This document shows positions 1 to 64,000 of a DNA stretch of 64,000 nucleotides, piece by piece. Position 1 is the first letter of the stretch, and every line of letters starts with the position of its first letter. A model generated the notes under the pieces. That model saw only the letters and a list, made by a program, of their open reading frames with translations. It made no database searches and was not told where the DNA came from. Both the position numbers and the translations under genes were made by a program. This DNA comes from Natrinema marinum (lineage in GTDB: Archaea > Halobacteriota > Halobacteria > Halobacteriales > Natrialbaceae): positions 2,790,001 to 2,854,000 of the forward strand of contig NZ_CP100763.1 of NCBI RefSeq assembly GCF_024296685.1. Direction: 5' to 3'.

Positions 1-150
1 AAAGACGCTCTCCTCGTAGGTCGCGTTGGTCGCGAGGTCCGCGATCGGAAACCCGCAGACGACCAGTTCACCGTTCTCTCCGTCGATGTGGCTCAGTCTC
101 GTCTCCGCGACGGTGATCCCCTCGAGTCCGGGGTGGATCGACTCGTTCAT
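1..150 (-). CDS. Citrate synthase paralogue, N-terminal part only (cut by window edge)
   Basis: The first 50 codons read from the ATG at 150 towards position 1 and run off the window. The peptide opens MNESIHPGLEG and continues ITVAETRLSHIDGE, matching the N-terminus of the next gene almost position for position, including the shared string DLATNATYEE. It is therefore a second citrate synthase family member lying immediately downstream of the first in the same orientation. An AT-rich stretch at about 168-180 lies roughly 25 bases upstream and can serve as a TATA box for a leaderless transcript. Active-site residues and any C-terminal extension lie outside the window, so whether this copy is the orthodox enzyme cannot be judged. 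Confidence 0.85.
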   Translation of the reverse strand, partial: MNESIHPGLEGITVAETRLSHIDGENGELVVCGFPIADLATNATYEESVF

Positions 151-417
151 AGCCGGACGAAGGGCCGACGTAAATGTAAGCGCTTGGAGCAATCTCGTTC
201 CCCTCGAGCCGCCGGAGGCGGAATCTCTCGCCGACAGTATCGCCCGAACTGCCGGAACGCTCTCGTCGAAGCGATCGGCAGTAGCCCACGATAGCGGCGT
301 CGTTGCGGGGATTTGGGGCCGTTCGGGAGGATCACCGCTTCCAGCGATCGGGCCGAAATCGGCCGACGCTATCGGGGAACGCAGTTTCTCCCCGCCCGCC
401 GACCCGTCCGACGGCGG

Positions 418-1872
418 TCACTCCGATAGATCGTCGAGGAGTCGTTCGTCGGTCAGGACGGTCTCGACGACGGTGCGGCCCGCGTCGGTGAGCTCGTAGC
501 CATCCTCACCCTTGGCGACGAAGTAGTCCCGGAGCTGGCGCAGGTGATAGTTGAACCGGCCCTTATCCTCGATCGAGGACGACGCGCGCAGCGTCGAGTA
601 TGCGACGGGGTCGTCTCGGTCGGCCAGCAAGAGGAGCAGTTCGAGGCGATCGGGTTCCGAGAGGACGGCGAGCGTGTCGGAGACGGGCTCGAGCGCCGTC
701 GACCGAACCGGGGTTCGAATCAGCGAGTCTCCGGCGACGTCTCGGTTTTCGACCGGGGTCCACGCCTTCTCCGTCGCGCCGACGTACTGGCTGGTCGGAC
801 GGACGAGGTCGTCGCTCTCGCGTTGCTCGAGACAGTGGGCCGCCCAGCCACCGACCCGCGAGACGGCAAACGTCGCGGCGAACAGCGCCGTCGGAATCCC
901 GAGTTCGTGGAGCAACGCGGCGGCGTAGAACTCGACGTTCGGCTCCGTCCCGCGGTCTGGCGCTCGCGCTGCCAGCACGTCGCCGGCGACGGTCTCGAAC
1001 TCGCGGACGGTCTCGAGGAAGCCGTCGTCGCCCGTCGCCTCGACGAGGCGGTCGGCGGCCGCCGCGAGCACCGTCGCCCGCGGATCGCGGCCCCGGTAGA
1101 CGGGGTGGCCGAACCCCCGCACTCGCTCGCCGGCATCGAGCTTCTCGCGGACGTACCGCTTTCCGTTCCCGGAATCGTGGACCTCACGGAGCATCTCGAC
1201 GGCTAACTCGAGTCCACCGCCGTGGCGCGGCCCCTTGAACGTCCCGACGGCGGCCGTCACGGCGGAGACGACGTCGGAGTCGGTCGACATGACGGTCCGC
1301 GCGGTGAACGTCGAGGGGTTGAGGCCGTGCTCGAGCAGCGTCACGAGGAAGGTCTCGATGGCGCGCGCCTCGGTTTCGGTCGGTTCCTCGCCGGTCAGCA
1401 TGTGGAGGTAGTTCGCGGCGTGACCCAGGTCGTCGCGGGGCTCGATCGGTTCCGCCCCCCGTCGGTAGCGCCAGTAGGTCGCCGCGATCGTCGGCACGAC
1501 GGCGACGACGCGTTCGGCGGCCGCTCTGGACGCCGTCCCGTCGGTCTCGAGGGTCGCCGCCGCGACACCCATCCGGATCGCGTCCATCGCAGTGTGGCCC
1601 GTCTCGGCGGCGCGCTCGAGCAGCGCCCGGACCTCGGGTGGGATCTCGCGGCGGCTCGCGAGGCTGGACCGGAACGCGTCGAGTTCCGCCGCGGTCGGCA
1701 GTCGACCCTCGAACAGGAGGAAAACACACTCCTCGTAGGTCGCGTTGGTCGCGAGGTCGTCGATCGGATAGCCGCCGACGATCAGCTCGCCGCGCTCGCC
1801 GTCGATGTCGCTGAGCGCGGTTTCGGCGACGGTGACGTACTCGAGTTGCGGATCGAAGACGGACGGTGACAC
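418..1872 (-). CDS. Citrate synthase family protein fused to a C-terminal winged-helix domain
   Basis: 484 residues, about 100 more than a normal archaeal citrate synthase, the enzyme joining acetyl-CoA and oxaloacetate. Residues 1-380 carry the fold: H182 in EHGLNPSTF, H217 in GPRHGGG, H256 in GFGHPVY, and DPRA at 263-266. The catalytic Asp, usually in an NVDFY motif, is Glu here (NVEFY, E314), and the Arg after the third His is Pro257. Residues about 395-475 read as an ArsR-like winged helix of the haloarchaeal type: LSEPDRLELLLLLADRDDP, then FNYHLRQLRDYFVAKG and GYELTDAGR. The reading frame is continuous with no sign of a frameshift. The protein may be a regulator using a citrate-synthase-like sensor, or an enzyme with altered specificity such as 2-methylcitrate synthase. 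The family is certain; the function is not. Confidence 0.9.
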   Translation of the reverse strand: MSPSVFDPQLEYVTVAETALSDIDGERGELIVGGYPIDDLATNATYEECVFLLFEGRLPTAAELDAFRSSLASRREIPPEVRALLERAAETGHTAMDAIRMGVAAATLETDGTASRAAAERVVAVVPTIAATYWRYRRGAEPIEPRDDLGHAANYLHMLTGEEPTETEARAIETFLVTLLEHGLNPSTFTARTVMSTDSDVVSAVTAAVGTFKGPRHGGGLELAVEMLREVHDSGNGKRYVREKLDAGERVRGFGHPVYRGRDPRATVLAAAADRLVEATGDDGFLETVREFETVAGDVLAARAPDRGTEPNVEFYAAALLHELGIPTALFAATFAVSRVGGWAAHCLEQRESDDLVRPTSQYVGATEKAWTPVENRDVAGDSLIRTPVRSTALEPVSDTLAVLSEPDRLELLLLLADRDDPVAYSTLRASSSIEDKGRFNYHLRQLRDYFVAKGEDGYELTDAGRTVVETVLTDERLLDDLSE

Positions 1873-1930
1873 GACGGATAGAGGATCGGAGCCGGCCGTT
1901 GTAATGGTTGTGCAGCGCGCCGTCGGCGAG

Positions 1931-2302
1931 TCACTCGCTGACCGCAGCGCCGACCGCGCCGGCGACCGCGCTCTCGATGGCCATCACGACCGAGATCGCG
2001 ACGGCGAGCAGAAAGATGCCGATGCCGGCGGCGCCGGAGATCGCACCGCCGACGGGACCGAGCGTGAGGCCGGCGATACCGACGGCGACGGCGATGAGCA
2101 ATCCGCCGATGATCCCGCCGAGCGAGCCTGCGAGCAGGCCGTGCCAGAAGCCACGTCCGAGCCCGCCGCCGGCCATGTAGCCGGCGACGAAGCCGCCGAA
2201 CAGGCCCGCCGCGAGCTGGCCGATGCCCGGAACAACGAGGCCGACGATCCCGAGGACGGTCGCAACGACGAATCCGACGAAGACCGCGCGCCAGTCTGTC
2301 AT
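1931..2302 (-). CDS. Small multi-helix membrane protein (DUF5518-like)
   Basis: 123 residues starting MTDWRAVFVGF, composed almost wholly of Gly/Ala/Val-rich hydrophobic segments. About four membrane helices are expected; glycine zippers such as GGFVAGYMAGG and GGIIGGLL are visible. I recall this look from the haloarchaeal DUF5518 family of unknown function. The ATG at 2302 is preferred to an upstream extension because that extension would run through the promoter and start of the divergent GTPase gene. The protein is presumably in the cytoplasmic membrane; no catalytic motif is seen. Confidence 0.8.
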   Translation of the reverse strand: MTDWRAVFVGFVVATVLGIVGLVVPGIGQLAAGLFGGFVAGYMAGGGLGRGFWHGLLAGSLGGIIGGLLIAVAVGIAGLTLGPVGGAISGAAGIGIFLLAVAISVVMAIESAVAGAVGAAVSE

Positions 2303-2384
2303 AGGATATCGTAGGACAGCGGCAGGGATAAGCTCGCGGCGGCCAACGGACGCCCTTTTATGGGCACGCGTCCTATCCGCGAGC

Positions 2385-3374
2385 ATGATTTTCGAAGACC
2401 TTCCGACGACGCCCACGTCGGAAGAGCTGATCGACAAGGCGTTTTCGCGGGCGGCGCGGGCCGGGAAGGCCAAAGGCGGCCTCGAGGCCCAGCAGTCGAT
2501 GCTCCAGACGGCGGCCAACATCATCTCCGACAATCTCGAGAACGTGGTCACGGCGTGGCCGGACTTCGAGTACGAAGACGACGTGCATCCGTTCTACTAC
2601 GAGCTCGCGGACGCGATCGTCGACGTCGATCGGCTCCGCCAGAGCCTTTCGGAGGTGATGTGGGCCAGTCGGAAGGCCCGCGAGATCCACGAGGAGTACC
2701 AGCCGCGGCTGCGCAAGACCGACGTCGACACCGCGCGAAAGCACCGGAAACAGGCGTTCGCCCGACTCGCGGACATCGTCGAGCAGATCGACGACGAACT
2801 GCTGTACATCAACGAGTCGCGAAACGACCTGCGCGATCTGCCGGAGATCGACCCCGACGAGCCGACGATCGTCGTCGCCGGCTACCCCAACGTCGGGAAA
2901 TCGTCGTTCGTCAACGACGTGACCAACGCCCGCGGTGAGACTGCCTCCTACCCATTCACGACGAAGGGGATCGGGCTCGGCCATTTCGAGCGCGATCACA
3001 TCCGCTACCAGATCGTCGACACCCCCGGCTTGCTCGACCGCCCGCCGCAGGATCGCAACGAGATCGAATCGCAAGCGGTCAGCGCGATCGAACACCTCGC
3101 CGACTGCATGCTCGTGATGGTCGACCCCACCGGCGAGTGTGGCTATCCGATCGGCTCGCAACTCGAGCTCCGGGACGCGATCGCGGCCCAGTTCGAGGAC
3201 GTGCCGGTGCTGACGGTGGCGAACAAGGCGGATCGGTTCGACGCTGCCGAACTCGACGAGGCGATCGCGGCCGATTACACCATGAGCGTCGAAACGGACG
3301 CGAACGTCGAGACCGTGCTCGCGGCGGCCGTCGAGGCGATCGATCACGAACCCGAGTTGCCGTTCGAGGGATAA
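2385..3374 (+). CDS. Nog1-like GTP-binding protein
   Basis: 329 residues. The GTPase core shows the P-loop GYPNVGKSS at 166-174, the switch motif DTPG at 212-215 and the base-specificity motif NKAD at 280-283. The long helical N-terminus before the G domain (residues 1-160) is typical of the Nog1/Obg-related family, which acts in maturation of the large ribosomal subunit. Archaeal Nog1 proteins are about this length and lack the eukaryotic C-terminal extension. The ATG at 2385 is chosen because a TATA-like CTTTTAT at 2354-2360 lies about 25 bases upstream, giving a leaderless mRNA; the longer open frame to 2223 overlaps the divergent gene's start. Confidence 0.9.
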   Translation: MIFEDLPTTPTSEELIDKAFSRAARAGKAKGGLEAQQSMLQTAANIISDNLENVVTAWPDFEYEDDVHPFYYELADAIVDVDRLRQSLSEVMWASRKAREIHEEYQPRLRKTDVDTARKHRKQAFARLADIVEQIDDELLYINESRNDLRDLPEIDPDEPTIVVAGYPNVGKSSFVNDVTNARGETASYPFTTKGIGLGHFERDHIRYQIVDTPGLLDRPPQDRNEIESQAVSAIEHLADCMLVMVDPTGECGYPIGSQLELRDAIAAQFEDVPVLTVANKADRFDAAELDEAIAADYTMSVETDANVETVLAAAVEAIDHEPELPFEG

Positions 3375-3541
3375 TCGCTCGAGAGGAAGTCACCGCGAAA
3401 CGGTCTCCCGCCCGGTTCTCGCACGGGGGCGGGCGAGCATCGCCGACAACCGATCGCCGTATCGCCGGCGGTTGCACTCGAGGGGGTAGCGAACGGCGTT
3501 TGCAGGTCTATTAGTGCGTTGAGGGAGAGTACCAAGCACAG

Positions 3542-4405
3542 ATGCTCGAGAAACCAGATCTGACCGGCCAGACCGCGTTCATCACGGGGACAACGCGGGG
3601 AATCGGCAAGCAACTCGCGCTCGCACTCGCAGAACAAGGATGTAACATCGTCTCGACCGGGAAAACGGTCGACGATTCGGACTCCGATCTGGAGGGGACG
3701 ATCCACAAGACGGCCGAGGCGTGCGCGGAAAAGGGCGTCGACACCCATGCGATCCAGTTGAACGTCCGCGACGAGGAGAACATCGAGGCGGCCATCGACG
3801 AAGCGATCGACGAGATGGGCGAGATCAACATCGTCATCAACAACGCCTCGGCGATCCAGACGGAGTCCGTCGAGGAGATGCCCGCGAACCGGTACGACCT
3901 GATGAACGAGGTCAACGTGCGCGGAACCTACCTCGTCTCGCGGGGCTTCATCGACCACCTCAGGGAGGTCGACGAAGACGCCTGGATCCTGACGAACGCA
4001 CCACCGGTCACGATGGACCGCGCGCCGGGGCGAGCCGCCTACGCCTGGTCGAAGATGGGGATGTCGTTCATCACGCTGTCGCTGGCCGACGAACTGGCCG
4101 ACGACGAGATCGGCTGTAACTCCTTCTGGCCCGTTACCGCCATCGACACGCGCGCGACCCGCTACTTCGGCATGGGGACCGAAGACGACTGGCGCACACC
4201 CGAAATCCTCTCGGATACGGTGCTGGGGATACTCGACCGCGATCCAGCCGAGTTCACCGGGAACTACGTCTACGACGAAGACTTCCTCTGGGAAGCCGGC
4301 ATCGAGGACTTCTCGCGGTACAATCTCACCGACGGCGACCCAGCACCGATGTCGGCACAGCTCTTCGATCCCGACTACTCACGACCCGAAAGTAACAGAT
4401 CGTAG
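3542..4405 (+). CDS. Short-chain dehydrogenase/reductase, HSDL2-like
   Basis: 287 residues with a Rossmann fold: cofactor loop TGTTRGIG at 15-22, NNAS at 100-103, and the catalytic pair Y167 and K171 (YAWSK). The layout, with APPV ahead of the Tyr and FWPVTAIDTRA after it, follows the hydroxysteroid-dehydrogenase-like-2 subgroup rather than FabG. Where that subgroup has Ser in an SPP motif this protein has Ala153 (NAPP), so one member of the usual Ser-Tyr-Lys triad appears replaced. The substrate is unknown. The gene stands alone, flanked by a GTPase and a convergent FlaG-like gene. Confidence 0.85.
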   Translation: MLEKPDLTGQTAFITGTTRGIGKQLALALAEQGCNIVSTGKTVDDSDSDLEGTIHKTAEACAEKGVDTHAIQLNVRDEENIEAAIDEAIDEMGEINIVINNASAIQTESVEEMPANRYDLMNEVNVRGTYLVSRGFIDHLREVDEDAWILTNAPPVTMDRAPGRAAYAWSKMGMSFITLSLADELADDEIGCNSFWPVTAIDTRATRYFGMGTEDDWRTPEILSDTVLGILDRDPAEFTGNYVYDEDFLWEAGIEDFSRYNLTDGDPAPMSAQLFDPDYSRPESNRS

Positions 4406-4441
4406 CGGCGGACAACCGCTCTCGAACCGACGCGAGCCCCG

Positions 4442-4894
4442 CTAGCCGGCGTCGAACACCAGTCGATCCCGCGCGCCGTCGATCGTGACCGCCGCGCGAT
4501 GCTCGCCGGCCGCGAGAAACCGATCGATCGTCACCTCGAGTACCGTCCCGACCCGCCACTCGTCGCCGGACTCGAGGACGCGCGTCGACCGCTCGCCCGA
4601 CCCGACGTACGTCCCGTCGAGTACCACCTCGAGTGCGGCCGGCTCGAGGGTCTCGCCGCCGACGTTCTTGACGTACAGCGTGACCTGCCCGTCAGCGTCG
4701 TCGTAGGTCGCACCCGCCGCGGGGTCGTTGATGACGACGATCTCCGCGTCGATCGTCGCGACCGTCCGGTCGGCCTCGTCGGCGGTCGACTGGGCGAACA
4801 CCGACGACTGCGTGACGATCGTACCGGCAAAGGCGGCCGCGATGCTCACCGCGGCGATGAACAGCAACACCTGAGCGACGGCGGTACGGACCAT
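4442..4894 (-). CDS. FlaG/ArlG-like archaellum protein, orphan
   Basis: 150 residues: a short basic N-terminus, one membrane segment (about residues 5-27), then a soluble beta-rich domain. The order of blocks, a pilin-like N-terminal helix, IVVINDPAAGATYDD, VTLYVKNVGGETL, VVLDGTYV, and a final AGEHRAAVTIDG strand, closely follows haloarchaeal FlaG (ArlG), which forms part of the stator around the archaellum motor. No archaellin, flaH, flaI or flaJ gene lies near it, so this is either a dispersed copy or a relative with another surface role. The ATG at 4894 begins directly before the hydrophobic segment. Confidence 0.7.
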   Translation of the reverse strand: MVRTAVAQVLLFIAAVSIAAAFAGTIVTQSSVFAQSTADEADRTVATIDAEIVVINDPAAGATYDDADGQVTLYVKNVGGETLEPAALEVVLDGTYVGSGERSTRVLESGDEWRVGTVLEVTIDRFLAAGEHRAAVTIDGARDRLVFDAG

Positions 4895-4977
4895 CCGTAT
4901 TCGAAAGCCAGCGTTAGGTACGTGATATGCCTACCGGCCGGACGGCGACGGCCGCGGTCGCCACCCGTCGCCCCACT

Positions 4978-6267
4978 CTAATCGAGGACGACGACGTATC
5001 TGACCTCGACGTCCACGGGCTGGTCGGCGTGGCGGTTGATCCGCTCGCTCAGGGTGTCGGCCAGTTCGGGCACCGACTCGCCCGGCGGCCCGCCGATCGT
5101 CACGACAACCCGTTCCGGACTCCGGAACGGATAGTTGTCGCTCATCGTGACCTCGAGCTCGAGCACCTGAAACTCCTCGTATTGCCCCTGCGAGAGGACC
5201 GCCTCGACCTCCTCGCGGGCGTCCTGTTCGAAGTTGCCCGCCTCGTAGGAGGCGTAGGTGATGCCGCCGAGAAACACCGCGAAGACGAGGACGATGACGA
5301 CGAGGCCGACGATCCGCTGGCGAAGCCGCTGTTCCGTCTCTCCTATCTGGAACAGGTTCTCCGGCCGGTAGCCCGCGTACCACAGCGTCAGGAGACCGGC
5401 GAGGTTCACCGAAAGGAGGTTGACGAGGACGAGGACCGTCGCGCCGATGGCGGCCGAGGGCTGTCCCCACGCGAGGGTGATCCCCGCGACGCCCGCAGGC
5501 GGGATCAGCGCCGCGGCGATCATCACGCCGACGAGCGCGACGGAGGTTCCGGTCGCGATGCTCACGACGCCCGCGACGCCAGCGCCGAGTGCGATCGCCA
5601 GCGAGAGCAGGTCGGGCGCGAGCCGCTCCGAGATCTCGCCGACGTTCGTCAACACCAGCCCCGGCGGGACGATGTTCGTCACTCGGACGAGTAGGGCGAA
5701 CACAGCGGCGGCGCCGATCGCGAGGACGACGCCGACGATCTGGAAGGTGACGCTCTCGACGAACAGTTCCTCGTCGTCGATCACCGTTCCCACGCTGGCA
5801 CCCAGCGCCGGCCCGATCAGCGGCGCGATCACCATCGAGCCGACGACGACCGCCGGCGAGTCCAGCAGGAGTCCCGCGGTCGCGACGATCGCGCTGATGA
5901 TCGTCATCACGGCGTAGACGGGAAACGTCGGCGTCAACTCCTCGGCCTCGGCCCGCAACTCGTGGCGCGAGATGCGCTCGGACTCCACGTCGCCGTTCTC
6001 GTACTCCTCGCGAAGCGCCTGAAATCGCCGGGAGACGACCGTCTCGGCATCGACGACGACCGTGTACGCGTCCTCGTCGACCCCCACGTCCTGTAGCTCG
6101 TCGAGCACCGGTTCCACGGCCGCGTCGGGCAACGGAAAGTAGACGACCGCCGTATACTCCCGACTGCTGTCCTCGTCAGTCAGGACGTAGTCGATCCCTC
6201 GATCGTCGAGCGTCCCGAGGATCGTCTCCCGCTTGCCCGTGGGCACCGTCAGCTGTACGAGCCGCAC
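4978..6267 (-). CDS. DUF389 / TIGR00341 family membrane protein
   Basis: 429 residues from a GTG at 6267. A soluble ferredoxin-like N-terminus (residues 1-85, opening MRLVQLTVPTGKRE) is followed by a core of five to six membrane helices, with the family signature region ...VGSMVIAPLIGPALGA and later IAAALIPPAGVAG. A C-terminal soluble segment with EVEAVLS and a final EVRYVVVLD strand completes it. Members are found in bacteria and archaea; their transport or sensing role is unsettled. It stands alone between convergent and divergent neighbours. Confidence 0.88.
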   Translation of the reverse strand: MRLVQLTVPTGKRETILGTLDDRGIDYVLTDEDSSREYTAVVYFPLPDAAVEPVLDELQDVGVDEDAYTVVVDAETVVSRRFQALREEYENGDVESERISRHELRAEAEELTPTFPVYAVMTIISAIVATAGLLLDSPAVVVGSMVIAPLIGPALGASVGTVIDDEELFVESVTFQIVGVVLAIGAAAVFALLVRVTNIVPPGLVLTNVGEISERLAPDLLSLAIALGAGVAGVVSIATGTSVALVGVMIAAALIPPAGVAGITLAWGQPSAAIGATVLVLVNLLSVNLAGLLTLWYAGYRPENLFQIGETEQRLRQRIVGLVVIVLVFAVFLGGITYASYEAGNFEQDAREEVEAVLSQGQYEEFQVLELEVTMSDNYPFRSPERVVVTIGGPPGESVPELADTLSERINRHADQPVDVEVRYVVVLD

Positions 6268-6422
6268 GGTACGACCTGAGACACTCGGGGGTCATAACTC
6301 CGGGGCATTCCGTTCCACGCAGCGGGTCGCAACGAACTCGAGTCGCTCGTCGGACGCCCGGAGCGACGACGCTCGGCAGCCGTCTCGGTGCATATTAACC
6401 CGCGACGTTCCTACACCGGCGT

Positions 6423-7040
6423 ATGTTCGATACCCGCCCGAACCGGGAGGCCGAAGTCGCCCTCGTCGGCCGCTCGAACGTGGGCAAATCCACGCTCATG
6501 CGCGAACTCACCGGCCACAGCTTCGACACCGGGGGGAAACCCGGCGTCACCCGCTCGCCAAACCACTACGACTGGGCCCCGGAGGACTTCGTCATCACCG
6601 ACCTCCCCGGCTTCGGCTTCATGAGCGGCGTCGACGAGGACCACCGCGAGCAGATCAAGACCGACATCGTCCGCTACTTAGAGGAGTACGCCGACAACGT
6701 CCTCGTGGCAATCCTCGTCGTCGACGGGAAGAGCGTCATCGACATCATCGATCGTCACTCCGGCCCCGACGAGATCCCCTACGACGTGGAGATGTTCCAC
6801 TTCCTGCGCGAACTCGACGTCCCCACCGTCGTCGCCGTCAACAAGATGGACAAGGTCGACGACCGCGACGAGCGGCTGAACGAACTCTGCGACCGCCTCG
6901 GGCTCTATCCGCCGTGGAAACAGTGGCAGGAGACCATCGCCCCAATTAGCGCGAAGAAGGGTCAACTCGAGCCACTCAACGAGGCCGTTCGCTCCCAGTT
7001 GCACGAGCAACAGCGGGACGATCTATTCAAATTCTTTTAG
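6423..7040 (+). CDS. engB: EngB/YihA-type GTP-binding protein
   Basis: 205 residues. The P-loop GRSNVGKST (16-24), the switch-II block DLPGFGFM, the NKMD specificity motif and the SAKKG motif in order identify the EngB branch of TrmE-Era-like GTPases, which in bacteria help assemble the large ribosomal subunit. The length is normal for EngB. An AT-rich CATATTAACC element at 6391-6400 sits 23-32 bases ahead of the ATG and is a likely TATA box. With the Nog1-like gene at 2.4 kb this gives two ribosome-assembly GTPases within 5 kb, in separate transcription units. Confidence 0.92.
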
Positions 7041-7044
7041 AGAA

Positions 7045-7062
7045 CGAGTCATAAGACTCGTC
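7045..7062 (+). terminator. Small hairpin just after engB
   Basis: A perfect 7-bp stem (ACGAGTC at 7045-7051 with GACTCGT at 7056-7062) closes an ATAA loop five bases after the engB stop codon. The following sequence turns AT-rich. It may help terminate or stabilise the 3' end, though archaeal terminators usually need only T tracts. Confidence 0.45.
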
Positions 7063-7079
7063 TTGTGGCTCGAGGTTCT

Positions 7080-7700
7080 TACGGGCCAGATCGTCACTCG
7101 CACATAGTTGGTGATCGTAATGACGAGTCAGAAATACAGTACGAGGAATACTTCTAAAGCAGAAAATGAACCCCCTCTATCGACATTCCCCCGATGCTGC
7201 GCACATAGAATCTGTCCAGAATAATTCTAACTCCATCTAACTCTCCAAAGTAATATTCTCTCCGAAATTCTGTTCTTGATTGATTTTATGGATGAAAACT
7301 ATTTCAGAAACATTTATATTTGAATATTTTATTTCGCCAGAATATTCTATACTCCCTTGACAATCAACTGACGGTGGTGACCACTGTTCTGATGCGTTTA
7401 TAATACATACTATACTTTCATCTTCAGATGAAATATAGTGGGAAGCAGTAATCCCATACTTCTTTGCAACTCCACTGATTACCCCACGGAAACCAATACT
7501 ATTATCCGTGAAGTTAGTCATTTCTACAGTACTTTCTGTGTCGTCACAGAGGCTTTTGTTAATTTGAACAGATGAATCAGCTTCTGGATTACTATCCCCA
7601 TCTATATTAGCACATCCAGAAATAGATATTGTGCTGCCTAAGAATAGCTGAAGGTATCTTCTCCTCCTCATAATCATATATTCACTTCGGTGAATGAATA
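7080..7700. other. AT-rich islet in GC-rich chromosome
   Basis: Base composition drops sharply from about two-thirds GC in the flanks to well under half over roughly 7120-7690, with ATA, AAT and TTA codons that are rare elsewhere in the window. The islet contains one predicted lipoprotein gene on the minus strand. No terminal repeat, integrase or tRNA flank was found, so the islet looks like a small transferred segment rather than an intact mobile element. Confidence 0.7.
7237..7671 (-). CDS. Predicted lipoprotein of unknown function, foreign codon usage
   Basis: 144 residues from the ATG at 7671, chosen because it puts a basic MRRRRYLQLF segment directly ahead of a hydrophobic stretch ending in the lipobox-like ISGC, then a polar, acidic linker NIDGDSNPEADSS. 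That is the pattern of a secreted, lipid-anchored haloarchaeal protein. The mature part is beta-rich (VEMTNFTDNSIGF, IEYSGEIKYSNIN) with several Cys and no recognised motif. An upstream in-frame extension to 7770 exists but would bury the signal peptide. Codon use is strongly AT-biased, unlike every neighbour. Confidence 0.7.
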   Translation of the reverse strand: MRRRRYLQLFLGSTISISGCANIDGDSNPEADSSVQINKSLCDDTESTVEMTNFTDNSIGFRGVISGVAKKYGITASHYISSEDESIVCIINASEQWSPPSVDCQGSIEYSGEIKYSNINVSEIVFIHKINQEQNFGENITLES

Positions 7701-7795
7701 TCTGCCGGTGTCGATGGTCGAAATCCCATGTGACTGCGACCAGTTCGTGAATATCGATACGAACTGGCACTCGGCCATCGACATCGATCCCGCGA

Positions 7796-8725
7796 TCAGA
7801 CTACGTGGTTACGAAACTCCTCACCGGTCTCGAGCCGAGCGACGTTCTCGCGGACGATCTCGCCTACGTCGCGAAAATAGTCCCGCGTGTAGGCCGCGCA
7901 GTGGGGCGAAACGATGACCTCGTCCATCTCCCAGAGCGGGGAGTCCTCGGGTAGCGGCTCTTCCTCGAAAACGTCCAGCGCCGCGCCGGCGAGGGCGTCT
8001 GCCTCGAGCGCGTCGATCAGCGCCGCTTCGTCGACCACCGGACCGCGGGCGACGTTCACGAAGTAGGCGTCGTCGCGCATAGCGTCGAACGCGTCGGCGT
8101 CGAAGAGATGGCGCGTCTCGTCGGTCAGCGGCACGGTGACGATCACGAACTCGGCGTCGCCGATCGCCTCGAGCAGCCGGTCGGTCGCGTAAATCTCGTC
8201 GAACCCCGGAACGGGATCGCCGGAGCGGCGGATGCCGGTCACGCGAAGCCCGAGCGCGCCCAGCGTCTCGGCGACGCCGCGTCCGAGCGTCCCGGTGCCG
8301 ACGACGCAGGCCGTCGACCCCGGCAGCGTAAACGCCTCGTCCCAGTCGGGGCGGTCCCACCGTCGCTCCTGTTGGTTCGCGACGTGATCGTGGAGTCGTC
8401 GGGCGAACATGAGCAGGTAGCCCGCGACCGTCTCGCCGACGGTCCGGCCGTGGATCCCCGTGCTGTTCGTGAGGACCACGTCGTTCGCCTCGAGCGCGTC
8501 GAACGGGAACCGGTCGACGCCGGCCTGGATCGAGTGGATCCAGTCCAGTTCGAGGAACGCCGCCCGGTGCTCGAGGGTGACGACCGCGTCGCAGGCAGCG
8601 ATGCCATCGTCGCCGATCACCGCGACTTCGATCGACAGATCGCCAAGGGAGTCCGCGAGTTCCGTCGGCGGAAAGACATCGTCGACGGACTCGTGGATTC
8701 CGAGTCGCTCGAGTTCGAACGTCAT
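7796..8725 (-). CDS. D-2-hydroxyacid dehydrogenase family protein
   Basis: 309 residues from the ATG at 8725 (a GTG one codon earlier is possible). The NAD-binding motif GTGTLGRG, the catalytic Arg in VNVARGPVVDE, the Glu in FEEEPLPEDSPLW and the His in SPHCAAYT follow in the usual order of the 2-hydroxyacid dehydrogenase family, which interconverts 2-oxo and D-2-hydroxy acids. The N-terminal substrate domain is short and divergent, so the substrate (glyoxylate, phosphoglycerate-like or other) cannot be assigned. It stands alone and ends near the AT-rich islet. Confidence 0.88.
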   Translation of the reverse strand: MTFELERLGIHESVDDVFPPTELADSLGDLSIEVAVIGDDGIAACDAVVTLEHRAAFLELDWIHSIQAGVDRFPFDALEANDVVLTNSTGIHGRTVGETVAGYLLMFARRLHDHVANQQERRWDRPDWDEAFTLPGSTACVVGTGTLGRGVAETLGALGLRVTGIRRSGDPVPGFDEIYATDRLLEAIGDAEFVIVTVPLTDETRHLFDADAFDAMRDDAYFVNVARGPVVDEAALIDALEADALAGAALDVFEEEPLPEDSPLWEMDEVIVSPHCAAYTRDYFRDVGEIVRENVARLETGEEFRNHVV

Positions 8726-8921
8726 CACCGACGCCTACAGGCGACGCCGTGTTGAAGGTTTGCGACTCGATATCCGCGATCGGCGACCCCACCGATCGCT
8801 ACCCGGCCGGTGGTACGGATCGGCCTCGAGGCGCCGCGAGCGGTCGGTCTGGGACAGCGCGAGGTCCACAAAACGGACCGAGCCAGCGAGTTTATAGCTG
8901 CAGGCGCGAAACGAGGTTCGA

Positions 8922-9338
8922 ATGGAAGATATCGACCGAACGTCGACCGCCGACGAATTCGACGCCGATGCGATTCTCGCGGATCTCCTCGAGTGCTGTG
9001 GCGAGACAGTGCGTGCGTTTGCGGAGTACGATGCGAAAACGTACAACGTCCTCTACTTCGACCAGCGACTGGTCGACGAGATCGAGACCGAAGCGGAGTT
9101 GCAGGCGTTCGCCGACCGGATCCACGAAGACTACCGGCTCGATTTCACCGAGAAACGGATGTACGAGGACGTCTACTCCGAACTCGGAGAAGTGCGCGCG
9201 TTCAGCGTGTTCTTCAGGCAGAGCGCGATCATTCGCTTCGTCGGCGAGCGGGAGGGAATATACGTGTCGCTCGACCGGGACGCCCCCTTCAACGAAGCCA
9301 TCGAATCCGTATACGAGAATCTCGCAGAGAGTTCCTGA
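8922..9338 (+). CDS. Conserved haloarchaeal protein, first gene of duplicated module (copy 1; DUF7522-like)
   Basis: 138 residues. An N-terminal helical part (FDADAILADLLECCG) is followed by FAEYDAKTYNVLYF, DRIHEDYRLDFTEKRMYED and a beta-rich end with AIIRFVGEREGIYVSLDRDAPF. It resembles haloarchaeal proteins I recall as DUF7522, of unknown function. A paralogue of identical length lies at 10822. The TATA-like GTTTATAG at about 8889-8897 lies some 25 bases ahead of the ATG. The stop codon is two bases from the start of its partner, so the two are co-transcribed. No transmembrane segment or catalytic motif is evident. Confidence 0.8.
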   Translation: MEDIDRTSTADEFDADAILADLLECCGETVRAFAEYDAKTYNVLYFDQRLVDEIETEAELQAFADRIHEDYRLDFTEKRMYEDVYSELGEVRAFSVFFRQSAIIRFVGEREGIYVSLDRDAPFNEAIESVYENLAESS

Positions 9339-9340
9339 CG

Positions 9341-9934
9341 ATGCACAGAGACGAAAAACAACGGTTGGCAGAAGCGTCGAACGTCCTCTTGCTCGGGTCG
9401 ATGCTCGACGACTCGACCAAGCAGGTCCACAACATGCTCCTGTCGCCGGACACGTCCGAGCCGACCGACATTCTGGTGCTCACCTTCCGGTCGCCGGACC
9501 AGTGGCTCCGGGCATGGGCCGGCGATCCGGCGACCCACGAGGGGCGCATCGGGATCATCACGCTCGACGAATCGCCCTCAGAGCCGGGCCGGCAGTTCGA
9601 CGACGTGACCACCGTCTCTGTCAACCCCGCGGACCTCACGGGAATCGGCATGAAACTGAGCGACTACCTCTCGAGTCGGAACCACGCGGACACGGAGACG
9701 GTGATCTGCGTCGAGTCGATCACCGAGCTCCTGCAGTACACGAACCGCAAGTCGCTGTTCCGGTTCCTGCGAGTGATCACGCGGCGCATCGAACACGTCG
9801 AGGGGATCGCCCATTTTCACCTCGATCCGGCCGCTCACGACCAGGAGACGGTGAACACGATCAAATTGCCGTTCGACGCGATCGTCGACATCGGCGGCCC
9901 GGACGAGAAGGTCACGGTTTCGACGCGCTACTAG
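9341..9934 (+). CDS. RecA/KaiC-like protein without P-loop, second gene of module (copy 1; DUF7504-like)
   Basis: 197 residues. The strand-helix rhythm NVLLLGSML, DILVLTFRSPDQWLRAW, IGIITLDES, DLTGIGMKLSDYL, TVICVESITELLQYTN and RFLRVITRRIEHVEGIAHFHLDP is that of a RecA/KaiC-type domain. The position of the Walker A motif reads LLLGSMLDDS, with no GK[ST], so ATP hydrolysis is not expected. Haloarchaeal genomes carry many such proteins, which I recall as DUF7504, suspected of a signalling role. The second copy at 11241 is the same length and nearly identical over its central half. Confidence 0.8.
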   Translation: MHRDEKQRLAEASNVLLLGSMLDDSTKQVHNMLLSPDTSEPTDILVLTFRSPDQWLRAWAGDPATHEGRIGIITLDESPSEPGRQFDDVTTVSVNPADLTGIGMKLSDYLSSRNHADTETVICVESITELLQYTNRKSLFRFLRVITRRIEHVEGIAHFHLDPAAHDQETVNTIKLPFDAIVDIGGPDEKVTVSTRY

Positions 9935-10021
9935 CCGTTCGCAGACGGAAGCGGCGGCTCGGAGAAAGGCCCTCGTCACAAGGGGCTCGGAGGGGGTAAC
10001 TCTTCGTCACGGCCGCCAGTC

Positions 10022-10636
10022 GTGGCTACTCCGTCGAGGTCTTTCGGTCTGTCGTTTCTCGCCGCGAGCGTCGTGGCGGTCGTCGCGTGTCTCCTCTTTG
10101 CGATCAGCGGCATCTGGCCGCCGTTCGTCGCCGTCGAAAGCGCGAGCATGGAGCCGAACATTCACACGGGCGACCTGCTCTTCGTCGTCCGGGAAGGGCG
10201 GTTCGCCGGCGACGAGTCCGTCGCGGAGACGGGTATCGTCCCCGTCGAAAACGGTCGCGGTAGCGGGGACGAACGGTTCGGACGGGCCGGCGACGTGATC
10301 GTGTTTCGGCCGAACGGAGATCCGTCGAAAACGCCGGTCATCCACCGAGCCTACTACTGGGTCGAGGCCAGTAGCCAACCCGGCCTACACGTTCAACCGC
10401 CCCTGCGCGGAGATCCGAGCCTGTCCGGCCCCCACGACGGGTTCATCACGAGAGGTGATGCGAACAGCGTGTACGACCAGATCGGCGGCAACGAGCCGAA
10501 CACGACCGTCGTTCGTCCCGACTGGATCGTCGGCAAAGCGGTAGTCAGAATCCCCTGGCTCGGAAACGTTCGGCCGCTGCTCGAGTCGCTGCTCGGGCTC
10601 AGCGTCGTCGAATCGGTTGCGACGACGGTCAGGTGA
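10022..10636 (+). CDS. Signal peptidase I (Sec11 type)
   Basis: 204 residues from a GTG at 10022; no ATG lies upstream of the catalytic core. A membrane segment (about 9-35) precedes the nucleophile S42 in VESASMEPN; H108 in VIHRAY and D146 in ITRGDANSVYDQ give the Ser-His-Asp set of archaeal and eukaryotic signal peptidases, which cut signal peptides at the outer face of the membrane. The insertion between the first two boxes (residues 60-90) and a second hydrophobic stretch near 180-200 are usual in haloarchaea. The gene sits exactly between the two copies of the duplicated module. Confidence 0.88.
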   Translation: MATPSRSFGLSFLAASVVAVVACLLFAISGIWPPFVAVESASMEPNIHTGDLLFVVREGRFAGDESVAETGIVPVENGRGSGDERFGRAGDVIVFRPNGDPSKTPVIHRAYYWVEASSQPGLHVQPPLRGDPSLSGPHDGFITRGDANSVYDQIGGNEPNTTVVRPDWIVGKAVVRIPWLGNVRPLLESLLGLSVVESVATTVR

Positions 10637-10821
10637 TCGGCTGGCCGCCTCGAGTCCGCGCGTCTCCGTGGCCGCAACCTCGCGTCACCGAGTCAACCGA
10701 CGACGTCAGCGGCGGTCGACCGGGCGAACGATCCACCCCCGAACGGAACGCGTCGAAAACCGCCGCTCACGTTTCGAAATCGATCGTGCCTTTATCCGAG
10801 TTCGGTCTGAAAGAGTAGCGA

Positions 10822-11238
10822 ATGGCTGCAATCGAGAACAGGTCGTCGTTCGAGGAGTTCGACGCCGACGCGATCCTCGAGGAGATCCTCGGGATCTGTG
10901 ACGATCGGGTGCGCTCGTTCGCGGAGTACGACGCCCAGACGTACAACATTATGTACATGAGCGAGCGGATGGTCGACCAGTTCGAGAGCGAGGACGAAAT
11001 CGATGACCTCTCCGATCGGATCCACAGCGACTATCGACTCGATTTCACTGAAAAGGAGATGTACGAGGATGTCTACGCCGAACTCGGCGAGGTACGCGCC
11101 TTCAGCGTCTTCTTCACGCGAAGTGTGATTTTCCGATTCGTCGGTGAGCGGACGGGGCTCTACATCTCGGTCGATCGGGACGCTCCGTTCAACGAGATCA
11201 TCGACGCCGTGTACGACAGCATCGAGGCACCCTCGTGA
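10822..11238 (+). CDS. Conserved haloarchaeal protein, first gene of duplicated module (copy 2; DUF7522-like)
   Basis: 138 residues, same length and layout as the gene at 8922 (shared blocks: EFDADAIL, RIHSDYRLDFTEKEMYEDVY, LGEVRAFSVFF, DRDAPFNE) with scattered substitutions elsewhere. The TATA-like CTTTATC at about 10790-10797 lies some 28 bases upstream. Its stop codon TGA is preceded by a GTG that overlaps it, but the partner more likely starts at the ATG three bases on, as in copy 1. Function unknown. Confidence 0.8.
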   Translation: MAAIENRSSFEEFDADAILEEILGICDDRVRSFAEYDAQTYNIMYMSERMVDQFESEDEIDDLSDRIHSDYRLDFTEKEMYEDVYAELGEVRAFSVFFTRSVIFRFVGERTGLYISVDRDAPFNEIIDAVYDSIEAPS

Positions 11239-11240
11239 CG

Positions 11241-11834
11241 ATGCGAGCGGACGCCGAACAGCGGTTGGCGAAGGCATCGAACGTTCTCTTGCTCGGGTCG
11301 ATGCTCGAGGAGTCGCCCCAGCGGACTCACAATGCGCTCCTGTCGCCGGGTACCGACGCTCCGACCGACATCCTGGCGCTTACTTTTCGGTCGCCGGACC
11401 AGTGGCTCCGGGCGTGGGCCGGCGATCCGGCGCCCCACGAGGGACGCATCGGGATCATCACGCTCGAAGAGTCACCCTCGCAGCCCCAGCGGAAGTACGA
11501 CAACGTGACCGCGGTTTCGGTCAACCCCGCGGACCTCACGGGAATCGGCATGAAACTGAGCGACTACCTCTCGAGTCGAGGAGACGCGGACGCGAAGACG
11601 GTGATCTGCGTCGAGTCGATCACCGAACTCCTGCAGTACACGAACCGCAAGTCGCTGTTTCGGTTCCTGCGGGTGATCACGCGGCGCATCGAACACGTCG
11701 AGGGGATCGCCCACTTTCACCTCAATCCGGCCGCTCACGACCAGCAGACGGTGAGCACGATCAAATCGCCGTTCGACGCGATCGTCGACACCGGCGGCTC
11801 GGGCGAGGAGGTCACGGTCTCGACGCGCTACTAG
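11241..11834 (+). CDS. RecA/KaiC-like protein without P-loop, second gene of module (copy 2; DUF7504-like)
   Basis: 197 residues from the ATG at 11241, giving the same length as copy 1 (a GTG at 11235 is possible). It again lacks a Walker A lysine (LLLGSMLEES). From 11520 to 11578 the DNA matches copy 1 at 9620-9678 without a mismatch over 59 bases, and identity stays very high to about 11760, while the N-terminal third and the partner gene have diverged more. That pattern suggests gene conversion after duplication. Confidence 0.8.
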   Translation: MRADAEQRLAKASNVLLLGSMLEESPQRTHNALLSPGTDAPTDILALTFRSPDQWLRAWAGDPAPHEGRIGIITLEESPSQPQRKYDNVTAVSVNPADLTGIGMKLSDYLSSRGDADAKTVICVESITELLQYTNRKSLFRFLRVITRRIEHVEGIAHFHLNPAAHDQQTVSTIKSPFDAIVDTGGSGEEVTVSTRY

Positions 11835-11868
11835 CGCGAGGAGGAGACGGTATCGCGCCACCAGTCGC

Positions 11869-13233
11869 CTACTCTTCCGAGGCGTTCCGGTCCGTCGTCC
11901 CACCGTCGTCGCGCCACCCCTCGAGTCCGCGTAATTCCTCGGCCACGGCCTCAATCTCGGCGGGCTCGAGCGCGCCGCGTTCGGTGACGACCTCGGTCAC
12001 GCAGTCGGCGGGCGTCACGTCGAACGTCGGGTTCAACACGTCGACTGTGGCGTCGCCGTCGTAGACCGCGACGCGGTCGCCGGACTCGAGGTTCACGTCC
12101 TCGCGGGTCGAAACCTTGTCCGTGGCCGCGACGACCGAAACCGGAATCCCCTCGCGATCGGCGGCGATCGCCAGCCCCCGCGTCCCGGTCTTGTTCACGA
12201 CCGAGCCGTCGGGGAGGACGGTGTCCGCGCCGACGACGACGCGATCGATCGGCTCGCTCGCGAGGACGTGTGCGGCCGCTGCATCGGTGTGGACCGTCAC
12301 CGCGCCGTCGATCGCCGCGGCCAGCCTCTCGGCGACGGCGATCCCCTCGCGAGCCGGCCGCGATTCGGCGACGTAGACGCGGTCGGGCGTGCCCTCGCGG
12401 AGCGCCTCGAGGACCGTCCCCGACCGCGAGAGCGTCGCGACGCTCCCCGAGAGACGTTCGGCCGCGTTCCGGGCGGCGTCTTCGTCGGCCGATAGCGCGC
12501 GGTCGATCCCCGACAGCGCCGACTCGAGGACCGAGGGTGCGCCCGTCCCCGACCCCTCGTTCACGTCCGCTTCGGCCATCGCCCGGTTCACTCGATTCCG
12601 GAGGACGGCCATCGACGGTCGCGCCTCGAGCAGTCGACCGGCGAGTTCCGCGAGTTCGTCCCGCTCGCCCTCGGGATCGACACCGAATTCGGCTCGTTCG
12701 GCGACGAGTAGTCCCGCGCGATCCCGAACGACCTCGAGCGCGCGCACGGAGAGATACGCTGCACCGTGGTCGCCGTCGGCCGCGATCGACCGCACGGTGG
12801 GCGCGACGCGCTCGTAGGCCGTCCACAGTTTCGGCACCGTCTCGCGGTCGTCGCCAACGCCCTCGAGCAGTTCGGTGGGGGACACCCACGCGAAGGCGTC
12901 GTGTTCCTCGCTCAACTCTACCTCGCGGGTCTCGCAGTCGAACAGGTAGGGGTGGACGACCCACTCGCGCTCGAGGGCTGGGTCCTCGAACGCGACCGGC
13001 CGCCCGGAGCGGACGAGCGAGACGGCATCGGCCTCGAGGCCCGTCTCCTCGCGGATCTCCGCGCGGACCTGTTCGTCGGGATCGCCCTCCGCAAACCCGG
13101 AGACGCCGCACCACTGGCCCCGGTAGGTGCCGACGGCGTCACTGCGGCGCAAGCAGAGAACCTCGCTCCGATGGCGGAGGAACGCGGTGACGACGTGAGC
13201 CGACTCGTCGTACGTGGTGTCGTCCGGGCACAT
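11869..13233 (-). CDS. NUDIX hydrolase fused to eIF2B-alpha/R15P-isomerase-like domain
   Basis: 454 residues from the ATG at 13233 (a GTG at 13245 is possible). The N-terminal NUDIX domain carries a Nudix box around residues 46-68 (GFAEGDPDE ... AEIREETGLE). The C-terminal 300 residues match the eIF2B alpha/beta/delta and sugar-phosphate isomerase superfamily, with VVVGADTVLPDGSVVNKTGT and the Asp of GAD retained. Where ribose-1,5-bisphosphate and methylthioribose-1-phosphate isomerases have a catalytic Cys, this protein reads TLSRSGT, so isomerase activity is doubtful. The fusion may act in nucleotide or NAD-derived sugar-phosphate salvage; that is inference. Confidence 0.85.
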   Translation of the reverse strand: MCPDDTTYDESAHVVTAFLRHRSEVLCLRRSDAVGTYRGQWCGVSGFAEGDPDEQVRAEIREETGLEADAVSLVRSGRPVAFEDPALEREWVVHPYLFDCETREVELSEEHDAFAWVSPTELLEGVGDDRETVPKLWTAYERVAPTVRSIAADGDHGAAYLSVRALEVVRDRAGLLVAERAEFGVDPEGERDELAELAGRLLEARPSMAVLRNRVNRAMAEADVNEGSGTGAPSVLESALSGIDRALSADEDAARNAAERLSGSVATLSRSGTVLEALREGTPDRVYVAESRPAREGIAVAERLAAAIDGAVTVHTDAAAAHVLASEPIDRVVVGADTVLPDGSVVNKTGTRGLAIAADREGIPVSVVAATDKVSTREDVNLESGDRVAVYDGDATVDVLNPTFDVTPADCVTEVVTERGALEPAEIEAVAEELRGLEGWRDDGGTTDRNASEE

Positions 13234-13390
13234 ACGATGGCCCACGATGACCGGGAACGTGTCGCTTTCGAACGCGCCGTTGCGGACCGCGAAGCGCTCG
13301 ACTCGAAACCGTCCACGAGTGAGCGAAACGGACGATCGGGAATCGCCCGCTCACGAACGCTTTTCTGAACTGGCGAACGAACGCAGAGCA

Positions 13391-13942
13391 ATGACGCGTA
13401 TCGCGATTATTTCCGATACCCACGTGCCCACTCGAGAGTCGGAGATCCCCGCGTGGGCTGTCGCCGAGATCGAGGCGGCCGACCACACCATACACGCCGG
13501 CGATTTCGAGTCGTTCGGGGCCTACGAGCGGATCGTCGACCTCACGGGTGGCGAGTTGACGGCCGTTCGAGGCAACGTGGATCCGGCGACGCTCGACGCG
13601 CCGAGGACGGCCACCCTCGAGATCGACGGCGTGACGTTCGTCGTCACCCACGGCGACGGCTCGTCGGGCACCTGGCTGGAACGAGTCGTCGAGACGGCCC
13701 GCGAGGAAGCGGGCACGGACGCCGAAACGACGGTCGTCGCCGTCGCCGGTCACACCCACCAGGTGGTCGACGAGACCGTCACGTTCGACGAGTTCCACCC
13801 GGCGGAGGAGGGCCACGCAGCCGGTCGCGTCCGGGTACTCAATCCGGGGAGCGCCACCGGCGCTGCACCCACGACGTACGAGACGATGTTCGTCGCGACC
13901 GTGACCGACGGCTCCCTCACGATCGACCGGCGAAGCGGATAG
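13391..13942 (+). CDS. YfcE/MJ0936-type metallophosphoesterase
   Basis: 183 residues. The five metal-binding blocks appear in order: SDTH at 8-11, HAGD, RGNVD, THGD and GHTH, the signature of calcineurin-like phosphodiesterases. The short length and the lack of an extra domain place it with the YfcE/MJ0936 group, which cleaves phosphodiesters with Mn or Ni in vitro; the natural substrate is unknown. The gene is divergent from the NUDIX-eIF2B fusion, with 157 bases between the starts. Confidence 0.9.
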   Translation: MTRIAIISDTHVPTRESEIPAWAVAEIEAADHTIHAGDFESFGAYERIVDLTGGELTAVRGNVDPATLDAPRTATLEIDGVTFVVTHGDGSSGTWLERVVETAREEAGTDAETTVVAVAGHTHQVVDETVTFDEFHPAEEGHAAGRVRVLNPGSATGAAPTTYETMFVATVTDGSLTIDRRSG

Positions 13943-14036
13943 GGCAGCCGATCTCGAGACCGGAGAGCAAACGTGAAAATCTCGAACGGAAGACGGCGAA
14001 CTATAAACCGACGGCAGCACAACCCGACGCGTATCG

Positions 14037-16085
14037 ATGGGAACTCCCGAACAAACGTTCACCGCTTCCGGATCGGGCCCCCGGATCGGCGTCGACGTCG
14101 GCGGGACCTTCACCGACGTGGCGCTGTCCGTCGACGACCGGCTGATCACCGCGAAGGTACCGACGACCGACGACCAGCACGTCGGCGTCCTCGAGGGGAT
14201 CGAGAAGGCCTGCGACCGCGCCGGCATCGAGCCGAGCGAGATCGACGGCTTCGCCCACGCGATGACCGTCTCGGTCAACGCCTTGCTGGAGCGTGCCGGT
14301 GCCGAAACCGCGCTCGTGACGACCGCTGGGTTTCGCGATGTCCTCGAGATCGGTCGTCAAGATCGCCCCGCGCTGTACGACCTCGAGGCCGAAAAGCCAG
14401 AGCCGCTGGTCCCCCGCGACCTGCGGTTCGAGGTCGAGGAGCGAGCGACAGCCGAGGGCGTCGAGCGAGAAATCGATCCCGAGGCGGTCCGCGATCTCGC
14501 GACCGACCTGCGCGAGCGCGAGGTCGAGGCGGTGGCGGTCTGCCTGCTGCACGCCTACGCCGACCCCGAGAACGAGCGGATCGTCGCGGAGACGCTGCGC
14601 GAGGAACTCACGGTCCCGGTCTCTGCCTCCCACGAGGTGCTCGCGGAGTTCCGGGAGTTCGAGCGCACGTCGACCACGGCGGTCGACGCCTACCTCCGGC
14701 CGGCGATCGACGACTACGTCGGCCGGCTGGTCGAGGAAGCCGACGACGCGGGAATCCCCGAACCGTGGATCATGCAGGCCAACGGCGGCATCGCCGACGC
14801 CGAGACAGTCCGCGAGCAGGCGGTGACGACGACGCTGTCGGGACCCGCCGCGGGCGTCGTCGGCGCGGCGGCCACGGTCGACGAGACCGACGTGGACGGC
14901 CTCGTCACCTTCGACATGGGCGGGACCTCGAGCGACGTGAGCCTCGTCCGCGACGGACGGGCAGAACGGACGACCGACGCCGAGATCGACGGGCTGCCGA
15001 TCCGCACGCCGATGGTCGACGTGAACACCGTCGGCGCGGGCGGCGGCTCGATCGCCTGGGTCGATTCGGGCGGCGCGCTCCGTGTCGGGCCACAATCGGC
15101 GGGCGCCGATCCCGGCCCGGCCTGCTACGGCAACGGCGGGACGGAGCCGACGGTCACCGACGCCAACGTCGTGCTCGGCTACATCGGCCCGAAGACGGCG
15201 CTGGGCGGCGAACTGACCCTCGACGTCGACGCGGCCCGCGAGGCCCTCGAGGGGCTGGCCGACGAGGCCGGGCTCGAGGGTGCGCTCGAGGCGGCCCGCG
15301 GCGTCTACCGCGTGGCCAACGCGACGATGACGCGGGCGATCCGGTCCGTGACGGTCGAGCGGGGCCACGACCCGCGAGGATTCGCGCTGGTGGCCTTCGG
15401 CGGCGCGGGACCGATGCACGCCACGGCGCTGGCCGAGTCGCTCTCGATCGATCGCGTCGTCGTCCCGCGACCGAGCGGCGTCCTCTCGGCGTTCGGCCTG
15501 CTCGCGGCCGACGAGAGCTACGACGCCGCCAGAACCGTGGGAGTCGACCTCGAGACGGCGGAGCCGGACGCACTCGAGAGTGTCTACGACGACCTCGTGA
15601 CTGACGTGCTCGCAGACGCCTCCGATCCGGGTGCGACGCGGATCGAGCGAGCGGCGGACTGCCGGTACGACGGCCAAAGTTTCGAGTTGACCGTTCCCGT
15701 CGGTAGCGAATTCGACGCGGATACGGTCGCAACGCGGTTTCGCGAGGCCCACGAACAGGCGTACGGCTACGCGATGGACGAAGCGGTCGAGATCGTCACC
15801 CTCCGCGCGACGGCGGCGGTACCCGGCTCCGAGCCGACGGTCCGTCACGAAGGGAAAGGCGGCGACATGATCGGCACCCGTCGCGCGCACTTCCCCGACG
15901 TCGGTCCGCGGACGGCGACCGTCTTCGACCGGGATCGAGTCGCGCCGGGCGCGACGATCTCGAGCCCGGCGATCTTAGAACAGGACGAGAGTACGACCGT
16001 CGTCCCGCCCGCGTGGACGGGTGAGGTGCTCGCGGACGGGACGCTGGTGCTGACCAGAGACAGCGACACGACGGAGGCACGATGA
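14037..16085 (+). CDS. hyuA: Hydantoinase/oxoprolinase subunit A (HyuA)
   Basis: 682 residues. N-terminal Hydant_A_N domain opens with GVDVGGTFTDVAL, followed by the ATPase-like Hydantoinase_A domain with SGPAAGVVGAA, FDMGGTSSDVSLV and GAGGGSIAW, and the C-terminal block GGAGPMHA. With subunit B it forms an ATP-dependent amidohydrolase acting on hydantoins or 5-oxoproline. A TATA-like ACTATAAACC at 13999-14008 stands 30 bases ahead of the ATG. The last four bases overlap the start of hyuB (ATGA), so translation is coupled. Confidence 0.92.
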   Translation: MGTPEQTFTASGSGPRIGVDVGGTFTDVALSVDDRLITAKVPTTDDQHVGVLEGIEKACDRAGIEPSEIDGFAHAMTVSVNALLERAGAETALVTTAGFRDVLEIGRQDRPALYDLEAEKPEPLVPRDLRFEVEERATAEGVEREIDPEAVRDLATDLREREVEAVAVCLLHAYADPENERIVAETLREELTVPVSASHEVLAEFREFERTSTTAVDAYLRPAIDDYVGRLVEEADDAGIPEPWIMQANGGIADAETVREQAVTTTLSGPAAGVVGAAATVDETDVDGLVTFDMGGTSSDVSLVRDGRAERTTDAEIDGLPIRTPMVDVNTVGAGGGSIAWVDSGGALRVGPQSAGADPGPACYGNGGTEPTVTDANVVLGYIGPKTALGGELTLDVDAAREALEGLADEAGLEGALEAARGVYRVANATMTRAIRSVTVERGHDPRGFALVAFGGAGPMHATALAESLSIDRVVVPRPSGVLSAFGLLAADESYDAARTVGVDLETAEPDALESVYDDLVTDVLADASDPGATRIERAADCRYDGQSFELTVPVGSEFDADTVATRFREAHEQAYGYAMDEAVEIVTLRATAAVPGSEPTVRHEGKGGDMIGTRRAHFPDVGPRTATVFDRDRVAPGATISSPAILEQDESTTVVPPAWTGEVLADGTLVLTRDSDTTEAR

Positions 16086-17695
16086 CTACGCACACCGACG
16101 GAACGGACGACAGCGACGGAACCGACGGGAACGGCATCGATCCGGTCACCCTCGAGGTGTTGCGCAACCAACTCGAGAGCGTCGCCGAGGAGATGGGGCA
16201 GACGCTGATCCGAGGGGCCTACTCGCCGAACATCAAGGAGCGCCGGGACTGCTCGACGGCGCTCTTCGACGCCGACGGCCGGATGGTCGCCCAGGCCGAG
16301 CATATCCCGGTCCATCTCGGGGCGATGCCCGCGGCAGTCGACGCGGTTCGGGAACGCGATCCGGAGCCGGGCGACGTGTTCGTCCTCAACGATCCCTTCA
16401 CTGGTGGGACCCACCTGCCGGACGTGACGATGGTGTCGCCGCTCGCGCCCGGAGACGGTAGCAACGGCGACCGCGATATCGTCGGCTACGCCGTCTCACG
16501 GGCCCACCACGCCGACGTCGGCGGCGCGACTCCCGGCAGTATGCCGGCCGGCTCACAGGAGATCTACCAGGAAGGACTGCGGCTACCGCCCACCCGGCTG
16601 GTCGCGAGCGGCCGCGTCAGAGAGGATGTCCGCTCGCTCCTCCTCGCGAACGTGCGCAACCCCCGCGAGCGCCGAGCCGACCTCCGCGCACAGCGGGCGG
16701 CGAACGAACGCGCCGAATCCCGGCTCGCCGATCTCTTCGACGAACACGGCCGAGAAACGGTGCTCGAGGCGTTCGAGGCTGTGATCGACTACTCCCGCGA
16801 GCGCGTCGAAAGCGAGATCGCGGCGCTTCCCGACGGAAGCTACGAGGCGACGGACGTGCTCGAGGGAGACGGCGTCACCGACGACGACATCGAGATCGCC
16901 GTCGCGGTGACGATCGACGGCGAGACGATCGACGTGGACTTTTCCGGGACCGCCGACCAGCTCGCGGGGAACCTGAACGCGCCGCTCGCGGTCGCGAAGA
17001 GCGCCGTCTACTTCGTCGTCCGCTGTCTCACCGATCCCGAAATCCCGCCGAACCACGGCTGCTACGAGCCGGTGACGATCAACGCGCCCCAGAGGTCGCT
17101 GCTCGACCCCGAGCCGCCCGCGGCGGTCGTCGGGGGCAACGTCGAGACCAGCCAGCGGGTCACCGACGTGGTCTTCACCGCGCTCGCCGAGGCAGCGCCG
17201 GACCGTGTGCCCGCACAGGGCCAGGGAACGATGAACAACCTCACCATCGGCGCGCGGGACGGCTCGGTCACCTACTACGAGACGATCGGCGGCGGCTTCG
17301 GCGCGCGCCCCGACCGCGACGGGATGGACGGCGTTCAGGTCGGCATGACCAACACGCTGAACACGCCGATCGAGGCCCTCGAGACCGAGTACCCGCTCCG
17401 GGTCGAGCGCTACGCGCTCCGCGAGGGCAGCGGCGGCCGCGGGCGCTATCGAGGCGGGGAGGGACTCGAGCGCGCGGTGACCGTCGAGACGCCGGCGACG
17501 GTGTCGCTGCTGACCGAGCGCCGCCGCCACGCGCCGACGGGCGTCGCCGGCGGCGAGGACGGCGCGACCGGCGAGAACCTGATCGACGGCGAGGCGGTGC
17601 CCGCGAAGACGACGGTCGACGTCGACGCCGGAACGACGGTGACCGTCAGAACGCCCGGCGGCGGCGGCCACGGCGAGCCGGACGAGGGGGAGTAG
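16082..17695 (+). CDS. hyuB: Hydantoinase/oxoprolinase subunit B (HyuB)
   Basis: 537 residues, normal for HyuB. The opening [21 protein letters not shown], the block [28 protein letters not shown] and the C-terminal [15 protein letters not shown] are family hallmarks. It partners HyuA in hydrolysing cyclic amides such as N-methylhydantoin or 5-oxoproline; which substrate applies here is not shown. The two genes form a two-cistron operon that ends 69 bases before cofE. Confidence 0.92.
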
Positions 17696-17764
17696 AGCAC
17701 GCGGGCGTTCACGCCTATTCTCCGGTGACGGTGCCCTTTTGACGCCGCTGGCCTACCCTTCGGT

Positions 17765-18535
17765 ATGGAACTCAACGGCGTGGCGGACCTGCCCGAGATC
17801 CGCCCCGGCGACGACATCGCCGCCCTCGTCGCGGATCGGGCCGCCCTCGAGCCCGGCGACGTGCTCACCGTCGCGAGCACGATCGTCTCGAAGGCCGAGG
17901 GCCGGACGGCGGACCTCGAGGACTATCCCGTCAGCGGCCGGGCTCGAGAGATCGCCGACCGGATCGAGGAGATCGCCGGCGAGGAGAAGGACCCGCGGTT
18001 CGCGCAGGCGATCCTCGATGAGAGCAGCGAGGTGCTGATCGACGCCCCGTTCATCCTCGCCGAAACCCGTTTCGGGCACATCTGCCCGAACGCGGGGATC
18101 GACCGCTCGAACGTGCCGGACCACGATCTGCTGCTCCTGCCGAAGCGACCCGACGAGAGCGCCGAGCGGATTCGCGCGGGGCTCGCCGAGTACGGCATCG
18201 AGGACGTGGCCGTGATCGTCACGGACACCTGCGGGCGGCCGTTCCGCCACGGGCAGACCGGCGTGGCGATCGGCTGGGCCGGGATGTCCGCGAGCCGAGA
18301 CTGGCGTGGCGAACTCGACCGGGACGGCCACGAACTCGGCGTTACCGTCCAGTCGGTGGTCGACGAACTCGCCGCCGCGGCGAACCTCGTGACCGGTGAG
18401 GGGGACGGCGGGACGCCCGCGGTCGTCGTTCGCGACTGGGAGTTCGGCGATCACGAGGGCAGTAACGAACTCTTTCGCGCCGTCGAGGACGACCTCGTGC
18501 GACGGGCGCTGCGGGAGTGGAGGTTCGACGGATGA
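17765..18535 (+). CDS. cofE: Coenzyme F420-0:L-glutamate ligase
   Basis: 256 residues. The start MELNGVADLPEIRPGDDIA, the block LTVASTIVSKAEGR and VIVTDTCGRPFRHGQTGVAIG are the conserved CofE motifs. The enzyme adds glutamate to F420-0 with GTP. The gene overlaps the next one by four bases (ATGA), a putative F420-dependent enzyme, so cofactor maturation and use are co-transcribed. Confidence 0.93.
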   Translation: MELNGVADLPEIRPGDDIAALVADRAALEPGDVLTVASTIVSKAEGRTADLEDYPVSGRAREIADRIEEIAGEEKDPRFAQAILDESSEVLIDAPFILAETRFGHICPNAGIDRSNVPDHDLLLLPKRPDESAERIRAGLAEYGIEDVAVIVTDTCGRPFRHGQTGVAIGWAGMSASRDWRGELDRDGHELGVTVQSVVDELAAAANLVTGEGDGGTPAVVVRDWEFGDHEGSNELFRAVEDDLVRRALREWRFDG

Positions 18536-19551
18536 CGGACGAGACTCGAGCAACGCAAGACGCAACCTGGGCCATCGAACTCACCCCCGAACACCCACCC
18601 GAGCGGGTCGCCGATCTCGCGGCGCTGGCTGAGGACGAGGGATTCGATACCGCGTTCGCGAGCAGCCACTACTTCAACCGCGACCCGTTCGTGGTGCTGT
18701 CGCGGATGGCCGACGCGACCGACGACCTGCGGCTGGGGCCGGGCGTCGTCAACCCCTACGAGACCCACCCCGTGAAACTGGCCGCGCAGACGGCGACGAT
18801 CGACGAGATCAGCGACGGGCGCGCGGTCTTCGGCGTCGGCGCGGGCGATCGCTCCTCGCTGTCGAATCTGGGAATCGAGCGCGACAGCCCGCTGCGGCGC
18901 GTCCTCGAGACGTTCGATCTCGCCCGCGACCTCTGGGCCGGGGAAACGGTCACCCACGAGGGGACGTTCACCGCGAAAGACGCGTCGCTGAACCTCGAGC
19001 CGCCCTCGGATCGAATTCCGGTCTACGTCGGCGCGCAGGGCCCGCACATGCTCCGCATGAGCGCGAAACACGCCGACGGCGTGCTGATAAACGCCGCCCA
19101 CCCGCGGGATCTGGAGTGGGCCGCGGGCCAGCTCGAGCAAGGGCTGGCCGAGCGACCCGACGAGCGCGAGGCGTTCGAATCGCTGGCCTTCGCGAGCGTC
19201 AGCGTCGCTGGCGACGAGACCGAAGCGCGCGAGGCGGCCCGCCCGCCGGTCGCCTTCATCGTCGGCGGGGCCGCGGACCCGGTCCTCGAGCGCCACGACA
19301 TCGACCCCGAGGCGGCGACCGCGGTGAGCGACGCGCTAGAGCAAGGAAATCTTACCGAGGCCTTCGGTCGTGTTACCCCGGCGATGATCGACGCGTTCTG
19401 TATCGCCGGGACGACCGAAACCGTCGCGGAGCGGTTCGAAGCGGCGCTGACCCACGTCGACGGGATCGTCGTCGGCTCGCCGCTTGGGCCGGACCTCGAG
19501 GACGCGGTCGAACGAGCGAGCGAGGCGCTCGAGCGCGCGACCGGGGAGTAA
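18532..19551 (+). CDS. mer: F420-dependent methylene-tetrahydropterin reductase-like (Mer/LLM family)
   Basis: 339 residues with the bacterial-luciferase-like TIM barrel: WAIELTPEHPPERVADLAALAEDEGF, LRLGPGVVNPYETHPVKLA and VFGVGAGDRSSLSNLGIERDSPLRR match Mer, which reduces methylene-tetrahydromethanopterin with F420H2. Haloarchaea make no methane, so here it probably works on a folate-type C1 carrier; that is inference from known haloarchaeal physiology. The coupled cofE supports F420 dependence. The ATG at 18532 is chosen for the overlap with the cofE stop. Confidence 0.85.
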   Translation: MTDETRATQDATWAIELTPEHPPERVADLAALAEDEGFDTAFASSHYFNRDPFVVLSRMADATDDLRLGPGVVNPYETHPVKLAAQTATIDEISDGRAVFGVGAGDRSSLSNLGIERDSPLRRVLETFDLARDLWAGETVTHEGTFTAKDASLNLEPPSDRIPVYVGAQGPHMLRMSAKHADGVLINAAHPRDLEWAAGQLEQGLAERPDEREAFESLAFASVSVAGDETEAREAARPPVAFIVGGAADPVLERHDIDPEAATAVSDALEQGNLTEAFGRVTPAMIDAFCIAGTTETVAERFEAALTHVDGIVVGSPLGPDLEDAVERASEALERATGE

Positions 19552-19571
19552 CCGGACGAAGAAAAAGGAAC

Positions 19572-19766
19572 TCAGCTCGAGGTGAAGAGGCTGCCGACCG
19601 CACCGAGGGTGAGGACGCCGAAGACGGCCATCGAGAAGGCGACGAGGAGCGCACCCATCAGGACCAGAAGCGGCGCGAGTCCGTCGCCCATCGCCACGTC
19701 GCCGAAGAGGCTGGTCATTTCGGTGATGTTGTCCACGATGAGGTTCAGCGGTGTCACGGTGGTCAT
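19572..19766 (-). CDS. Small one- or two-helix membrane protein
   Basis: 64 residues, MTTVTPLNLIVDNIT then two hydrophobic stretches (about 28-45 and 47-60). No named family is recognised. It reads convergent to mer and divergent to the zinc-ribbon gene, in a compact space with normal codon use, which argues for a real gene. Confidence 0.65.
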   Translation of the reverse strand: MTTVTPLNLIVDNITEMTSLFGDVAMGDGLAPLLVLMGALLVAFSMAVFGVLTLGAVGSLFTSS

Positions 19767-19849
19767 GTTCGGGGGTTGTGACCGGTCCTACTTGGCCGTG
19801 CCGGTCCCGCGGCGGAGCGATTAAACCGCCGCCGTACGTATCTCCGACC

Positions 19850-20068
19850 GTGACCGACGACGCGACGCTCTCCGACTTCGTGCCGACCGACGAGGAGGAG
19901 GTCGACGAGACACGCGACGCCGAGGACGCCCTCGAGGCGACGCCCGGCGATTCCGGGTTCTCGACGTACGCGTGGGGCGAGTACACCTGCGGTCGGTGCG
20001 GAGCGGCGACCGAGCGGGTCTGGCGCGACGACGGCGACTTCGTTTGCCCAGAATGCAAGGAGTGGTAA
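19850..20068 (+). CDS. Small zinc-ribbon protein (DUF7573-like)
   Basis: 72 residues from a GTG at 19850, which follows a TATA-like GATTAAACC at 19819-19827 by about 25 bases; the open frame upstream would run through that promoter. An acidic N-terminus (DEEEVDETRDAED) precedes a ribbon with CGRC and CPEC spaced about 19 residues apart, ending ECKEW. Such one-ribbon proteins are common in haloarchaea; the partner is unknown. Confidence 0.75.
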   Translation: MTDDATLSDFVPTDEEEVDETRDAEDALEATPGDSGFSTYAWGEYTCGRCGAATERVWRDDGDFVCPECKEW

Positions 20069-20164
20069 ACGGCGACTGCCGGCAGTAACACCGTGCTTCT
20101 CGGCCCGTCCTGGCGAGTGCGCCCCCGAAGCTTTATATTTTTGTCGTGGTTCTATTGACCTGCA

Positions 20165-20359
20165 ATGGCGAAAGGTACGGTCGCATTCTTCAACGACACT
20201 GGCGGCTACGGATTCATCGAGACCGACGACGCGGACGAGGACGTGTTCTTCCACATGGAGGACATCGGCGGCCCTGACTTAGAGGAGGGTCAGGAACTGG
20301 AGTTCGAAATCGTCGAGGCCGAGAAGGGGCCACGCGCAACCAACGTCGAGCGGCTCTAG
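20165..20359 (+). CDS. cspA: Cold-shock domain protein
   Basis: 64 residues forming a single cold-shock domain. RNP1-like GYGFIE and RNP2-like VFFHM are visible. It binds single-stranded RNA or DNA and probably acts as an RNA chaperone. A strong TATA box CTTTATATTT at 20131-20140 lies 25-34 bases ahead of the ATG. The monocistronic setting and strong promoter suggest high expression. Confidence 0.95.
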   Translation: MAKGTVAFFNDTGGYGFIETDDADEDVFFHMEDIGGPDLEEGQELEFEIVEAEKGPRATNVERL

Positions 20360-20568
20360 GCAGGCGATTCCACAGGAGCATCGTTTTCAGATCGTTACGC
20401 GAGAAGCGGCGGCTCTCGGCTGTGGAGCGCGACGCCGCAGCCGGGGCACGCCAGTGAGGGATTTCTCACAGAACCGGTAGTTCACATGACACAAAACCTA
20501 TGGTCCGCAGCGACGGATATTCTCGTACCGACTGGGTCGTCCGAGTCCCCCGCGATACCTTTGAGAGT

Positions 20569-21549
20569 ATGACCAACGCCAATCCGACAGCGGAGACAGG
20601 TACCGATCCCACGACCGACGGTGACGCCCTCCAGATAGCCGCGGTCGAACGACTCTGTGCCGACATCGAGTCGAACGTTTCGCGCGTGATCGTCGGCCAC
20701 GAGGACGTGATCGAACACGTCGTCACCGCCGTCCTCGCACGCGGCCACGTCCTCCTCGACGACGTGCCCGGCGTCGGCAAGACGATGCTCGCGCGTTCGA
20801 TTGCAAAGTCCGTCGACTGCACGTTCAGCCGCGTCCAGTTCACGCCCGATCTACTCCCGACCGACGTCACTGGCGTCAACGTCTTCAACCAGCAGACCCG
20901 CGAGTTCGAGTTCCAGTCCGGCCCCGTCTTCGGCAACATCGTGTTGGGCGACGAGATCAACCGCGCGCCGCCGAAGACTCAGGCCGCCTTGCTCGAGGCC
21001 ATGGAGGAAGGACAGGTCACCGTCGACGGCACGACCCGCGAGCTCCCGACGCCGTTTACGGTCATCGCAACCCAGAACGCCGTCGAGCCCAACCGCACCT
21101 ACGACCTCCCCTTCGCCGAGGTCGACCGCTTCATGAAGAAGCTCCACCTTGGCTATCCCGACCCCGACGAGGAGGCCGAACTGCTCGGCCGGACGGTCGG
21201 CAACCATCCCATCGAGTCGCTCGAGGCGGTGACCGACCGCGAGACCCTCGTCGCCGCCCGCGAAACCGTCTCGACGGTTCAGGTCCGCGAGCCGGTTCGG
21301 AAATACGCCACGCGGCTGGCGGCCTACACCCGCGAGAACGCCCACATCGGCGTCAGCCCACGTGGCACGATCTCGCTGCTCCGGGCCGCACAAGCCCGCG
21401 CCGTCACCGACGGCCGCGAGTACGTGCTCCCGGACGACATTCAGGTCGAAGCGCCCGTCGTGATGAGCCACCGGATCAAGACGACCGGACGGGACCGGGA
21501 CGGCGCCGCGGTCGTCGAGGACGCCTTGGAGCGCGTTGCCGTCGAATGA
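20569..21549 (+). CDS. MoxR-family AAA+ ATPase
   Basis: 326 residues. Walker A is DVPGVGKT at 65-72 and Walker B reads LGDEINRAPPKTQAALLEAMEE, with TQNAVE as sensor 1. MoxR ATPases act as chaperones, often inserting metal or assembling complexes with a DUF58/VWA partner. The next gene is such a partner and overlaps by four bases (ATGA). The ATG at 20569 is favoured over an upstream start because the extension to 20500 reads as unrelated sequence. Confidence 0.92.
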   Translation: MTNANPTAETGTDPTTDGDALQIAAVERLCADIESNVSRVIVGHEDVIEHVVTAVLARGHVLLDDVPGVGKTMLARSIAKSVDCTFSRVQFTPDLLPTDVTGVNVFNQQTREFEFQSGPVFGNIVLGDEINRAPPKTQAALLEAMEEGQVTVDGTTRELPTPFTVIATQNAVEPNRTYDLPFAEVDRFMKKLHLGYPDPDEEAELLGRTVGNHPIESLEAVTDRETLVAARETVSTVQVREPVRKYATRLAAYTRENAHIGVSPRGTISLLRAAQARAVTDGREYVLPDDIQVEAPVVMSHRIKTTGRDRDGAAVVEDALERVAVE

Positions 21550-22622
21550 ACGTGCGACTCACGCTCCGCGGCTGGACCGCCGTCGGCGTGGTCGTACTCG
21601 CCGTCGCGATGAGCTGGCAGGCCGGTCCGCGGGCGTTGAACGCCGTCGTCGTCCCGCTCGCCGTCGTCGTGCTCGCCGGCCTGCTGTCCGTCGGCCGAGC
21701 CGACCGACCGCGGGTCGACCGCCACCCCGTCCGCGAGGGGTTCATCGGCGAACGGCGGCAGGTCGAGGTCGCGATCCAAAGCGACGGCACTGTCGCCGCG
21801 ACCGTCCGCGATACGGTCGGCGATGGACTATCGACGGCCGAGGAGCCGATCACCGAGACCACCCTCGCCGGCGCGGAGACGTTCGCGTACGACGTGGAAC
21901 TCGAGGAGCGGGGCGACCGCCGCGTCGGGCCGCTGTCGATCGCTGTCAGCGACGTGCTCGGGTTCGCCGAGCGGCGATTCGAGTACGAGGAGACGACATC
22001 CGTCCTCGTCTACCCGCGGGTCCGCGACCTGAGCAGGGGTCCCACGGCCGACCTGCAGACGCTCGCCAGCGTCGCGCCGGTCCGCGACGCCAAGGAGTTC
22101 GACCACCTCCGGGAGTACCGCAGGGGCGACGCCCTGCGCGACGTCCACTGGAAGAGCGCCGCCAAGCGCCCCGACGACGAACTGACCGTCGTCGAGTACG
22201 CCGACGAGGCGGACGCCGGAGCCGTCACGGTCGCCGCCGAGTGCGTCAGCGATCGCGATGACGAGCTGGCGTCAGCCGCTGCCAGCGTCGTGACCGCTTT
22301 ACTCGAACTGGGCGCGACGGTCGGGCTCACCGTCCCCGACGGAACGTACCCGCCCGGGTCGGGCCGATCTCATCACCGCGATCTCCTGGGGCTACTCGCC
22401 GTCGCCGAACCCGGCGAGCTTCCGGAGCGAACGCGCCAAAACGCGGACGTACTAGTCCGAACAGACGAGGAGGAGACGACGATCGTCGTCGATGACCGCG
22501 AGATCCCCTTCGACCGGCTCTGTGGCGGACGGGACGGCGAACTCGAGGCGCGTCGAAGCGGATCCGATCGAAACGACCGATCCGGCCGTACCGTCGAGGG
22601 CGAGACGGAGGTGCACGCGTGA
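21546..22622 (+). CDS. DUF58 domain protein
   Basis: 358 residues. Two N-terminal membrane helices (about 8-24 and 31-47) are followed by a beta-rich part and the DUF58 signature REYRRGDALRDVHWKSAAK. DUF58 proteins are VWA-related partners of MoxR ATPases. Translation is coupled on both sides: ATGA with the MoxR gene and GTGA with the transglutaminase gene, so all three products are probably made in step. Confidence 0.92.
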   Translation: MNVRLTLRGWTAVGVVVLAVAMSWQAGPRALNAVVVPLAVVVLAGLLSVGRADRPRVDRHPVREGFIGERRQVEVAIQSDGTVAATVRDTVGDGLSTAEEPITETTLAGAETFAYDVELEERGDRRVGPLSIAVSDVLGFAERRFEYEETTSVLVYPRVRDLSRGPTADLQTLASVAPVRDAKEFDHLREYRRGDALRDVHWKSAAKRPDDELTVVEYADEADAGAVTVAAECVSDRDDELASAAASVVTALLELGATVGLTVPDGTYPPGSGRSHHRDLLGLLAVAEPGELPERTRQNADVLVRTDEEETTIVVDDREIPFDRLCGGRDGELEARRSGSDRNDRSGRTVEGETEVHA

Positions 22623-24922
22623 GCACGGACTCGTCGACTCGCGCCAGCGAACGAACGATATCGGTCGGCGCGAGCGGCCCCCTCGAGGCCGGCGCCCTTC
22701 GCCGACTGGCGCTCGCCTGCGTGCTCGCCCTGACTGCCTCGTACGTCAGCGTGCTCTACGAGGTAACGCGAGTCGTCGGCGGGAGCACGGCGCTGCTCGC
22801 GATCGTCGGCGGAATGCTCCTCGCCGCGACGGTGACCGCGCGAGCGGTCCGCCCGCGGACCGCCGTCGCCCTCGCGCTGTCGGCCGCCGGGTTCGGCTTC
22901 GCACACTACCTCACGTCGGCCGGCGTCGAACTCGGCGTCGTCTTCACGTCGACCGACGCCATCGTCTCCGACACCGTCGCGCTCGCGACCGGACTGCCGC
23001 TGCTCCGGATGGTTCAGGCGGGGATCTGGACGCTCGGGTTCGCGCCCGCACCCGTCTTCCTCTCGTGGTATCTCGCCCTCCGGGGCCGCTACGGCTCGAG
23101 CGCCATTCTGGGCGGCGGAGCGCTCGGCTTTCTCGTCCTGACCGGCGACGCCGGCACCCTCGTCACGTTAGCCGGCACCCTCGCCGGTATCGGGGCCGTC
23201 GCCGCCGGCGAACTCGAGAAACGGGGCGGCTCGATCGCACAGGCCGACCTGCTTGCCGCCCTCTTCGCGCTGGCCATCGTCCTCTCGCTGACCGTCACGG
23301 CCGTTCCCGGCGACCCGTCCGGGCCGACCCACCTCGTCCAGGGCGGAGACGGCACGCTCGAGGCGACGCTCGACACCGCGCCCCAGCGGTCGGGGATCTC
23401 CGGACAGGTCGACCTCTCGCCGGAGGTCCGGTTCACGGTCGAGTCCGACGAGCCGTCGTACTGGCGGACGGGCGTCTACGACCGGTTCACCGGCGACGAG
23501 TGGGTGCGAACCGGCCAGAGCAGCCGGTACGACGGCAGCAGGATCGCCTCTCCGCCCGGAGACTACGAGACCGTCGAGTACACCGTCACCGCCGAGACGA
23601 AACTGGGCATCATGCCCGTCGCGCCGCAGCCGGTGTCGCTCGGTGACGACGCCGCCAAGCGCGCACTGCTCTCCGCCCACGACCAGCCGCGGCCGGACGC
23701 GCCGCTCGAGAAGGGGATGAGCTACGGCGTCGAGAGCGCGATCGTCGACCCCCGGCCGGCTCGGCTCCGAACCGCCGGGACCGACTACCCCGACGAAGTC
23801 GCCGACCACTACCTCCAGACGCCGGAAGGGACCTCGAGCGAGTTCCGCCAGCGCACCGCCGAGATCACGGCCGAGGCCGACACCCCCTACGAGGCCGCGG
23901 TCGCGATCGAAGACCACCTCGAGTCGACGAAGACGTACTCGCTGGATGTCTCGCAGCCTCCCAGCAACGTCGCCGAAGGGTTCTTGCTCGAGATGGACGC
24001 GGGGTATTGCGTCTACTTCGCGACGACGATGACCCAGATGCTCCGCGAAGAGGGGATCCCGGCCCGCTACGTTACCGGCTACACGAGTGGGCAGCGAATC
24101 GACGACGACGAATACCTCGTCCGCGGGCTCGATGCCCACTCCTGGGTCGAGGTCTACTTCCCCGACCACGGCTGGGTGCGGTTCGATCCGACGCCCGGCC
24201 AATCGCGAAGTGAGGTTCACACGGAGCGGCTCCAGCAGGCTCGCATGAACGGCAACGAGGCCGCTGACATTCCGGAAAGCGAGGACGAACCGATCCGCGA
24301 CGAGCCCGACGAGACGCCCAACGACACGTCCGACACGGATCAGGGGACCCCGAACGAATCGCCGTCCGATCCGGGAACGCGAAACGAGACGCCGCCGTCG
24401 GAGGAGCCGCCGACCGAGCCGAACGAGTCCTCGCCCGACATCGACAGCGGACCGAACGAGAGCGACGGCGACGACCGTCGCTCGTGGCTCTCCCGCATCG
24501 TCACGATCACGCGCGAGACGGCCGCGATCGGGCTCGTCCTGTTCGTCGGTCTCGCCGCCGGCGCACGCCGGACCGGCGCGACCGGGCGCGCTCGCCGCGA
24601 GCTCGGCATCTACTGGCACGGCTCGCGAGGCGATCCCGACCGGGACGCCGAGCGCGCGTTCCGTCGGCTCGAGCGACTCTTCGCCCGGCAGTACAGGCCG
24701 CGACGCCGCTCGGAGTCGGCTCGCGCGTATCTAACGGCGCTCTCGAAAGCGGCCGACGGGGACGACGGCGAATCGATCGATCCCCGAACCGAGCGGGTCC
24801 TCGAATGCTACGAACGGGCGGTTTACGGCGACGGCGTGAGCCGATCGGCCGCCGACGAGGCGGTGTCGATCGTCGACGACCTCGCTCGTGCCCGGCTGCC
24901 GATCGTCCGCCGCCTTCCCTGA
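22619..24922 (+). CDS. Membrane transglutaminase-like protein (TgpA type)
   Basis: 767 residues from a GTG overlapping the preceding stop. Several N-terminal membrane helices (about 30-220) lead to an outer domain with the transglutaminase triad C464 (GYCVYF), H507 (DAHSWVEV) and D523 (FDPTPG). A Pro/Asn/Ser/Asp-rich linker (about 540-615) precedes one more helix (about 630-650) and a cytosolic DUF4129-like tail. With MoxR and DUF58 this is the classic three-gene TgpA-type locus, suspected of protein or cell-surface processing. Confidence 0.9.
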   Translation: MSTDSSTRASERTISVGASGPLEAGALRRLALACVLALTASYVSVLYEVTRVVGGSTALLAIVGGMLLAATVTARAVRPRTAVALALSAAGFGFAHYLTSAGVELGVVFTSTDAIVSDTVALATGLPLLRMVQAGIWTLGFAPAPVFLSWYLALRGRYGSSAILGGGALGFLVLTGDAGTLVTLAGTLAGIGAVAAGELEKRGGSIAQADLLAALFALAIVLSLTVTAVPGDPSGPTHLVQGGDGTLEATLDTAPQRSGISGQVDLSPEVRFTVESDEPSYWRTGVYDRFTGDEWVRTGQSSRYDGSRIASPPGDYETVEYTVTAETKLGIMPVAPQPVSLGDDAAKRALLSAHDQPRPDAPLEKGMSYGVESAIVDPRPARLRTAGTDYPDEVADHYLQTPEGTSSEFRQRTAEITAEADTPYEAAVAIEDHLESTKTYSLDVSQPPSNVAEGFLLEMDAGYCVYFATTMTQMLREEGIPARYVTGYTSGQRIDDDEYLVRGLDAHSWVEVYFPDHGWVRFDPTPGQSRSEVHTERLQQARMNGNEAADIPESEDEPIRDEPDETPNDTSDTDQGTPNESPSDPGTRNETPPSEEPPTEPNESSPDIDSGPNESDGDDRRSWLSRIVTITRETAAIGLVLFVGLAAGARRTGATGRARRELGIYWHGSRGDPDRDAERAFRRLERLFARQYRPRRRSESARAYLTALSKAADGDDGESIDPRTERVLECYERAVYGDGVSRSAADEAVSIVDDLARARLPIVRRLP

Positions 24923-25083
24923 ACCTGGTCGCCGGATCGAGCGGCATCATTCGAGGACGGGCCCTCGGCGTCGATTTCCCACTTCTATCCAGCCGAAATC
25001 CCCCTGCACACTCAAAAAGAACCACGCGAGGGCATGCGGGTCCCGATAGTGTTTAATATGCCCGTTTCATAGCTACGAACGTA

Positions 25084-25377
25084 ATGTCGGAAGTCTGCTC
25101 GACGTGCGGGCTGCCCCAAGAACTCTGCGTCTGCGAGGACGTGGCCAAGGGCCAACAGCAACTCAACATCCGCATTGACGAGCGCAGATACGGTAAAGAG
25201 GTAACGATCGTCGAAGGATTCGATCCGAAGGACGTCGATCTCGACAGTCTCTCGTCGGATCTCAAGTCCAAGTTCGCCTGTGGTGGCACCGTCGAGGACG
25301 ACCACATCGAACTTCAGGGCAATCACACCGGCCGCATCGAGGACTTCCTTCGGGACCGCGGCTTCAACGTCGCATAA
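25084..25377 (+). CDS. Translation initiation factor aIF1 (SUI1)
   Basis: 97 residues. An N-terminal [14 protein letters not shown] segment is followed by the SUI1 fold with [24 protein letters not shown] and IELQGNH. aIF1 binds the small ribosomal subunit and monitors start-codon choice. A TATA-like TTTAATATG around 25052-25060 stands about 25 bases upstream of the ATG. The gene is monocistronic. Confidence 0.95.
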
Positions 25378-25523
25378 TGCCCGCGATGCTCTGAGACGAC
25401 TTCCGACCCCACGACCGCGCCGCGCGTTCACTACCTTTTCGACGCCGCTACCGGCCAGTTGCGTCGCTGCCGATCGAACTGTCGAACGAGTCGATTACGA
25501 ACGGATCCGCGGTCGATCCGCGA

Positions 25524-25898
25524 TCAGAACGGCGATTCGCGCTCGGCCGATTCGCCGTCCACCGACTCGTCGCCGTCGTCGCGAGCCAGCCCGAACTTCA
25601 TTCCGTACTTCTCGAGGCCGCCGTCCATGCTCTCGACGCGGGCGTCCGCCGTTCCCTCGTACGAACCGATGAGCTGTGCGGCCTGAACGCTCGCCTTGCC
25701 ATGGGGACAGACGGTGACGATCCGGTCGGCGTCCTCGAGTTCGTCGACCCGGTTCGTGAGTTCGTGGAAGGGGATGTTCTCGCTGCCGGGAATGTGACTG
25801 TGCGCGAAGTTGCGCTCGTCGCGGATGTCGACGATGCGCACGTCGGCGCCGTCGTCGAGGAGTTCCTTGACCTCGTCGGTGGAGATTTCGCCGTCCAT
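25524..25898 (-). CDS. Rhodanese-domain protein
   Basis: 124 residues, a single rhodanese domain: VDIRDERNFAHSHIPGSENIP and the active loop VCPHGKAS with C64 as persulfide carrier. The C-terminal tail is acidic and low in complexity. It probably moves sulfur or acts as a phosphatase-like relative. The TATA-like CCTTATTC (minus strand, about 25922-25929) is 24-31 bases upstream. Confidence 0.9.
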   Translation of the reverse strand: MDGEISTDEVKELLDDGADVRIVDIRDERNFAHSHIPGSENIPFHELTNRVDELEDADRIVTVCPHGKASVQAAQLIGSYEGTADARVESMDGGLEKYGMKFGLARDDGDESVDGESAERESPF

Positions 25899-25976
25899 TA
25901 CCGGCGCGTTAGGCGGCGCGCCGAATAAGGATACGGGTCCGAGGACGGCCGAAGAGCGGTCCTCCGCCGGGCCGGG

Positions 25977-26558
25977 CTACAGGAGGCCGTCTTCTTTCGC
26001 CAGCAACAGCGCCGAGAGCGTCGAATCGTTCGCCGGCCGTTCGCGGGCCCGCTCGAGCGCCTCGTCGACCGGGACAGTCGTCACCTCGAGGAACTCGTTG
26101 TTGTCGAGTTCGCGCTCGCCGGGCTCGAGGCCCTCGGCGTAGACGACGCCGCGGTCGTGACGGAGGACGCCAGTCGCGACGGCGTACTCCTGAAGGAGCG
26201 CGGTGCTCGTCGGTCGAAAGCCGGTCTCCTCCTCGAGTTCGCGGGCCGCAGCCCCGGTGTAGGACTCGCCGTCCTCGACGATCCCCGCTGGGAGCTCGAG
26301 GTGGGTCTCGCGGATCGTCGGCCGATACTGCTCGACGAACAGGAGGCGGTCGCTGTCCGCGGAATCGGCGTCGTCGGCATCCGCGATGACGTCCGCGTCG
26401 ATCCGCGCGACCACGACGACCGCGGACGGCAGTTCCGCCCAGTAGTAGCGTTTCTCGCTCCCGTCGGGCTGCTCGAGCAGGTCGTAGCCGCCGTCGTACC
26501 AGCCGGTCTCGTACTCGGTGTGCTCCTCGAGAAGCGCCCACTCGTCGGGGACAGTCAT
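25977..26558 (-). CDS. NUDIX hydrolase, ADP-ribose pyrophosphatase-like
   Basis: 193 residues from the ATG at 26558. A full Nudix box is present (GIVEDGESYTGAAAREL, then EEETGF). The flanking LPSAVVVVARID and LFVEQYRPTIRE fit the ADP-sugar branch, which cleaves ADP-ribose to AMP and ribose-5-phosphate. A CCTATTACC element at 26583-26591 (read on the minus strand) is a possible TATA box 25-33 bases upstream, supporting this start over an extension to 26618. Confidence 0.87.
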   Translation of the reverse strand: MTVPDEWALLEEHTEYETGWYDGGYDLLEQPDGSEKRYYWAELPSAVVVVARIDADVIADADDADSADSDRLLFVEQYRPTIRETHLELPAGIVEDGESYTGAAARELEEETGFRPTSTALLQEYAVATGVLRHDRGVVYAEGLEPGERELDNNEFLEVTTVPVDEALERARERPANDSTLSALLLAKEDGLL

Positions 26559-26603
26559 AGCGGACCTGCGTCCGCGAGCGGGTAATAGGTGGCGTTTCGA
26601 CCG

Positions 26604-26795
26604 ATGTCGATCCGCCACGTCGACGACGACCGCGCACTCTGCGACCTCGTGATGCAGTTTCTCGAGCGCGAGGAGAGCGGTATCGACTGCGCCGTCGCGA
26701 CCGACACGTCACCGACCGCCGCGCTCGAGGGCGACGGGCAATTCGACCCGGAGGCCGAAACCGAACTCGATGGCGACGAGGCGCAGCCACCGTAA
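26604..26795 (+). pseudogene. Remnant of a response-regulator receiver domain
   Basis: From the ATG at 26604 the peptide reads MSIRHVDDDRALCDLV and continues through a helix to ATDTSPTAALE. That is the start of a haloarchaeal receiver domain: first strand, acidic DDD pocket, first helix, second strand and second helix. The sequence then passes into unrelated acidic text (DGQFDPEAETELDGDE) and stops before the strand carrying the phospho-acceptor Asp. About 35-40 of some 120 receiver residues remain, so it cannot fold as a receiver. Recoding as a small peptide is possible but unsupported. Confidence 0.7.
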
Positions 26796-26819
26796 CCGGC
26801 TCACTACCAATCGAAGGGG

Positions 26820-27239
26820 TCAGGACCGGTCGACGAGCGGCCGGTAGAGCCGGCCGAACGCCTGCCGTCGGAGCGTCGCGATCGCCGCGTCTTCCTCGTT
26901 TTGAAACGTCGCCGCGACGGCTTCGCTCTCGGGACCGACGTGCCAGACGACGCGGTCGACGTTCTCGCTCCCGACCGTCGTCACCTCGCCGTCGGAGGAC
27001 TCGCGCCACTCCTCGAACTCCTCGCGGCTCCCGACGTGGACCTCGAGCAGACTCGCGAAGAGGGCGTCGCGGGCGGTTTCGACGACCTCGCCGGTGACGC
27101 GCTCGTCGTACTCGTCGCGGTCGAACGCCATGGCCTTCGCGACTTCGCGGACGACCGTCTGTGCCGCGGGGCCGACCTCCTCGTAGCGTTTGCGTGCCGC
27201 CTCTGCCGACGCCGGCGAAACCGTCCCGACCGTGTGCAT
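26820..27239 (-). CDS. Conserved haloarchaeal protein (DUF5809-like)
   Basis: 139 residues from the ATG at 27239. Helical N-terminus (SPASAEAARKRYEEVGPAAQ) and charged middle with AFDRDEYDERVTGEVVETARDALFASLLEVHVG. I recall this as DUF5809, usually next to DUF5810, which is indeed the gene upstream (25-base gap). No catalytic motif is apparent. The two genes and rimI lie in the same orientation and may share a transcript. Confidence 0.8.
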   Translation of the reverse strand: MHTVGTVSPASAEAARKRYEEVGPAAQTVVREVAKAMAFDRDEYDERVTGEVVETARDALFASLLEVHVGSREEFEEWRESSDGEVTTVGSENVDRVVWHVGPESEAVAATFQNEEDAAIATLRRQAFGRLYRPLVDRS

Positions 27240-27264
27240 ACCCACACGGTGGGTCGACGGGCAG

Positions 27265-27705
27265 TTACGCGTTTTCGTTCGACTCGGGGTCCCCGCCGTC
27301 ACCGTCCGAGGCCGCCCCCTCGTCCGCGTCGGCCCCGTTGCCGTCCTGCATCTCGCGGGTCAACTCGGCCGCTTCTTGCAGGACGTTCTCGGTTTCGGCG
27401 GTCATCGAGCCACGCCCCGGCCCGCGGCTCTGGCGTGCAATACCCCCCTCGAGCGAGTCCGGACGGCCAGGATCGTAGCCGTGCTGGTGGCCGGCCGTGT
27501 CGAAATCCGGCGTGTCGGTCTCTTCGGCGTGGGGACTGACGAGTTCGCCGAGTTCCTCGGGGCTGCAGTCGCTCCAGTCGGGCGCGTGCTCTTCGAGCCA
27601 CGCGCGGTGCTCTTCGCGACCGAGCGAGGCGGTGATCGCGAGGTGGTTCGCGAGGTGGACCGCGTCCGCCTCCTCGGCGTCGCAGACCGGACAAGCGTAT
27701 CCCAT
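27265..27705 (-). CDS. Zinc-finger protein (DUF5810-like)
   Basis: 146 residues. The N-terminus MGYACPVCDAEEADAVHLANH gives a C2H2-like finger (C5, C8, H17, H21). A central acidic segment and a Gly/Asp-rich tail follow. It resembles DUF5810, paired with DUF5809 across haloarchaea. A nucleic-acid or protein-binding role is likely from the finger but not demonstrated. Confidence 0.8.
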   Translation of the reverse strand: MGYACPVCDAEEADAVHLANHLAITASLGREEHRAWLEEHAPDWSDCSPEELGELVSPHAEETDTPDFDTAGHQHGYDPGRPDSLEGGIARQSRGPGRGSMTAETENVLQEAAELTREMQDGNGADADEGAASDGDGGDPESNENA

Positions 27706-27747
27706 AGGTGAGCGTACGGACCCAGCCGCTAAAACGTCCCGCCGACC

Positions 27748-28221
27748 TCAGCCGAGTTTCCGAATCATCACGATCGCGTCCTCGTCGTTGCCGTAGTAGC
27801 CGGGCACCCGCCGGAGCGGTTCGAACCCGAACTGCCGGTAGAGCCGTTTCGCCTCGTCGTTCGATCGCCGAACCTCGAGTTTGACCGTCTCGGCACCGCG
27901 GGCGGCGAGGACGCCGAGCGAGCGGGAGAGAAGCGCCGAACCGACGCCCGCCCCGCGGTGGTCCGTGTGGACGGCGATGTCCTTGACGTGGCCGAGCGAG
28001 CGGCCGACCTGCTGCGTGACGTCGGCGACGACGTAGCCGGCGATCTCGCCGCCCGTCTGAGCGACGAGGAAGCCGGGTTCGCCGAGGAACTGCTCGAACG
28101 CGTCGTACGGCCAGGGCTGAGCGAACGAGTCGTTCTCGATGCGAACGACAGCGAGGAGATCCGCACGCTCCGCGGGCCTGATCGACACCTCGTCGCCGTC
28201 CTCGCGGGCGTGCGTCGTCAC
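27748..28221 (-). CDS. rimI: Ribosomal protein S18-alanine N-acetyltransferase-like GNAT
   Basis: 157 residues from a GTG at 28221. The GNAT acetyl-CoA loop is VHTDHRGAGVGSALL, preceded by the RimI-type NDSFAQPWPYDAFEQFL and followed by LEVRRSNDEAKRLYRQFGFEPLRRVPGYY, which matches RimI and archaeal N-terminal acetyltransferase Ard1. In archaea such enzymes acetylate protein N-termini. The GTG is preferred because the long frame to 28545 enters a different, low-quality region. Confidence 0.88.
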   Translation of the reverse strand: MTTHAREDGDEVSIRPAERADLLAVVRIENDSFAQPWPYDAFEQFLGEPGFLVAQTGGEIAGYVVADVTQQVGRSLGHVKDIAVHTDHRGAGVGSALLSRSLGVLAARGAETVKLEVRRSNDEAKRLYRQFGFEPLRRVPGYYGNDEDAIVMIRKLG

Positions 28222-28343
28222 ATCAAGGGGTAACGCGCGGAACGGTAAAAGCCGTACCGTCCCGGCAGCGCCGCTCGAGTGAACGCCGAGCAGACCGGCA
28301 AAAAGGCACGGACACGAACCTCGGCAGCGTTCCTGCGAGACCG

Positions 28344-28625
28344 CTACTCCGTCGCGCTCTCGACGCGATCGGCGTGTTTCTCGAGGTCCGCCGCCAGAGC
28401 GCGCGCCTGCGACGGCGTCAGCTCGAGTTCCTGCATGTGCTTTGGCAGATACTCCTCCGCGAGGTTGTCCAGTTCGAGCTGGAGGCGAACGCTGTCGGGG
28501 GCCTCGCGGTCGGCGGTCGCGTTCACGACGGCGACGGACTCCCACTCGAAAGCCTCACCGATCGCTTTCCCCTCGACGTAATCCAGCGTCGTGTACGCGT
28601 TGACCGTCATCAGTCGATCGGACAT
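28344..28625 (-). CDS. Conserved small haloarchaeal protein (DUF6360-like)
   Basis: 93 residues, MSDRLMTVNAYTTLDYVEG at the start, a central strand EWESVAVVNATA and a C-terminal helix LTPSQARALAADLEKHADRVE. I recall this family as DUF6360, of unknown function. The ATG at 28625 is chosen because the family begins with MSDR and the upstream frame is Arg-rich and unlike a haloarchaeal protein. Confidence 0.78.
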   Translation of the reverse strand: MSDRLMTVNAYTTLDYVEGKAIGEAFEWESVAVVNATADREAPDSVRLQLELDNLAEEYLPKHMQELELTPSQARALAADLEKHADRVESATE

Positions 28626-29220
28626 GCTACCTCGAGTCTCACGGCGCGAGTACTTATACTGCCGGCTCTCCCGAACGACGAGACCGCGATCGAACGACCC
28701 TCGAGTCGGTCCGCTGCCTCCGTTCCCCTCTCGAGTGCACGTTCTAGCGGCAACTGTTTCCGGATAAAGGACCGGCAAGCGACTGCGGTTCGAAAGCGAT
28801 CAAGAGACGAGAAAACGGCTCATCCGGCGCTATCATATCCCTCAGAACGACGGAGGATACCGGCCGGCATCTCCGGCGTGTGAGCGAAATAACCGGCCGA
28901 CGCAAGACGATACGTTCCCACGATGATGGACTCGAGTCCCGTACGCGGGCGCTGCCGGACATGACCACCCCACGTACGGATCGCACCGTCGTTCTGTCGC
29001 ACCGACCGACCAGATGCCGACACCGACGATCTGTACGACGGTCGACTCGCACATCGCCGAGAGTTACGCGACGGAAGCGATGTCGCGACACGGAACGCGA
29101 GACACTCACGCCCGCTGAGTTTTCGTCGGGGATAGCGGCATAATGCTCCGCTACGAGTGAACACGGGTATCGCTTGCAGCCGAAGCGGTACTTATGCCGA
29201 TAGGGTTCGAAACAGGTTCC
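28626..29220. other. Intergenic stretch without recognised gene
   Basis: Nearly 600 bases. Short open frames exist on both strands but are Arg- and Ser-rich with no acidic bias, hence unlikely to be coding. A TACTTATG element at about 29188-29195 near the right end probably serves the small gene that starts at 29221. Otherwise nothing is seen. Confidence 0.6.
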
Positions 29221-29361
29221 ATGACAGATGCAGCCGAATGTAAGCCGGAGCCGGCCGAGCAGGAAGGTGAGGAGCGCGATGACGCCCACCTCGACGATAT
29301 CGAAGAAGGTGCCGGCTGTACGGAGATCTGGGAACACCTCGCCGAGAAACGCGAGGAGTAA
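29221..29361 (+). CDS. Small acidic protein with two cysteines
   Basis: 46 residues: MTDAAECKPEPAEQ, an acidic middle, then IEEGAGCTEIWEHLAEKREE. The ending GCxEIWEHL is familiar from short haloarchaeal proteins usually annotated as hypothetical. A TATA-like TACTTATG lies about 26 bases upstream. Acidic composition and codon use are typical of this genome, unlike the flanking non-coding sequence. Too short for most gene finders. Confidence 0.7.
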   Translation: MTDAAECKPEPAEQEGEERDDAHLDDIEEGAGCTEIWEHLAEKREE

Positions 29362-29417
29362 CACGCTCGTTTCGCCTGGGCAACGACCTTTTTACGGCAA
29401 GCCTCCTACCGAGATTC

Positions 29418-30113
29418 ATGACCGACAATCGACCCGGCGATCGTTCGAACCGCCGCGGCGAGAACGGTCGATCGATTCCGACGGACCGCGAATCGCCCGT
29501 CGGCGCACCCGTAATCCGGGGCGACGAATCGGTCGCCGGAACTCGCGCCCGCGAGGCCGTTCAGTTCGATCCCGACGATCCCGACAGCCTCGCCGATGCC
29601 GCCGAAACCGTCCGCCAGTTCGCCGGCGGCGACAGCGGCGACGACCATCTCTTCATGCTCCGCGGCGCGGCCGCCTGTGCCGCCCTCGTCCGCGGTGAAG
29701 GCTCGTACAAAGCTGCCGCCGAACGCGCCGGCGGCGACGCCACCGTCTCGTTTATCCGAAAGTGGGCCCGCGTTCACGACCTCCCCCGATCAGTCCGCAA
29801 ACAGGTCGCACTCGGCCAGATCGCACCGACCGCCGCCAAACACATCGCCCGCGTCGCCGGCGAAGCGAGACTCCTCCTCGCGTGGGCCACCCTCGACGGC
29901 AACCTCACCGTCCGCGACGTCCGCAGCGTTGCCAGCGCCGTCAACGACGATACCCCCCTCGACCAGGCCCTCGCAGACCACGGCATCACCCTCGGCCGAC
30001 TCGAGCTTACCCTGTCGCCGAGCACCTACCGCGACCTCCGGCGGCGCGCCTCCATCGACGGTGTCGATCCCGGTCAGCTCGTCACCGAGGCCCTCGAACA
30101 GTATCTCGAGTGA
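29418..30113 (+). CDS. ParB/KorB-like helix-turn-helix protein (DUF7119-like)
   Basis: 231 residues. After a disordered N-terminus (1-45) comes a helical core: SYKAAAERAGGDATVSFIRKWARVHDLP resembles a helix-turn-helix, and VRKQVALGQIAPTAAKHIARV followed by WATLDGNLTVRDVRSV copies the arrangement of the ParB/KorB HTH region. The end, RRRASIDGVDPGQLVTEALEQYLE, looks like a small ribbon-helix-helix-type dimer unit. There is no ParB N-terminal nuclease-like domain. A TTTTTAC element about 25-30 bases upstream is a likely TATA box. It probably binds DNA; its target is unknown. Confidence 0.7.
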   Translation: MTDNRPGDRSNRRGENGRSIPTDRESPVGAPVIRGDESVAGTRAREAVQFDPDDPDSLADAAETVRQFAGGDSGDDHLFMLRGAAACAALVRGEGSYKAAAERAGGDATVSFIRKWARVHDLPRSVRKQVALGQIAPTAAKHIARVAGEARLLLAWATLDGNLTVRDVRSVASAVNDDTPLDQALADHGITLGRLELTLSPSTYRDLRRRASIDGVDPGQLVTEALEQYLE

Positions 30114-30172
30114 GCCCACAGGCAGCGGAGAAAGAAACGTTTAACCGCTACTCGCCGGAAAGGGAAACTACA

Positions 30173-30246
<74 letters not shown>

Positions 30247-30546
30247 CTTTCTGACGCCAAAGAAATTCGTGAGTTGTCGTGCCGGAACCGACGGGATTTG
30301 AACGCAGAGCATGCACCGTCTCACGAGCGAAGCGATCGACCGTGCGTTCGAGTTGCGCCCTTCCCCGTACCGAGTAGAATGCACCACGAACCGCGGACGC
30401 CAGCACGATCTCTCGAGGCCGATCAATGGAGGAGACGAGACTCGTGCTGCTCGAGCGGAGCGGGTGTCAGTACAGTGTCAGCCGTCTCGATAGTACTCTC
30501 GAAACGGTCTCGAGCGCTTCGGCTCGACGAAAGTGTCTCATGAGAA
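30247..30546. other. Gap between convergent tRNA-Lys and tRNA-Cys
   Basis: 300 bases with no convincing gene. At about 30280-30301 the plus strand reads like the complement of a tRNA T arm (minus strand GTTCAAATCCCG) without a matching acceptor or D arm, so at most it is a decayed tRNA 3' end. Confidence 0.5.
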
Positions 30547-30622
30547 AGCCAAGGGCCGGATTTGAACCGGCGGTGGGCGGCTCTGCAGGCCGCTGCGTTC
30601 GGCCGGACTCTGCCACCTTGGC
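30547..30622 (-). tRNA. tRNA-Cys (GCA)
   Basis: 76 bases on the minus strand. Acceptor GCCAAGG pairs with CCTTGGC, anticodon GCA in a stem GCGGC/GCCGC, T loop TTCAAAT on GCCGG/CCGGC. It follows 5S rRNA in the same direction, the usual distal tRNA of haloarchaeal rRNA operons. Confidence 0.95.
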
Positions 30623-30759
30623 GCGTTCTACCGTTGTCACTGCGTTCGTTTAAGCATAGCGGTACGACACGAACGGTCTACTCAGTATTTCGTATAAAAC
30701 TGCAAAAAGCCCCACAGCGCTAACCGCGACGCTGTGAGGCTTGAAATGAAGTATGAGTG

Positions 30760-30881
30760 GTCGGCGGCGAATCAGATTTCCCAGAGGCTCGCGCACTCCA
30801 GTACTGACCGAAACGCAGGCGAGCTTATCTTCCGTGTTCGGGATGGGTACGGGAGGAACCTCGCCGCTGTGGCCGCCTTAA
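30760..30881 (-). rRNA. 5S ribosomal RNA
   Basis: About 122 bases. The 5' end TTAAGGCGGCCAC, the middle CCCATCCCGAACACGGAAG and the end GCCGCC match haloarchaeal 5S rRNA. The exact 3' end is uncertain by a few bases. Confidence 0.93.
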
Positions 30882-30930
30882 CGCCGATTCACGGAATCGA
30901 ACCGCGATCATGCCAATATCGGTGGTGTCT

Positions 30931-30981
30931 GACCGTCATGTACGTGTAGTCCAGTTTGCGTCCGGACCCGTTCTCGCGTCA
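30931..30981 (-). repeat. 23S rRNA processing stem, 3' arm
   Basis: This segment is complementary, with small bulges, to 33956-34006 on the other side of 23S. The longest block pairs TACGTGTAGTCC with GGACTACACGTA; GGACCCGTTCTCG pairs with its partner further out. The helix is the target of the bulge-helix-bulge endonuclease in pre-23S processing. Confidence 0.8.
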
Positions 30982-30999
30982 CGGATCCAATGCGATGTA

Positions 31000-33925
<2,926 letters not shown>

Positions 33926-33955
33926 CGGATCGGCGTTGCACCGAAGTGCAACATC

Positions 33956-34006
33956 GTGACCCGGGAACGGGTCCAGTGGACGCCTGGACTACACGTACAC
34001 ACGGTC
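33956..34006 (-). repeat. 23S rRNA processing stem, 5' arm
   Basis: Partner of 30931-30981. In the plus strand this arm carries GTGACCCGGGAACGGGTCC and GGACTACACGTACAC, which match the reverse complement of the distal arm apart from an internal loop of about ten bases. Confidence 0.8.
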
Positions 34007-34104
34007 TCATCTGCACGCCGGTAGACGGCCGGCCTGCATTAACCCTTCCCAGCCACGTTTACACGGGCTGGTGCATCGGTTTCGTTCGGATTCAATCGTC
34101 GGGC

Positions 34105-34131
34105 CTTGCCCCACTTAAGGGGCACGATCCG
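34105..34131 (-). promoter_or_regulatory. Spacer promoter between tRNA-Ala and 23S
   Basis: The minus strand reads GGATCGTGCCCCTTAAGTGGGG. The block around CCCTTAAGTG is nearly the same as in the upstream promoter at 36127-36134, and haloarchaeal rRNA spacers are known to hold such an internal promoter. It would boost 23S-5S-tRNA-Cys transcription. Confidence 0.6.
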
Positions 34132-34148
34132 AGATTTCCACCGAGTGA

Positions 34149-34220
34149 TGGACCCACAGGGATTCGAACCCTGGGCATCCTCCTTGCAAAGGAGGCACTC
34201 TCCCACTGAGCTATGGGCCC
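34149..34220 (-). tRNA. tRNA-Ala (UGC)
   Basis: 72 bases in the 16S-23S spacer, same strand. Acceptor GGGCCCA pairs with TGGGTCC (one G-U), anticodon TGC in stem GCCTCC-loop-GGAGG, T loop TTCGAAT on CAGGG/CCCTG. This is the standard spacer tRNA. Confidence 0.96.
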
Positions 34221-34255
34221 ACTCCCATCGCGCTTGGACGCGATGGGACATCTAG

Positions 34256-34285
34256 TGTTAGCCTTGGTAGTTCAAAGGTGCCCGA
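34256..34285 (-). repeat. 16S rRNA processing stem, 3' arm
   Basis: Plus-strand TGTTAGCCTTGGTAGTTC at 34256-34273 is exactly complementary to GAACTACCAAGGCTAACA at 35946-35963. A second short block (GCCCGAT) beyond a bulge pairs with its counterpart, giving the bulge-helix-bulge shape used in pre-16S excision. Confidence 0.85.
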
Positions 34286-34356
34286 TCGGCCGGTCGGACG
34301 ACGTGGTCGATCGAACGCGAACCGTGTGGGCTGGGGCGTCGCCCCAGTCCCGGTCT

Positions 34357-35829
<1,473 letters not shown>

Positions 35830-35934
35830 GCTCTTCCCCGGCAGAGCCGGGGAGGTTGGCGGTGAATGTAGGTACACACTCACACTTCGCTATATGGTCC
35901 ACGTTCGATGACGCAGTCGGTCGCGATGACCAGT

Positions 35935-35964
35935 CGGGCGTCACCGAACTACCAAGGCTAACAT
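35935..35964 (-). repeat. 16S rRNA processing stem, 5' arm
   Basis: Partner of 34256-34285; the 18-base block at 35946-35963 pairs perfectly, with a bulge and a further short helix (AGTCGGGC) outside it. Confidence 0.85.
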
Positions 35965-36029
35965 CAGATCCCATCTGTACGGCGGACCGCAGGGGTAGGA
36001 TCCTCATTTCCTTCGGACGTATTCATAGG

Positions 36030-36515
36030 CCACCAGGGGTACATAACCCCTTCGAACCCTTCTCGTCCGAGCTGGCAGCCCGCTGAAAGCGGGCCGCCGT
36101 TCACGTCACATCCGAGTGCCCTCGTACACTTAAGGGCGTCGGATCGTTCCCACGCCGGAAACCGCATCCGGCGAGGGTGTGTGCGATCCAAACTGAACGC
36201 CCTGATACGTATAAAGGCGTCGGATCGCTGCGGCCGGCGATGCCGGCCGCGAGCACATCTTTTCCGGAACGCCCGTATACTGATAAGGCCATCGGATCGA
36301 ACCGACGGCGTGTCAGAGGGTGGATGCAGTGCCTACCTCCGCGCCGGGTTTCGGCCGGAGGGAACGTGGCGGCGTGCGCCACGTCGTTCGCATTAATGTC
36401 GAAGGCCGGGTTCACATATAAGGCCGTCGTCTCGAGCGGCCATCGGAACCCGATACCATGGCACGGTTTTCCACGAGAAGGTGACCTCGCTGACACTAAT
36501 AAAGGAGTTAGCGCG
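36030..36515 (-). promoter_or_regulatory. Tandem rRNA operon promoters (about six)
   Basis: Six similar blocks on the minus strand, each a TATA-like core, most with an upstream TCCGACG-type element: GTTATGTAC (36039-36050), CTTAAGTG (36127-36134), CCTTTATAC (36209-36217), CCTTATCAG (36281-36289), CCTTATATG (36415-36423) and CCTTTATTA (36497-36505). Spacings are about 72-134 bases. Haloarchaeal rRNA operons are known to use several tandem promoters; which of these are active is not shown. Confidence 0.75.
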
Positions 36516-36705
36516 AGCGAGCGGCGATATCTGTTCAGCAGAATGTCACGCGGGCGGAGGTCGGCCGGTCATCCCACCCTCGAAGGTACGGTCGGGCCGG
36601 ATGATACCCGCGTGGTCGCACTCGAGCGCACACGCGCAAGAAGGTGTCGTGTCGCGGGGCACGCATCGATGCCGATAAACCACGTGCGTTGTAAGGGGCA
36701 GACGA

Positions 36706-37083
36706 ATGGTCCGGGACCCGTTCGCTTCGGAGTCGACGCCGTCCGCAGAGGAAATCTGCTCTGCGCTGGACGATCCCGACTGCCGCGAGATCATCCGGAA
36801 GCTCGAGGAGCCGATGACGGCCTCGGAGTTAACGAAGCAATGTGAGATCCCGCAGTCGACGCTGTACCGAAAGCTCGAGTTACTGACCGAGTCGACCCTG
36901 CTCGAGGAGTCGACCGAGATCCGCCAGGACGGCCACCACGCGAGCAAGTACTCGATCGCCTTCGACGAGATCACGCTCTCGTTGGACGAGGATCGATCGC
37001 TGACCGTCCAGATCGAGCGGCCGGCCCGGACGGCAGACGAGCGGCTCGCGGAACTGTGGTCGGAGGTGCGAAAAGAAACATGA
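36706..37083 (+). CDS. ArsR-like winged-helix regulator, module 1
   Basis: 125 residues. The winged helix reads CREIIRKLEEPMTASELTKQCEIPQSTLYRKLELLTESTLLEE, followed by a wing around QDGHHASKYSI and a C-terminal helix. It belongs to the haloarchaeal group that pairs with a small DUF7521-type membrane protein, here overlapping by four bases (ATGA). A CGATAAACC element at about 36672-36680 may be its TATA box. It is divergent from the rRNA promoters, 200 bases away. The target is unknown; autoregulation with its membrane partner as co-sensor is a reasonable guess. Confidence 0.85.
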   Translation: MVRDPFASESTPSAEEICSALDDPDCREIIRKLEEPMTASELTKQCEIPQSTLYRKLELLTESTLLEESTEIRQDGHHASKYSIAFDEITLSLDEDRSLTVQIERPARTADERLAELWSEVRKET

Positions 37084-37376
37084 ATCCATTCCCCAGCGGA
37101 TCGGCCGGGATGATGCTCGCGCTGGCGGTTGTCAAGACGCTCGTGCTCGTCGTGGGGAGCGTCATCACGTACTTCGCGTTCAAGGCGTACCGTCGGACAC
37201 GGCAGCCAGCACTCGGCTATCTCACGGCCGGGTTCGGACTCGTCACGCTCGGGCTGGTGCTGGCGGGCATGCTATACGAGGTCCTCGGCGTGGAACTCGC
37301 GACAGGAATCCTGCTCGAGAGCTGTCTCGTCCTCGTCGGTTTTCTGGTGATCGCCTACTCGCTGTACGTCCAGTAG
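37080..37376 (+). CDS. Small membrane protein, module 1 (DUF7521-like)
   Basis: 98 residues with three membrane helices (about 13-34, 47-66, 72-95) and a loop FKAYRRTRQPALGYL shared with the proteins at 41546 and 41943. I recall the family as DUF7521, which follows HTH genes in haloarchaea. Start and stop overlap with the regulator gene, so the two are translated together. Role unknown, possibly a membrane anchor or sensor for the regulator. Confidence 0.8.
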   Translation: MNPFPSGSAGMMLALAVVKTLVLVVGSVITYFAFKAYRRTRQPALGYLTAGFGLVTLGLVLAGMLYEVLGVELATGILLESCLVLVGFLVIAYSLYVQ

Positions 37377-37466
37377 GTCGTCTCTGAAACTCGTCGTCTC
37401 TGCCACATCTCGAGGTCGCGAGTCGCCACGCGAACGCGGGAAACCGTGTCCCGACAGCGTCCCTCG

Positions 37467-38936
37467 TCACCGATTCAGCGTGTGAATCGCGTGACCGAGC
37501 GCGTTCTCGGCGGCTTCCATCACCGACTCCGAGAGCGTCGGGTGGGCGTGGACGGTCGCGGCGACGTCCTCGAGGGTCGCCCCCAACTCGATCGCGAGCC
37601 CGAGTTCGGCGATCAGTTCCGACGCCTCCGGACCGACGATCGACGCGCCGAGCAGATACCCCTCGGTCTCGTCGGCGACGACCTTGACGAAGCCGTCGTC
37701 GTGGCCGGTCGTCAGCGCGCGGCCGCTGGCGCGGACGGGGAACGTCCCGATCGCGGTCTCGAAACCGGCGTCCTCGGCGTCGGATTCGCTCATCCCGACG
37801 GTGGCGATCTCGGGGTCGGTGAAGACGACGGCCGGCATCGCCTGGTGGTCGAGCGCCGCGGGTTCGCCGGCGATCACCTCGGCAGCGACTTTCCCCTCGG
37901 CGCTTCCCTTGTGGGCAAGCATCGGTTCGCCGGCGACATCGCCCACGGCGAAGATGTGACCAACGTTCGTGCGTGCGCGCGAATCGGTCGCGATGAATCC
38001 GCGGTCGTCGGTCTCGATGCCGGCTTCCTCGAGGTCGAGCGTGTCCGAGACCGGTTCGCGGCCGACGGCCACGAGTACGTTCTCGGCGTCGAACTCGAGG
38101 CGCTCGTCGGTGACCTGCGTCGCCTCGCCGCCACCGTCGGCGGCTGGCTGGTCGGCGGGCTCGGCGACGACGCGGACCCCGCCATCCTCGCGGTCGTGCC
38201 AGTCCGACGCAGTGTAGCCGAACTCGAACTCGATCCCGAGATCGGTCGCCCGCTGCTTCACGGGTCGTTTGAGATCCTCGTCGTATCCCGGAAGGATCGA
38301 GTCGAGCATCTCGAGGACGGTCACGTCGGTCCCCAGTTTGGCGAAGACGCTCGCAAGTTCCATCCCGATGTAGCCGGCGCCGACGACGACCAGCGAGTCG
38401 GGAACGGACTCGAGGGCGAGTGCCTGTCTCGAGTCCAGGACGGGCTCGTCGGCGAACTCGAAGTTCGGGATCTCGATCGGGCGGGAACCGGTCGCGACGA
38501 TCGCGTGCTCGAACTCGAGGGTCTCCGAGCCCTGTCCCTCGCCGCTGTGGGAGACGCGAACGGTGTTCTCGTCCGCGAAGCGAGCGGTTCCCTCGAGCAG
38601 GTTCACCTGATTGGCCTTACAGAGCTTCTCGACGCCGCTCGTGAGTTGGTCGACGACGCCGTCTTTCCAGTCCATCATGCCGGCGAGGTCGACCGCCGGC
38701 TCGGCGTGGATGCCCATTTCCTCGGCGGTGGCGGCCTCGTGGGCGAGGCCCGTCGCGGTGATCAGCGCTTTCGACGGGATACAGCCGTAGTTCAGGCAGG
38801 TCCCGCCGTAAGCGTCTCTCTCGACGAGCGTGACGTCCAGATCGAGCTGTCCGGCGCGGATCGCGGCCACGTAGCCGGCGGGCCCCGCGCCGATGACCAG
38901 TACGTCCGTCCCAGTGGTGACGTCTCCGACGACCAT
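37467..38936 (-). CDS. lpdA: Dihydrolipoamide dehydrogenase
   Basis: 489 residues. FAD motif VIGAGPAGYVAA, redox disulfide C47-C52 (CLNYGCIPSK), NAD motif VVGAGYIGMELA, second FAD motif IFAVGDV and the catalytic HPTLSE near the C-terminus are all present. It reoxidises lipoyl groups of 2-oxoacid dehydrogenase or glycine-cleavage complexes with NAD. No E1, E2 or glycine-cleavage gene lies beside it. An insertion rich in Ala/Gly/Asp around residues 265-285 (ADQPAADGGGEAT) is a loop expansion. Confidence 0.95.
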   Translation of the reverse strand: MVVGDVTTGTDVLVIGAGPAGYVAAIRAGQLDLDVTLVERDAYGGTCLNYGCIPSKALITATGLAHEAATAEEMGIHAEPAVDLAGMMDWKDGVVDQLTSGVEKLCKANQVNLLEGTARFADENTVRVSHSGEGQGSETLEFEHAIVATGSRPIEIPNFEFADEPVLDSRQALALESVPDSLVVVGAGYIGMELASVFAKLGTDVTVLEMLDSILPGYDEDLKRPVKQRATDLGIEFEFGYTASDWHDREDGGVRVVAEPADQPAADGGGEATQVTDERLEFDAENVLVAVGREPVSDTLDLEEAGIETDDRGFIATDSRARTNVGHIFAVGDVAGEPMLAHKGSAEGKVAAEVIAGEPAALDHQAMPAVVFTDPEIATVGMSESDAEDAGFETAIGTFPVRASGRALTTGHDDGFVKVVADETEGYLLGASIVGPEASELIAELGLAIELGATLEDVAATVHAHPTLSESVMEAAENALGHAIHTLNR

Positions 38937-39249
38937 TACGCGAACGAAAGGGCCGAAGGATACTGTAGGTATTCCTTGGCGACGGCAGACGAGCGGGAAA
39001 CGAGGCGATGGGCGAACACTCGATGGGGCGACGAGAACGTCCGAGATGCGTACGGGACCGTCCGGCTGATATTGCGGTCGCGTTCGATCGCCGAGTACGG
39101 TGGCGCCCGAAGAGCACTCGCGGGCAGTCAGATAACTGTCGACTCCCAGAAACGGATCACCATCGAGCGTCAGCGGTCCGGCGAGCTCGATGACATCCGT
39201 GGCGACATCCGAGCGATCGGTTCCCATTTGGCGCCACTGGCCGGCGAAC

Positions 39250-40125
39250 TCACAGATCGGTCCGTTGGAACCGATAGTAGCCGATCGCGACGGGCACGAC
39301 CAGCCAGCACAGCAGGACGACGACGCCGAACCAGTCCTCGAGGTAGAAGGGTGCGTCGCCCGGATAGCGCTCGGCGGGAGTCATGCCAGAGGCTTCCATC
39401 GACTGGAGGCCGTAGCGGAACTGGAAGGGGAAGATCGAGCCTTCGACGATCGAACTGGCCAGGTTGGTGTACGCGAGGATCGGGTTGAACTGCTCGAGGA
39501 CGAGGAACCACGTTTCGGCCTCGACCGGCACGGGCTCGTCGTAGATGAGGTAGTACGGCCCGGCGGTGAGCAGTTCCCACAGCGCGACGAAGATCATGTA
39601 GAGGCCGACGACGATGGCCATCGACTTGCCGCGGGTGGAGACGCCGGCCGAGACGCCGACGGCCAGTCCGACGAACGTCGTCCCGAACAGCACGGAGACG
39701 GCGGCGAAGCCGAGCCAGTCGACGAACGGGACCGAGCCGAAAAACAGCGCGCCGAGCACGAGCGAGGTGAGAAAGGCGAGGCCGACGGCGACGCCGACGA
39801 CGCCCATGCGACCGAGCAGTTTGCCGAAGACCACGTCGGTCCGGTTGGGCGGCAGGCCGAGCAGGAGTTTGACGCTGCCCGACCGGCGCTCTCCCACGAC
39901 GGCCATGTAGCCCGCGATCAGCGCGGCGACCGGGAGGATCACCTGCAGCGGCGTCCCGAGGAAGCTCAACACCTCGGCCGCGGTCACGTCGTCGACCGAA
40001 TACCAGATCGCGACGTAGCCGATGACGACGAGGCCGACGAGCAACCCGATCAGCGACCAGAGGAGCTTCGACCGGCCGGCGTCGTCGAACTCCTTGCGGG
40101 CGACGGTGGTGATATGCGAGGTCAT
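39250..40125 (-). CDS. ABC-2 type transporter permease
   Basis: 291 residues, six predicted helices, with the ABC-2 pattern ARKEFDDAGRSKLLWSL at the start and GERRSGSVKLLLGLPPNRTDVVFGKLLGR after the second helix. It pairs with the ATPase gene just upstream, overlapping by four bases. Such pairs often export lipids, peptides or drugs; the substrate is not indicated. Confidence 0.88.
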   Translation of the reverse strand: MTSHITTVARKEFDDAGRSKLLWSLIGLLVGLVVIGYVAIWYSVDDVTAAEVLSFLGTPLQVILPVAALIAGYMAVVGERRSGSVKLLLGLPPNRTDVVFGKLLGRMGVVGVAVGLAFLTSLVLGALFFGSVPFVDWLGFAAVSVLFGTTFVGLAVGVSAGVSTRGKSMAIVVGLYMIFVALWELLTAGPYYLIYDEPVPVEAETWFLVLEQFNPILAYTNLASSIVEGSIFPFQFRYGLQSMEASGMTPAERYPGDAPFYLEDWFGVVVLLCWLVVPVAIGYYRFQRTDL

Positions 40126-41123
40126 CGCGCCACCCCTGTCTCCGCCTCGAGGGACTCCGGCGTCTCGGTGTTCGCCGCCGCCTCGGCCGCGTCGCCGTTC
40201 GTCAGCGCGGTGAACAGCGACTCGAGCGAGACCTCCTCGAGTCGCACGTCCTCGATCGTCGCGCCGGCGTCAGCGAGCGCGATCACGACGCCGGCTTTGG
40301 CGGTCGGGTCGGAGATCGTACACTCGAGCGTGTGCCCGGACGCGGTCACGTCGGTGACGCCCGGCACGTCGTCGGCCACCGTTCGCCGGTCGACGGCGGG
40401 GCCGCCGAGCGTGAGCGTCATCGTCGCGCCGCCACCGAGTTCGTCGCGGAGGCCTGCGATCGTGTCGACGGCGACGAGTTCGCCCTCGTTCAACACGCCG
40501 ACGCGGTCGCAGACGGCCTCGACGTGCTCTAAGATGTGACTCGAGAAGAAGACGGTCGTCCCGCGCTCGGCCTCGCTGCGGACGAGTTCCTGCATCTCGC
40601 GGATGCCGTGGGGATCGAGCCCGCTCGAGGGCTCGTCCATGATCAGCAGGTCGGGGTCGCCGACCAGCGCCATGCCGGTCGCGAGCCGCTGGACCATTCC
40701 CTTCGAGTAGTCGCCGGCTGGCCGCGCGGCGTCCGCACTCGAGAGCCCGACGCGCTCGATGATCTCGTCGGGGTCGTCGGCCGCGTCTTTCGTTTCGATC
40801 GCGAACTCGACGTGGCGCCGCCCCGACAGGCGCGGGTAGATATCGAATCCCTCGGGAAGGACGCCGACGCGGGGGCTGATCTCGTCGGCCTCGGCCTGGG
40901 CGTCGTAGCCGAGCACTGTCGCCGAGCCCGCCGTCGGACGCGTGAAGTCCAGTAGCATGTTGATCGTCGTCGACTTCCCGGCCCCGTTCGGTCCGAGGAA
41001 GCCGAACACCTCGCCGTCGTCGACGGTCAGATCGAGGTCGTCGACGGCGGTAAGATCGCCGTACTCCTTCGTCAAACCGGACGTCTCTATCGCGGTCATC
41101 TCATCGGCGACTTCAGTTGGCAT
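40122..41123 (-). CDS. ABC transporter ATP-binding protein
   Basis: 333 residues. Walker A GPNGAGKST, signature YSKGMVQRLA, Walker B LLIMDEPSSGLDP and the switch His in FFSSHILEHVE are clear. A C-terminal regulatory part of about 100 residues follows, as in multidrug-type ABC-2 exporters. The start at 41123 is kept, but the ATG at 41099 (MTAIETSG) is equally likely. It is divergent from an HTH-membrane gene cluster that may regulate it. Confidence 0.9.
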   Translation of the reverse strand: MPTEVADEMTAIETSGLTKEYGDLTAVDDLDLTVDDGEVFGFLGPNGAGKSTTINMLLDFTRPTAGSATVLGYDAQAEADEISPRVGVLPEGFDIYPRLSGRRHVEFAIETKDAADDPDEIIERVGLSSADAARPAGDYSKGMVQRLATGMALVGDPDLLIMDEPSSGLDPHGIREMQELVRSEAERGTTVFFSSHILEHVEAVCDRVGVLNEGELVAVDTIAGLRDELGGGATMTLTLGGPAVDRRTVADDVPGVTDVTASGHTLECTISDPTAKAGVVIALADAGATIEDVRLEEVSLESLFTALTNGDAAEAAANTETPESLEAETGVAR

Positions 41124-41164
41124 ACGAATAGTCCATCGGCCACGATTTCACGGTCGGAAACTGT

Positions 41165-41185
41165 GGACGCTTTTATATCTTCTTT
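41165..41185. promoter_or_regulatory. Shared AT-rich promoter element between ABC genes and HTH operon
   Basis: GCTTTTATATCTTC lies at 41169-41182 in the 78-base gap between the divergent starts. Read rightwards it is a TATA box about 25 bases ahead of the ATG at 41202; read leftwards its complement (GATATAAAAGC) can serve the ABC genes. One bound regulator could therefore affect both directions. Confidence 0.6.
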
Positions 41186-41201
41186 CCATACGAACCACCG
41201 G

Positions 41202-41543
41202 ATGACCGACGATGAGGGCCAAGAGGTGCTCGCCCTACTCGACGACGAGTACGCCCGCCGTATCCTCATCGCCGCCAGCGAGGAACCGATGTCCGTCGAC
41301 CGACTCACCGACCGCTGTGACGCGTCGCCCCCGACGGTCTACCGGCGGATCGACCGGCTCGAGGCGAAGGGGTTCCTCGACGAATACCAGGAGTTCGATC
41401 CCGATGGCCACCACTACAAGACCTACAGCACGCGACTCGAGCGCGTGGCGATCGAGATCGCCGAGGGCTCGATGGAACTGGACGTGTACCGCCGCGACGA
41501 GGACCCCGCCGACCGGTTCACCCGGCTGTTCGAGGACCTGTGA
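41202..41543 (+). CDS. ArsR-like winged-helix regulator, module 2
   Basis: 113 residues. YARRILIAASEEPMSVDRLTDRCDASPPTVYRRIDRLEAKGFLDE is the winged helix; DPDGHHYKTYSTRLE gives the wing, close to module 1 in layout. It heads a four-gene run with two small membrane proteins and a sensor-like membrane protein, and it is divergent from an ABC exporter pair. Control of that exporter is the simplest hypothesis. Confidence 0.87.
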   Translation: MTDDEGQEVLALLDDEYARRILIAASEEPMSVDRLTDRCDASPPTVYRRIDRLEAKGFLDEYQEFDPDGHHYKTYSTRLERVAIEIAEGSMELDVYRRDEDPADRFTRLFEDL

Positions 41544-41545
41544 CG

Positions 41546-41863
41546 ATGGCCGGAACCGCGCTCCAGACCGTCGAAGGCGGCGCCCCGACGGTCGCGGTCG
41601 CCGTCCTCGTCGGACAGGCGACCGCGTTCGTCATCGCCTGCTGGATCGCGAAACGGTCCTACGACGGTTACCGGGACGCGCGCCGCCCGGCGCTGCTCTG
41701 GCTCGCGCTCGGCATCGCACTGCTGTCTGCGGTGCCGACGGTCGTCCGGTTCCTGTTTCCGACGCTGCTCGGGGCGACCTCGCTGACGACGAGCGTCGTC
41801 GCGACGACGAGCGAGATCGCCGGCCTCACGGCGATCCTCTACACCGTCTACGGACGGCCGTGA
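41546..41863 (+). CDS. Small membrane protein, module 2a (DUF7521-like)
   Basis: 105 residues from the ATG at 41546 (a GTG at 41540 overlaps the preceding stop). Three helices, with the inter-helix motif RSYDGYRDARRPALLWLALG similar to the module 1 protein. Co-transcribed with the regulator. Confidence 0.78.
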   Translation: MAGTALQTVEGGAPTVAVAVLVGQATAFVIACWIAKRSYDGYRDARRPALLWLALGIALLSAVPTVVRFLFPTLLGATSLTTSVVATTSEIAGLTAILYTVYGRP

Positions 41864-41942
41864 ACGCCGTACCGCGCGCCGCGCCGACGGACGCGACCGG
41901 ACCGGCCGCGATCGTGCTCCCCGCACGCTCGAGGTGGTGGCG

Positions 41943-42290
41943 ATGACCGGACTCGCGGCCGTCGGACTGCGCGCCGCTCACGTCCTCGAGACGACGGTCT
42001 TCGGACTCGACGAGGGGACGACGATCTTCTTCGTCGGACTGGCAAGCGCCGCGCTCGGATCGGTGGTGGCGTGGACGGCTTACCGGGGCTACGTCCGCAA
42101 CGAGAGTCGGCCGATGCTGTTTCTGGCCGTGGGCGTCGCCTTCCTGACGGTGATCCCGTTCGTCCTCTCGCATACGGTCGACCTGGCGACGGCCGCGACC
42201 GACGCGACGGTGTTGCTCGTCGTCACCGCCTGTCACCTGCTCGGACTCGTCTCGATCGTTCGGTCGTTCAGGAGGCCCGATACCGCATGA
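41943..42290 (+). CDS. Small membrane protein, module 2b (DUF7521-like)
   Basis: 115 residues, three helices, with WTAYRGYVRNESRPMLFLAVG in the position of the shared loop. It appears to be a tandem paralogue of the preceding gene, diverged in sequence. Its stop overlaps the next start (ATGA). Confidence 0.78.
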   Translation: MTGLAAVGLRAAHVLETTVFGLDEGTTIFFVGLASAALGSVVAWTAYRGYVRNESRPMLFLAVGVAFLTVIPFVLSHTVDLATAATDATVLLVVTACHLLGLVSIVRSFRRPDTA

Positions 42291-43144
42291 GTTCGTCGCG
42301 CACGTCCGACCCGCGCGTCGGGGTCACGGCCGCGCTCGCTCGCGTTCGAACGTGGAGTCGCCGGTTCGTCGGCGTCGCCGCCCGCAAGCGAACCTACTCC
42401 AATCTCCTCTATCTCCTGCTCGCGTTCCCGCTCGGAGTCGGCTACTTCACGGCGCTCGTAACCGGGTTCGCGCTGCCGGCCGGCTTCGCGTTCGCGTTCG
42501 TCCAGATCGGGCTGTCGGAGCCGGTCGTACTCGTCTTCGCTGGGATTCCGATTCTACTGCTCGGGGTCGGGATCGGGCTGCCGGCCGCGCTGGTCACGCT
42601 GTTTCTTGCGAGCGAGCTGACCGCCCTCGAACGACTCCTCGCCGAGCGGTTGCTCGGGGCCGAGATCCCGACAGCGGAGCCGGCCGGGAGCGTCCGCGAG
42701 CGGGCGCGACTGCTCGTCTTCGACCGCGGTACGTGGACAGGGGTCGGCTACCTGTTCAGCAAGTTCCTCTACGGAACGGCCTCGTTCGTCCTCCTCACGA
42801 TCGGCGTCACGTTCACGTACGCGCTGGTCGCCGCACCGCTGCACTACCGGGGCGAAACCGTCGGCATCCACATCGGCGATCCGATCGAGTTCGTCCCACA
42901 GTTCACCTACCAACACGAGGGCTGGACCGTCGACATCTCGCCGGTCACGCTCTCGGTCGCCGACGGCGAACTGCTCTCGCTGTACGTCGACTCGCTCCCG
43001 GCGGCGCTGGCCGTCTCCGCGGTCGGCGTCGTCGTCGGCCTCGGCGTCTTGCACCTGTTCAACGCCGTCGCGTGGCTCCTCGCCCGATACACCGAACTCC
43101 TGCTGAGAAATACGCAGCCGTCGATCGTCACCGAACCGCCCTGA
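42287..43144 (+). CDS. Stand-alone membrane sensor-domain protein
   Basis: 285 residues with four main membrane helices: two near the N-terminus (about 40-100), one around 160-185, one around 240-260, and an outer segment between the last two. The opening RKRTYSNLLYLLLAFPLGVGYFTALVTGFALPAG is the signature of the putative sensor domain that precedes histidine kinases in actinobacteria and haloarchaea. Here no kinase domain follows. It closes the module 2 operon and may be the input device for the HTH regulator. Confidence 0.8.
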   Translation: MSSSRTSDPRVGVTAALARVRTWSRRFVGVAARKRTYSNLLYLLLAFPLGVGYFTALVTGFALPAGFAFAFVQIGLSEPVVLVFAGIPILLLGVGIGLPAALVTLFLASELTALERLLAERLLGAEIPTAEPAGSVRERARLLVFDRGTWTGVGYLFSKFLYGTASFVLLTIGVTFTYALVAAPLHYRGETVGIHIGDPIEFVPQFTYQHEGWTVDISPVTLSVADGELLSLYVDSLPAALAVSAVGVVVGLGVLHLFNAVAWLLARYTELLLRNTQPSIVTEPP

Positions 43145-43486
43145 GCGGTTCGAACTGGCCGGAGGAAAGGGCGGTCTCGAGTCGGCGCGTCCGAGTACCA
43201 AACACGTTTGGAGACATCGGTATCCCCGAAGCACACGAACCCCGTATTGCGGCAGGGACACCCACCAGGGTACCACCTCTCCCCACCCCCTGCCGTTCCA
43301 CCTCCCGACCCGTCCCCCCTCACCTCCCCTTCCCCCTTCCCGTTCCACACCGGCGACCGACAGGTACCCGGCGCCGCCACGATTCGGGGCAGAATCGGCA
43401 ATTCGGGCCGGATGACCGCGATCGCGGAGACGGTGGCAGGAGACGGACCGAAGAAGTGTTTTGCGTGGGGTCCGTTTTAGTCACTA
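43145..43486. other. Intergenic stretch with strong pyrimidine bias
   Basis: The plus strand at about 43258-43362 is nearly all C and T with few purines (blocks such as CCACCTCTCCCCACCCCC and CCCCTCACCTCCCCTTCCC). No gene is seen. A GTTTTAGT element about 43474-43481 is close to the sufS start. The tract could form a triplex or serve as an unstructured region. Confidence 0.6.
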
Positions 43487-44734
43487 ATGAGTCAACACCA
43501 CCTCGAGCCGCTCGACGTCGATGCGATTCGGGAGGAGTTCCCGATCCTCGAGCGGGAATTTGACGGCCAGCAGGTCGTCTACCTCGATAACGCGGCGACG
43601 ACCCAAACGCCCGATCCGGTCGTCGACGCGATGAGCGACTACTACCGCGAGTCCAACGCCAACGTCCACCGCGGGATCCACCACCTGAGCCAGGAGGCCT
43701 CGATTCTCTACGAGGAGGCCCACGACCGCGTCGCGGAGTTCGTCGGTGCGAGCGGCGGCCGCGAGGAAATCGTCTTCACCAAGAACACGACCGAAGCGGA
43801 GAACCTCGTCGCCTACTCGTGGGGCCTGAACGAACTCGGCCCCGGCGACGAGGTCGTCCTCACCGAGATGGAACACCACGCCTCGCTGGTCACCTGGCAG
43901 CAGATCGGCAAGCGAACCGGCGCCGACGTAAAGTACATCCAGGTGACGGACGACGGAACCCTCGATATGGACCACGCCCGCGAGGTCATCACCGACGACA
44001 CCGCGATGGTCTCGGCGGTCCACGTCTCGAACACGCTCGGCACAGTCAACCCCGTCTCCGAACTCGTAGATATTGCCCACGACCACGACGCACTCGCCTT
44101 CATCGACGGCGCACAGGCCGTTCCCAACCGGCCCGTCGACGTCGAGGAGATCGACGCGGACTTCTACGCCTTCTCCGGCCACAAGATGGCCGGGCCGACC
44201 GGCATCGGTGCGCTCTACGGCAAGAAAGCGCTCCTCGAGGAGATGCAGCCGTACCTCTACGGCGGCGGCATGATCCGCAAGGTCACCTTCGAGGACTCCA
44301 CGTGGGACGACCTCCCCTGGAAGTTCGAACCCGGTACCCCCCAGATCGCCGAAGCCGTCGGCCTCGTCGCCGCGATCGACTGGCTCGAGGAGATCGGCAT
44401 GGACCGGATCGAAGCCCACGAGGAGGAACTGGCCCGCTACGCCTACGAGCAACTCGACGCCGAGCCGGACGTGGAGATCTACGGCCCCGAGCCGGGCTCC
44501 GAGCGCGGCGGCCTCGTGGGATTCAACCTCGAGAGCGTCCACGCCCACGATCTGGCCTCGATCATGAACGACCACGCGGTCGCGATCCGCGCCGGCGACC
44601 ACTGTACCCAGCCGCTGCACGACAAACTGGGCGTCGCAGCGTCCGCTCGAGCCTCGTTCTACGTCTACAACACGAAGGAGGAGATCGACAAGTTGGTCGA
44701 CGCCATCGAGGACGCGCGTCAGCTGTTCGCATGA
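43487..44734 (+). CDS. sufS: Cysteine desulfurase SufS
   Basis: 415 residues. PLP lysine K233 in FSGHKMAGP and the sulfur-accepting C373 in RAGDHCTQP are in place, and YLDNAATTQTP opens the fold. Type II desulfurases of this length supply sulfur for Fe-S clusters, usually with SufU or SufBCD. The scaffold gene sufU lies 1.8 kb downstream in the same direction rather than next to it. Confidence 0.94.
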   Translation: MSQHHLEPLDVDAIREEFPILEREFDGQQVVYLDNAATTQTPDPVVDAMSDYYRESNANVHRGIHHLSQEASILYEEAHDRVAEFVGASGGREEIVFTKNTTEAENLVAYSWGLNELGPGDEVVLTEMEHHASLVTWQQIGKRTGADVKYIQVTDDGTLDMDHAREVITDDTAMVSAVHVSNTLGTVNPVSELVDIAHDHDALAFIDGAQAVPNRPVDVEEIDADFYAFSGHKMAGPTGIGALYGKKALLEEMQPYLYGGGMIRKVTFEDSTWDDLPWKFEPGTPQIAEAVGLVAAIDWLEEIGMDRIEAHEEELARYAYEQLDAEPDVEIYGPEPGSERGGLVGFNLESVHAHDLASIMNDHAVAIRAGDHCTQPLHDKLGVAASARASFYVYNTKEEIDKLVDAIEDARQLFA

Positions 44735-44969
44735 GCGAACGCTGACCGCGAGGGTCGTGTTGGCGAGCAAAGCGAGCCAAGGCTCGAAGCGGCGACGCCG
44801 TTTCGTAGACCGCGGCGGCTGTTCCGGTCCGCGGAAGGCGACGTGACGGCGACCCGTCGGGCCCGTCCGCTCGAGGCACTCCTCCCCACACATTCGGAGC
44901 GGGGTCGCCCACCGACAACGGTCGCCAAGGAGAAAGCCTATGCCGAGACGATAGACAGCAGCAGTCGAA

Positions 44970-45176
44970 ATGAACGAGGACCGGACCGTTATCGATATTC
45001 TCGAGCGAGTACGAGAGTTGCGTCGGCGCAAGCGCTGTCCGAACTGCGACGCCGTCGTTTCCGTTCGCGGCTTCAGAGGCGAGTACCGCTGGGAATGCGT
45101 CGACTGCGATGCGCTCGGCATCGGCTATCCGTCCCGTTCGGCCGCGTTAGACGCGATTCAACGCCGGCAGGGATAG
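44970..45176 (+). CDS. Small zinc-ribbon protein
   Basis: 68 residues: a helical start (VIDILERVRELRRRK) and one ribbon with CPNCD and CVDCD about 21 residues apart. An upstream GCCTATGCC at about 44937-44945 is a weak TATA candidate. Function unknown. Confidence 0.75.
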   Translation: MNEDRTVIDILERVRELRRRKRCPNCDAVVSVRGFRGEYRWECVDCDALGIGYPSRSAALDAIQRRQG

Positions 45177-45367
45177 TCGACATCGGCGAGAAGCGCCCCT
45201 CGGAGAAGCATGGGAGAGATAGCGGACAGCGATTTCAGTGAGCCGGCCGGTCAGGCGGTGTGGGTCGGAGACGACGAGTTCGTCACGTCACCACGCACTA
45301 CAGTCGCGATGAGCTGGCGGTGCAGTGTGGGTTTATATTCGTGTCAGTGGGACGCCAACCTGGGTTC

Positions 45368-45790
45368 ATGCCTCTCGAAAACCTCGCCCGAAGCGACGTA
45401 GTAACGGCACACGAAGACGAGTCCGTCCAGGAACTCGCGACGCGCATGGACGAGTCTCGAGTCGGGAGCGTCGTGATTACGGACGACGACGAGCCCGTCG
45501 GAATCGTCACCGACCGCGATCTGGCGATGCGCGTGATCGGCGACGAACGGGATCCGACGGACGCGACGGCCAGTGACATCATGTCCGACGATTTGGCGAC
45601 CATCAGGGAGACCGCTGGGTTCTACCAGGCGACCGAACACATGAGCGAGCACGGCGTCCGCCGACTCCCCGTCTGCAACGACGACGACGAACTGGTCGGG
45701 ATCATCACGGCCGACGACCTCACCGAACTCCTCGCCGACGAGCACATGCAGTTCGCGGACGTGATCCGATCGCAGCGGCCCGAATACTGA
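45368..45790 (+). CDS. Two-CBS-domain protein
   Basis: 140 residues that form one CBS pair: VGSVVITDDDEPVGIVTDRDLAMRVIG and VRRLPVCNDDDELVGIITADDLTELLA. CBS pairs bind adenine nucleotides and act as energy sensors. No second domain is attached. The ATG at 45368 is chosen because a GTTTATATTC element at 45330-45339 lies about 28 bases upstream. Confidence 0.9.
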   Translation: MPLENLARSDVVTAHEDESVQELATRMDESRVGSVVITDDDEPVGIVTDRDLAMRVIGDERDPTDATASDIMSDDLATIRETAGFYQATEHMSEHGVRRLPVCNDDDELVGIITADDLTELLADEHMQFADVIRSQRPEY

Positions 45791-45929
45791 TCGCGTCGTC
45801 GGTAGTCGGCCGATCGAGCGCGGCCCCGAAATTAATTTCGCCGAGTTTGTGGGCGCAAATCGTCCGAACGAAGAAAGAAAGTTTGCGTCGACCGCGAGTT
45901 TTTAATGGTACGCATGATATGTACGGCAA

Positions 45930-46382
45930 ATGTCCTCGGAAGACGGACAGCAGGCGGACCCGATCAAAATCCTGCTCGTCGAACCGAACCCCGGCGATAG
46001 CCGTCTCTTCGAAGAGAAGTTTCGGGACGCGAAGCTCCTCAACACCATCCACACCGTTCCCGACGGAGAAACCGCGCTCGACTTTCTCGCCCAGCGCGGC
46101 GAGTACGCGGACGAATCGCGTCCGGACATCGTCCTGCTCGAGCCACAGCTCCCCGGCAAGAGCGGGATCGACGTGCTCTCGGAACTGAAAAACGAGCCGG
46201 AACTCGAGGAGATTCCGGTCGTCGTGCTCACGAGTTCGGACGCGGGCGAGAAGGTCGTGAAATCGCACGGCATCGAGGCCGACACCTACCTGCAGAAACC
46301 GGTCGAGCCCGAGGAGTTCGTCGAGTTCGTCCAGTCGGTCGAGGAGTTCTGGTTCGCGATCGTCGAGAAACCGTCACAGTGA
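45930..46382 (+). CDS. Degenerate receiver-domain protein with Glu in place of the phospho-Asp
   Basis: 150 residues, a stand-alone receiver of the Rcp1-like type. Strand 1 ILLVEPNPGDSRL has EPN where the acidic pair EDN is usual; strand 3 DIVLLEPQLPGKSG has Glu71 at the site of the phospho-acceptor Asp. T101 and K123 (LQKPVE), the other conserved residues, remain. Glu can mimic phospho-Asp, so the protein may be constitutively active or phosphate-independent. A TTTTTAAT element at about 45899-45906 is 24-31 bases upstream. No kinase gene is adjacent. Confidence 0.88.
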   Translation: MSSEDGQQADPIKILLVEPNPGDSRLFEEKFRDAKLLNTIHTVPDGETALDFLAQRGEYADESRPDIVLLEPQLPGKSGIDVLSELKNEPELEEIPVVVLTSSDAGEKVVKSHGIEADTYLQKPVEPEEFVEFVQSVEEFWFAIVEKPSQ

Positions 46383-46524
46383 TCCGTGGCGTCCGAACGG
46401 TGTCTCGCCGTCCGGACGCGATACGAAAACCCCCGATCGGTGGCCGTAGCCAGCAGAGACGGACTCGAGCGGCCTTTCGGCCCCGGAACCCTTTTACAAC
46501 TCACTGGCCTATCCGGACACAACA

Positions 46525-46944
46525 ATGGGACTGGGCTCGGATATGTACCGACAGCAGATCCTCGACCACTACAAGAACCCCCGTAACTACGGGGAACTCG
46601 AGGATCCCACGTTCACCCACGTCGGCGAGAATCCGATGTGCGGCGACGAGATTCGCATGGACGTCGAACTCGCCGACGACGAGGAGACGATCGAGCGAGT
46701 CGCCTTTCAGGGCGACGGCTGTGCGATCAGTCAAGCCTCCGCGAGCATGCTCTCGGGGAAACTCGCCGGTAAGACCCTCGAGGAACTCGAGGAGATGGAC
46801 CGCGACGACGTGATCGACATGCTCGGCGTCGACATCTCGCCAATGCGTGTCAAATGTGCCGTCCTGGCCGAGAAGGTCGCACAGGACGGTGCGGAGATCT
46901 ATCGGGGCGAACTCGACGTTGACAAGACGACGACCGAGGAGTAG
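46525..46944 (+). CDS. sufU: Fe-S cluster assembly protein SufU
   Basis: 139 residues. C39 (NPMCGDE) with D41, C66 (GDGCAISQAS) and C111 (RVKCAVL) are the three cysteines and Asp that bind zinc or the nascent cluster. The insertion between the second and third Cys fits SufU rather than IscU. It receives sulfur from SufS. A CTTTTACAAC element at about 46490-46499 serves as TATA box. Confidence 0.92.
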   Translation: MGLGSDMYRQQILDHYKNPRNYGELEDPTFTHVGENPMCGDEIRMDVELADDEETIERVAFQGDGCAISQASASMLSGKLAGKTLEELEEMDRDDVIDMLGVDISPMRVKCAVLAEKVAQDGAEIYRGELDVDKTTTEE

Positions 46945-47077
46945 CGGAGTCTCGGTCAGCGACGACTGTTCCCGCTGCACAGCGTGCGGACGGCGCGGCG
47001 ATGTGAGAAGGACTGGCGCTATTTGTTGTACGGGTTCACTCCCACGGTTGTAAGGGACGAGAACGACAGGGAGGCCG

Positions 47078-47530
47078 TCAGAGCGATCGGTCGATGTCGG
47101 TGCGGGATTTCATCTCGAGGACGTTGTACGGAGCGCCGATGTCGTCGCCGATCGATCGAAAGGCGGGAAGCGGGTCGTGGGCGTCCGTCTTCCCGTCGTT
47201 GTCGTGGAGATGGACGAGGTGAATCCGGTCGCCGAATCGATCGACGAACCGCTCTTTGACCGGCGTCGTCAGGTCGAGCGTGTGGATCGGCCGGTCGCGC
47301 TCGAGCAACCGTTCTATCCGCTCGACGACCGCGGGATGGTTGTGGCCGAGCGCGAGCGTCCCCGCGCCGGCCAGACAGTCCACGTACTCGTTGCCGTCGA
47401 CATCCTCGAGGATCGCACCGCGGGCGCGTTCGATCGCCAGCGGCAGCGACCGCGGATAGGTTCGCGCGTTCGATTCGCGACGCGCCTGCTGTGCGAGGAT
47501 GCGCTCGGCCGTCGAATCGGCCTCGGTCAC
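47078..47530 (-). pseudogene. Chimeric remnant: diaminobutyrate aminotransferase N-terminus joined to sugar isomerase C-terminus
   Basis: 150 residues from a GTG at 47530. Residues 1 to about 97 (ARTYPRSLPLAIERARGAI, DGNEYVDCLAGAGTLALGHNHPAVV, HTLDLTTPVKERFVD) are the start of a class III aminotransferase of the diaminobutyrate-2-oxoglutarate type. From about FVDRFGDRIHLVHLHDNDG the frame continues as the end of a xylose-isomerase-like TIM barrel (AHDPLPAF, YNVLEMKSRTD). The PLP lysine region and most of the barrel are missing. FVD fits both parents, so a deletion at short homology is likely. It lies behind two iron boxes. Confidence 0.8.
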
Positions 47531-47601
47531 GGCCGATCACCGGTCTGTCGCTGCTGATACTCGATCTCCGGGGGTTGGTATTTCTCTACTATCGTGCGGT
47601 C

Positions 47602-47617
47602 TTTAGGCTCGCCTAAA
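47602..47617. promoter_or_regulatory. Iron-box operator 1 (DtxR/IdeR/SirR type)
   Basis: TTTAGGCTCGCCTAAA is a perfect inverted repeat with a two-base centre. It closely matches the TTAGGnnnnCCTAA core of DtxR-family iron boxes. It lies about 72 bases ahead of the chimeric gene, just inside a T-rich possible TATA region on the minus strand, where a bound repressor would block initiation. Confidence 0.75.
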
Positions 47618-47638
47618 AATACAAAAACGTGCCGGTCC

Positions 47639-47652
47639 TTAGGCCAACCTAA
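47639..47652. promoter_or_regulatory. Iron-box operator 2 (DtxR/IdeR/SirR type)
   Basis: TTAGGCCAACCTAA has perfect TTAGG/CCTAA half-sites. An AAATATATA sequence at 47652-47660 directly follows it on the plus strand and could be a rightward TATA box, although no clear rightward gene starts here. The pair suggests a formerly divergent iron-regulated promoter. Confidence 0.7.
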
Positions 47653-47660
47653 AATATATA

Positions 47661-47943
47661 ACTGTCCCGCTCAGACGCGCGAAATGAAGGTGAAGCAACG
47701 GTGAGCGACGGGCGAGTCGTCGGGCGACTCGAGAAGGTAGCTCTCGGGGTGCTGCGCAAGAAGAGAAAACGGACGAACAGCGCGCACGTGATGGTTGGAA
47801 CGACCGAAAACGCGGTCGGTCGGTCGGTGGCACCGCTCGCGGAGGGAGCGTCCGGCCGTCGATCGAACCGCGTTGCTGGCGCGCGAAGATCGACGGCGAT
47901 GGAAAAGACGAGCCGGCGGCGGTCGAGAACGGACGTTCGACGG
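47661..47943. other. Intergenic stretch right of the iron boxes
   Basis: A plus-strand frame from 47701 runs into the antisense of radA; its Arg-rich composition argues against a gene. Nothing else is recognised. It may hold the eroded start of the lost rightward gene. Confidence 0.5.
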
Positions 47944-48975
47944 TTATTCCGGCTTCAGACCCTCGTCCTGAACGCGCATGACGGCCTCGCCGTCGGCGAG
48001 GTTCGGCGCGTCGACGAGTCGGACGATCCGCTTGTCGCCCTTGGACTTGCGGAGGTAGATCCGGAAGGTGGACTTGTGGCCGAGGATGTTACCGCCGATC
48101 GGCTGGGTCGGGTCGCCGAAGAACGAGTCGGGGTTCGAGGCGACCTGGTTCGTCACGATGACGGCACAGTTGTAGAGGTTCCCGACCTTATCTAAGTCGT
48201 GAAGGTGCTTGTTGAGCTTCTGCTGGCGGTCGGCGAGTTCGCCCCGGCCGACGTACTCCGCGCGGAAGTGGGCGGTCAGCGAGTCCACACAGAGCAGTCG
48301 GACGGGGTACTCCGATTCCTCGTGTTCGCTGGCGAGTTCCTTTGCCTTCTCGGCGAGCAGCATCTGGTGGTTCGAGTTGAACGCCTTCGCGACGTGGATC
48401 TTTTCGAGGACGTCCTCGACGAGCGCGTCGACCGCCTCCTCGTCGTCGGCCGAGCCCTCGATTTCGCGGTCCTCGAGGGTCGCGTCGATGGCCTCGTCGG
48501 GTAGACCTCGTACCATGTCGTCGATCCGCTCGGGCCGGAACGTGTCCTCGCTGTCCACGAAGATGGCGCTGCCGTGGAGGCCGCCGACTTCCTTGGGGAG
48601 CTGGACGTTGACGGCCATCTGGTGGGTGACCTGAGATTTGCCGGCCCCGAACTCGCCGTAGACCTCGGTGATCGACTGGGTTTCGATCCCGCCGCCGAGC
48701 AGATCGTCGACCTCATCGATGTGCCAACTCAGCTTGCCGATCTGGTTCCGTCGCTCGAGGACGGTCGAGCCGGTCTCGAAGCCGCCGACGTCGGCGGCGT
48801 CGCGGGCGGCGTTGACGATGTCGGCCGCGGTGGACTCGCCCACGTCGGCCGTGTTCGACAGTTCAGACGGCGAGGCCACGGCCAGGCTCTGGAAGGAGTC
48901 GAAGCCTGCGTCGTGGAGTTTGTCTGCCGTTGCCGGTCCGACGCCGGGGAGCGTCTCGAGATCTGCTTCGGGCAT
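47944..48975 (-). CDS. radA: DNA repair and recombination protein RadA
   Basis: 343 residues from the ATG at 48975 ([13 protein letters not shown]). An N-terminal helix-hairpin-helix domain (1-65) leads to the RecA core with Walker A GEFGAGKS at 107-114 and Walker [14 protein letters not shown]. RadA is the archaeal Rad51/DMC1 orthologue that drives strand exchange. No intein interrupts the ATPase core. The earlier in-frame start at 49002 is less likely given the conserved family start. Confidence 0.97.
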
Positions 48976-49138
48976 ACTCCTCCGTTGTGCCGGACCCCCC
49001 ATAAAGCCTCGTTTACAGGGGAGTGAAAGTGAAAGTGCCGGACGGCGTCGGGGAGATTCGACGCGACAGTCACGGGCGAATGAACGAAGGGGCGGTAGCT
49101 ACGCGAGCACGGCCGTGAGCGAAAGGAGAGGCCCTGAT

Positions 49139-50332
49139 TCAGCGGCCCCGGTCGTCGGTATCCCACTCGAGGCAGTGGAGTCGTCCGTCGTCGCTCCCGA
49201 CGAAGAGCCGGCCGGGCGCGATCGCGGGCGTCCCCGCGATGGCCTCGTCGGCCCGGAAGTTCCACAGCGGGTCGGCCTCGTCGACATCGATTCCGTAGAA
49301 GGAGCCGCTGGCGTCGCCGACGCAGAGCACGTCGCCGACGACGATGGGGCAAGAGCGGACCGGAGCGTCGAGTTCGATGCCCGTCCGCGAGAACAGCCAG
49401 CCCCGGAGTTTGCGCCGGCCGACGGTCGTGTCCGTGACGTGGACGTAGCCGTCGGCGGCCCCGACGAACGTCGTCTCGGCGGCCGCGAGCACGGTCGGTG
49501 ACGTGGTGAACGCGTCGCCGATCTCGTAGGTAAACCACGACTGGCCGGTCGCGGCGTCCAGCGCGAGCAGCGTCCCCGCGTCGTCGGCGACGTAGACCCG
49601 GTCGTCCGCGACGGTCGGCCCGGTCGCGACCGCACCGGCCGCGGGCGCGGTCCAGACCTCCTCGCCCGTTTCGGCCTCGAGCGCGAACACGGTCCCGTCC
49701 GCGGTCCCGGCGAACGCGCGCTCGTCGATCCACCGCTGGTCCGGTTCCTGCCGGTCGTCCTCGAGCAGGTCCGCGTCGGCCGCAGCGACCGACTCCGAGA
49801 GCGGGCTTCGCGTCGCTCGAGACCGGTCGTACTCCCGGCCGTCGGCGACCGCCGGCCGACCGACTACCGGCGACTCGGTCTCGTGAGTCCACAGTCGTTC
49901 GCCCGTCTCGGCCTCGAGCGCCGTCAGCCCGGCTTCGTGCCCGGCGTAGAGCCGCCCCTCCGAGAGCGTGAGCGCGGACTCGAGCCCGGCCGGGAGGTCG
50001 GTCCGCCACTCCTCGTCGCCGGTAGCGGGATCGAGCGCGCGGACGGTCCCGTCGGCGGTCCCCAGATAGAGGCGCTCGCGGGTGACGACCGGCGTCGCAT
50101 CGGTCGCCGCCGTCGTCTCGACGGTCCACCGACGGCGGCCCGTCTCGGTCTCGAGCGCGTAGCAGTTCCCGGCGCTCGTCCCGACGTAGACGGTGTCGCG
50201 GTCACAGACGGGCGATCCCGGCGGCCTGGCGAGGTCGGCGGTCCAGGCTTCGGTCACGCGCGAGGGTCCCTCGAGGTCGCGCCGGAGTCCTGCGTTCGTC
50301 GGCCCGCCCTTGTGCTGGTTCCACTCGGTCAC
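49139..50332 (-). CDS. PQQ-type beta-propeller repeat protein
   Basis: 397 residues from a GTG at 50332, with a TTATAC TATA element (minus strand) about 24 bases upstream. At least six repeats of the type VYVGTSAGNCYALETETGRRRWTVE / LYLGTADGTVRALDPATGDEEW make a propeller like BamB or outer-membrane assembly and dehydrogenase propellers. There is no signal peptide, so it may be cytosolic or have lost it. About residues 145-185 (DRSRATRSPLSESVAAADADLLEDDRQ) interrupt the repeats. A decayed copy of this gene's 5' end lies at 50.8-50.9 kb. Confidence 0.87.
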   Translation of the reverse strand: MTEWNQHKGGPTNAGLRRDLEGPSRVTEAWTADLARPPGSPVCDRDTVYVGTSAGNCYALETETGRRRWTVETTAATDATPVVTRERLYLGTADGTVRALDPATGDEEWRTDLPAGLESALTLSEGRLYAGHEAGLTALEAETGERLWTHETESPVVGRPAVADGREYDRSRATRSPLSESVAAADADLLEDDRQEPDQRWIDERAFAGTADGTVFALEAETGEEVWTAPAAGAVATGPTVADDRVYVADDAGTLLALDAATGQSWFTYEIGDAFTTSPTVLAAAETTFVGAADGYVHVTDTTVGRRKLRGWLFSRTGIELDAPVRSCPIVVGDVLCVGDASGSFYGIDVDEADPLWNFRADEAIAGTPAIAPGRLFVGSDDGRLHCLEWDTDDRGR

Positions 50333-50382
50333 TGCGCGTTGGTACTGACGCCAAGGGTATAACTGTCGGCCGTCTCGACCTC

Positions 50383-50727
50383 TCAGCGGTTCACTGCGAC
50401 CAGATAGCCAGCGACAAGCACGATAGTGATACCGACGGTGCCGAGAGCGGTCGTCAGATCGACGGCCTGAGATCGAAAAAGCTCGTCGAGGACACCGATC
50501 GCGACCGACAGAGCGAGAATTGCGGTCCACATCCCCACAATCGCGAAGCCGAGTTCGTCAAGATTCGTCGTTTGTATCGCATGGAGAAGAAGGAGACATC
50601 CACTGACGAACGGGACGGCGAGTAGTACAGGAGCTGTATTCGGTACGAAGACATAGCCACCGAGACCGATCGCGATACTGTAGACGACACTCGTGACGAT
50701 GACACGTATCCAGTAGCGGCCAGCCAT
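50383..50727 (-). CDS. Small four-helix membrane protein
   Basis: 114 residues starting MAGRYWIRVIVTSVVYSIAIGLGGY. Four hydrophobic segments are visible (about 8-28, 32-52, 61-83, 92-112). No named family is recognised. It sits between the propeller gene and the propeller remnant. A start seven codons earlier is possible. Confidence 0.65.
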   Translation of the reverse strand: MAGRYWIRVIVTSVVYSIAIGLGGYVFVPNTAPVLLAVPFVSGCLLLLHAIQTTNLDELGFAIVGMWTAILALSVAIGVLDELFRSQAVDLTTALGTVGITIVLVAGYLVAVNR

Positions 50728-50829
50728 GGTGGAGAAAGGAGTGCTCACTCACCCAGTAGTTGCAGTGGACGCTGTCGTCGAAGCCTCCTATGGCGAAACG
50801 TTCCAGCCACGGGGCTCGGCAATACGGGA

Positions 50830-50940
50830 CGGTCCTCAAGGTCGCGCCGGAGTCCCCTGCTCGTCGACCCGCGCTCGTATCTGTCCCGATCGGTCACTAC
50901 GTGTGGCTACCGACCGAACCGGCATAACAGTGGGTACAAA
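50830..50940 (-). pseudogene. Decayed duplicate of the propeller gene's 5' end
   Basis: From a GTG at 50897 the frame reads VTDRDRYERGSTSRGLRRDLED, against VTEWNQHKGGPTNAGLRRDLEG at the start of the propeller gene. The DNA agrees over CGGTCACT, GGTCGCGCCGGAGTCC and CTCGTCG-like blocks and, further upstream, a CATAAC version of the TATA region. The similarity ends after about 25 codons. It is a relic of a tandem paralogue. Confidence 0.7.
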
Positions 50941-51478
50941 CACCGACCCTGCCCGGAGAAGAACTATGGGGTACAGGAAAACTACGTGTCACGTGTCCAG
51001 CCAACCGACGCGCAGTGGCGCGTGCTGTCGGTCGACCGAACGAGGGTGAGGGCGACCGATGACGCCGCGCGAGGGATGAGCGAGGGACCGTAGTGATCGA
51101 GCGAATCGGCTGGGGAGGACGTGGAAATTCCCCGTTGCCACGGGAGCAGGACACGTTGTTTCACCGCCATCACTGCTATCACGTTCAATACGATTCACCG
51201 AACGGACGCTATACTCGCTTCTTGATACGAAACTGCCGACTCGCGCTCGAGCCTCTGGCTCACCGAACGGAAGGGGGTGCGACAGGAGAAAGGGGAGCAA
51301 CTGGTGTATGGCGCAGTTGTGATGATGTGGTTTCGATGGTTGTCAGTGGGCTCCTGCCGCGTATGCTACCGTATGCGCCGACCTGCAATACCGGTGTCCC
51401 CAACACGATTTGGAACTCCGCCGATCGAGAGCGCGAACGCGCCTGTGACGGCCGCCGGTCCACCCGCTCCCGACCCGC
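50941..51478. other. Gene-poor stretch beyond the propeller remnant
   Basis: About 540 bases. Open frames are short, Arg/Ser-rich and lack acidic bias. No repeat ends, tRNA or transposase fragment was recognised. Confidence 0.55.
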
Positions 51479-52084
51479 TCACTCCCAGGGATGCGTGCCG
51501 CGCTCGCTGGGCCAGAGCGGATACCAGTAGTCCTTCTCGCTCTCGATCTCGAGTTCGCCGTCCAAGGCCGACTCGAGGGTGAACTCCGCGCTCGAGTCCC
51601 GCTCCCGACCGTCGCGGGGAACGAACGGATAGAACCGGCCGCGCCGGAAGGAGTAGATCCAGTATGCCGGTCCGTCGCGATCTCTGTACGCGAACACCGC
51701 CGCCAGGAGCCGCGAGCCGTAGCCGTGCTCGATGAACGTATCGGCCGCGAAGTGCATACTCGTGATGAGGTCCTCGGGGTCGTCGTCCGCGAGGACGACC
51801 CAGTGGTAGCCGTGGCCGTCTTCCGTCACCGAGAAGTCCGTGCCGGTCTCCTCCTGGCCGGCCTCCAAGATCGCCTCGACCTCGTCGACGGCGTCCCGGA
51901 AGTCCCTCGAGTCGACGCCGGAGAAACAGAGTGCGCCGACGTCGAGCGACTCGTAGCCCAGATCCGCCTCCATCGTCAGATAGGCGGTGCTCATTCCGAA
52001 CAGGTCGTCGGGGTCAGCGTCGCGTCCGGCGTCGGTCTCGGCGCGGAGTCCGAGGACGGCCCGGAGTCCGTCCAGCAGTCCCAT
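51479..52084 (-). CDS. pspAB: PspA-associated protein PspAB
   Basis: 201 residues, MGLLDGLRAVLGL at the start, FGMSTAYLTMEADLGYES, ALCFSGVDSRDF and a tail with FYPFVPRDGRERD and YWYPLWPSERGTHPWE. These blocks match PspAB, which occurs with PspA-type envelope-stress systems and often beside htpX in archaea. That is the arrangement here: htpX is 24 bases upstream in the same orientation. No PspA gene is in the window. Confidence 0.85.
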   Translation of the reverse strand: MGLLDGLRAVLGLRAETDAGRDADPDDLFGMSTAYLTMEADLGYESLDVGALCFSGVDSRDFRDAVDEVEAILEAGQEETGTDFSVTEDGHGYHWVVLADDDPEDLITSMHFAADTFIEHGYGSRLLAAVFAYRDRDGPAYWIYSFRRGRFYPFVPRDGRERDSSAEFTLESALDGELEIESEKDYWYPLWPSERGTHPWE

Positions 52085-52108
52085 ACCTCGAGTGCGGGCT
52101 CGAAGGCC

Positions 52109-52996
52109 TTAGAAAGACTGTATTTCGCGCTCGAGTTCGCGGAGCCGTTCGACGCGGCGTTCGGTGGAGGGGTGCGTCGAGAACAGCCGGCCGACGATGC
52201 CGGACTTGATCGGGATGATGAAGAAGGCGTTCATCTCGGCCTCCTCGCGGAGGTCGTCTTTCGGAACCTTGTCCATCTCGCCCGAGATCTTCAGCAGCGC
52301 CGAGGCGAGCGCGGAGGGGTTCCCGGTGATGGCCGCGGCCCCGCGGTCGGCGGCGAACTCGCGGTACCGCGAGAGCGCGCGGATCAGCAGGTAGCTGATG
52401 ATCCAGACGACCAGCGAGACGAGGATCGCGACGATGATCCCGCCACCGCCGCCTTCACGGCCGCGACCGTGGCCACCGCCGAAGAAAGCCCCCCAGCGGA
52501 CGATCATGAAGGCGATCGTCGAGAGGAACGACGCGATCGTCATCACCATCATGTCGCGGTTTTTGACGTGGGCGAGTTCGTGTGCCAGCACGCCGTCGAG
52601 TTCGTCCTGGTCGAGCGTGTTCATGATCCCGGTCGTCACGCACACCGCGGCGTTGCGTTGGTTGCGTCCGGTCGCAAAGGCGTTTGGCACCTTCGAGTCG
52701 ACGACCGCCACCTTCGGCTTCGGGAGGTCGGCCTGCTGGGAGAGCCGTTCGATCGAGGCGTGAAGCTGCGGGTACTCGTCGGCCGAGACCGTCTTCGCGC
52801 CCATGCTCTTCAGCGTGAGCGTGTCGCTGAAGTAGTACTGCACGAGCGAGAAGCTCGCGAACAGCACCGCGAACAGCCACAGCCCACCGCCGATGTAGAA
52901 GGTGAGCGCGCCGGCGAAGACGATGTACAGCGCGAACAGCAGGAACATCGTCACGAACATCCGCGCGCGCAACCCCCAGTCCGCCTGCCAGTTCAT
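52109..52996 (-). CDS. htpX: Membrane zinc metalloprotease HtpX
   Basis: 295 residues. Two N-terminal helices (about 12-52), the zinc site HELAH at 139-143, two more helices (about 152-172 and 185-210) and the third ligand in REFAADRGAA. A glycine-rich loop (GGGHGRGREGGGGG) divides the second pair of helices. HtpX degrades damaged membrane proteins. Likely co-transcribed with pspAB as an envelope-stress pair. Confidence 0.94.
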   Translation of the reverse strand: MNWQADWGLRARMFVTMFLLFALYIVFAGALTFYIGGGLWLFAVLFASFSLVQYYFSDTLTLKSMGAKTVSADEYPQLHASIERLSQQADLPKPKVAVVDSKVPNAFATGRNQRNAAVCVTTGIMNTLDQDELDGVLAHELAHVKNRDMMVMTIASFLSTIAFMIVRWGAFFGGGHGRGREGGGGGIIVAILVSLVVWIISYLLIRALSRYREFAADRGAAAITGNPSALASALLKISGEMDKVPKDDLREEAEMNAFFIIPIKSGIVGRLFSTHPSTERRVERLRELEREIQSF

Positions 52997-53261
52997 ACGT
53001 GAATCGAGGGGCTCCGACGAAATAAGTGCCCTGCTGAGACGCCCGAACAGGGTTCTAGGGCCGGCGGGCACCGAGGAGAGCCGCCGCCACCGAATAGTTC
53101 GGAGAGTAACCGTTTTCAAACCCAGCCGCGAGTGTCAGCGCACACGGAGCGACAGACGGTGAGCGACGAGAACGGATCGGAGTCGGCACTCGAGGCGACG
53201 GTCGCCGACGCGCTCGAGCGACCGTGATTGGTTTATGGATTGATACGAGTTCGTCGGGTTC

Positions 53262-53286
53262 GGTGAACCCCTTCGTTTCGCATGGA
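53262..53286 (-). promoter_or_regulatory. ORB-like element 1
   Basis: On the minus strand it reads TCCATGCGAAACGAAGGGGT, followed by TC. It shares the GAAACGAAGGGGT core, including the G-string, with archaeal origin recognition boxes bound by Orc1/Cdc6. The second copy lies 99 bases away in the same orientation. Confidence 0.6.
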
Positions 53287-53360
53287 GACCACGGGACACG
53301 GTCACGTCTGACGGGCCGGATTTCGACAGCGTCTGACACGTGTCTGACCGAAAGCGGCTC

Positions 53361-53385
53361 GGCGAACCCCTTCGTTTCGCGTAGA
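53361..53385 (-). promoter_or_regulatory. ORB-like element 2
   Basis: On the minus strand: TCTACGCGAAACGAAGGGGT. It agrees with element 1 at 22 of 25 positions, and again carries the GAAACGAAGGGGT core. Confidence 0.6.
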
Positions 53386-53514
53386 ACGACGTGACCGTCA
53401 CGAGCGGAAACCGACCGCGGCCCACGAGCGGAACGGCGCAAGTCCCGGGAGCGAGGTAGACGGGACGACGGCTGGAGCGGGTCCCTTAACTCCGCGAAGT
53501 CCCAATCGGCGATA

Positions 53515-54684
53515 ATGAGTGAGTCGCGTGCGTTCTGTCCCCGGTGCGGGGACGCGGTGCCCGAGCGGTCGGCGACCGACACTGACGGCGGTCCCGACGG
53601 GACCGCCGCCGAACGTGCCAGCGGGCACGCAAACGACCCGCTGCGACCCGGCGCGGAGGTCGAACTCTGCGATTCGTGTTACTTCGAGGACTTCGACTTC
53701 GTGGACGCGCCGGATCGGATCGACGTCCGCGTCTGTTCGCGCTGCGGTGCGGTCCACCGGGGGAAGCGGTGGGTCGACGTCGGCGCGGAAGACTACACCG
53801 ACATCGCCATCGAGGAGGTCAGCGAGGCGCTTGGCGTCCACGTCGACGTCGAGGACGTCGCCTGGCAGATCGACCCCGAGCAGGTCGACCAGAACACGAT
53901 CCGGATGCACTGTTACTTCACGGGTGTCGTGCGCGGAACGCCTGTCGACGAGCAGGTGACGGTGCCGGTCAAGATCGCCCGGCAGACCTGCACTCGCTGC
54001 GGGCGGATCGCCGGCGACTACTACGCCAGCATCGTCCAGATCCGCGCCGAGGACCGCACCCCGACGACCGAGGAGACCGAGCGCGCCGAGGAGATCGCGA
54101 ACAAGATCGTCGCCGACATGGAAGCCACCGGCGATCGCAACGCCTTCGTCACCGAGACCAGCGAGACCCCCGACGGACTGAACATCAAGGTCTCGACCAA
54201 CAAGATCGGCAAGAAGATCGCGAACAAGATGGTCGAGGAGTTCGGCGGCACCGTCAACGACGCCGAGACCCTCGTCACGGAAGACGAGGACGGCAACGAG
54301 GTCTACCGGGTCACCTTCGCCGTCCGCCTGCCGCCGTACACCCCCGGCGACGTGATCGACCTCGCGGACGACGGCGGCCCGGTCATCGTCCGCAGCGCCC
54401 GCGGCAACCTCAAGGGCGTCCGCGCGACGACCGGCGAGCGATACGAGGCGAGCTACGAGGAGGGGAACTCGCCCGACGCGCGCAGGCTCGGCACACTCGA
54501 GGACGCCGCCGAGGCCACGGTCGTCACCGTCGAGGACGACAACGCAGTGCAGGTGCTCGACCCCGAGACCTACCAAGCCAAAACCGTCGCACGGCCGGAG
54601 TACTTCGATCCGGACGCCGAGACCGTCCCCGTGCTGAAGAGCCGCGCCGGACTGCACGTACTTCCCGACGAGCGCGATGACTGA
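53515..54684 (+). CDS. nmd3: NMD3-like ribosome assembly protein
   Basis: 389 residues. Four CxxC pairs (CPRCG at 8, CDSCY, CSRCG, CTRCG) form the two zinc sites of NMD3, and ...KTVARPEYFDPDAETVPVLK near the end fits the archaeal family. In eukaryotes NMD3 exports the large subunit; in archaea it is thought to act in large-subunit maturation. The end overlaps the next gene by eight bases. Confidence 0.92.
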   Translation: MSESRAFCPRCGDAVPERSATDTDGGPDGTAAERASGHANDPLRPGAEVELCDSCYFEDFDFVDAPDRIDVRVCSRCGAVHRGKRWVDVGAEDYTDIAIEEVSEALGVHVDVEDVAWQIDPEQVDQNTIRMHCYFTGVVRGTPVDEQVTVPVKIARQTCTRCGRIAGDYYASIVQIRAEDRTPTTEETERAEEIANKIVADMEATGDRNAFVTETSETPDGLNIKVSTNKIGKKIANKMVEEFGGTVNDAETLVTEDEDGNEVYRVTFAVRLPPYTPGDVIDLADDGGPVIVRSARGNLKGVRATTGERYEASYEEGNSPDARRLGTLEDAAEATVVTVEDDNAVQVLDPETYQAKTVARPEYFDPDAETVPVLKSRAGLHVLPDERDD

Positions 54685-55894
54685 GGACGGAGCCGACCGA
54701 CCGGAGGACGCGCAGGAAAGCGGCCTCGAGCCCACAGCCGGCGATATCCTCGAGCGGGCCGAGGCCGACGCCCCGCTGGCCGCGGTCGTCGAGAAGCCCC
54801 GCGCGGAGACGGCCATCGAGTCGCTGCGCGCCGAGGGGGTCTACGACGACTCGCGGCGCGTGCGCGAGGCGCGAGGGCGAAGCGAAGCGGAGCCCTCCGA
54901 CCGTTCGGACGGCCCCGGCAGGGTCGCGCTCCCCGTGACGGAACCGCCGGCCGAGACGGCGGTCCTCGAGGTCGTCCGCCAGCTCGAGCCCGAACTCAGA
55001 AGTCCGGATCTCGAGGAGCTGCTGGCCGACCGGGGCTGGAGCGAGGACGACCTCGCGTCAGCGCCCGGCTCGTGGGCGGTGATCGGCTCGGTGATCCTCG
55101 TGACCGTTCCCGAGGACTGCCCCGACGAGTCCGAGCTGGGTGAGGCCCTACTCGAACTCCACGGCGAGGCCGACAGCGTGCTGGCCGACGAGGGGATCGA
55201 AAACGACGGCGACGCGGGCACCTACCGCGAGCCTCGCACCCGGCTGATCGCCGGCCAGCGGGACACGGAGACGATCCACACCGAACACGGCACCCGGTAC
55301 GGGCTCGACCCTGCGAACGTGATGTTCTCGCCCGGCAACCAGGCCGAGCGCGCCCGCATGGGCGAACTCGCGGGCGACGACGAACGCGTCTTCGACATGT
55401 TCGCCGGCATCGGCTACTTCACCCTCCCGATGGCCCGAGCGGGCGCGCGGGTGACCGCGACCGAGATCAACCCGACCGCGTTCCGCTACCTGCTCGAGAA
55501 CGCCGTACTCAACGATGTCGGCGACCGGGTCGACGCCTACATGACCGACTGCCGCGACCTCGCGGGCGAAATCGAGGCCGACCGCGTCGTCATGGGCTAC
55601 TACGGCAGTTCTGACACGGGCGGGTCCGGGGGTGGCGACGAGGCGGCGGACCACGGCACGCGAACCGACGAGGCGGCCGACTTCCTCCCGGCCGCCCTCG
55701 AGGCGCTCTCCCCCGGCGGCGTCGTCCACTACCACGAGGCGACCCCCGAATCCCTGCTGTGGGACCGCCCGATGGCGCGTCTCGAATCCGCCGCCGACGA
55801 GGCCGGACGCGGGCTCGAGGTACTCGAGAAACGCCGGGTGAAAAGCCACAGCGCGGGCGTCGCACACGTCGTGGTCGACGCGCGGTTCGAGTAG
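54677..55894 (+). CDS. taw2: TYW2/Taw2-like wyosine tRNA aminocarboxypropyltransferase
   Basis: 405 residues with a class I SAM fold: DMFAGIGYFTLPMARAGA binds the cofactor, ATEINPTAFRYLLENAVLN follows. The motif after strand 4 is VVMGYYGS rather than the NLP of Trm5, which points to Taw2, the enzyme adding an aminocarboxypropyl group to 4-demethylwyosine in tRNA-Phe. The N-terminal 180 residues are acidic and extended, with an insert (GSSDTGGSGGGDEAADHG) after the catalytic motif. Trm5-type methyltransferase is the alternative. Confidence 0.78.
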   Translation: MTEDGADRPEDAQESGLEPTAGDILERAEADAPLAAVVEKPRAETAIESLRAEGVYDDSRRVREARGRSEAEPSDRSDGPGRVALPVTEPPAETAVLEVVRQLEPELRSPDLEELLADRGWSEDDLASAPGSWAVIGSVILVTVPEDCPDESELGEALLELHGEADSVLADEGIENDGDAGTYREPRTRLIAGQRDTETIHTEHGTRYGLDPANVMFSPGNQAERARMGELAGDDERVFDMFAGIGYFTLPMARAGARVTATEINPTAFRYLLENAVLNDVGDRVDAYMTDCRDLAGEIEADRVVMGYYGSSDTGGSGGGDEAADHGTRTDEAADFLPAALEALSPGGVVHYHEATPESLLWDRPMARLESAADEAGRGLEVLEKRRVKSHSAGVAHVVVDARFE

Positions 55895-55970
55895 CACCGC
55901 GCCCGGTCGCCGCCGGCCGGACAATCGAGAAGGTCGTGGGATTGATACTCGAGCAACCGCTGCTCGGAGT

Positions 55971-56057
55971 ATGGACAGGAATCAGCTCATCGCCCTCCTC
56001 TTCGCGTTCCTCATGGTGTCCTCGGTGGTCGCCTACAGCGCATCGGCGTTTCTGTAG
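55971..56057 (+). CDS. 28-residue membrane peptide
   Basis: MDRNQLIALLFAFLMVSSVV then AYSASAFL: one hydrophobic helix with a short polar start. A TTGATACTC element about 25 bases upstream can act as promoter. Similar MxRNQ-type mini membrane proteins occur in other haloarchaea by memory. Too short for standard gene finding. Confidence 0.55.
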   Translation: MDRNQLIALLFAFLMVSSVVAYSASAFL

Positions 56058-56094
56058 GACAGTCCCGGCGGCGAGCCGCCGAAGGAGCGTGCGA

Positions 56095-57954
56095 TCAGCC
56101 GTCCGTGTCCCAGACGTCCGCGAGCGGACTCGAGCGCGAGGAGCGTCCCGACCGACGCGACCGTGACGAGCCGCTGTCGGTTCGCCGCCGATCGCTGGAC
56201 TCCGCACCGCTCGAGCGGCCGCTCGTTCCGGACGTCGTCCGCGCGCTCGAACTCGAGGCGTCGCCCAGCGCCGCCTGCGGTTCGAACGCCGGGAGGTCCG
56301 GCTGTTCCATCCGATCGACCTGCGCCGCGAACCACTCCGGCATGTCGGTCCGGGCGCGCTCGAAGCAGTCAAGCAGGCTCGAGTCGGCCAGATACGTCGC
56401 GCCGTAGTCGTCGGGCGCGCGGACGACCCGGCCACAGGCCTGAATGACGGTTCGCAGCGTCGTCCGGTAGTACCACGCCCACTGACCCTCTTCCAAGCGA
56501 TGAGCCACCCGCGAGTCGCCGGTGTTGAGGAAGGGAGCCTTGCAGAGCACCTGCCAGCGACAGAGGTCGCCTTTGAGGTCTAAGGCCTCCTCCATCTTCA
56601 CCGAGAGGAAGACGTCGGGGTCGTCGCTGGCTTTCCAGGCCTCGAGGGCGGCGTCGCGACCGTCGCGGTCGTGGGTCCGAATCCGGTCGCCGACGCCGAA
56701 GTCGGCGAGGAGGTCGGCGAGTCGCTCCTGAATGCTGTAGGAGTGGGCGTGGATCAACCCCTTCTCGTCGGCGTGGCGGGCCATGAGCCGGACGATCGTC
56801 CGGGCGATCTTCGGCGTCGTTTCGTCGCGCTCCTCGTAGGTCATCTTCCCCTGAGTCACGTCGTACAGCGGCCGGTTCTCGACGGGGAAGGTGTGTTCGA
56901 CGTCGACCAGGGCGACGTTCTCGGGCTCGAGGCCGACCTGCCGGCAGAAGGCGTCCTTGTTGAGAATCGTCGCCGACAGGAGCGCGAACTTGTTGCCCCG
57001 GTCCCAGACGGTGTGCTGGAGGTATTTCTCGGGGTTCATCGGCTTGATGGTCAGCGGGCCGCCCGCGGGGCCGTCGCCGTCATCGCCGTCGTTACCGTCG
57101 CTCGAGCGCGGTTCGGACTGGTCGACCAGCCACGTCGTCGGGCTCTCGGGGTCCCGAAAGTCGGAGACGAACCACTCGAGGTCGCCGATGAGTTCCTGCA
57201 AGCGGTGGCGCTCGCGCACCTCGCCGGGCGACAGCGAGTCCTGGGCGAGAAGATCGTCCTTCCGGCGCTCGCAGGTTCCCGCGAGGCTCTCGGCGTAGCG
57301 GACGGCGCGTTCGATCGAGGCGACCGCGGGGACGCGGAGGTCGTCCCAGAACGGCACCGTGCGGGGGCCCAGTTGAATGGTCGCGTACATCTCGGCCCAC
57401 TCGGCGAGACCGTGGGCTTCGTCGACGACGACCGCGTCTCGCTTGCGGAAGACCTCGCTGCCCGCGGTCTGCATGAAGTAGGCGAGCGTCATCGCCGCGA
57501 TCTCGCGGTTCGAGGCGATCGCGCGGTCGGAATAGTACGGACAGCGATGCTGAACCGAGCAGTCGTACCCCCGTTCGCGCACGCAGGGTGCCTGATTGAC
57601 CGGCGTCGACCGCTCGTCGGGCAGGATGCAGGTGTAGTTCGACTTCCCGCGGATGACGTTGAGGTCGGCCAGCAGGTCGTCGGCCGCCACGTCGTCTAAC
57701 TGCGAGACCTGCGGCGTCGTGTAGTAGGCCCCCGTGGCGTCGCTGGGGTCGCCCTCGTCGGCGCGGCGGGCACAGCCGGCTACGGCGCGGGCAAGCAGGG
57801 ACTTGCCGCTGCCCGTCGGCGCGCGCACGAGGACCACGTCGTTGCCGGCCGCGAAGGCGTCGCGGATGTCGCGGAGGGCCTGTTCCTGGGCCCCGCGGTA
57901 GCTCGGCGCGGGGAACGCCTCGAAGATCCGCTCGGGATTCACCGTTCGAGACAC
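56095..57954 (-). CDS. XPD/DinG-like Fe-S helicase with Arg/Ser-rich tail
   Basis: 619 residues from a GTG at 57954. Walker A APTGSGKS at 45-52, DEAH at 178-181, and four cysteines at 109, 124, 132 and 138 that would hold a 4Fe-4S cluster, as in XPD, DinG and FANCJ. Later motifs include LLSATI and QACGRVVRAPDDYG. It should unwind DNA 5' to 3'. The last 55 or so residues are Ser/Arg/Thr-rich (SSSSARTTSGTSGRSS, RRRTDSGSSRSRRSGRSSRSS), basic and disordered, which is odd in this acidic proteome. Confidence 0.9.
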   Translation of the reverse strand: MSRTVNPERIFEAFPAPSYRGAQEQALRDIRDAFAAGNDVVLVRAPTGSGKSLLARAVAGCARRADEGDPSDATGAYYTTPQVSQLDDVAADDLLADLNVIRGKSNYTCILPDERSTPVNQAPCVRERGYDCSVQHRCPYYSDRAIASNREIAAMTLAYFMQTAGSEVFRKRDAVVVDEAHGLAEWAEMYATIQLGPRTVPFWDDLRVPAVASIERAVRYAESLAGTCERRKDDLLAQDSLSPGEVRERHRLQELIGDLEWFVSDFRDPESPTTWLVDQSEPRSSDGNDGDDGDGPAGGPLTIKPMNPEKYLQHTVWDRGNKFALLSATILNKDAFCRQVGLEPENVALVDVEHTFPVENRPLYDVTQGKMTYEERDETTPKIARTIVRLMARHADEKGLIHAHSYSIQERLADLLADFGVGDRIRTHDRDGRDAALEAWKASDDPDVFLSVKMEEALDLKGDLCRWQVLCKAPFLNTGDSRVAHRLEEGQWAWYYRTTLRTVIQACGRVVRAPDDYGATYLADSSLLDCFERARTDMPEWFAAQVDRMEQPDLPAFEPQAALGDASSSSARTTSGTSGRSSGAESSDRRRTDSGSSRSRRSGRSSRSSPLADVWDTDG

Positions 57955-58132
57955 GGCGCGGCCGCATCCTAAACCCTGCGGACCGTCGCGTCGGCTGGGA
58001 CTCGAGGCCGCTCGCACGCGGACCGAAACGGAACCGAAACCGCCAGCTACTGCACGGTATCAACTGCATACGCGACGATTCCGCCAGGTAACCGGCTGAT
58101 TACAAATACGAACTCCGCCGTCGGACTGACGT

Positions 58133-58224
58133 GCGGAAGGGTCGCTCAGCGGCAGAGCACCGCGGTGCCACCTGGTTCCGCGGCGGCATTTCGCCCCGTG
58201 GCGTTCGAATCCCACCCCTTCCGC
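58133..58224 (+). tRNA. Abnormal tRNA-like gene, identity unassigned (possible pseudo-tRNA)
   Basis: The ends pair as GCGGAAGGG/CCCTTCCGC, nine base pairs. A normal D arm GCTC-AGCGGCA-GAGC follows. The anticodon stem CCGCG/CGCGG encloses 14 bases instead of 7 (GTGCCACCTGGTTC), then comes an extra arm (GGCATTTCGCC) and a T arm whose loop TTCGAAT is canonical but whose stem GTGGCG/CCCAC needs a bulged C. A TTACAAATAC element at 58100-58109 lies 24-33 bases upstream. It may be an intron-bearing, specialised or decayed tRNA. Confidence 0.5.
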
Positions 58225-58344
58225 TCGCGGCTGCGGTCCGCTGCGATCGCGTCGTGCCTACGCTCGTCGCGGCCGACCGCACCGCCCGTCACATCGCCTC
58301 CACTCCCCGACGTACGCCATTTTTTCGACCGGTCGCCGTCGAGC

Positions 58345-58590
58345 CTACGGCGTCCGCAACTCCGAGGTCTCCTCGTCGACTTGCTCGAGTCGCTCGACAT
58401 CCGCTTCGGTCGGGTGATCCGGGATCGCCTCGAGACACGGATAGCACAGTAGGTGCGACGTGCCGTCCTCGAGATCCAGTGTGATCGCGGTCCCGACGGT
58501 GCCGGCGTCGGTCCCGAACGACCAGAGGTTCGCGATCCCGCCCGACACCGTGACCGTCCGGCCGCAGCCGTCACAGGAGGTCTTCGACAT
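58345..58590 (-). CDS. Small zinc-binding protein
   Basis: 81 residues: MSKTSCDGCGRTVTVSGGI at the start and LLCYPCLEAIPDHPTEADVERL later, giving CxxC at 6-9 and about 49-52. The pattern is that of small haloarchaeal zinc-ribbon proteins (DUF7561-like by memory). The ATG at 58590 is supported because the upstream frame is Arg-rich. Confidence 0.78.
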   Translation of the reverse strand: MSKTSCDGCGRTVTVSGGIANLWSFGTDAGTVGTAITLDLEDGTSHLLCYPCLEAIPDHPTEADVERLEQVDEETSELRTP

Positions 58591-58711
58591 ACGCGAGCGT
58601 GGGGGCCGAACGGGCAAAGGCGTTCGCCCCGTGTGACCGCGGGTCGACGTGGCCGTCCAAGCGGCGAGGGCCCGCACAGTCGTTATAGGCCCCAACGATG
58701 TACCGCCGCGC

Positions 58712-59773
58712 ATGGAGGTGAACTGCGAGGGCTGTGCGGGCTGTTGTATGGACTGGCGAGGGCTGCTCGAGGACGAGGCCGGTGCTTCTCACGGGACCGC
58801 CGACGGCGACAGCGACGGGGTAGCGACGAAGCGACACCGGCGACGCCGCGATCCGTTCGGTAGCGACCGGGAGGCGAAGCCGTCGCGAGAGCCGCTCGAC
58901 GACGACCCCAGCTTCGTGGCGCTGACCCGCGACGAGGTGCGGGCGTTCCTCGAGGCTGGGATGGGCGACGCGCTCATGCCGCGGTTCTGGCACGCCCGCG
59001 AGGAGGGCGAGGGGGCACGCTCTTCGGGGTCCTCGAGCGGAGACGCTCCACGAACGGGCGAAGGCGTCGATATCGACGGCCACAGCGTCGCCGCCGTCGC
59101 GGGCCGGCCGGCGTTCTTCGTGGGGCTGCGGAAACCGCCGAAGCCGGTCGCCCCTTTCGGCCGCGAGGAGCCGACGTGGCTCCCGACCTGCGTCTTTCTC
59201 GACCCGACGACGCTGCAGTGTCGGCTCCACGGCGACGACCTGTATCCCGACGAGTGCGGCGCGTATCCGGAGTACAACCTCGCGCTCGCACACGAGACCG
59301 AGTGCGAGCGCGTCGAACGCGCCTTCGGCGGCGACCGCCTGCTCGAGGATAGCTACGGCGACACCGACGGCCTGTTGCTCGGCTCGCAGGCGATCGGCGC
59401 GAAGCTGTTCTGTCACCCGCGACCGGCCGACCTCGAGGGGCTCGCCGATCGCGCTGTAGCGGGCGATCTCCGACGGGAAGACCGCGCCGAGACCGTGGCG
59501 GTCGCCGCGGCCTCGAGCCCCGGCACGCTCGCGATCTCCGAGCCCCACTACGAGCGGGCGAAAGCGCGGCTGCTCGCGGGCGAAACCGGGACGGGCAACG
59601 ACACGGACGAATCAGCGACCGCGGACGGCGGGTCCTGGGTCGGGCAGGCGATTCGCGACTGGCAACGGCGCTGCCGGGAAGCCGGCGAGACGGTTCCAGC
59701 GCCGACCGTCGCCGACGCCGTGGAGGTCGCCCGCGGCGCACCCGAAACGCCGGGCTGGGACGCCCTCGAGTGA
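58712..59773 (+). CDS. YkgJ-type cysteine-cluster protein
   Basis: 353 residues from the ATG at 58712. The N-terminal CEGCAGCCMDWR (C5, C8, C11, C12) and later CVFLDPTTLQCRLHG and YPDECGAYP supply the eight-cysteine pattern of the YkgJ/UPF0153 family, thought to bind zinc or iron. Acidic insertions split the domain. Function unknown. Confidence 0.85.
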   Translation: MEVNCEGCAGCCMDWRGLLEDEAGASHGTADGDSDGVATKRHRRRRDPFGSDREAKPSREPLDDDPSFVALTRDEVRAFLEAGMGDALMPRFWHAREEGEGARSSGSSSGDAPRTGEGVDIDGHSVAAVAGRPAFFVGLRKPPKPVAPFGREEPTWLPTCVFLDPTTLQCRLHGDDLYPDECGAYPEYNLALAHETECERVERAFGGDRLLEDSYGDTDGLLLGSQAIGAKLFCHPRPADLEGLADRAVAGDLRREDRAETVAVAAASSPGTLAISEPHYERAKARLLAGETGTGNDTDESATADGGSWVGQAIRDWQRRCREAGETVPAPTVADAVEVARGAPETPGWDALE

Positions 59774-59883
59774 GTCGGTGCGAGCCGTTCGACAAAGTCA
59801 CGGCGGCCAGACGGCACGCTCAAGCGCGACGGCTCTCGAGGTCGACTAATTCGTCGAAGGAGGAACGGATGTCGAGTTAGTCG

Positions 59884-60057
59884 TCACTCGGATTTGATCC
59901 GCTCGAACTGGTCTAGAAGCTCCTCCGCGGAGTCGCCGGAGTCGTACTCGACTTCTCCGTGATAGATCGTCCGCTCGTCGTCGAAATCAGTGTCGACCGT
60001 AGAGGCTTGTTGTTCACGGCGCTCGTGCTCATCCTCGTCATAGGCACCCATTGACAT
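59884..60057 (-). CDS. Small acidic haloarchaeal protein (DUF5786-like)
   Basis: 57 residues: MSMGAYDEDEHERREQQAS, FDDERTIYHGEVEYDSGDSAEELLDQF. I recall this as DUF5786, nearly universal in haloarchaea. An AT-rich GTTACATTAAT region (minus strand, about 60080-60100) upstream is the likely promoter. Unknown function. Confidence 0.85.
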   Translation of the reverse strand: MSMGAYDEDEHERREQQASTVDTDFDDERTIYHGEVEYDSGDSAEELLDQFERIKSE

Positions 60058-60175
60058 GGTAACTATACCCAAGATAGGCGACTGTCGATTATTAATGTAA
60101 CGGTCCCTCATACCCCGCACCCCCGTTTCGGTGCGTCGCGTAAGACGTATGCACTCCCGCTGCGTAGGAGTGACC

Positions 60176-61183
60176 GTGGCACGGCCGCTTCGCTTTCGAT
60201 ACTCGCCCCAGTCCTGGAGCGATGGGCGGGTTCACAACGATATCCTCCAACCGCTGCAGTCCAATATCGGCGCACGCTCCGTCACGCCGTGGTTCAAGGT
60301 CGGGGGCGACTGGCAATCGCACCGATTCGAGATGGACAACGGCGACATCGCCCTCTTTGCGCGCACCGACGACGAGGCCTACTGGATGGGCAACACGGAG
60401 ACGCCCTCCGCGCTCTGGAAGACGAACAAATTCGGCTGGCAGGAGGTCCCCCATCACGTCTCGCGGTGGGCCAAGCGGGAGTTGACCGCGACGCTGCACG
60501 AGGAGTCCCCCTGGCTCGCCGACTATCCGCATCTCTCGTGGTTCTTCCTCCCGGTGTTCATGTCCAAAGACGGGCGCGACTCCACGCGCGCGTTCTTCCG
60601 CGAGCACGCCGCCGGCTTCCCCGACGCGAGCCGCGACGAGGCGACGCGTTTCTTCGAGGAGTTTCTCCAGACCGGCGTCTTGGACGAGTACCGACACGTC
60701 ATGTCGGGCAAACTCGGCACCAGCAACCACGTCGACCGCGTCCGGATGAGCGCCGCGATGGCCGAGTTCATCGCCGCGAAGGTCCTCACCGACGCCGGCT
60801 ACGGCGTCGTGCCCGAAATCGAGGTAACGACCGGACACTCACTGGACTACCGGGCCGAGGACAGCGATACGAACGTCCTCGTCGAGGTCACCCGCCCGCA
60901 GCCGCCGGGGACTCGAGCCGCCGCCGGCCCCGTCGCCGCCGTCCGCGACACCGCCGAGACCAAGACCAACGGCCAGTTGGCCGCACACGGCGGCGGCGCG
61001 ACGCTGTTCGTCGACTGCTCGAGCTTCCGCGACGACGCCTGGGCCGCCGTCCGCGGCGAACAACCGGACGTGCGCCACCGTCCCGCCGTCGTCTACCGCG
61101 CCCGACCGGACGGCCGCGTCGAAGGCTACCGGAAGGGTGGAGTGCCCCTCGAGTTCGACGACGCGATCGACTTTCTGGACTGA
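60176..61183 (+). CDS. Conserved haloarchaeal protein (DUF5784-like), nuclease-like core possible
   Basis: 335 residues from a GTG at 60176 (VARPLRFRYSPQSW). The N-terminal two-thirds are unique to the family as I know it. The C-terminal part has VLTDAGYGVVPEIEVTTGHSLDYRAEDSDTNVLVEVTRPQPPG, spacing D-x(n)-ExT like a PD-(D/E)XK nuclease core, but the trailing Lys is not clear. The GTG at 60170 is an alternative start. Confidence 0.75.
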   Translation: MARPLRFRYSPQSWSDGRVHNDILQPLQSNIGARSVTPWFKVGGDWQSHRFEMDNGDIALFARTDDEAYWMGNTETPSALWKTNKFGWQEVPHHVSRWAKRELTATLHEESPWLADYPHLSWFFLPVFMSKDGRDSTRAFFREHAAGFPDASRDEATRFFEEFLQTGVLDEYRHVMSGKLGTSNHVDRVRMSAAMAEFIAAKVLTDAGYGVVPEIEVTTGHSLDYRAEDSDTNVLVEVTRPQPPGTRAAAGPVAAVRDTAETKTNGQLAAHGGGATLFVDCSSFRDDAWAAVRGEQPDVRHRPAVVYRARPDGRVEGYRKGGVPLEFDDAIDFLD

Positions 61184-61290
61184 TCGATCGGATCGGTCGA
61201 CGCTCGCTACCCGCCGCCCACTGCGAGGGCACTCTCAGTCGCTGCGAACGTGTGCGGTGTATTTGTCGATTGACAACGTGAGGCACACGC

Positions 61291-62352
61291 ATGCGCGCAG
61301 CTGTCCTCGAGGATCACGGTGAACCGCTATCGATCGAAGACGTCGACGCGCCGGAGCCGACGCCGGACGGGGCCGTCGTCGAACTCGAAGCCTGCGGTGT
61401 CTGCCGGAGCGACTGGCACGGCTGGCAGGGCGACTGGGGGTGGCTCGGCCTCGAGACCGAGCCGGGACAGATCCTCGGCCACGAGCCCGCCGGCCGCGTC
61501 GTCGCCGTCGGCGACGAGGTCGAGAGCGTCAGAGAGGGAGATCACGTCGCCGTTCCGTTCAACCTCGGCGACGGGACCTGCCCCCGGTGTCAGCGCGGCC
61601 ACTCCAACATCTGCGAGAACGTGATGCCGCTCGGGTTCATCGAGCAGGCCCAGGGCGCGTTCGCCGAGCAGGTCCACGTCCCCGTCGCCGACCACAACCT
61701 CGTGGCACTCCCCGACGGCGTCTCCTCGGTCGACATGGCCGGCCTCGGCTGCCGGTTCATGACCTCGTTCCACGCGCTGGCCCACCGCGCGGACGTCGGC
61801 GCGGGCGACTGGGTGTCGATCCACGGTTGTGGCGGTGTCGGCCTCTCGGCGGTCCACATCGCCGACGCGCTCGGCGCCAACGTCATCGCCGTCGACCTCA
61901 AAGACGAGAAACTCGAGAAAGCCGAGGAACTCGGCGCGGTCGAGACGATCAACGCGGACGACGTCGGCGACGTCCCCGGCGAAGTCTCGGCGATCACCGA
62001 CGGTGGCGCTCACGTCTCGATGGACGCGCTGGGCATCGCGACGACCAGCCAGAACTCCGTCTCGAGCCTCGACGCCCGCGGCCAGCACATCCAGGTCGGC
62101 CTCACGACCCAGGACGAACAGGGGATGATCTCCCTCCCGTCCGACGCGATGGTGATGCAGGAGATCGAGTTCATCGGCTCGCTGGGGATGCCGCCGACCC
62201 GCTACGACGAGATCTTCCGGATGGTCTCGACCGGGAAACTCCACCCCGAGAAGGTGGTCTCCGAGACGATCGCCCTCGAGGACGTCAGCGACAAACTCGA
62301 GGCGATGACGGACTTCGAGACCGAAGGCATTCCGGTCATCGACACGTTCTGA
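61291..62352 (+). CDS. Zinc-dependent alcohol dehydrogenase family protein
   Basis: 353 residues. Catalytic zinc ligands C38, H64-E65 (GHEPAG) and C154 (GCRFMTS) are present, and GCGGVGLSAVHIA binds NAD(P). The structural zinc lobe reads GTCPRCQRGHSNIC: three cysteines (97, 100, 108) instead of four, so it may lack the structural zinc. Substrate unknown. A GTGTATTTGTC stretch about 25-30 bases upstream may be the promoter. Confidence 0.9.
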   Translation: MRAAVLEDHGEPLSIEDVDAPEPTPDGAVVELEACGVCRSDWHGWQGDWGWLGLETEPGQILGHEPAGRVVAVGDEVESVREGDHVAVPFNLGDGTCPRCQRGHSNICENVMPLGFIEQAQGAFAEQVHVPVADHNLVALPDGVSSVDMAGLGCRFMTSFHALAHRADVGAGDWVSIHGCGGVGLSAVHIADALGANVIAVDLKDEKLEKAEELGAVETINADDVGDVPGEVSAITDGGAHVSMDALGIATTSQNSVSSLDARGQHIQVGLTTQDEQGMISLPSDAMVMQEIEFIGSLGMPPTRYDEIFRMVSTGKLHPEKVVSETIALEDVSDKLEAMTDFETEGIPVIDTF

Positions 62353-62354
62353 AC

Positions 62355-62465
62355 CTAAATTTTGCTCTGTCGTTCGGAAGACGCTTCGCGTCTTCCGTGA
62401 TGACGAGAGAGCGAAGCTCTCTCGAACCACGGGCGCGGCTTCGCCGCACCCTCGGCAAAATTTAG
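62355..62465. repeat. Cloverleaf-like structured element after the alcohol dehydrogenase gene
   Basis: CTAAATTTTGC (62355-62365) and GCAAAATTTAG (62455-62465) form an 11-bp outer stem. Inside are three hairpins in a row: GGAAGACG/CGTCTTCC with loop CTTCG (62376-62396), GAGAGAGC/GCTCTCTC (62405-62423), and GGGCGCGG/CCGCACCC with loop CTTCG and one C-A mismatch (62431-62451). It starts three bases after the stop codon. Confidence 0.75.
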
Positions 62466-62595
62466 TACAAAAGCACTCCTCCCTCCGTTCGCTCGCGCTG
62501 CTCGCTCACATCAGTCGTCGGCCCGCTCGCTCCCTACGGTCGCTCACGGCTGCTAACGGTGGACTCTCCGCCTGTGGTAAGTGCAAGTGGCTGTA

Positions 62596-62628
62596 CCGAG
62601 CGCGCCGTCGGCGCGCTCGGCCTTTTTC
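62596..62628 (+). terminator. Intrinsic-type hairpin with T tract
   Basis: An 11-bp perfect stem (CCGAGCGCGCC with GGCGCGCTCGG, loop GTC) is followed two bases later by TTTTT. It looks like a bacterial intrinsic terminator, in the plus-strand direction. It is 240 bases beyond the dehydrogenase stop, so it may end read-through transcripts. Confidence 0.6.
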
Positions 62629-62641
62629 ATCAAAGTTTTTG

Positions 62642-62688
62642 CGCGGGGTTCGAGCGAGCGAAGCGAGCGAGGACCCCGCGTAAAAAGT
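62642..62688 (-). terminator. Inverted repeat and T tract after the DUF5789-like gene
   Basis: CGCGGGGT (62642-62649) pairs with ACCCCGCG (62673-62680) around a purine-rich GAGCGAGCGAAGCGAGCGAG loop. On the minus strand CTTTTTA (62682-62688) follows the stop of the gene at 62693 by five bases and is a plausible archaeal T-tract terminator. Confidence 0.5.
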
Positions 62689-62692
62689 TTGG

Positions 62693-62980
62693 TTAGAAGG
62701 AAACGGCGTCGGGCGCGTACGGGCTGCCGACCGGGGTCGGGTCGCGGTCGCTGTAGCCGACGCGGCCGACGGCCTTGTCGCTGACGGCGGAGTAGACGGC
62801 GAAGCGCGCGTCCTCCGGATTTTCGAAGGTCTCGGACTCGAGGCGGGCGAGTACATCGCCGACCGTTTCGCTTCCGTTGGGGAGCTCGAGGGTGCGGTCC
62901 CCGTACTCCTCGATCAGTTCCTCGGTCGTCGCGGGGTACTCGTGGTCGTCGATGACCTCGCCGGTGCCATTGAGCAGCAT
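62693..62980 (-). CDS. Conserved haloarchaeal protein (DUF5789-like)
   Basis: 95 residues. EYPATTEELIEEYGDRTLELPNG and the ending VGRVGYSDRDPTPVGSPYAPDAVSF are the family's marks as I recall DUF5789. The start at 62980 is supported by a GGAGG Shine-Dalgarno site about 11 bases upstream and a TTTATAATTA TATA box at 63004-63013 (minus strand). Having both a leader and an SD site is unusual in this window. Confidence 0.85.
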   Translation of the reverse strand: MLLNGTGEVIDDHEYPATTEELIEEYGDRTLELPNGSETVGDVLARLESETFENPEDARFAVYSAVSDKAVGRVGYSDRDPTPVGSPYAPDAVSF

Positions 62981-63138
62981 TACACCCGGTCCTCCGTGAA
63001 CGATAATTATAAACATTGTCCATCTATGTTTCCTAGTCACACTGTACACCTAAAGGTCCTAGTAGCACCCTAGAGATTTCGAAAACCGGGAGCAAGCGCG
63101 GAGAAACGCCTTTAGGAGCGGAACCGTTCGGATAGGGT

Positions 63139-63924
63139 ATGCCATACGCGGACTTACACGTCCACACGACGCGCTCGGACGGGAGCCTCGCGCTCGAGGC
63201 GGTGCCCGAGGTCGCGCGTCGCGACGGGGTCTCCGTCGTCGCGGTGACGGACCACGACCGGGTCCAGCCGTTCGACGGGCCGGTCGTCGAGCGCGACGGC
63301 GTGACGCTGCTCCACGGGATCGAACTGCGGGTCGGGACGGAGGGCGGCCAGCGGATCGATCTGCTGGGGTACGGCCTCGAGCCGAGCGCGGAGCTCGAGG
63401 CGATTCTCGAGAAGATTCAGGAGAACCGGATCGAGCGCGGGGGAGCGATCGTCGACTGCGTGGAATCGCGGCTGGGGATCGAGCTGGACGTGACGATCGA
63501 CGGCGGGTTCGGCCGGCCCCACATCGCGCGAGCGATCGAGGCCCATCCCGAGGCAGAGTACGACTATCAGGGCGCGTTTGACCACCTCATCGGCTCCGAC
63601 TGCCCGTGTTACGTGCCTCGAGAGGTCCCGTCGTTCGAGCGAGGCCACGGAGCGCTGACCGAGTCGTGCCGGCTCGTCTCGCTGGCTCATCCGCTGCGCT
63701 ACCGCGACCCCGAGAGCGCGCTCGCGCTGGCGGCCGACCTCGACGCCGTCGAACTGCGGTATCCCTACGGTCGCGAAGTCGACCGCGGACCGATCGAGCG
63801 AGCGATCGAACGTCACGACCTGCTCGCGACCGGCGGGAGCGACGCCCACGACGAGCGCCTCGGCGTCGACGGGCTCTCCCGAGGGGCCTACGAGCGACTC
63901 GACCTCCCGACGGGGGCTCCCTGA
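63139..63924 (+). CDS. PHP-domain phosphoesterase
   Basis: 261 residues. Metal-binding blocks DLHVHTTRSDG, VTDHDRV, HGIEL, SLAHPLRY and GGSDAHDERLG in order identify the PHP superfamily. Stand-alone PHP proteins cleave phosphodiesters or nucleoside phosphates; the substrate here is unknown. It starts about 160 bases from the divergent DUF5789-like gene. Confidence 0.9.
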   Translation: MPYADLHVHTTRSDGSLALEAVPEVARRDGVSVVAVTDHDRVQPFDGPVVERDGVTLLHGIELRVGTEGGQRIDLLGYGLEPSAELEAILEKIQENRIERGGAIVDCVESRLGIELDVTIDGGFGRPHIARAIEAHPEAEYDYQGAFDHLIGSDCPCYVPREVPSFERGHGALTESCRLVSLAHPLRYRDPESALALAADLDAVELRYPYGREVDRGPIERAIERHDLLATGGSDAHDERLGVDGLSRGAYERLDLPTGAP

Positions 63925-63975
63925 ACGCTCGCCGATAGCGGAGGGTTCAATGCGTCGTGGTCCTTACGGCTGGGT

Positions 63976-64000
63976 ATGAACTGTCACTACTGTGACCGCG
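63976..64000 (+). CDS. Start of a small zinc-binding protein (cut by window edge)
   Basis: Eight codons, MNCHYCDR, then the window ends. The CxxC pair right after the start is seen in small haloarchaeal zinc proteins such as DUF6757. A CCTTACGGC element about 15-20 bases upstream is a weak promoter candidate. The call rests on very little sequence. Confidence 0.45.

Follow-up and report, generated by a model that had tools for sequence, protein, structure and literature searches.

Two copies of a two-gene unit flank a signal peptidase gene in a haloarchaeal genome, and this arrangement raises the question of what the unit encodes, how its copies came to differ, and whether the peptidase belongs with it. 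The window that we analysed is a stretch of 64,000 nucleotides (positions 2790001-2854000, G000:C1) of a single-contig haloarchaeal genome of 3.77 Mb. Unit A comprises A1 (8922..9338) and A2 (9341..9934), and unit B comprises B1 (10822..11238) and B2 (11241..11834), all on the plus strand. In both units, genes of 138 and 197 codons are separated by a 2-nt gap, and a plus-strand TATA-like box is located 31 nt upstream of the start of gene 1 (TTTATA at 8891..8896 for A1 and TTTATC at 10791..10796 for B1). The duplication of a two-gene module with equal gene lengths and spacing, as claimed in an earlier note on this DNA, is borne out by these figures, and the two units are best explained as bicistronic operons with a promoter each.

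The units lie in a variable interval whose borders, recognised by synteny, are the same throughout the genus (29 species). More specifically, the left border is a 2-hydroxyacid dehydrogenase gene (7796..8728, minus strand; PF02826, 3.2e-53) and the right border encodes a NUDIX and IF-2B family protein (11869..13245, minus strand; PF01008, 1.9e-46, and PF00293, 3.3e-10). The gene pair is present at this locus in only three of the 29 species, namely the window's species, G110 and G113. In a tree of four flanking genes, G110 stands beside G036 and G113 beside G106, and because neither of these neighbours carries the pair, it appears to have been lost or exchanged repeatedly. The pair is best explained as an accessory operon of haloarchaea that is both old and dispensable.

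The gene between the units (10022..10636, plus strand) encodes a Sec11-like S26 signal peptidase, which reaches the cut-off of PF10502 (23.4 bits against 22.9) and scores 47.5 bits against TIGR02228, below the cut-off of 51.85. Its position between the units in the window's genome favours a single system of pair and peptidase, acting for example in secretion control, and the earlier note had suggested that the peptidase might be a part of the same system. However, S26 is found at the locus in six of the 29 species and together with the pair only in the window's species; five species carry S26 without the pair (G114, G107, G008, G120, and G089), while G110 and G113 carry the pair without an intact S26. 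A fragment of S26 is kept at the locus of G068, and G110 retains a short stretch resembling its first codons. Near nine other pair loci, no match to S26 better than E 0.1 was obtained within 15-16 kb. A general link between the pair and S26 is therefore refuted, and both are dispensable and patchily distributed at the locus across the genus. The distribution in the genus and the S26-free pair loci elsewhere rule out S26 as a member of the system, and we regard a common system as extremely improbable.

A further neighbour is found just upstream of S26, where a 65-nt intergenic element (9953..10017) was recovered by model in 29 of 29 genus species, 124 of 125 family genomes, and 288 of 293 genomes in the order sample (255 of 255 good genomes). 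Its minus strand contains a closing stem (GGCGGC/GCCGCC), box C (GTGACGA), a guide (AGAGTTACCCCCT), box D' (CCGA), box C' (GTGACGA), and box D (CCGA), and with CCGA and CTTA accepted as variant D' boxes, all 22 genus members listed follow this order. The D' guide can base-pair with GGGGGTAACT, a segment of the 23S rRNA whose gene also lies in the window (31005-33924, minus strand). From its boxes, guides and rRNA target, the element is predicted to be a box C/D sRNA gene, transcribed from the minus strand, that guides a known 23S rRNA methylation. By the fifth-nucleotide rule for C/D guides (PMC2584109), the D' guide would direct methylation at the equivalent of E. coli position 1909; the same paper reports Gm at this position, together with a candidate C/D guide whose homologues occur in 25 archaeal genomes, and the window's sRNA is probably this candidate. 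No Rfam family reached its threshold at the position of the sRNA. A plus-strand three-way-junction RNA and a dif-like site were ruled out by the minus-strand box C/D layout and the 23S rRNA target. The S26 and C/D sRNA genes lie outside the module and, in the best explanation, each occupies this variable interval independently of it.

The two units resemble each other very unevenly. A1 and B1 share 71.7% nucleotide and 62% amino acid identity, whereas A2 and B2 share 87.2% and 82%, respectively. The longest identical run between the units is exactly 59 nt (at 9620/11520), as the earlier note gave it, and the next runs of 41, 32 and 31 nt all fall in gene 2. Between A and B, dS is 0.98 in gene 1, 0.57 over the opening ~100 nt of gene 2, and 0.21 from there on, and the high similarity runs from about nucleotide 100 of gene 2 through its stop codon. 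Among codons for the same amino acid, 50 of 83 are identical in gene 1 and 132 of 156 in gene 2 (Fisher p = 5e-5). It could be argued that no conversion took place and that gene 2 is merely under stronger constraint than gene 1, as its protein is indeed better conserved in many comparisons. However, the contrast concerns silent sites, and a comparison of G110 with G113 does not show it: dS is 0.24 and 0.21 for genes 1 and 2, and identical same-amino-acid codons number 98 of 112 (0.88) and 150 of 172 (0.87; p = 1.0); between unit A and G110, the codon-identity contrast between the genes is not significant (p = 0.30). Constraint on gene 2 thus cannot explain the contrast, silent-site constraint being ruled out by the G110-G113 control, and we consider an account without conversion very improbable.

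Conversion of gene 2 is well supported by these sequence comparisons, with the stretches at about 9440..9934 and 11340..11834 (plus strand) apparently copied between the units. Their 5' edge, placed by the drop in dS and the codon-identity test, is approximate, because a permutation test of the longest run inside gene 2 alone was not significant (p = 0.07). As such, conversion is confined to gene 2, as had been proposed, although the tract spans most of that gene rather than its core only. Both gene trees group units A and B as sisters relative to G110 and G113 (support of 94% and 98%), which places the duplication after the split from those species; the separate branching without a conversion signal that would have spoken against the earlier reading was not seen. 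Silent sites of gene 1 are as diverged between A and B as between the window's species and G110 or G113, and this suggests that the duplication is old or that silent sites are near saturation. The pair would thus have been duplicated in the window's species, the gene 1 copies would have diverged, and conversion would have homogenised the final ~500 nt of gene 2.

The products of the pair belong to families named only by number. A1 matches Pfam PF24366 (DUF7522) with 30.2 bits against a cut-off of 27, while B1 scores 16.7 bits, below it. A structure model of B1 built from a 21-sequence alignment reached moderate confidence (pLDDT 73.3, pTM 0.72) and gave 24 Foldseek matches at E <= 1e-3, the best of which was MglB (1j3w, 3.9e-5); these are of the Roadblock/LC7 type, with the exception of one doublet microtubule chain that is not named by its entry title. 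VIA-align placed an Asgard roadblock protein on the model with a Z of 10.0 over 107 residues (rmsd 3.0). Gene 1 is therefore predicted to encode a Roadblock/LC7 (MglB-like) fold, extended to A1 through its paralogue's model. By sequence, no Roadblock model in Pfam matched any of the 21 gene 1 family members at E <= 10, and a search of PDB sequences gave no match to a solved roadblock protein. It is possible that gene 1 works like a member of the Roadblock family without being filed as one. The earlier description as a small soluble protein falls short of what the predicted fold adds. As to the suggestion in the earlier note that gene 1 may set specificity, the differences between A1 and B1 are concentrated in the N-terminus, predicted helix 1, residues 47-66, and the last helix, while residues 67-98 are nearly identical (29/32); this pattern is compatible with divergence of part of the surface.

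For gene 2, A2 and B2 match PF24336 (DUF7504) with 124.5 and 121.7 bits, both above the cut-off of 27. The A2 model (pLDDT 89.1, pTM 0.87) has ArlH/FlaH as its best Foldseek match (4yds, 2.9e-7) and aligns by VIA-align with PH0284 and KaiC at a Z of 15.9 (175-183 residues) and with Elp456 at 15.7. By sequence, the matches to KaiC (E 0.0057) and to DUF835 are weak. The Walker A motif GxxxxGK[T/S], with its GKT/S loop, is lacking in all 13 paired gene 2 proteins, and an (A/G)HFH..P.AHD motif close to the C-terminus is common to most of them. The view of gene 2 as a RecA/KaiC-like protein without the Walker A lysine is thus supported by the predicted KaiC/RecA core and by the loss of the lysine in both copies and throughout the paired set. 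A relative elsewhere in the window's genome retains GPPLTGKR. Gene 2 would accordingly lack ATPase activity, and its predicted KaiC-family domain with a degenerate ATPase site agrees with the definition of an iKaiC in PMC5847659. DUF7504 occurs in 121 of 121 genomes sampled of the haloarchaeal family; related genes elsewhere adjoin a HalX response regulator gene, and the matches of other relatives are annotated as HalOD1 and MarR-family proteins. Combinations of KaiC with HalOD1 have been reported, and inactivated KaiC domains have been described as archaeal signalling parts (PMC5847659). Separately, a profile search of the genome contigs gave one distant locus.

The pairing itself was surveyed in 392 genomes of the order with profiles built from the four closest members. 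In 11 species, which belong to four families, the closest homologues of genes 1 and 2 are adjacent and keep the same order and strand. Outside the genus, co-directional pairs occur in G233, G248, G140, and G263 (family f17), in G251, G196, and G219 (f12), and in G337 (f5), where they are the strongest matches of both genes. At the measured junctions, the coding regions either overlap by 4-8 nt or are 1-2 nt apart; outside the genus, the extremes are an 8-nt overlap and a 1-nt gap. The two genes are divergent neighbours in G332, and more distant members lie tail-to-tail in G181, G174, and G146. Distances for gene 1 and gene 2 correlate (Mantel r = 0.84, 0 of 5000 permutations), and part of this correlation can arise from shared phylogeny alone. 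Elsewhere, most DUF7522 and DUF7504 genes are not neighbours, so each can work without the other, and no DUF7504 gene lies within about 1.5 kb of any of the 20 further DUF7522 loci that were first gathered in the family, which makes pairing a property of one subfamily. The claim of strict pairing therefore stands for this subfamily and not for the two families at large. The wider context varies by family, with prephenate-dehydrogenase-like and methyltransferase genes in some cases and GTP cyclohydrolase III and DinB-type polymerase genes in others, and points to no one pathway.

On these grounds, we give an even chance to the reading that the degenerate KaiC and roadblock products act as a stable heteromeric, non-hydrolysing signalling complex. 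The products of genes 1 and 2 would bind each other, the degenerate KaiC domain would serve as a scaffold or sensor, a roadblock dimer would be the docking partner of the KaiC-like core, and the complex would take part in signalling inside the cell, as other inactivated KaiC modules of archaea do. The signalling role is suggested by the DUF7504 relatives near HalX or with HalOD1 and MarR matches and by the description of iKaiC domains as signalling parts (PMC5847659). It is also conceivable, though rather unlikely, that the products are co-expressed without binding and fulfil separate roles in one pathway, linkage ensuring their joint gain or loss. The patchy joint presence of the pair and the abundance of unpaired DUF7522 and DUF7504 genes would agree with this, but the overlapping or nearly abutting coding regions of all measured pairs, with an order kept in four families, are better suited to subunits of one complex. 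An accessory module on mobile DNA, such as a toxin-antitoxin or defence system, is improbable. The pair is patchy at one chromosomal interval and missing from sister species, gene 2 matches phrog_38159 (2.7e-18), a functionally uncharacterised family of viral proteins, and DUF7504 relatives occur on haloarchaeal plasmids; against this, synteny of the flanking genes extends over 29 species, and PADLOC gave no match for either gene, which speaks against a defence system. To our knowledge, no known toxin has the folds predicted for genes 1 and 2. The strict operon partner with a recognisable fold provides a concrete handle on one branch of DUF7504 together with a predicted complex, and the duplicated, partly converted copies represent a natural experiment on which subunit can diverge freely.

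A literature search returned no mention of DUF7522 or DUF7504, and the available portions of the literature on roadblock, KaiC and archaea describe no such gene pair. Among known systems, the iKaiC domains DUF835 and MEDS (PMC5847659) resemble gene 2 in their KaiC fold, in the loss of Walker A, in the weak DUF835 match, and in the HalX, HalOD1 and MarR-family proteins near, or annotated for, its relatives; gene 2 differs in that it stands alone, not fused to a receiver domain but tied to a roadblock-fold protein in a strict operon. KaiC-like ATPases can be accompanied by a KaiB-like or DEATH-like small second component (PMC4858521), and the KaiC-like protein here is also encoded with a small partner, whereas the present partner is predicted to be roadblock-like and the KaiC part is degenerate. 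ArlH/FlaH, the KaiC homologue of the archaellum motor, is the best structural match of gene 2, but the solved protein holds ATP and Mg, whereas gene 2 of the pair is devoid of the P-loop lysine; no archaellum genes were seen at the pair loci. Elp456, a subcomplex of Elongator, is likewise built of RecA-fold proteins without classical Walker motifs, and it is a hexamer acting on tRNA, a role that nothing indicates for gene 2. Finally, MglB and other Roadblock/LC7 proteins share with gene 1 the predicted alpha-beta-beta-alpha-beta-beta-beta-alpha fold and an adjoining gene for an NTPase fold. They work with Ras-like GTPases (MglA, Rag, Gtr), while the partner here has a RecA/KaiC fold without the P-loop lysine, and gene 1 has no sequence-level match to Roadblock models. 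It is a tentative possibility, and one we hold unlikely at present, that the roadblock protein and pseudo-KaiC form a switch comparable to MglA/MglB or Rag/Ragulator, with a nucleotide-free or ligand-sensing RecA fold in place of the GTPase; the window's species would then possess two paralogous switches with distinct roadblock subunits and a nearly common core subunit.

On the minus strand, beside the signal peptidase gene, lies a box C/D sRNA gene (window 9953-10017) that is conserved in 255 of the 255 good genomes of the order sample; Rfam gave no match at this position. Remnants near the sRNA in two genus members, G110 (locus L094, ~9139-9260) and G068 (locus L188, 1477-1641), suggest that the signal peptidase gene formerly occupied the sRNA-adjacent site and has since been lost in several species.

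The C/D sRNA model gave additional, weaker matches on other contigs or in clusters, namely in genomes G103 (C3:221207-221278 and C5:83353-83424), G105 (C4:139831-139903), G053 (C2:111876-111947), G009 (C26:4869-4940), and G090 (C1:1021939-1026629). They may represent sRNA genes that are carried on plasmids or have been duplicated.

An (A/G)HFH(L/M)(D/N)PxAHD motif is conserved in A2, the DUF7504 protein of the first unit (residues ~157-167; window 9800-9850), and in most of its paired relatives, and is possibly a metal or ligand site of the degenerate KaiC domain. In G337, outside the genus, a second DUF7504 gene directly adjoins the DUF7522-DUF7504 pair and is convergent with it (locus L260, 6297-7082 and 7124-8065).

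The window also holds an rRNA operon (16S, 23S, and 5S) with tRNA genes at 30173-35829, and a second copy of 23S lies elsewhere in the genome, near C1:914362. The D' guide of the sRNA matches 23S rRNA at the residue that corresponds to E. coli position 1909. Grosjean et al. 2008 (PMC2584109) predicted a guide with which this sRNA is probably identical.

Follow-up and report, generated by a model that had tools for sequence, protein, structure and literature searches.

What are two sequences resembling origin recognition boxes (ORBs) doing in an intergenic gap far from any visible initiator gene? The window, meaning the whole 64-kb stretch of Natrinema marinum DNA analyzed here, includes a gap of about 515 bp between htpX (M48 peptidase, Peptidase_M48; 52109..52999, minus strand) and nmd3 (NMD3 family; 53515..54684, plus strand). 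An earlier note on this DNA had pointed out two ORB-like elements there and read them as a possible orphan or dormant origin, or as a possible Orc-controlled promoter for nmd3 or htpX.

ORB-type boxes in the htpX-nmd3 gap

The two elements are exact copies of the 13-mer GAAACGAAGGGGT, both on the minus strand, at 53267-53279 on the htpX side and at 53366-53378 on the nmd3 side, and they form a direct repeat with a spacing of 99 bp, just as the earlier note had described. Its assignment of them to the ORB type also holds, as the boxes fit the oriC1 ORBs of their own genome and are conserved. The htpX-side core, which is conserved in Natrialbaceae, is preceded by an upstream half (TCCATGC, 53280..53286, minus strand) that fits TCCANNN, the corresponding part of the oriC1 boxes, and the resulting TCCANNN-GAAACGAAGGGGT core is common to the oriC1 boxes of the same genome, which belong to the haloarchaeal oriC1 ORBs bound by Orc1/Cdc6-1. 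Measured against CTCCANNNGAAACGAAGGGGT, the 53267 site has no mismatch and the 53366 site, whose upstream half reads TCTACGC, has two. The window has no gene for a Cdc6_C protein, in agreement with the reported lack of a cdc6 gene; the nearest Cdc6_C gene lies 39 kb to the left of the window and orc1 about 102 kb to its right. A small AT-rich patch had been noted as well, and it turns out to be weak: the gap has a GC content of 63%, and its best 50 bp reach 52% AT, a value attained by 2.7% of the window, compared to 70% in the unwinding region of oriC1. A structured RNA at this site was also considered and was dropped after an Rfam search gave no match.

By its sequence, the htpX-nmd3 site is no origin. 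Both boxes lie on the minus strand, so the inverted ORB pair of oriC1 is absent, and the DNA between them has 36% AT and thus lacks an AT-rich unwinding region (70% AT over 50 bp in oriC1). No orc1/cdc6 gene is adjacent or elsewhere in the 64-kb window, oriC1 itself is 112 kb away, and the extended halophile G-string is missing after the window boxes, which have GGGGTTCRCC instead. This last feature separates the two kinds of box in general: of the six bases 3' of the core, at least five are G in every one of the 23 oriC1 boxes checked, and no more than four in any of the 28 off-origin boxes. In Haloarcula hispanica oriC1, mutation of the extended G-string or loss of either box disables or impairs the origin (PMC3936714). 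We therefore consider a dormant or orphan origin that would fire upon loss of oriC1, as the earlier note had suggested, very improbable. The presence of ORBs would fit such an origin, as would a replicating fragment of Natrinema sp. J7 that has no adjacent cdc6 gene (PMC5350488), but the J7 locus, with seven ORBs and 53% GC (PMC5350488), is unlike the htpX-nmd3 site, which has direct boxes and none of the unwinding region, orc gene or extended G-string, the last of these being essential in H. hispanica oriC1 (PMC3936714).

Clustering of off-origin boxes around oriC1

Pattern searches of the whole 3.77-Mb genome yielded six exact copies of GAAACGAAGGGGT and none of a reversed control pattern, which excludes chance occurrence. 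All six copies fall inside 146 kb around oriC1, the main replication origin (2843267-2989156). Two of them, at 2955142 (minus strand) and 2955486 (plus strand), make up the inverted oriC1 pair directly upstream of the Orc1/Cdc6 gene orc1 at about 2955.9-2957.8 kb; the remaining four are off-origin sites, with the two window boxes at -112 kb relative to oriC1 and the others at -32.5 kb and +34 kb. When CTCCANNN was added to the pattern and three mismatches were allowed, 14 of 15 matches were located at 2843-2989 kb and the control again gave none. Under uniform placement, the chance that three independent off-origin loci would all lie within 112 kb of oriC1 is about 2 in 10,000. The genome scan proposed in the earlier note, for which many scattered copies would have counted against its reading, thus returned six copies, all of them near oriC1.

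The same distribution is seen in relatives. Three to seven exact copies per genome were found in a search of 29 genomes of the genus, with none for the control. In the 11 congeners tallied, all of which have a large contig, 32 of the 33 off-origin sites are within 215 kb of oriC1. Nine more Natrialbaceae genomes had a large contig that could be used, and all 27 of their non-oriC sites are within 200 kb. Outside the family, 23 of 27 sites more than 2 kb from oriC1 (11 long contigs) are within 250 kb of it. Such counts are inflated by the conserved order of genes around oriC, and related genomes do not count as independent, so these numbers reflect conservation more than repeated origin.

Binding by another Orc was considered and rejected, given that the origin at 876 kb uses a different motif, TTACAAACGCGAGGGGGG. 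This oriC2-type box is present genome-wide in its own two copies only, with no off-origin copies, and ORB dispersal is therefore specific to the Orc1 type. The 876-kb region (875502-875672), which adjoins a different orc gene and is the second candidate origin, includes a perfect 23-bp inverted repeat, TTACAAACGCGAGGGGGGTGTGT, that has no further copies in the genome. Near the Orc gene at 2750 kb, no ORB pair was obvious.

Some of the other off-origin boxes have conserved settings of their own. Congeners have counterparts of those at 2922863 and 2989144, about 30-50 kb away from oriC1 and with conserved neighbors, namely a pair of oxidoreductase / IMP-cyclohydrolase-like genes and upp/cupin. 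An inverted ORB-like pair, about 64 bp apart, is located at about 2960261-2960337 within the 5' part of the frame of dp1, the gene for the PolD small subunit that adjoins orc1, and other families have similar close inverted pairs at a distance of 3-4 kb from oriC1.

A bipartite element independent of its neighboring genes

Together with an upstream partner motif, the box at 53267 makes up a bipartite element, GTCAGACG-N18-TCCANNN-GAAACGARGGGGT, which in many species is followed by two more phased GTCAGAC copies. In the window, the partner motif R1 (GTCAGACG, 53305..53312) stands exactly 18 bp from TCCATGC, a second repeat R2 (GTCAGACG, 53330..53337) 25 bp from R1, and a third, R3 (GTCAGACA, 53341..53348), 11 bp from R2, all on the minus strand. 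The distance from the start of R1 to the start of the ORB core is 33 bp, or about three helical turns. In 31 Natrialbaceae sites the gap between GTCAGACG and TCCATGC is exactly 18 bp, a count that is not built into the alignment, although the GTCAGACG columns were selected by construction. The offsets of R2 and R3 from R1 are conserved as 25 or 26 and 36 or 37 bp, respectively; since they occur as the pairs 25/36 or 26/37 (about 20 of 30 sites, one mismatch allowed), the R2-R3 spacing is constant at 11 bp, and the window has all three repeats. Genome-wide, the partner half alone (GTCAGACG-N4-CACGTC) has many two-mismatch matches in GC-rich DNA and is uninformative.

Conservation across the aligned sites has sharp edges, dropping to background on either side of about 48 bp, with a mean information of 1.68 bits in the motif and 0.14 downstream. 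Relic ORBs, left without present function by past origin moves or rearrangements, would be compatible with the fact that two congeners have rearrangement breakpoints at the htpX-nmd3 site and next to oriC1, but motif and geometry have been kept while the flanking intergenic sequence diverged, and we regard this explanation as extremely improbable.

No partner motif is present upstream of the 53366 box. This nmd3-side ORB has an upstream inverted repeat of its own in the window (53389-53401, CGTGACCGTCACG), and its counterpart in other Natrialbaceae genera has, by eye, a different flanking inverted repeat similar to TTCAC-N-GTGAAAAC. These repeats hint at a second, different putative partner.

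To follow the locus beyond the genus, 80 loci were collected via Nmd3 and an ORB was scored as at most one mismatch to TCNANNNGAAACGARGGGGT. The htpX-nmd3 interval contains an ORB in 43 of 46 Natrialbaceae loci and in none of the 32 loci from other haloarchaea. The Natrialbaceae loci gave 63 matches in 57.7 kb of interval, all in a single orientation, and none in 356 kb of flanks. In 11 loci htpX alone is close to the box, in four nmd3 alone, and in two neither gene is; the box thus needs no particular neighbor, and no constant tie to the 5' end of one gene was found. Among congeners, for example, it is beside htpX with nmd3 2 kb away in one genome (G017) and beside nmd3 with htpX about 10 kb away in another (G006). 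In two others (G010 and G011), a breakpoint at oriC1 between the right ORB and orc1 has placed the orc1-dp1 segment 160 kb from its oriC1 boxes, and this segment is now 0.3-0.5 kb from the htpX-type bipartite element.

A class-wide search of 292 genomes with GTCAGACG-N14-GGTYTCCANNNGAAACGARGGGGT, allowing three mismatches, matched 71 genomes (control, none). The matches include 49 of 75 sampled Natrialbaceae genomes, among them all 16 sampled congeners with one copy each, and at this threshold the other 26 sampled genomes of the family had no match. A second family, here called f4, contributes 17 genomes (genera g34, g37, g52, and g64) with the same geometry and a TCGA variant, and the few other three-mismatch matches resemble plain ORBs. 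The f4 element is 5-93 kb from oriC1 where both share one contig, and in nine of the 12 f4 loci examined it sits between convergent 3' ends. Its neighbors vary as well: it is found between the ends of upp (UPRTase) and an S9 peptidase gene in g37, in g34 and g64 between a gene of the chlorite-dismutase family and one for an aldo/keto reductase or some other gene, and just downstream of an S9 peptidase in three g52 loci. The upp neighborhood, which also adjoins an off-origin ORB in Natrinema, is thus home to the bipartite element in f4.

An element placed between two gene ends is a promoter for neither gene. Since the element persists without nmd3, htpX or both, a promoter role cannot be general, contrary to the earlier suggestion, and the idea of a general promoter element as its main role was dropped in view of the varying neighbors and the convergent genes in f4. 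An Orc1-controlled promoter of htpX (or nmd3), which would couple a stress protease or a ribosome export factor to replication, could account for the first ORB being 60-150 bp upstream of htpX, in fixed orientation, in most Natrialbaceae. However, the window box is about 270 bp from htpX, at some loci the box is 1-2.7 kb from htpX or accompanies nmd3 only, neither gene, or orc1 instead, and f4 elements are mostly between convergent genes; we find this role quite improbable. A fork-polarity signal was rejected too: 44 of 56 off-origin sites are directed away from oriC1, and the polarity is not fixed, given that the htpX element is flipped in three genomes (G010, G011, and G020) and several f4 elements face oriC1.

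A proposed control site for Orc1

The conserved, gene-independent element near oriC1 is probably a replication control site and not a spare origin. We give about an even chance to a more specific proposal, in which the element would be an origin-proximal, non-origin docking site for Orc1 and a putative partner and would control the availability or activity of Orc1. The proposal is sequence-based: the boxes are identical to those of oriC1 and cluster around it, and the element is conserved, has a fixed geometry, and does not depend on the genes next to it. Orc1 is a relative of S. solfataricus Cdc6-1 and A. pernix ORC1, which are solved as ORB-binding proteins (2qby_A and 2v1u_A), and binding of Orc1 to the boxes is thus expected. 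Orc1 would bind the ORB half, and a putative partner protein would bind GTCAGAC on the same face of the DNA, about three turns away. Because the extended G-string and the unwinding region are missing, the resulting complex would load no helicase. At 5-200 kb from oriC1, the element is copied soon after oriC1 fires, and it would most likely regulate Orc1 once the origin has fired, either through sequestration or through a change in the nucleotide state of Orc1. Other off-origin ORBs, about 33 kb to either side and the pair in dp1, may be part of the same sink. Since one or two boxes would titrate Orc1 only weakly, a change in its state or a dedicated complex seems more likely than pure titration.

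The main rival reading is organization or segregation of the origin region, with Orc1 and its partner marking the region in a parS-like manner for tethering, looping, or partition. Dispersal of the sites within about 200 kb of oriC1, gene independence, and the phased partner array would all suit such a role, and the distribution is like that of bacterial parS, short sites scattered around the origin independently of genes. Nevertheless, each of the boxes is a complete Orc1-type ORB, and in the loci read no partition protein was linked to the element and no ParB-type partner was identified, which makes this reading rather unlikely.

For a control site acting on Orc1, parallels exist in Bacteria, where initiator boxes such as those of datA and DARS occur off-origin at conserved places and datA and DARS also have sites for partner proteins at set positions. 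Two papers treat datA, DARS1, DARS2, and the B. subtilis DnaA-box clusters as off-origin loci (PMC4585315, PMC10950094). The haloarchaeal element shares with them off-origin initiator boxes at a conserved, gene-independent place. It also has a motif at fixed spacing to the ORB, to which a putative partner protein is predicted to bind. It differs in its initiator, Orc1 being unrelated to DnaA, and its effect on initiation is a prediction from sequence. The nearest precedent, alike in having ORBs outside an origin, is H. hispanica oriC2D, an ORB-rich region downstream of cdc6E that has no origin activity and was proposed to titrate the initiator; in that species an off-origin ORB cluster restrains oriC2 (PMC3936714). 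However, the 11 ORBs of oriC2D immediately adjoin cdc6E, and the region acts on oriC2 (PMC3936714), whereas the element described here, made up of one or two Orc1-type ORBs and a GTCAGAC array, has no linkage to orc1 and lies 5-200 kb away from oriC1. A haloarchaeal survey covered only orc-adjacent intergenic regions (PMC3528665), and the open-access literature, to which our search was limited, yielded no closer Orc1-type off-origin element.

We tentatively suggest, with somewhat less confidence than for the docking site itself, that haloarchaea have a dedicated, usually single-copy bipartite locus near oriC1, in which an Orc1 box is combined with a phased GTCAGAC array that has a binding protein of its own. 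After the origin has fired, this locus would sequester Orc1 or reset it, and it would be an equivalent of datA/DARS that arose independently for an Orc1-type initiator. A conserved element with a defined partner motif is a small target (80 bp), and the GTCAGAC array could be used as bait. Such a locus would bear on how archaea restrain re-initiation by Orc1/Cdc6.
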